DNA of 5,838 bases from a bacterium (lineage in GTDB: Bacteria; Spirochaetota; Spirochaetia; JABEVK01): positions 1-5,838 of the forward strand of contig JAJXVP010000177.1 of the NCBI GenBank assembly GCA_021782055.1, read 5' to 3'. A model generated the notes under the pieces. The model was not told where the DNA came from. It was given only the letters and a program-made list of their open reading frames with translations, and searched no databases. Made by a program: the position numbers and the translations under genes. Below are positions 1 to 5,838 of the stretch, one piece after another. How positions within the stretch are numbered: position 1 is the first letter of the stretch; every line of letters begins with the position of its first letter.

Positions 1-267
1 TTCCAAGACTTGGGGAAGTTGGTCCAAGAGAGCTTTGGTGAAAGAGGTCCCTTCTTTGAAGTCAAGGTCTTCGCTGAGCCGGTTGGAGCCGTGACAAAGC
101 CGAAGGCTCGTCCCTCCAAAAAAGATCAATGACTTCAAGAATCCCGCATCGGCCATCAGACGTAAGATGTCATGATGAAGGATTTCCTTCTCGATGACGG
201 GGAGAAGTGCCTTTGAAGTCGATGACCCGGCTGCCCGGGCAACCTGTTCATCAAAGAGCGTGCCCAT
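1..267 (-). CDS. abiEii: AbiEii-family nucleotidyltransferase toxin, N-terminal part (gene runs off the window)
   Basis: Reading the minus strand from ATG at 267, 89 codons are open to the window edge; the C-terminal part is missing. Residues 49-70 contain the signature of the AbiEii/AbiGii nucleotidyltransferase family: GGTSL at 51-55, then R63, S65 and the acidic pair D67/D69 in the order RLSEDLDF. In this fold the GG(S/T) loop binds nucleotide and the DxD pair binds metal. Family knowledge: AbiEii is the toxin of the type IV AbiE system, which arrests growth after phage infection; characterised homologues such as MenT modify tRNA. The start is supported by a strong SD, AGGAGG (complement of 274-279), 6 nt before the ATG. 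The gene overlaps the 3' end of abiEi by 17 bp, the usual arrangement, implying translational coupling. Function is inferred from motif and partner. Confidence 0.93.
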   Translation of the reverse strand, partial: MGTLFDEQVARAAGSSTSKALLPVIEKEILHHDILRLMADAGFLKSLIFFGGTSLRLCHGSNRLSEDLDFKEGTSFTKALLDQLPQVLE

Positions 268-802
268 GGAGCGCCTCCTGGTCGACTAAGTCAAGATTTC
301 GTCCAGCAGCTTTTAGATCTTGCCACGCCAGTGCCGCTGAGGCCATGTAAAGACGACGGTCGGAGTCGTAGGTAAGTTGGTCCATGAGGACCTCTGGCTT
401 TTTCTTCGTATGGGTGAATTCGATAAAGCCCCAGGGGCCACAGGATAATAGACCACTACGTCCTGTCGTCATGACCGTAATCCTCTGCAAAGTAACTTGG
501 GAAATAATTCCAAGATCACTCAGTACGGACTCCTGGGACAAGTAGTTGAAGTCGCCGCTTTTAACCTTGCTGACCACATGATACAGCTCTAGGCCTTTGG
601 GGCGGCCTAGGACTTCAAAGAGGTAAACTCCACGGCACACCCGAACCAGGAGCTTTGCCTTCACGGCACGATTCAAGAGCATTTTCCAGGCTGGTCGGGT
701 CATTTGAGGTATTAACCCTTCGAGGTCAGAAAGGGTGAACAGATAGGTTTCGGGGGTTGTCATGGTACGAAGAAACTGCTCAAGTATTCGGAGCGGTGAC
801 AT
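251..802 (-). CDS. abiEi: AbiEi-family antitoxin / transcriptional repressor
   Basis: A 183-residue protein read from ATG at 802, just upstream of and overlapping the AbiEii toxin. The first 65 or so residues (from MSPLRILEQF to VCRGVYLF) look like the winged helix-turn-helix of AbiEi antitoxins: a helical segment, a residue run ending in LLNRAVKAKLLVRV, then the R-G-[V/I]-Y-x wing. The remainder matches the less conserved C-terminal antitoxin domain by position only. In the family AbiEi neutralises AbiEii without stable binding and represses its own operon. The reading frame is open to a TTG at 886, but I chose 802: it has an SD (TTAGGAGAACGC before ATG), whereas the TTG has none, and the predicted promoter and operator lie inside 819-877, which would otherwise be coding. 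Confidence 0.87.
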   Translation of the reverse strand: MSPLRILEQFLRTMTTPETYLFTLSDLEGLIPQMTRPAWKMLLNRAVKAKLLVRVCRGVYLFEVLGRPKGLELYHVVSKVKSGDFNYLSQESVLSDLGIISQVTLQRITVMTTGRSGLLSCGPWGFIEFTHTKKKPEVLMDQLTYDSDRRLYMASAALAWQDLKAAGRNLDLVDQEALHGHAL

Positions 803-818
803 GCGTTCTCCTAAGATG

Positions 819-847
819 AGTTTACGCTTGCCTTCCCCTGAGGTCAA
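819..847 (-). promoter_or_regulatory. Predicted abiE operon promoter
   Basis: On the minus strand TTGACC (complement of 842-847) and TAAACT (complement of 819-824) are separated by exactly 17 bp. The predicted first transcribed base, about 812, is the A of the AGGAG Shine-Dalgarno for the ATG at 802, giving a leader of only about 10 nt. No promoter was verified experimentally; the -10 is a 4/6 match. Confidence 0.5.
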
Positions 848-877
848 CAGAAAGTAACGATTTTCATGACTTTCTGT
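847..877. promoter_or_regulatory. Inverted repeat, candidate AbiEi operator
   Basis: ACAGAAAGT (847-855) and ACTTTCTGT (869-877) are perfect 9-bp inverted arms with a 13-bp spacer, so arm centres are 22 bp apart, about two helical turns. The repeat abuts and by one base overlaps the predicted -35 box of abiE. AbiEi proteins are known to bind inverted repeats in their own promoter, so this is the natural operator candidate. Confidence 0.6.
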
Positions 878-941
878 ATACCTCAAAAGGGGGTAGTATG
901 ACTTTTAGCCGATCGATCTTAGGCGATCTGAACAAAATTTC

Positions 942-971
942 TTGAATACATAGAAAAATAAGTGTTATACT
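942..971 (+). promoter_or_regulatory. Predicted promoter of the YefM-RelE type operon, with palindromic -10 region
   Basis: TTGAAT (942-947) and TATACT (966-971) are spaced by 18 bp (17 bp if the -10 is read as TTATAC). The -10 sits inside an imperfect palindrome, AGTGTTATACT (961-971), of the kind that Phd/YefM antitoxins use as operator. Transcription would start near 978, leaving a short leader carrying the GAGGTG SD at 981-986. Confidence 0.65.
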
Positions 972-991
972 ACATTAGTTGAGGTGCCATT

Positions 992-1261
992 ATGCTCGTA
1001 GAATCGGATAAGATCATTCCTATCACGCGACTTCAAAAAGAGTTGACACAGACCGTTCGGGAGCTGGCCGAAACTGGTGAGCCTGTGTACATCCTTAAGA
1101 ACAACAACATGGAAGCGGTCATGCTGACATTTGAAGAGTACAAACATCTTTCGGACCTCGAAGAGATGTTTGAGTATTTTGAAGTCAAAAATATGCTCGA
1201 CGAAAGACTGCGGAACTACTCTCTGGAGAGGAATCTGGACTGGAACTCGATTAAGGAGTAA
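992..1261 (+). CDS. Phd/YefM-family antitoxin
   Basis: An 89-residue protein. Residues 8-50 follow the Phd/YefM pattern: a beta strand (KIIPITRLQ), a helix (KELTQTVRELAETGEPVYI), then the strand-rich KNNNMEAVMLTFEEYKHL that packs the DNA-binding dimer. The charged C-terminal tail (about 55-89) would be the toxin-neutralising segment. The antitoxin should bind and block the downstream RelE/ParE toxin and repress the operon. The start has SD GAGGTG 5 nt upstream and a good promoter. The toxin gene begins 2 bp after the stop, and the toxin's own SD (AAGGAG, 1253-1258) lies in the last codons, so the two are co-transcribed and probably translationally coupled. The overlapping minus-strand frame at 965-1147 is a shadow. 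Confidence 0.92.
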   Translation: MLVESDKIIPITRLQKELTQTVRELAETGEPVYILKNNNMEAVMLTFEEYKHLSDLEEMFEYFEVKNMLDERLRNYSLERNLDWNSIKE

Positions 1262-1263
1262 CC

Positions 1264-1575
1264 ATGATTTACAAGATCCAGTTCATTCCCGAGGCCTCCA
1301 CAGACTACAAAGAACTTGACGGTAGTATTAAGAAGCTGGTCAACAAGAAAATCGAGGAAATTGAAAGAAATCCCTTCATTGGAGAAAAGCTGGGGAACAA
1401 GTTCAACATCGACCTCACCGGCTTTCTTAAAACCTATATTGCTTCAAAGAAATATCGAATTGTCTATCGCTTACTTTCACCTGAGAAGGTGGAAATTGTC
1501 GAGATTTGGGGAATTGGAAAAAGGGAAAAAGAAGAAATCTATAGAACGATTGGGAAAAGGTTGGACAAAAACTGA
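1264..1575 (+). CDS. RelE/ParE-superfamily toxin
   Basis: A 103-residue protein, the usual size of this fold (about 85-105). It starts with the MIYKIQFIPEA strand, followed by a helical hairpin (TDYKELDGSIKKLVNKKIEEIERNP), then the basic beta-sheet core with KYRIVYRLLSPEKVEIVEIWGIGKREKEEIY, which matches the typical YRxxYR...V.I..I..R.K..IY arrangement. Family members either cleave mRNA on the ribosome (RelE branch) or poison gyrase (ParE branch); sequence inspection alone does not decide which. Its partner is the Phd/YefM protein immediately upstream. SD AAGGAG is 5 nt before ATG. A short hairpin with a T-run follows directly after the stop. The other plus-strand frames across this gene are shadows. 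Confidence 0.92.
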   Translation: MIYKIQFIPEASTDYKELDGSIKKLVNKKIEEIERNPFIGEKLGNKFNIDLTGFLKTYIASKKYRIVYRLLSPEKVEIVEIWGIGKREKEEIYRTIGKRLDKN

Positions 1576-1576
1576 C

Positions 1577-1596
1577 CGAGGAATAGCTTCGTTTTT
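1577..1596 (+). terminator. Short intrinsic terminator after the RelE-type toxin
   Basis: CGAGG (1577-1581) pairs with CTTCG (1587-1591), including one G-U pair, around a 5-nt loop and is followed by TTTTT (1592-1596). It begins 2 bp after the toxin stop codon and ahead of the convergent fic gene. The stem is only 5 bp, so termination may be partial. Confidence 0.45.
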
Positions 1597-1606
1597 AGAG
1601 GTGCCC
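1593..1606. repeat. Sequence resembling the IS end found at 4884-4897
   Basis: The 14-mer here matches the IS terminal sequence TTTTAGAGGTTCCC of 4884-4897 at 13 of 14 positions (G for T at position 11). No further IS homology is visible next to it, and the stretch overlaps the T-run of the toxin terminator and lies 10 bp outside the fic stop. It may be a relic of an old insertion or coincidence. Confidence 0.3.
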
Positions 1607-1615
1607 TCATGTCAG

Positions 1616-2701
1616 TTATGGTTTCTGTAAGAGCTGGAAAAGTGCGTCGTTCAGGTAGAAGTTTTCTTTCCCGACTTTATGTTTGGACAAGAGCCCCAGC
1701 TCAACAAGATCGTCGAGATATTTCGAGGCTGTCTTTCGCGAAACCGACAGATCTCGAACCAGGTAGTCAATTTTCGTATAGGGATGCTGAAAGAGGTTGT
1801 TCAACAGCTCGTGGCTGTATAACTTCGGAACCTCAAGCTTGAGCCTCTGCTTGAACTCCTGAAAGAGCTTCTTGATGTCATGGATGAGGAGTGTGGTCTC
1901 TCGCGAAGTTTCTGCGACCCCTTCGAGGAGGTAGAGGAGCCAGGGCTCCCAGTTTTGCGTTTTCCGAACTTCTTGTAGAAGCCGGTAATATTCATTCTTC
2001 GAGCGATTGATGTAACGAGAAAGATAGAGAATGGGACTTCCCAAAAGCCCCTCTTTGACAAGGTAGAGGATATTGAGAACACGCCCCGTGCGGCCATTTC
2101 CGTCATAGAAGGGATGAATGCTCTCAAACTGGTGATGGATGAGGGCCATTTTGGTTAAAGGGTCCCAATCTGCAAGCTCGTTCCGGTTGAGGAACTCTTC
2201 GAGATGTCTCATGAGGAGGATGATGTCGTCGGGGTGCTGGGGTGGGGTATAAACCGTTTTACCTGTTGTCTCGTTCTTGAGTTCGGTTCCAGGCAACTTG
2301 CGGAACCCAGCTTGGTTCTCTTCAATGATCGATTGAATTTCAAGAATATCTCGTAGCGTGATGAGACCTGACGCCTTCACCTGCTCATGAGCCGTCTGAA
2401 GGGCTCGGGCGTAGTTATGGACTTCTTTTGCGGCTAACGTCTGGTAGCGCTGTTCAAAGCTGTCGGACTGGTAGAGGTCGTCCTGCGTCGTGATGATATT
2501 CTCGATGGCCGAGCTATCCTTTGCTTCCTGCAGAGAAAGGGTGCTGATGAGAATGCCCTGATTGGGCATTGTTTCTGCAGTAGCCTTAAGCTCGGCGAGG
2601 GCTTGGTGGGCCTTAGCCAGTTTTTTGAGTACCGCCTTAGTTTCGATATCCCCGACTTGTTCGAGTCGTTCAGGATAAAATGCTGTGGTTAGTTTTCCCA
2701 T
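1616..2701 (-). CDS. fic: Class II Fic-domain AMP-transferase with C-terminal winged helix
   Basis: A 361-residue protein of the SoFic-like group. The catalytic motif HPFYDGNGRTGR is complete at residues 196-207, with catalytic H196 and the N/GR residues that hold the nucleotide phosphates. The N-terminal part carries the inhibitory helix motif [S/T]xxxE[G/N] at S63-E67-N68 (SSAIEN), which defines self-inhibited class II Fic proteins. Residues 130-154 (GFRKLPGTEL...VYTPP) form the flap that positions the target. Near 305-355, YLVRDLSVSRKTASKYLDDLVELGLL reads as a winged helix-turn-helix. The enzyme most likely transfers AMP to a hydroxyl of a target protein; the target is unknown. ATG at 2701 has a moderate SD (GGGAAAGGGAT). 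It lies 74 bp downstream of the radical SAM gene and has its own promoter within a repeat array. The frames at 1801-2127 and 1609-1842 are shadows. Confidence 0.93.
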   Translation of the reverse strand: MGKLTTAFYPERLEQVGDIETKAVLKKLAKAHQALAELKATAETMPNQGILISTLSLQEAKDSSAIENIITTQDDLYQSDSFEQRYQTLAAKEVHNYARALQTAHEQVKASGLITLRDILEIQSIIEENQAGFRKLPGTELKNETTGKTVYTPPQHPDDIILLMRHLEEFLNRNELADWDPLTKMALIHHQFESIHPFYDGNGRTGRVLNILYLVKEGLLGSPILYLSRYINRSKNEYYRLLQEVRKTQNWEPWLLYLLEGVAETSRETTLLIHDIKKLFQEFKQRLKLEVPKLYSHELLNNLFQHPYTKIDYLVRDLSVSRKTASKYLDDLVELGLLSKHKVGKENFYLNDALFQLLQKP

Positions 2702-2713
2702 ATCCCTTTCCCC

Positions 2714-2803
2714 GTGGGTAAAAAAACAGAAAAGTTACCCCTATCTTAGCAGACGTGGGTAGAAAAGTCGATTTTTTACCCACGTTTTGAAGGAACTCGG
2801 GTA
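2714..2803. repeat. Array of five alternating GGGTA half-sites over the fic promoter
   Basis: GGGTA occurs on the plus strand at 2716-2720, 2757-2761 and 2799-2803, and as its complement TACCC at 2736-2740 and 2777-2781. Orientation strictly alternates and steps are 20, 21, 20 and 22 bp, about two helical turns each. Three copies extend to CGTGGGTA, and 2754-2785 contains perfect 9-bp arms (ACGTGGGTA / TACCCACGT). The rightmost half-sites lie in the 3' end of the radical SAM gene. It looks like a cooperative operator; the Fic protein's own winged helix is one candidate reader. Confidence 0.65.
2743..2771 (-). promoter_or_regulatory. Predicted fic promoter
   Basis: On the minus strand TCGACT (complement of 2766-2771) and TAAGAT (complement of 2743-2748) are exactly 17 bp apart. 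The predicted start, about 2736, gives a leader of some 35 nt. One GGGTA half-site lies in the spacer, one just upstream of the -35 and one at the start point, a geometry suited to repression. Confidence 0.5.
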
Positions 2804-3699
2804 AAACGGCGACGAAACCCACAAGTACGGCAGAGAGGCTCCACCAGATCTCCACGTAAAAAGCCCTCGTGAAGGGCTACTGATCGAGGCGAAGCTAGGA
2901 TTTCTTCTAAACTTTGATTCTTGAGATTTCCCAAGGCTATAATCCCCTCACCATCAAGGCAACAGGGAACAACCGTGCCATCCGAAAGGATCCCCACTTG
3001 GTTACTCAGACCATAACAAAACCCTTTTGTATCTGCTTGAGGCAGGTTGAGGTCAGGCCATTCAAAGCGATCTGCCGAATTTAAATAGAGCTTTTCTCTG
3101 AGTTTAAACCCTGTTTCGGGATTCAGGGCTTCCTTGCGGGGAAGGTGAACGCCTAAATAGGTTTCGAGCCGAGTCAATAACCGTTCATTGTTTTTGTCGG
3201 CTTCGGCAGTATTTTGGTTCCAAAGGCGCAAGCTGACAAAACTTTGCGAACGCTTTGGATGTTCGTCAAGAAAGCTGAATAAAATATCAAAATAATGGTC
3301 TTCTTGTTCGGGAGATAGTTCCACCCAGGCTTGAAGCGAAAGGTTAAGCTGACGAAGAGCCTTCGCGTTCCATAAGACCTCTGAGTGCTTTTCAAGGAGT
3401 GTGCCATTGGTGGTCAAATTCACCTGAAAACCATAAGCTCCAGCCGTCTCAAGAAACTGGGGAAACTGCGGGTGCAACAAAGGTTCACCTTTGACATGAA
3501 AATACAGATAACTTCCCCAGCCCTGAAGTTTTTCAAGAAAATATTGAAAGTCTGGGAGCGTTAAAAACTGAGCCGGTCGAGTATCGGGGGGACAAAAGGA
3601 ACACTTTAAATTACAACGATTGAGGATTTCTAGGTAGATTTTTTTGAAGGTCCTATTTCTGTGAGAACCAACAGCAAGGGGCTCATTGGTAAGCTTCAT
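2776..3699 (-). CDS. Radical SAM protein with SPASM-like C-terminal cysteines
   Basis: A 307-residue protein from ATG at 3699. The radical SAM motif CxxxCxxC is C29/C33/C36 in NRCNLKCSFC; it binds the [4Fe-4S] cluster that cleaves S-adenosylmethionine. HVKGEPLLHP fits the GGE-type SAM contact and LTTNGT the following strand. C-terminally, C228, C246/C247 and CRTC at 290-293, with GILSDGTVVPCC and LGNLKNQSLEEIL between, fit a SPASM/twitch domain with probably one auxiliary cluster. SPASM enzymes often modify peptides or mature enzymes, but the substrate cannot be told here and no precursor peptide was found. The frame is open to TTG at 3774 and ATG at 3765; neither has an SD, so I prefer 3699, although its SD is also weak. 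It precedes fic on the same strand. The frame at 3174-3407 is a shadow. Confidence 0.88.
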   Translation of the reverse strand: MKLTNEPLAVGSHRNRTFKKIYLEILNRCNLKCSFCPPDTRPAQFLTLPDFQYFLEKLQGWGSYLYFHVKGEPLLHPQFPQFLETAGAYGFQVNLTTNGTLLEKHSEVLWNAKALRQLNLSLQAWVELSPEQEDHYFDILFSFLDEHPKRSQSFVSLRLWNQNTAEADKNNERLLTRLETYLGVHLPRKEALNPETGFKLREKLYLNSADRFEWPDLNLPQADTKGFCYGLSNQVGILSDGTVVPCCLDGEGIIALGNLKNQSLEEILASPRSVALHEGFLRGDLVEPLCRTCGFRRRFTRVPSKRG

Positions 3700-3821
3700 G
3701 ATTTCTCTACCCCATACCTGTCGCTGACGACTGGAAGAGGACTGATGAGGAATTCTTGAAAGCATAGCGATCAAACGAGTTCATTTATAAATTCGTATGT
3801 AGCCTTAAGAACTTTTGAGTC

Positions 3822-4223
3822 TTACTTCCACAAGAGCTTCAGTCCATATTTCTTGAATTTTTCAAATTCTTCATCTTTCGAAATTATTGTCATATTTCTT
3901 TGAATGGATTGCCATATAAGCATTCTATCAAATGGATCAAAATGGCTGTCTTCTTCCAGTTTTGAATAACTTATTGATTCCTCAGGAGTCAAACTGATTA
4001 ATTCCATTCCCATTTTTTCAGCGTAGGGAATCAAATTTTCTATCTCTATGTTGCCCAAACTTAGCTTTTTAATTTTTGTTTTTATCGCAATTTCCCATAA
4101 GGAAACTGCACTTACATATATCTCATTATCTGGGTGAACTATCTTGGCTTTTGTATCTGTAGGTATTTTCTCAGACCCTGAAATTGACCACAAGAAGGTG
4201 TGTGTGTCCAAAAGATACTTCAT
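3822..4223 (-). CDS. vapC: VapC-type PIN-domain ribonuclease toxin
   Basis: A 133-residue PIN-domain protein, normal length for VapC. The metal-binding acidic residues are all present: D6 in LLDTHTFLW, E44 in AVSLWEIAIK, D96/D99 in HFDPFDRML, and D117 in IISKDEEF. PIN toxins of this DTHxxLW subgroup are Mg-dependent endoribonucleases that cut tRNA or rRNA; the target is not predictable. The ATG overlaps the TGA of the upstream antitoxin in an ATGA arrangement (4220-4223), implying coupled translation. Composition is visibly AT-richer than the Fic and AbiE genes, suggesting separate acquisition of the pair. No clear terminator follows, so transcription could continue into the radical SAM gene 122 bp further on. 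Confidence 0.95.
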   Translation of the reverse strand: MKYLLDTHTFLWSISGSEKIPTDTKAKIVHPDNEIYVSAVSLWEIAIKTKIKKLSLGNIEIENLIPYAEKMGMELISLTPEESISYSKLEEDSHFDPFDRMLIWQSIQRNMTIISKDEEFEKFKKYGLKLLWK

Positions 4224-4462
4224 CGCAAACTCAAGAATTCTTCCACTGTCATTTTGAAATCTTCAGAGAAGACTATTTCTGTTTTGCCATCAAGTATTCC
4301 AATTTTTCTTTCTTTTTTTGATGCTTCAGGTTCATACGGTACTATCATAGCAATAGGGGTTTTCTTTTTACCATAGAGAATCCCAAAACTTTCTCCATGC
4401 TTCACTTTTTCGAGAACTTCAGAAAATTGAGACTTAATTTCCCCTACAGGTAGAGATTTCAT
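4220..4462 (-). CDS. Phd/YefM-family antitoxin of the VapC toxin
   Basis: An 80-residue protein. Its N-terminal half, MKSLPVGEIKSQFSEVLEKV then KHGESFGILYGKKKTPIAMIVPYE, is a textbook Phd/YefM fold: strand, helix, and the K-K-x-P-x-A-x-I-V-P-Y strand. Residues 50-80, rich in charge and ending FKMTVEEFLSLR, would wrap around the toxin. Pairing of Phd-type antitoxins with PIN toxins is common in the DTHxxLW branch. It should neutralise VapC and repress the operon. The predicted -10 box ends 6 nt before ATG 4462, so the mRNA would begin at the start codon itself; the AAGGA next to the ATG is too close to act as a normal SD. The gene is AT-rich like its partner. Confidence 0.92.
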   Translation of the reverse strand: MKSLPVGEIKSQFSEVLEKVKHGESFGILYGKKKTPIAMIVPYEPEASKKERKIGILDGKTEIVFSEDFKMTVEEFLSLR

Positions 4463-4468
4463 ATCCTT

Positions 4469-4497
4469 AGTATAAGATGAGTCTTCTTATTTGTCTA
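4469..4497 (-). promoter_or_regulatory. Predicted vapBC promoter with overlapping palindrome
   Basis: On the minus strand TAGACA (complement of 4492-4497) and TATACT (complement of 4469-4474) are 17 bp apart. A second -35-like TTGACA lies at 4500-4505 but at 25 bp it is too far. An inverted repeat, ATAAGA / TCTTAT (4472-4477 and 4485-4490), covers the spacer and overlaps the -10, a plausible site for the Phd-type antitoxin. The predicted +1 is 4462, the first base of the antitoxin ATG. Confidence 0.62.
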
Positions 4498-4546
4498 CTT
4501 GTCAAGAAAATTGCTGTCAGAAAAATCGGCTTCCCGTGCTGAGTGC

Positions 4547-4711
4547 TCACTTTCTTAGATACCCGTTTTCTTGAATTAAGCGGCTTCCGCAGTGCGGACA
4601 ACCTTTAAGGAATACCCAAATCCGGTTGGTGACAGTAAAACTCTGACGACATTTCAAGCAGATGTAATAGTAGGGTGGCCCTTCGTGAAAGCCACTAGGC
4701 TTTGGTAACAT
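4547..4711 (-). CDS. Small zinc-ribbon protein (54 residues), function unknown
   Basis: A complete small gene read from ATG 4711 to TGA 4547-4549. The product contains two CxxC knuckles, C18-L-K-C21 and C38-P-H-C41-G, separated by 16 residues, the spacing of a rubredoxin-like zinc ribbon; the stretch YYYICLKCRQSF is aromatic and basic. Such ribbons bind zinc and usually contact nucleic acid or protein partners. I do not recognise a named family. Support that it is expressed: a strong promoter (TTGCAC, 17 bp, TATAGT) some 40 bp upstream and a GGGGGTG purine tract ending 4 nt before the ATG. It lies between VapBC and the IS relic on the same strand and need not be functionally linked to either. 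It is too short for usual length cut-offs. Confidence 0.75.
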   Translation of the reverse strand: MLPKPSGFHEGPPYYYICLKCRQSFTVTNRIWVFLKGCPHCGSRLIQENGYLRK

Positions 4712-4757
4712 AAAACACCCCCATTCAAAGCATTTGCCTCAACTTATCCGTCTTTTA

Positions 4758-4786
4758 ACTATAGTGCCCAGGATTCTATTGTGCAA
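4758..4786 (-). promoter_or_regulatory. Predicted promoter of the zinc-ribbon gene
   Basis: On the minus strand TTGCAC (complement of 4781-4786) and TATAGT (complement of 4758-4763) are exactly 17 bp apart, 5/6 matches to both consensus boxes. The start would be near 4751, leaving about a 40-nt leader that contains the GGGGGTG ribosome site. Confidence 0.6.
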
Positions 4787-4835
4787 ATCAGAATTTTTCC
4801 AGACCTGATGAACAGCCTCCGGCAACGGATTCAAC

Positions 4836-4897
4836 CTAAGCAGTCACGAAAAGTTTCATTCAAACCTCCCATTCCAAAGGGAATTTTAGAGGTTCCC
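4836..4897 (-). mobile_element. Decayed end of an IS5-like element, inverted relative to the copy at 5599
   Basis: Read on the minus strand this begins GGGAACCTCTAAAA (4897-4884), then TTCCCTTTGGAATGGGAGG, then ATGAAACTTTTCGTGACTGCT (4859-4839) followed by TAG. It is the same element end as 5599-5700 on the plus strand: the 14-bp tip and 5' coding sequence match. Differences: about 40 bp present at 5608-5647 are absent here, apparently lost between two TAAAA repeats, which removes the transposase promoter; codon 8 is TAG where the other copy has GAG, leaving MKLFVTA. Homology fades beyond about 4836. The tip lies directly against the mazF stop codon (4898-4900). GGGAA/TTCCC (4893-4897, 4879-4883) could form a weak hairpin after mazF. 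Confidence 0.85.
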
Positions 4898-5248
4898 TTA
4901 CGCGAATTTCCCCATTCCCATGAGAATTAAGATTCCGTTTTCAATTTCACCAAATGCTCTCTTGTTGATGCTGGAGATCTTTTCTACAAGCCTTGTTCGA
5001 TCGATGGAAGCAATCAATGAAGTCACCAGCACTGAGTCTTTCGTAAGGCCTGTCTCGGCTTTATCAAGTAAAACATTCCCAGGGGCCTCAGATAGATCAA
5101 GATTCGTGGAAAATGGAATAACAATCACTGTCTTCAGCCTGCTCTTATTGAAGTCGTTATTCTGAATTATTAGGGCAGGCCTTTTGAACCCATTTTCGCT
5201 TCCGTAGGGAATACTGAAGTCGACCCACCAAATTTCACCACGCGTCAT
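4898..5248 (-). CDS. mazF: MazF/PemK-family endoribonuclease toxin
   Basis: A 116-residue protein of normal MazF length. The N-terminus MTRGEIWWVDFSIPYGSENGFKRPALIIQNNDFN has the family signature: the GEIWWVDF strand, the G-S-E-x-x-x-x-RPALII motif with the catalytic arginine region, and the following NNDFN. LKTVIVIPFSTNL and DSVLVTSLIASIDRTRLVEKI give the remaining SH3-like barrel strands. MazF toxins cut single-stranded RNA at short sequences; specificity cannot be read from this. It overlaps the upstream antitoxin by 14 bp (5235-5248), and with only a weak distant SD its translation should depend on coupling. The TAA stop is immediately followed by the tip of the IS relic, but the protein appears full length, so the insertion seems not to have damaged it. 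The plus-strand frame at 4920-5165 is a shadow. Confidence 0.95.
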   Translation of the reverse strand: MTRGEIWWVDFSIPYGSENGFKRPALIIQNNDFNKSRLKTVIVIPFSTNLDLSEAPGNVLLDKAETGLTKDSVLVTSLIASIDRTRLVEKISSINKRAFGEIENGILILMGMGKFA

Positions 5249-5483
5249 TCTTAGTCATTTCCCTGATTGCTTCAATCGATGCATTTGTCAACTGATTGAA
5301 TTCGCTTTGGTCAATCTTTGAGTAAACACGATTCAATCGTTCTGTGATATTTTCCCGCTTATGTAACGAAATAAAGTCTTCCAAGGCTCGAGCGAAAAGC
5401 TGGCTTCTCGGAATTCCTAATTCATGAGCGGTCTTTTCGGCTTCTTCATAAAGCTTGTCAGGTAAAGAAATAGCAGTTTTCAT
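5235..5483 (-). CDS. Ribbon-helix-helix (CopG/MazE-like) antitoxin of MazF
   Basis: An 82-residue protein from ATG 5483. MKTAISLPDKLYEEAEKTAHELGIPRSQLFARALEDFI is a clear ribbon-helix-helix domain: the T-A-I-S-L-P strand that reads DNA in the major groove, a helix, the G-x-x-R-S-x-L-F turn and a second helix. Residues 45-82, ending IREMTKNDAW, are charged and would block MazF. It should also repress the operon. The frame is open upstream to 5525 (adding 14 residues), but that extension contains the entire predicted promoter, so 5483 is the start. The predicted transcript begins at the A of this ATG; there is no SD in the 6 bp between -10 and ATG. Confidence 0.93.
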   Translation of the reverse strand: MKTAISLPDKLYEEAEKTAHELGIPRSQLFARALEDFISLHKRENITERLNRVYSKIDQSEFNQLTNASIEAIREMTKNDAW

Positions 5484-5489
5484 AGAGTT

Positions 5490-5518
5490 AGTATGAATCG
5501 GGTATAACTGAATGTCAA
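5490..5518 (-). promoter_or_regulatory. Predicted mazE-mazF promoter
   Basis: On the minus strand TTGACA (complement of 5513-5518, perfect -35) and CATACT (complement of 5490-5495) are exactly 17 bp apart. The -10 ends at 5490, so position +1 falls on 5483, the antitoxin ATG. The spacer carries GTTATACC and the -10 lies next to TAAC, a loose dyad that could be the antitoxin's operator. Confidence 0.7.
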
Positions 5519-5537
5519 GAATCAACTCGCTCAGGAG

Positions 5538-5553
5538 GTAGTTTGTGAACTAC
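5538..5553. repeat. Small perfect hairpin
   Basis: GTAGTT and AACTAC are perfect 6-bp arms around a TGTG loop. No T-run follows, so it is not an intrinsic terminator. On the plus strand it covers the end of an AGGAGG Shine-Dalgarno and the GTG start of the interrupted reading frame at 5545, so it could occlude that start in RNA. Confidence 0.45.
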
Positions 5554-5598
5554 TTAAACCGTCGCACATGTTCCATTAATCTACCAATCAGAAAAATA
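5545..5598 (+). pseudogene. Possible 5' end of a gene interrupted by the IS insertion
   Basis: GTG at 5545 is preceded by a consensus SD, AGGAGG (5533-5538), with 6-nt spacing. The frame runs 18 codons (VNYLNRRTCSINLPIRKI) and exactly reaches the IS tip at 5599, then stops at TAA 5608-5610 inside the element. That would fit a plus-strand gene, divergent from mazE, beheaded by the insertion. The fragment is too short to recognise, no good promoter was seen, and AGGAGG could occur by chance; this remains tentative. Confidence 0.3.
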
Positions 5599-5624
5599 GG
5601 GAACCTCTAAAAATGCAGAAGGAA

Positions 5625-5653
5625 TTTACCAAAATTTCAATCTAGGATAAAAT
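5625..5653 (+). promoter_or_regulatory. Predicted transposase promoter
   Basis: TTTACC (5625-5630) and TAAAAT (5648-5653) are 17 bp apart, placing the start near 5660 and about 17 nt ahead of the transposase ATG. The relic copy at 4836-4897 lacks this promoter because of its 40-bp deletion. Confidence 0.5.
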
Positions 5654-5676
5654 TCCCTTGGTAATGGGGGGATTGA

Positions 5677-5838
5677 ATGAAACTTTTCGTGACAGCTGAG
5701 GATTTAGAGCGAAATACCAAGAAAGCACAAAAAATTAGTTCTATCTTAGATCACTTAAACGAAGTCATTCCTTGGGAGTCGTTTCGTTTTACTTTGGTAA
5801 ACGCCCTCAAGAAACTTAAAAAAGTTCATGCAACACCG
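5677..5838 (+). CDS. IS5-family (DDE) transposase, N-terminal fragment
   Basis: Fifty-four codons from ATG 5677 to the window edge: MKLFVTAEDLERNTKKAQKI followed by a helix with LDHLNEVIPWESFRFTLVNALKK. The L-x-x-[IL]-x-x-x-I-P-W-E-x-F-R stretch is characteristic of the N-terminal DUF772-type domain of IS5-family transposases, which precedes the DDE catalytic core. The core is not in the window, so activity cannot be judged. A GGGGGG purine tract lies 5 nt before the ATG and the promoter sits inside the element. The same first seven codons occur in the inverted relic at 4859-4839. Subgroup (IS427, ISL2, IS1031 or other) is not decidable from this part. Confidence 0.8.
   Translation, partial: MKLFVTAEDLERNTKKAQKISSILDHLNEVIPWESFRFTLVNALKKLKKVHATP

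Follow-up and report, generated by a model that had tools for sequence, protein, structure and literature searches.

A tandem-dyad array at the promoter of a predicted SoFic-type fic gene as a candidate operator read by the Fic protein itself

The window, i.e., the whole analysed stretch of 5,838 nucleotides, harbors an array of GGGTA half-sites upstream of a fic gene. The best explanation of this array is that it is the operator of fic and that Fic itself recognizes it, a reading to which a probability of roughly 0.8 may be assigned from sequence comparisons. The spelling of the half-sites was found to covary with residues of the recognition helix of Fic; hence, Fic itself very probably binds the array directly. 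To our knowledge, the control of class II Fic proteins is poorly understood.

All coordinates are positions in the whole window, and fic is transcribed on the (−) strand. The GGGTA sites were located at 2716 (+), 2736 (−), 2757 (+), 2777 (−), and 2799 (+), with start-to-start steps of 20, 21, 20, and 22 bp, in agreement with the first-pass annotation, which had described five copies of alternating orientation with a 20–22 bp period and had considered them unlikely by chance. When the window was shuffled 5000 times with its dinucleotide composition preserved, alternating GGGTA chains (18–24 bp steps) never had more than two members, as compared to five in the window itself. When any 5-mer was allowed, an alternating chain of four was obtained in 7 of 1000 shuffles and a chain of five in none. 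The five alternating half-sites are thus confirmed as real and far above chance. Four of them form the inner parts of two 31-bp dyads, each of the form GGGTA-N15-TACCC, the centres of which are 41 bp apart (Table 1). The outer half of dyad B is degenerate on the fic strand (TAGGGGTA). The array was also said to extend into the end of the radical-SAM gene, and the outer 9 bp of dyad A together with the fifth site were indeed found there.

Table 1. Features of the fic locus (window positions) and defence-type ORFs following downstream arrays in related loci.
Feature	Location	Strand	Remark
Dyad A (distal candidate operator), CGTGGGTAGAAAAGTCGATTTTTTACCCACG	2754..2784	−	Sequence; conserved in L001–L004
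Ends of dyad A on the fic strand, CGTGGGTA...TACCCACG, 31 bp	2754..2784	−	
Dyad B (proximal candidate operator), CGTGGGTAAAAAAACAGAAAAGTTACCCCTA, 31 bp	2713..2743	−	Sequence; conserved in L001–L004
Fifth GGGTA	2799..2803	.	In radical-SAM coding end; window only, not in L001–L004
Inferred −35, TCGACT, centre of dyad A	2766..2771	−	Alignment of five promoters
Inferred −10, TAAGAT, between the dyads	2743..2748	−	Alignment of five promoters
fic, predicted SoFic-type AMPylase, 361 aa	1616..2701	−	Pfam Fic_N, Fic, SoFic-like_C
SoFic-like C-terminal domain, residues 279–354, winged helix in model	1640..1867	−	Pfam; structure model
Recognition helix 322–334, residue 321 just ahead	1700..1741	−	DSSP of model
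Residue 321 codon	1739–1741	−	Predicts half-site spelling
Residue 323 codon	1733–1735	−	Predicts half-site spelling
HsdS after array	L007, L011, L013, L014, L020, L027, L028		
HsdR after array	L032, L034, L039		
YhcG after array	L006, L009		
Type ISP after array	L042		
Type III-like, second ORF after array	L061		
NERD after array	L010		

A strict sigma-70 scan of positions 2600–2900 found no promoter. Guided by the relatives, a putative fic promoter could be placed at TCGACT-17 bp-TAAGAT, and the matching place in L001–L004 carries a −10 of TATGAT or TATAAT. The first-pass annotation had the array covering the −35, spacer, +1, and leader; this holds for the elements placed by comparison, which the dyads cover.

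Relatives were taken as the best 80 of 429 from a scan of genome contigs, the first set comprising 81 loci. The closest among these best 80, L001–L004, share 78–85% Fic identity and come from metagenome-assembled genomes titled Spirochaetales or Spirochaetota. Both dyads were present at the same ATG-relative positions in the window and in all four, with half-sites starting at −80, −60, −39, and −19; L002 and L004 each had a single half-site that departed from GGGTA by one base. The 84 bp before the ATG showed 74–86% identity to the window, and the next 150 bp further upstream just 24–31%; the flanks of L001 and L002 were 41% identical to each other. Besides its occurrence at fic, the pattern TGGGTA-N13..17-TACCCA was present at a single further position in the host genomes of these four (G001:C94, N13), and a reversed control pattern gave no match in the same genomes. 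A megablast of the window against plasmid records returned no match. GGGTA dyads, the conservation of which upstream of close fic homologues had been proposed as a check, are conserved in these four relatives. The five-copy array stood in part: four of its sites are conserved in L001–L004, while the fifth was absent from all of them and is probably a coincidence.

The Fic_N, Fic, and SoFic-like_C domains of the window protein all scored above the Pfam cut-offs, and the PADLOC SoFic model matched with an E value of 1.3e-117. Against the NCBIfam SoFic equivalog NF046030, the protein scored 377.4 bits with a curated cut-off of 550, which makes it a relative of the family and not an NF046030 equivalog. 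The Fic motif HPFx[D/E]GNGRxxR is present as HPFYDGNGRTGR. The protein also matches, with S63-xxx-E67-N68, what we take to be the class II inhibitory motif, [S/T]xxxE[G/N], and S63, E67, and N68 were invariant across 33 sequences. The best sequence and fold matches were SoFic of Shewanella oneidensis and EcSofic (PDB 3eqx, 3zcn, and 9vjc); the SoFic PDB entries 9tb0, 9tc4, 9tch, and 9tcl were not among the fold-search matches. A structure model from the 33-sequence alignment reached a mean pLDDT of 82.8, as against 38 for single-sequence prediction. The gene product is hence predicted, from sequence and model, to be an AMPylase of the SoFic type. It would end in a winged helix, as had been noted earlier, a feature on which the Pfam match and the model agree. 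The window is rich in toxin–antitoxin genes at 1–1575 and 3822–5525; the neighbors include AbiEi/AbiEii (AbiEii being cut by the window end), Phd/YefM with ParE, a PIN toxin, and a PemK/MazF toxin. Sofic systems with an AS1 antitoxin carry it as a small ORF just downstream (47 aa in E. coli). In the window, the fic stop (1616) and the end of a convergent ParE-type gene (1575) lie ∼40 bp apart, as judged by ORF positions.

The presence of arrays in the wider SoFic family was evaluated with an unsupervised score for four alternating 8-mers, for which no word was supplied. A score of at least 19 was observed in 30 of the 81 upstream regions of the first set; shuffles gave means of ∼15 to 18, with single values up to 21 in the most AT-rich region. 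When whole loci were scanned, many others proved to have an array right behind the fic stop codon. Of the 81 loci, 22 scored at least 22 near fic, and two (L043 and L075) did so at a distance from the gene; among 405 shuffled loci a score of 20 was found in 17, 21 in 4, and 22 in 1. A dyad model, CRTG-abc-A followed by an A-tract, was then applied at a score of at least 13; it was shaped on the first-set loci themselves, and a scan at score 11 was not used, since every locus had such a dyad and the threshold was too lax. With this model, 69 of 81 first-set loci carried a dyad within 250 bp of fic, and 119 dyads were found in 44.5 kb near fic vs. 15 in 707 kb elsewhere, the shuffled control giving 16 in 752 kb. 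Two sets not used for the model, set B (18 plasmid loci and one viral) and set C (29 Spirochaetota loci), showed the same enrichment, with 17 dyads in 10.6 kb near fic vs. 2 in 66 kb elsewhere and 34 in 16.2 kb vs. 7 in 94 kb, respectively. Within 300 bp of fic, dyads were present in 101 of 129 SoFic-family loci (69/81, 11/19, and 21/29), and the spacing of successive dyads was 39.5–42 bp in 45 of 47 first-set pairs. No dyad at a score of at least 13 was found in the other 28 of 129 loci, which include most proteins with the helix ERKAASRY. Near fic, five Spirochaetota loci of this subgroup (L121–L124 and L126) lacked a clear array of any known type, and the subgroup may read another word or lack an operator. 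A scan of viral contigs gave one relative (L081), without a dyad.

In 39 of the 69 first-set loci, the best dyad lay downstream of fic, a position incompatible with a simple operator role at the upstream fic promoter. Among these 39, two had no ORF before the contig end, and 15 of the other 37 had a restriction-modification or nuclease ORF after the array (Table 1); the rest had another kind of gene or no family, or were outside the search. The notion that fic genes within restriction-modification operons are free of arrays was rejected, as many carry them downstream. The role of such downstream arrays may be regulation of the following gene, storage of the protein, or adjustment of its activity. 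Some of them, in L006, L008, and L028, mix code types, L028 having GGGTA-type beside CAC-type dyads; such mixtures may be remnants of a switch in specificity or may serve a relative. Several individual neighborhoods were also recorded. In L015 (3625–5529), the downstream array is followed by a gyrB homologue, and GyrB is an AMPylation target of Fic-1 according to the available text of PMC13327609. In two Pseudomonas loci, L036 (3527–9422) and L029 (4912–9512), fic adjoins cas3 of a type I-F CRISPR-Cas locus, lying between csy1 and cas3 in L036, and is preceded by two diverged I-F-like repeats. In Acinetobacter, CreTA modules occupy the equivalent place (PMC10097628, available part), and a CRISPR-repressed AMPylase toxin at these two loci is conceivable. 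One similar repeat-like palindrome is present just upstream of fic in Pseudomonas jinjuensis (L018, 4921).

The downstream arrays bear on an alternative in which the bound DNA mainly controls Fic activity, holding the enzyme in an inactive or deAMPylating state, so that the array would serve as a DNA antitoxin or parking site. Arrays are kept where no fic promoter is overlapped, and, from the portions available of the two papers, a role beyond transcription appears possible, since EcSofic loses its toxicity without the C-terminal domain (PMC12249575) and the activity of CbFic2 of Coxiella burnetii is altered by DNA (PMC10628234). However, CbFic2 is only distantly related to the window Fic, the one or two dyads present in a cell would capture few molecules, and in the window and L001–L004 the dyads sit exactly on the putative promoter. 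This alternative is considered unlikely, and an operator read by Fic remains the preferred reading.

The identity of the half-site triplet, abc, tracks residue 323 of Fic, aided by residue 321: K is paired with GGT, Q with TTA, N with CAC, I or L with TAT, and P mostly with TAA. Majority words were assigned over 85 loci, of which five were tied and 16 plasmid loci were labelled by hand, and the word agreed with residue 323 in 78. By class, the words were GGT 13 and CGT 1 for K323, TTA 15 and TCG 3 for Q323, CAC 17 and TAC 1 for N323, TAT 28 and TCT 1 for I/L/V323, and TAA 5 and AAA 1 for P323. P was the weakest class, with TAA in 5 of 6 by majority labels and in 2 of 4 at a score of at least 13. 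Among 361 alignment columns, residue 323 was the best single predictor of the word, with a symmetric uncertainty of 0.88 (69 loci) or 0.82 (101 loci), followed by residue 321 (0.56 and 0.48, respectively). The word entropy of 2.80 bits fell to 0.54 given residue 323 and to 0.25 given both residues, a last figure that small groups flatter.

For the held-out sets, a table for K, Q, N, I/L, and P was frozen beforehand. In set B, 18 of the 19 loci had a table residue and 15 of these a dyad of score at least 12; the predicted word was found in at least one half of the best dyad in 12 of the 15 and in both halves in 8. The misses, L103–L105, have H or K at residue 321 and the word TCG. In set C, 22 of the 29 loci had a table residue and 18 of these a dyad, and the best dyad followed the one-residue code in just 9 of the 18. 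The misses comprised five [HK]RQ loci, every one TCG; L118, with TAT in the best dyad and TTA in two more; L122 and L123, both ERK; and L129. Of loci with V323, which is outside the frozen table, L116 reads TAA and L101 reads TAT. Pooled at a score of at least 13, [STVI]RQ was associated with TTA in 17 of 17 loci and [HK]RQ with TCG in 7 of 7; this rule on residue 321 was stated after seeing the data and accounts for most held-out misses. The simpler proposal that residue 323 alone sets the code was weakened by the 9 of 18 in set C and by L116, and residue 321 is needed as well.

Whether the covariation merely reflects shared ancestry was examined in near-identical proteins. Over residues 19–285, L007 (Q/TTA) and L013 (N/CAC) are 95.1% identical, L011 (K/GGT) and L013 (N/CAC) 94.8%, L019 (Q/TTA) and L028 (N/CAC) 94.4%, and L008 (K/GGT) and L028 (N/CAC) 94.0%; as judged from these sequences, near-identical proteins have switched helix and half-site together. 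On a tree of the same residues, the helix class changed at least 24 times and the word 29 times, and in tree-independent pairs the two never moved in opposite ways. For Q, 6 pairs moved in the same way, 0 in the opposite way, and 2 were unchanged (p = 0.03), the other classes having too few independent pairs. Within-cluster shuffling of words (20000 shuffles) was carried out on the 62 of 69 loci kept after removal of near-duplicates. In clusters of at least 80% identity, 18 of 19 loci were on code, against a shuffle mean of 5.3, and none of the 20000 shuffles was as high; at 85%, all 12 of 12 were on code (2/20000 as high), and at 90%, all 9 of 9 (17/20000 as high).

Promoter dyads are commonly read by separate repressors, and a host or mobile-element protein might read the array with fic as its mere target, the reader having been assigned from sequence. 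A separate reader would not be expected to have its word follow residues 321 and 323 of Fic across phyla and in near-identical proteins, nor its array to accompany fic in unrelated neighborhoods, and this explanation is quite improbable. The idea, put forward in the first-pass annotation, that the array is recognized by the C-terminal winged helix of Fic thus gains support from the conservation of the dyads in L001–L004 and from the covariation of their spelling with residue 323.

A model can be proposed in which the two C-terminal winged helices of a Fic dimer would contact the two half-sites of a single 31-bp dyad, ∼20 bp or two helical turns apart, and a second dimer would occupy the second dyad, 41 bp or about four turns away on the same face of the DNA. 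Together, both dimers would cover the −35, −10, +1, and leader and would hold toxin expression at a low level until Fic becomes scarce, is titrated, or is altered. We infer from these data the physical binding, the dimer stoichiometry, and the cooperativity. As the dyads cover the putative −35, spacer, −10 flank, start, and leader, binding should repress, and by analogy with CccR, Fic would be a repressor of its own promoter. Repression is argued from geometry, so that a Fic protein that binds the array and activates or switches the promoter may be envisaged; this is very improbable, since an overlap of dyads with the −35, −10 flank, and predicted start is the usual layout for repression and CccR, the related case, represses in the available account (PMC9755527). 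A role of the dyads as hairpins in the leader or 3′ RNA is scarcely credible: judged from sequence, the palindromes of several downstream dyads are near-perfect and might fold as RNA, but dyad A overlaps the putative −35 and would be untranscribed from that promoter, and RNA pairing leaves the link between spelling and recognition helix unexplained.

A broader picture may be offered tentatively, as possible though doubtful. SoFic proteins would be toxins in which a two-residue code specifies the DNA address that each recognizes as its own, and arrays at the promoter or directly after fic, in restriction-modification operons, would let one AMPylase restrain itself on DNA while also controlling the defence genes that follow (hsdS, hsdR, or the YhcG nuclease). 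Lost occupancy at infection would free toxin and restriction together, and fast diversification of the code would avoid cross-regulation among copies in one cell. The present analysis suggests that these defence enzymes regulate themselves directly and may steer neighboring restriction genes. An operator and a simple recognition code read from sequence alone provide cheap and exact predictions of the DNA expected to be bound by each SoFic protein. DNA specificity appears to change via one or two residues while the remainder of the protein stays nearly constant, which offers natural matched protein–DNA pairs for the study of how repressor specificity evolves.

The first-pass annotation knew of no described operator of this form for Fic proteins. 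This claim stands for sequence and layout only, as a Fic-HTH operator has been described for CccR of Yersinia pseudotuberculosis, a class II Fic protein with a C-terminal HTH that, in the available part of the paper, binds as an obligatory dimer to a palindrome near the −35/−10 of its own promoter and represses it, its HTH helices being ∼70 Å apart (PMC9755527). Among the literature matches listed, which leave most subscription papers outside, no SoFic operator, tandem-dyad array, or code was described; novelty is hence provisional, with the tandem-dyad array and the recognition code as the new elements and CccR as the one Fic-HTH operator known before. In sequence and model, the window locus shares with CccR an AMPylase-type Fic with a C-terminal HTH and inverted repeats over its own putative promoter. 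The CccR operator is one palindrome, AGATAATCAT-N26-ATGATAATCT, whereas the window has tandem GGGTA-N15-TACCC dyads with a 41-bp period, and the CccR word with its N26 spacer was not found in the window dyads. The same available text gives a low similarity of CccR to SO_4266 (29% over 45% coverage) and describes CccR as a secreted T6SS effector (PMC9755527). SoFic of S. oneidensis and EcSofic have the same domain order as the window Fic; EcSofic is an anti-phage toxin of E. coli in the text available (PMC12249575), and no operator or DNA binding was described for either protein in the portions of the literature examined. CbFic2 is likewise a Fic enzyme with a C-terminal HTH that binds DNA, and DNA promotes its dimer formation and changes its activity; the available sections used arbitrary DNA, discussed non-specific binding, and named no operator (PMC10628234). 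Control of a defence toxin locus through inverted repeats and cooperative binding is also found in the AbiEi operators of type IV toxin–antitoxin systems, in which, according to the accessible text, a separate antitoxin binds (PMC7319586), whereas in the window the predicted DNA-binding domain lies inside the toxin.
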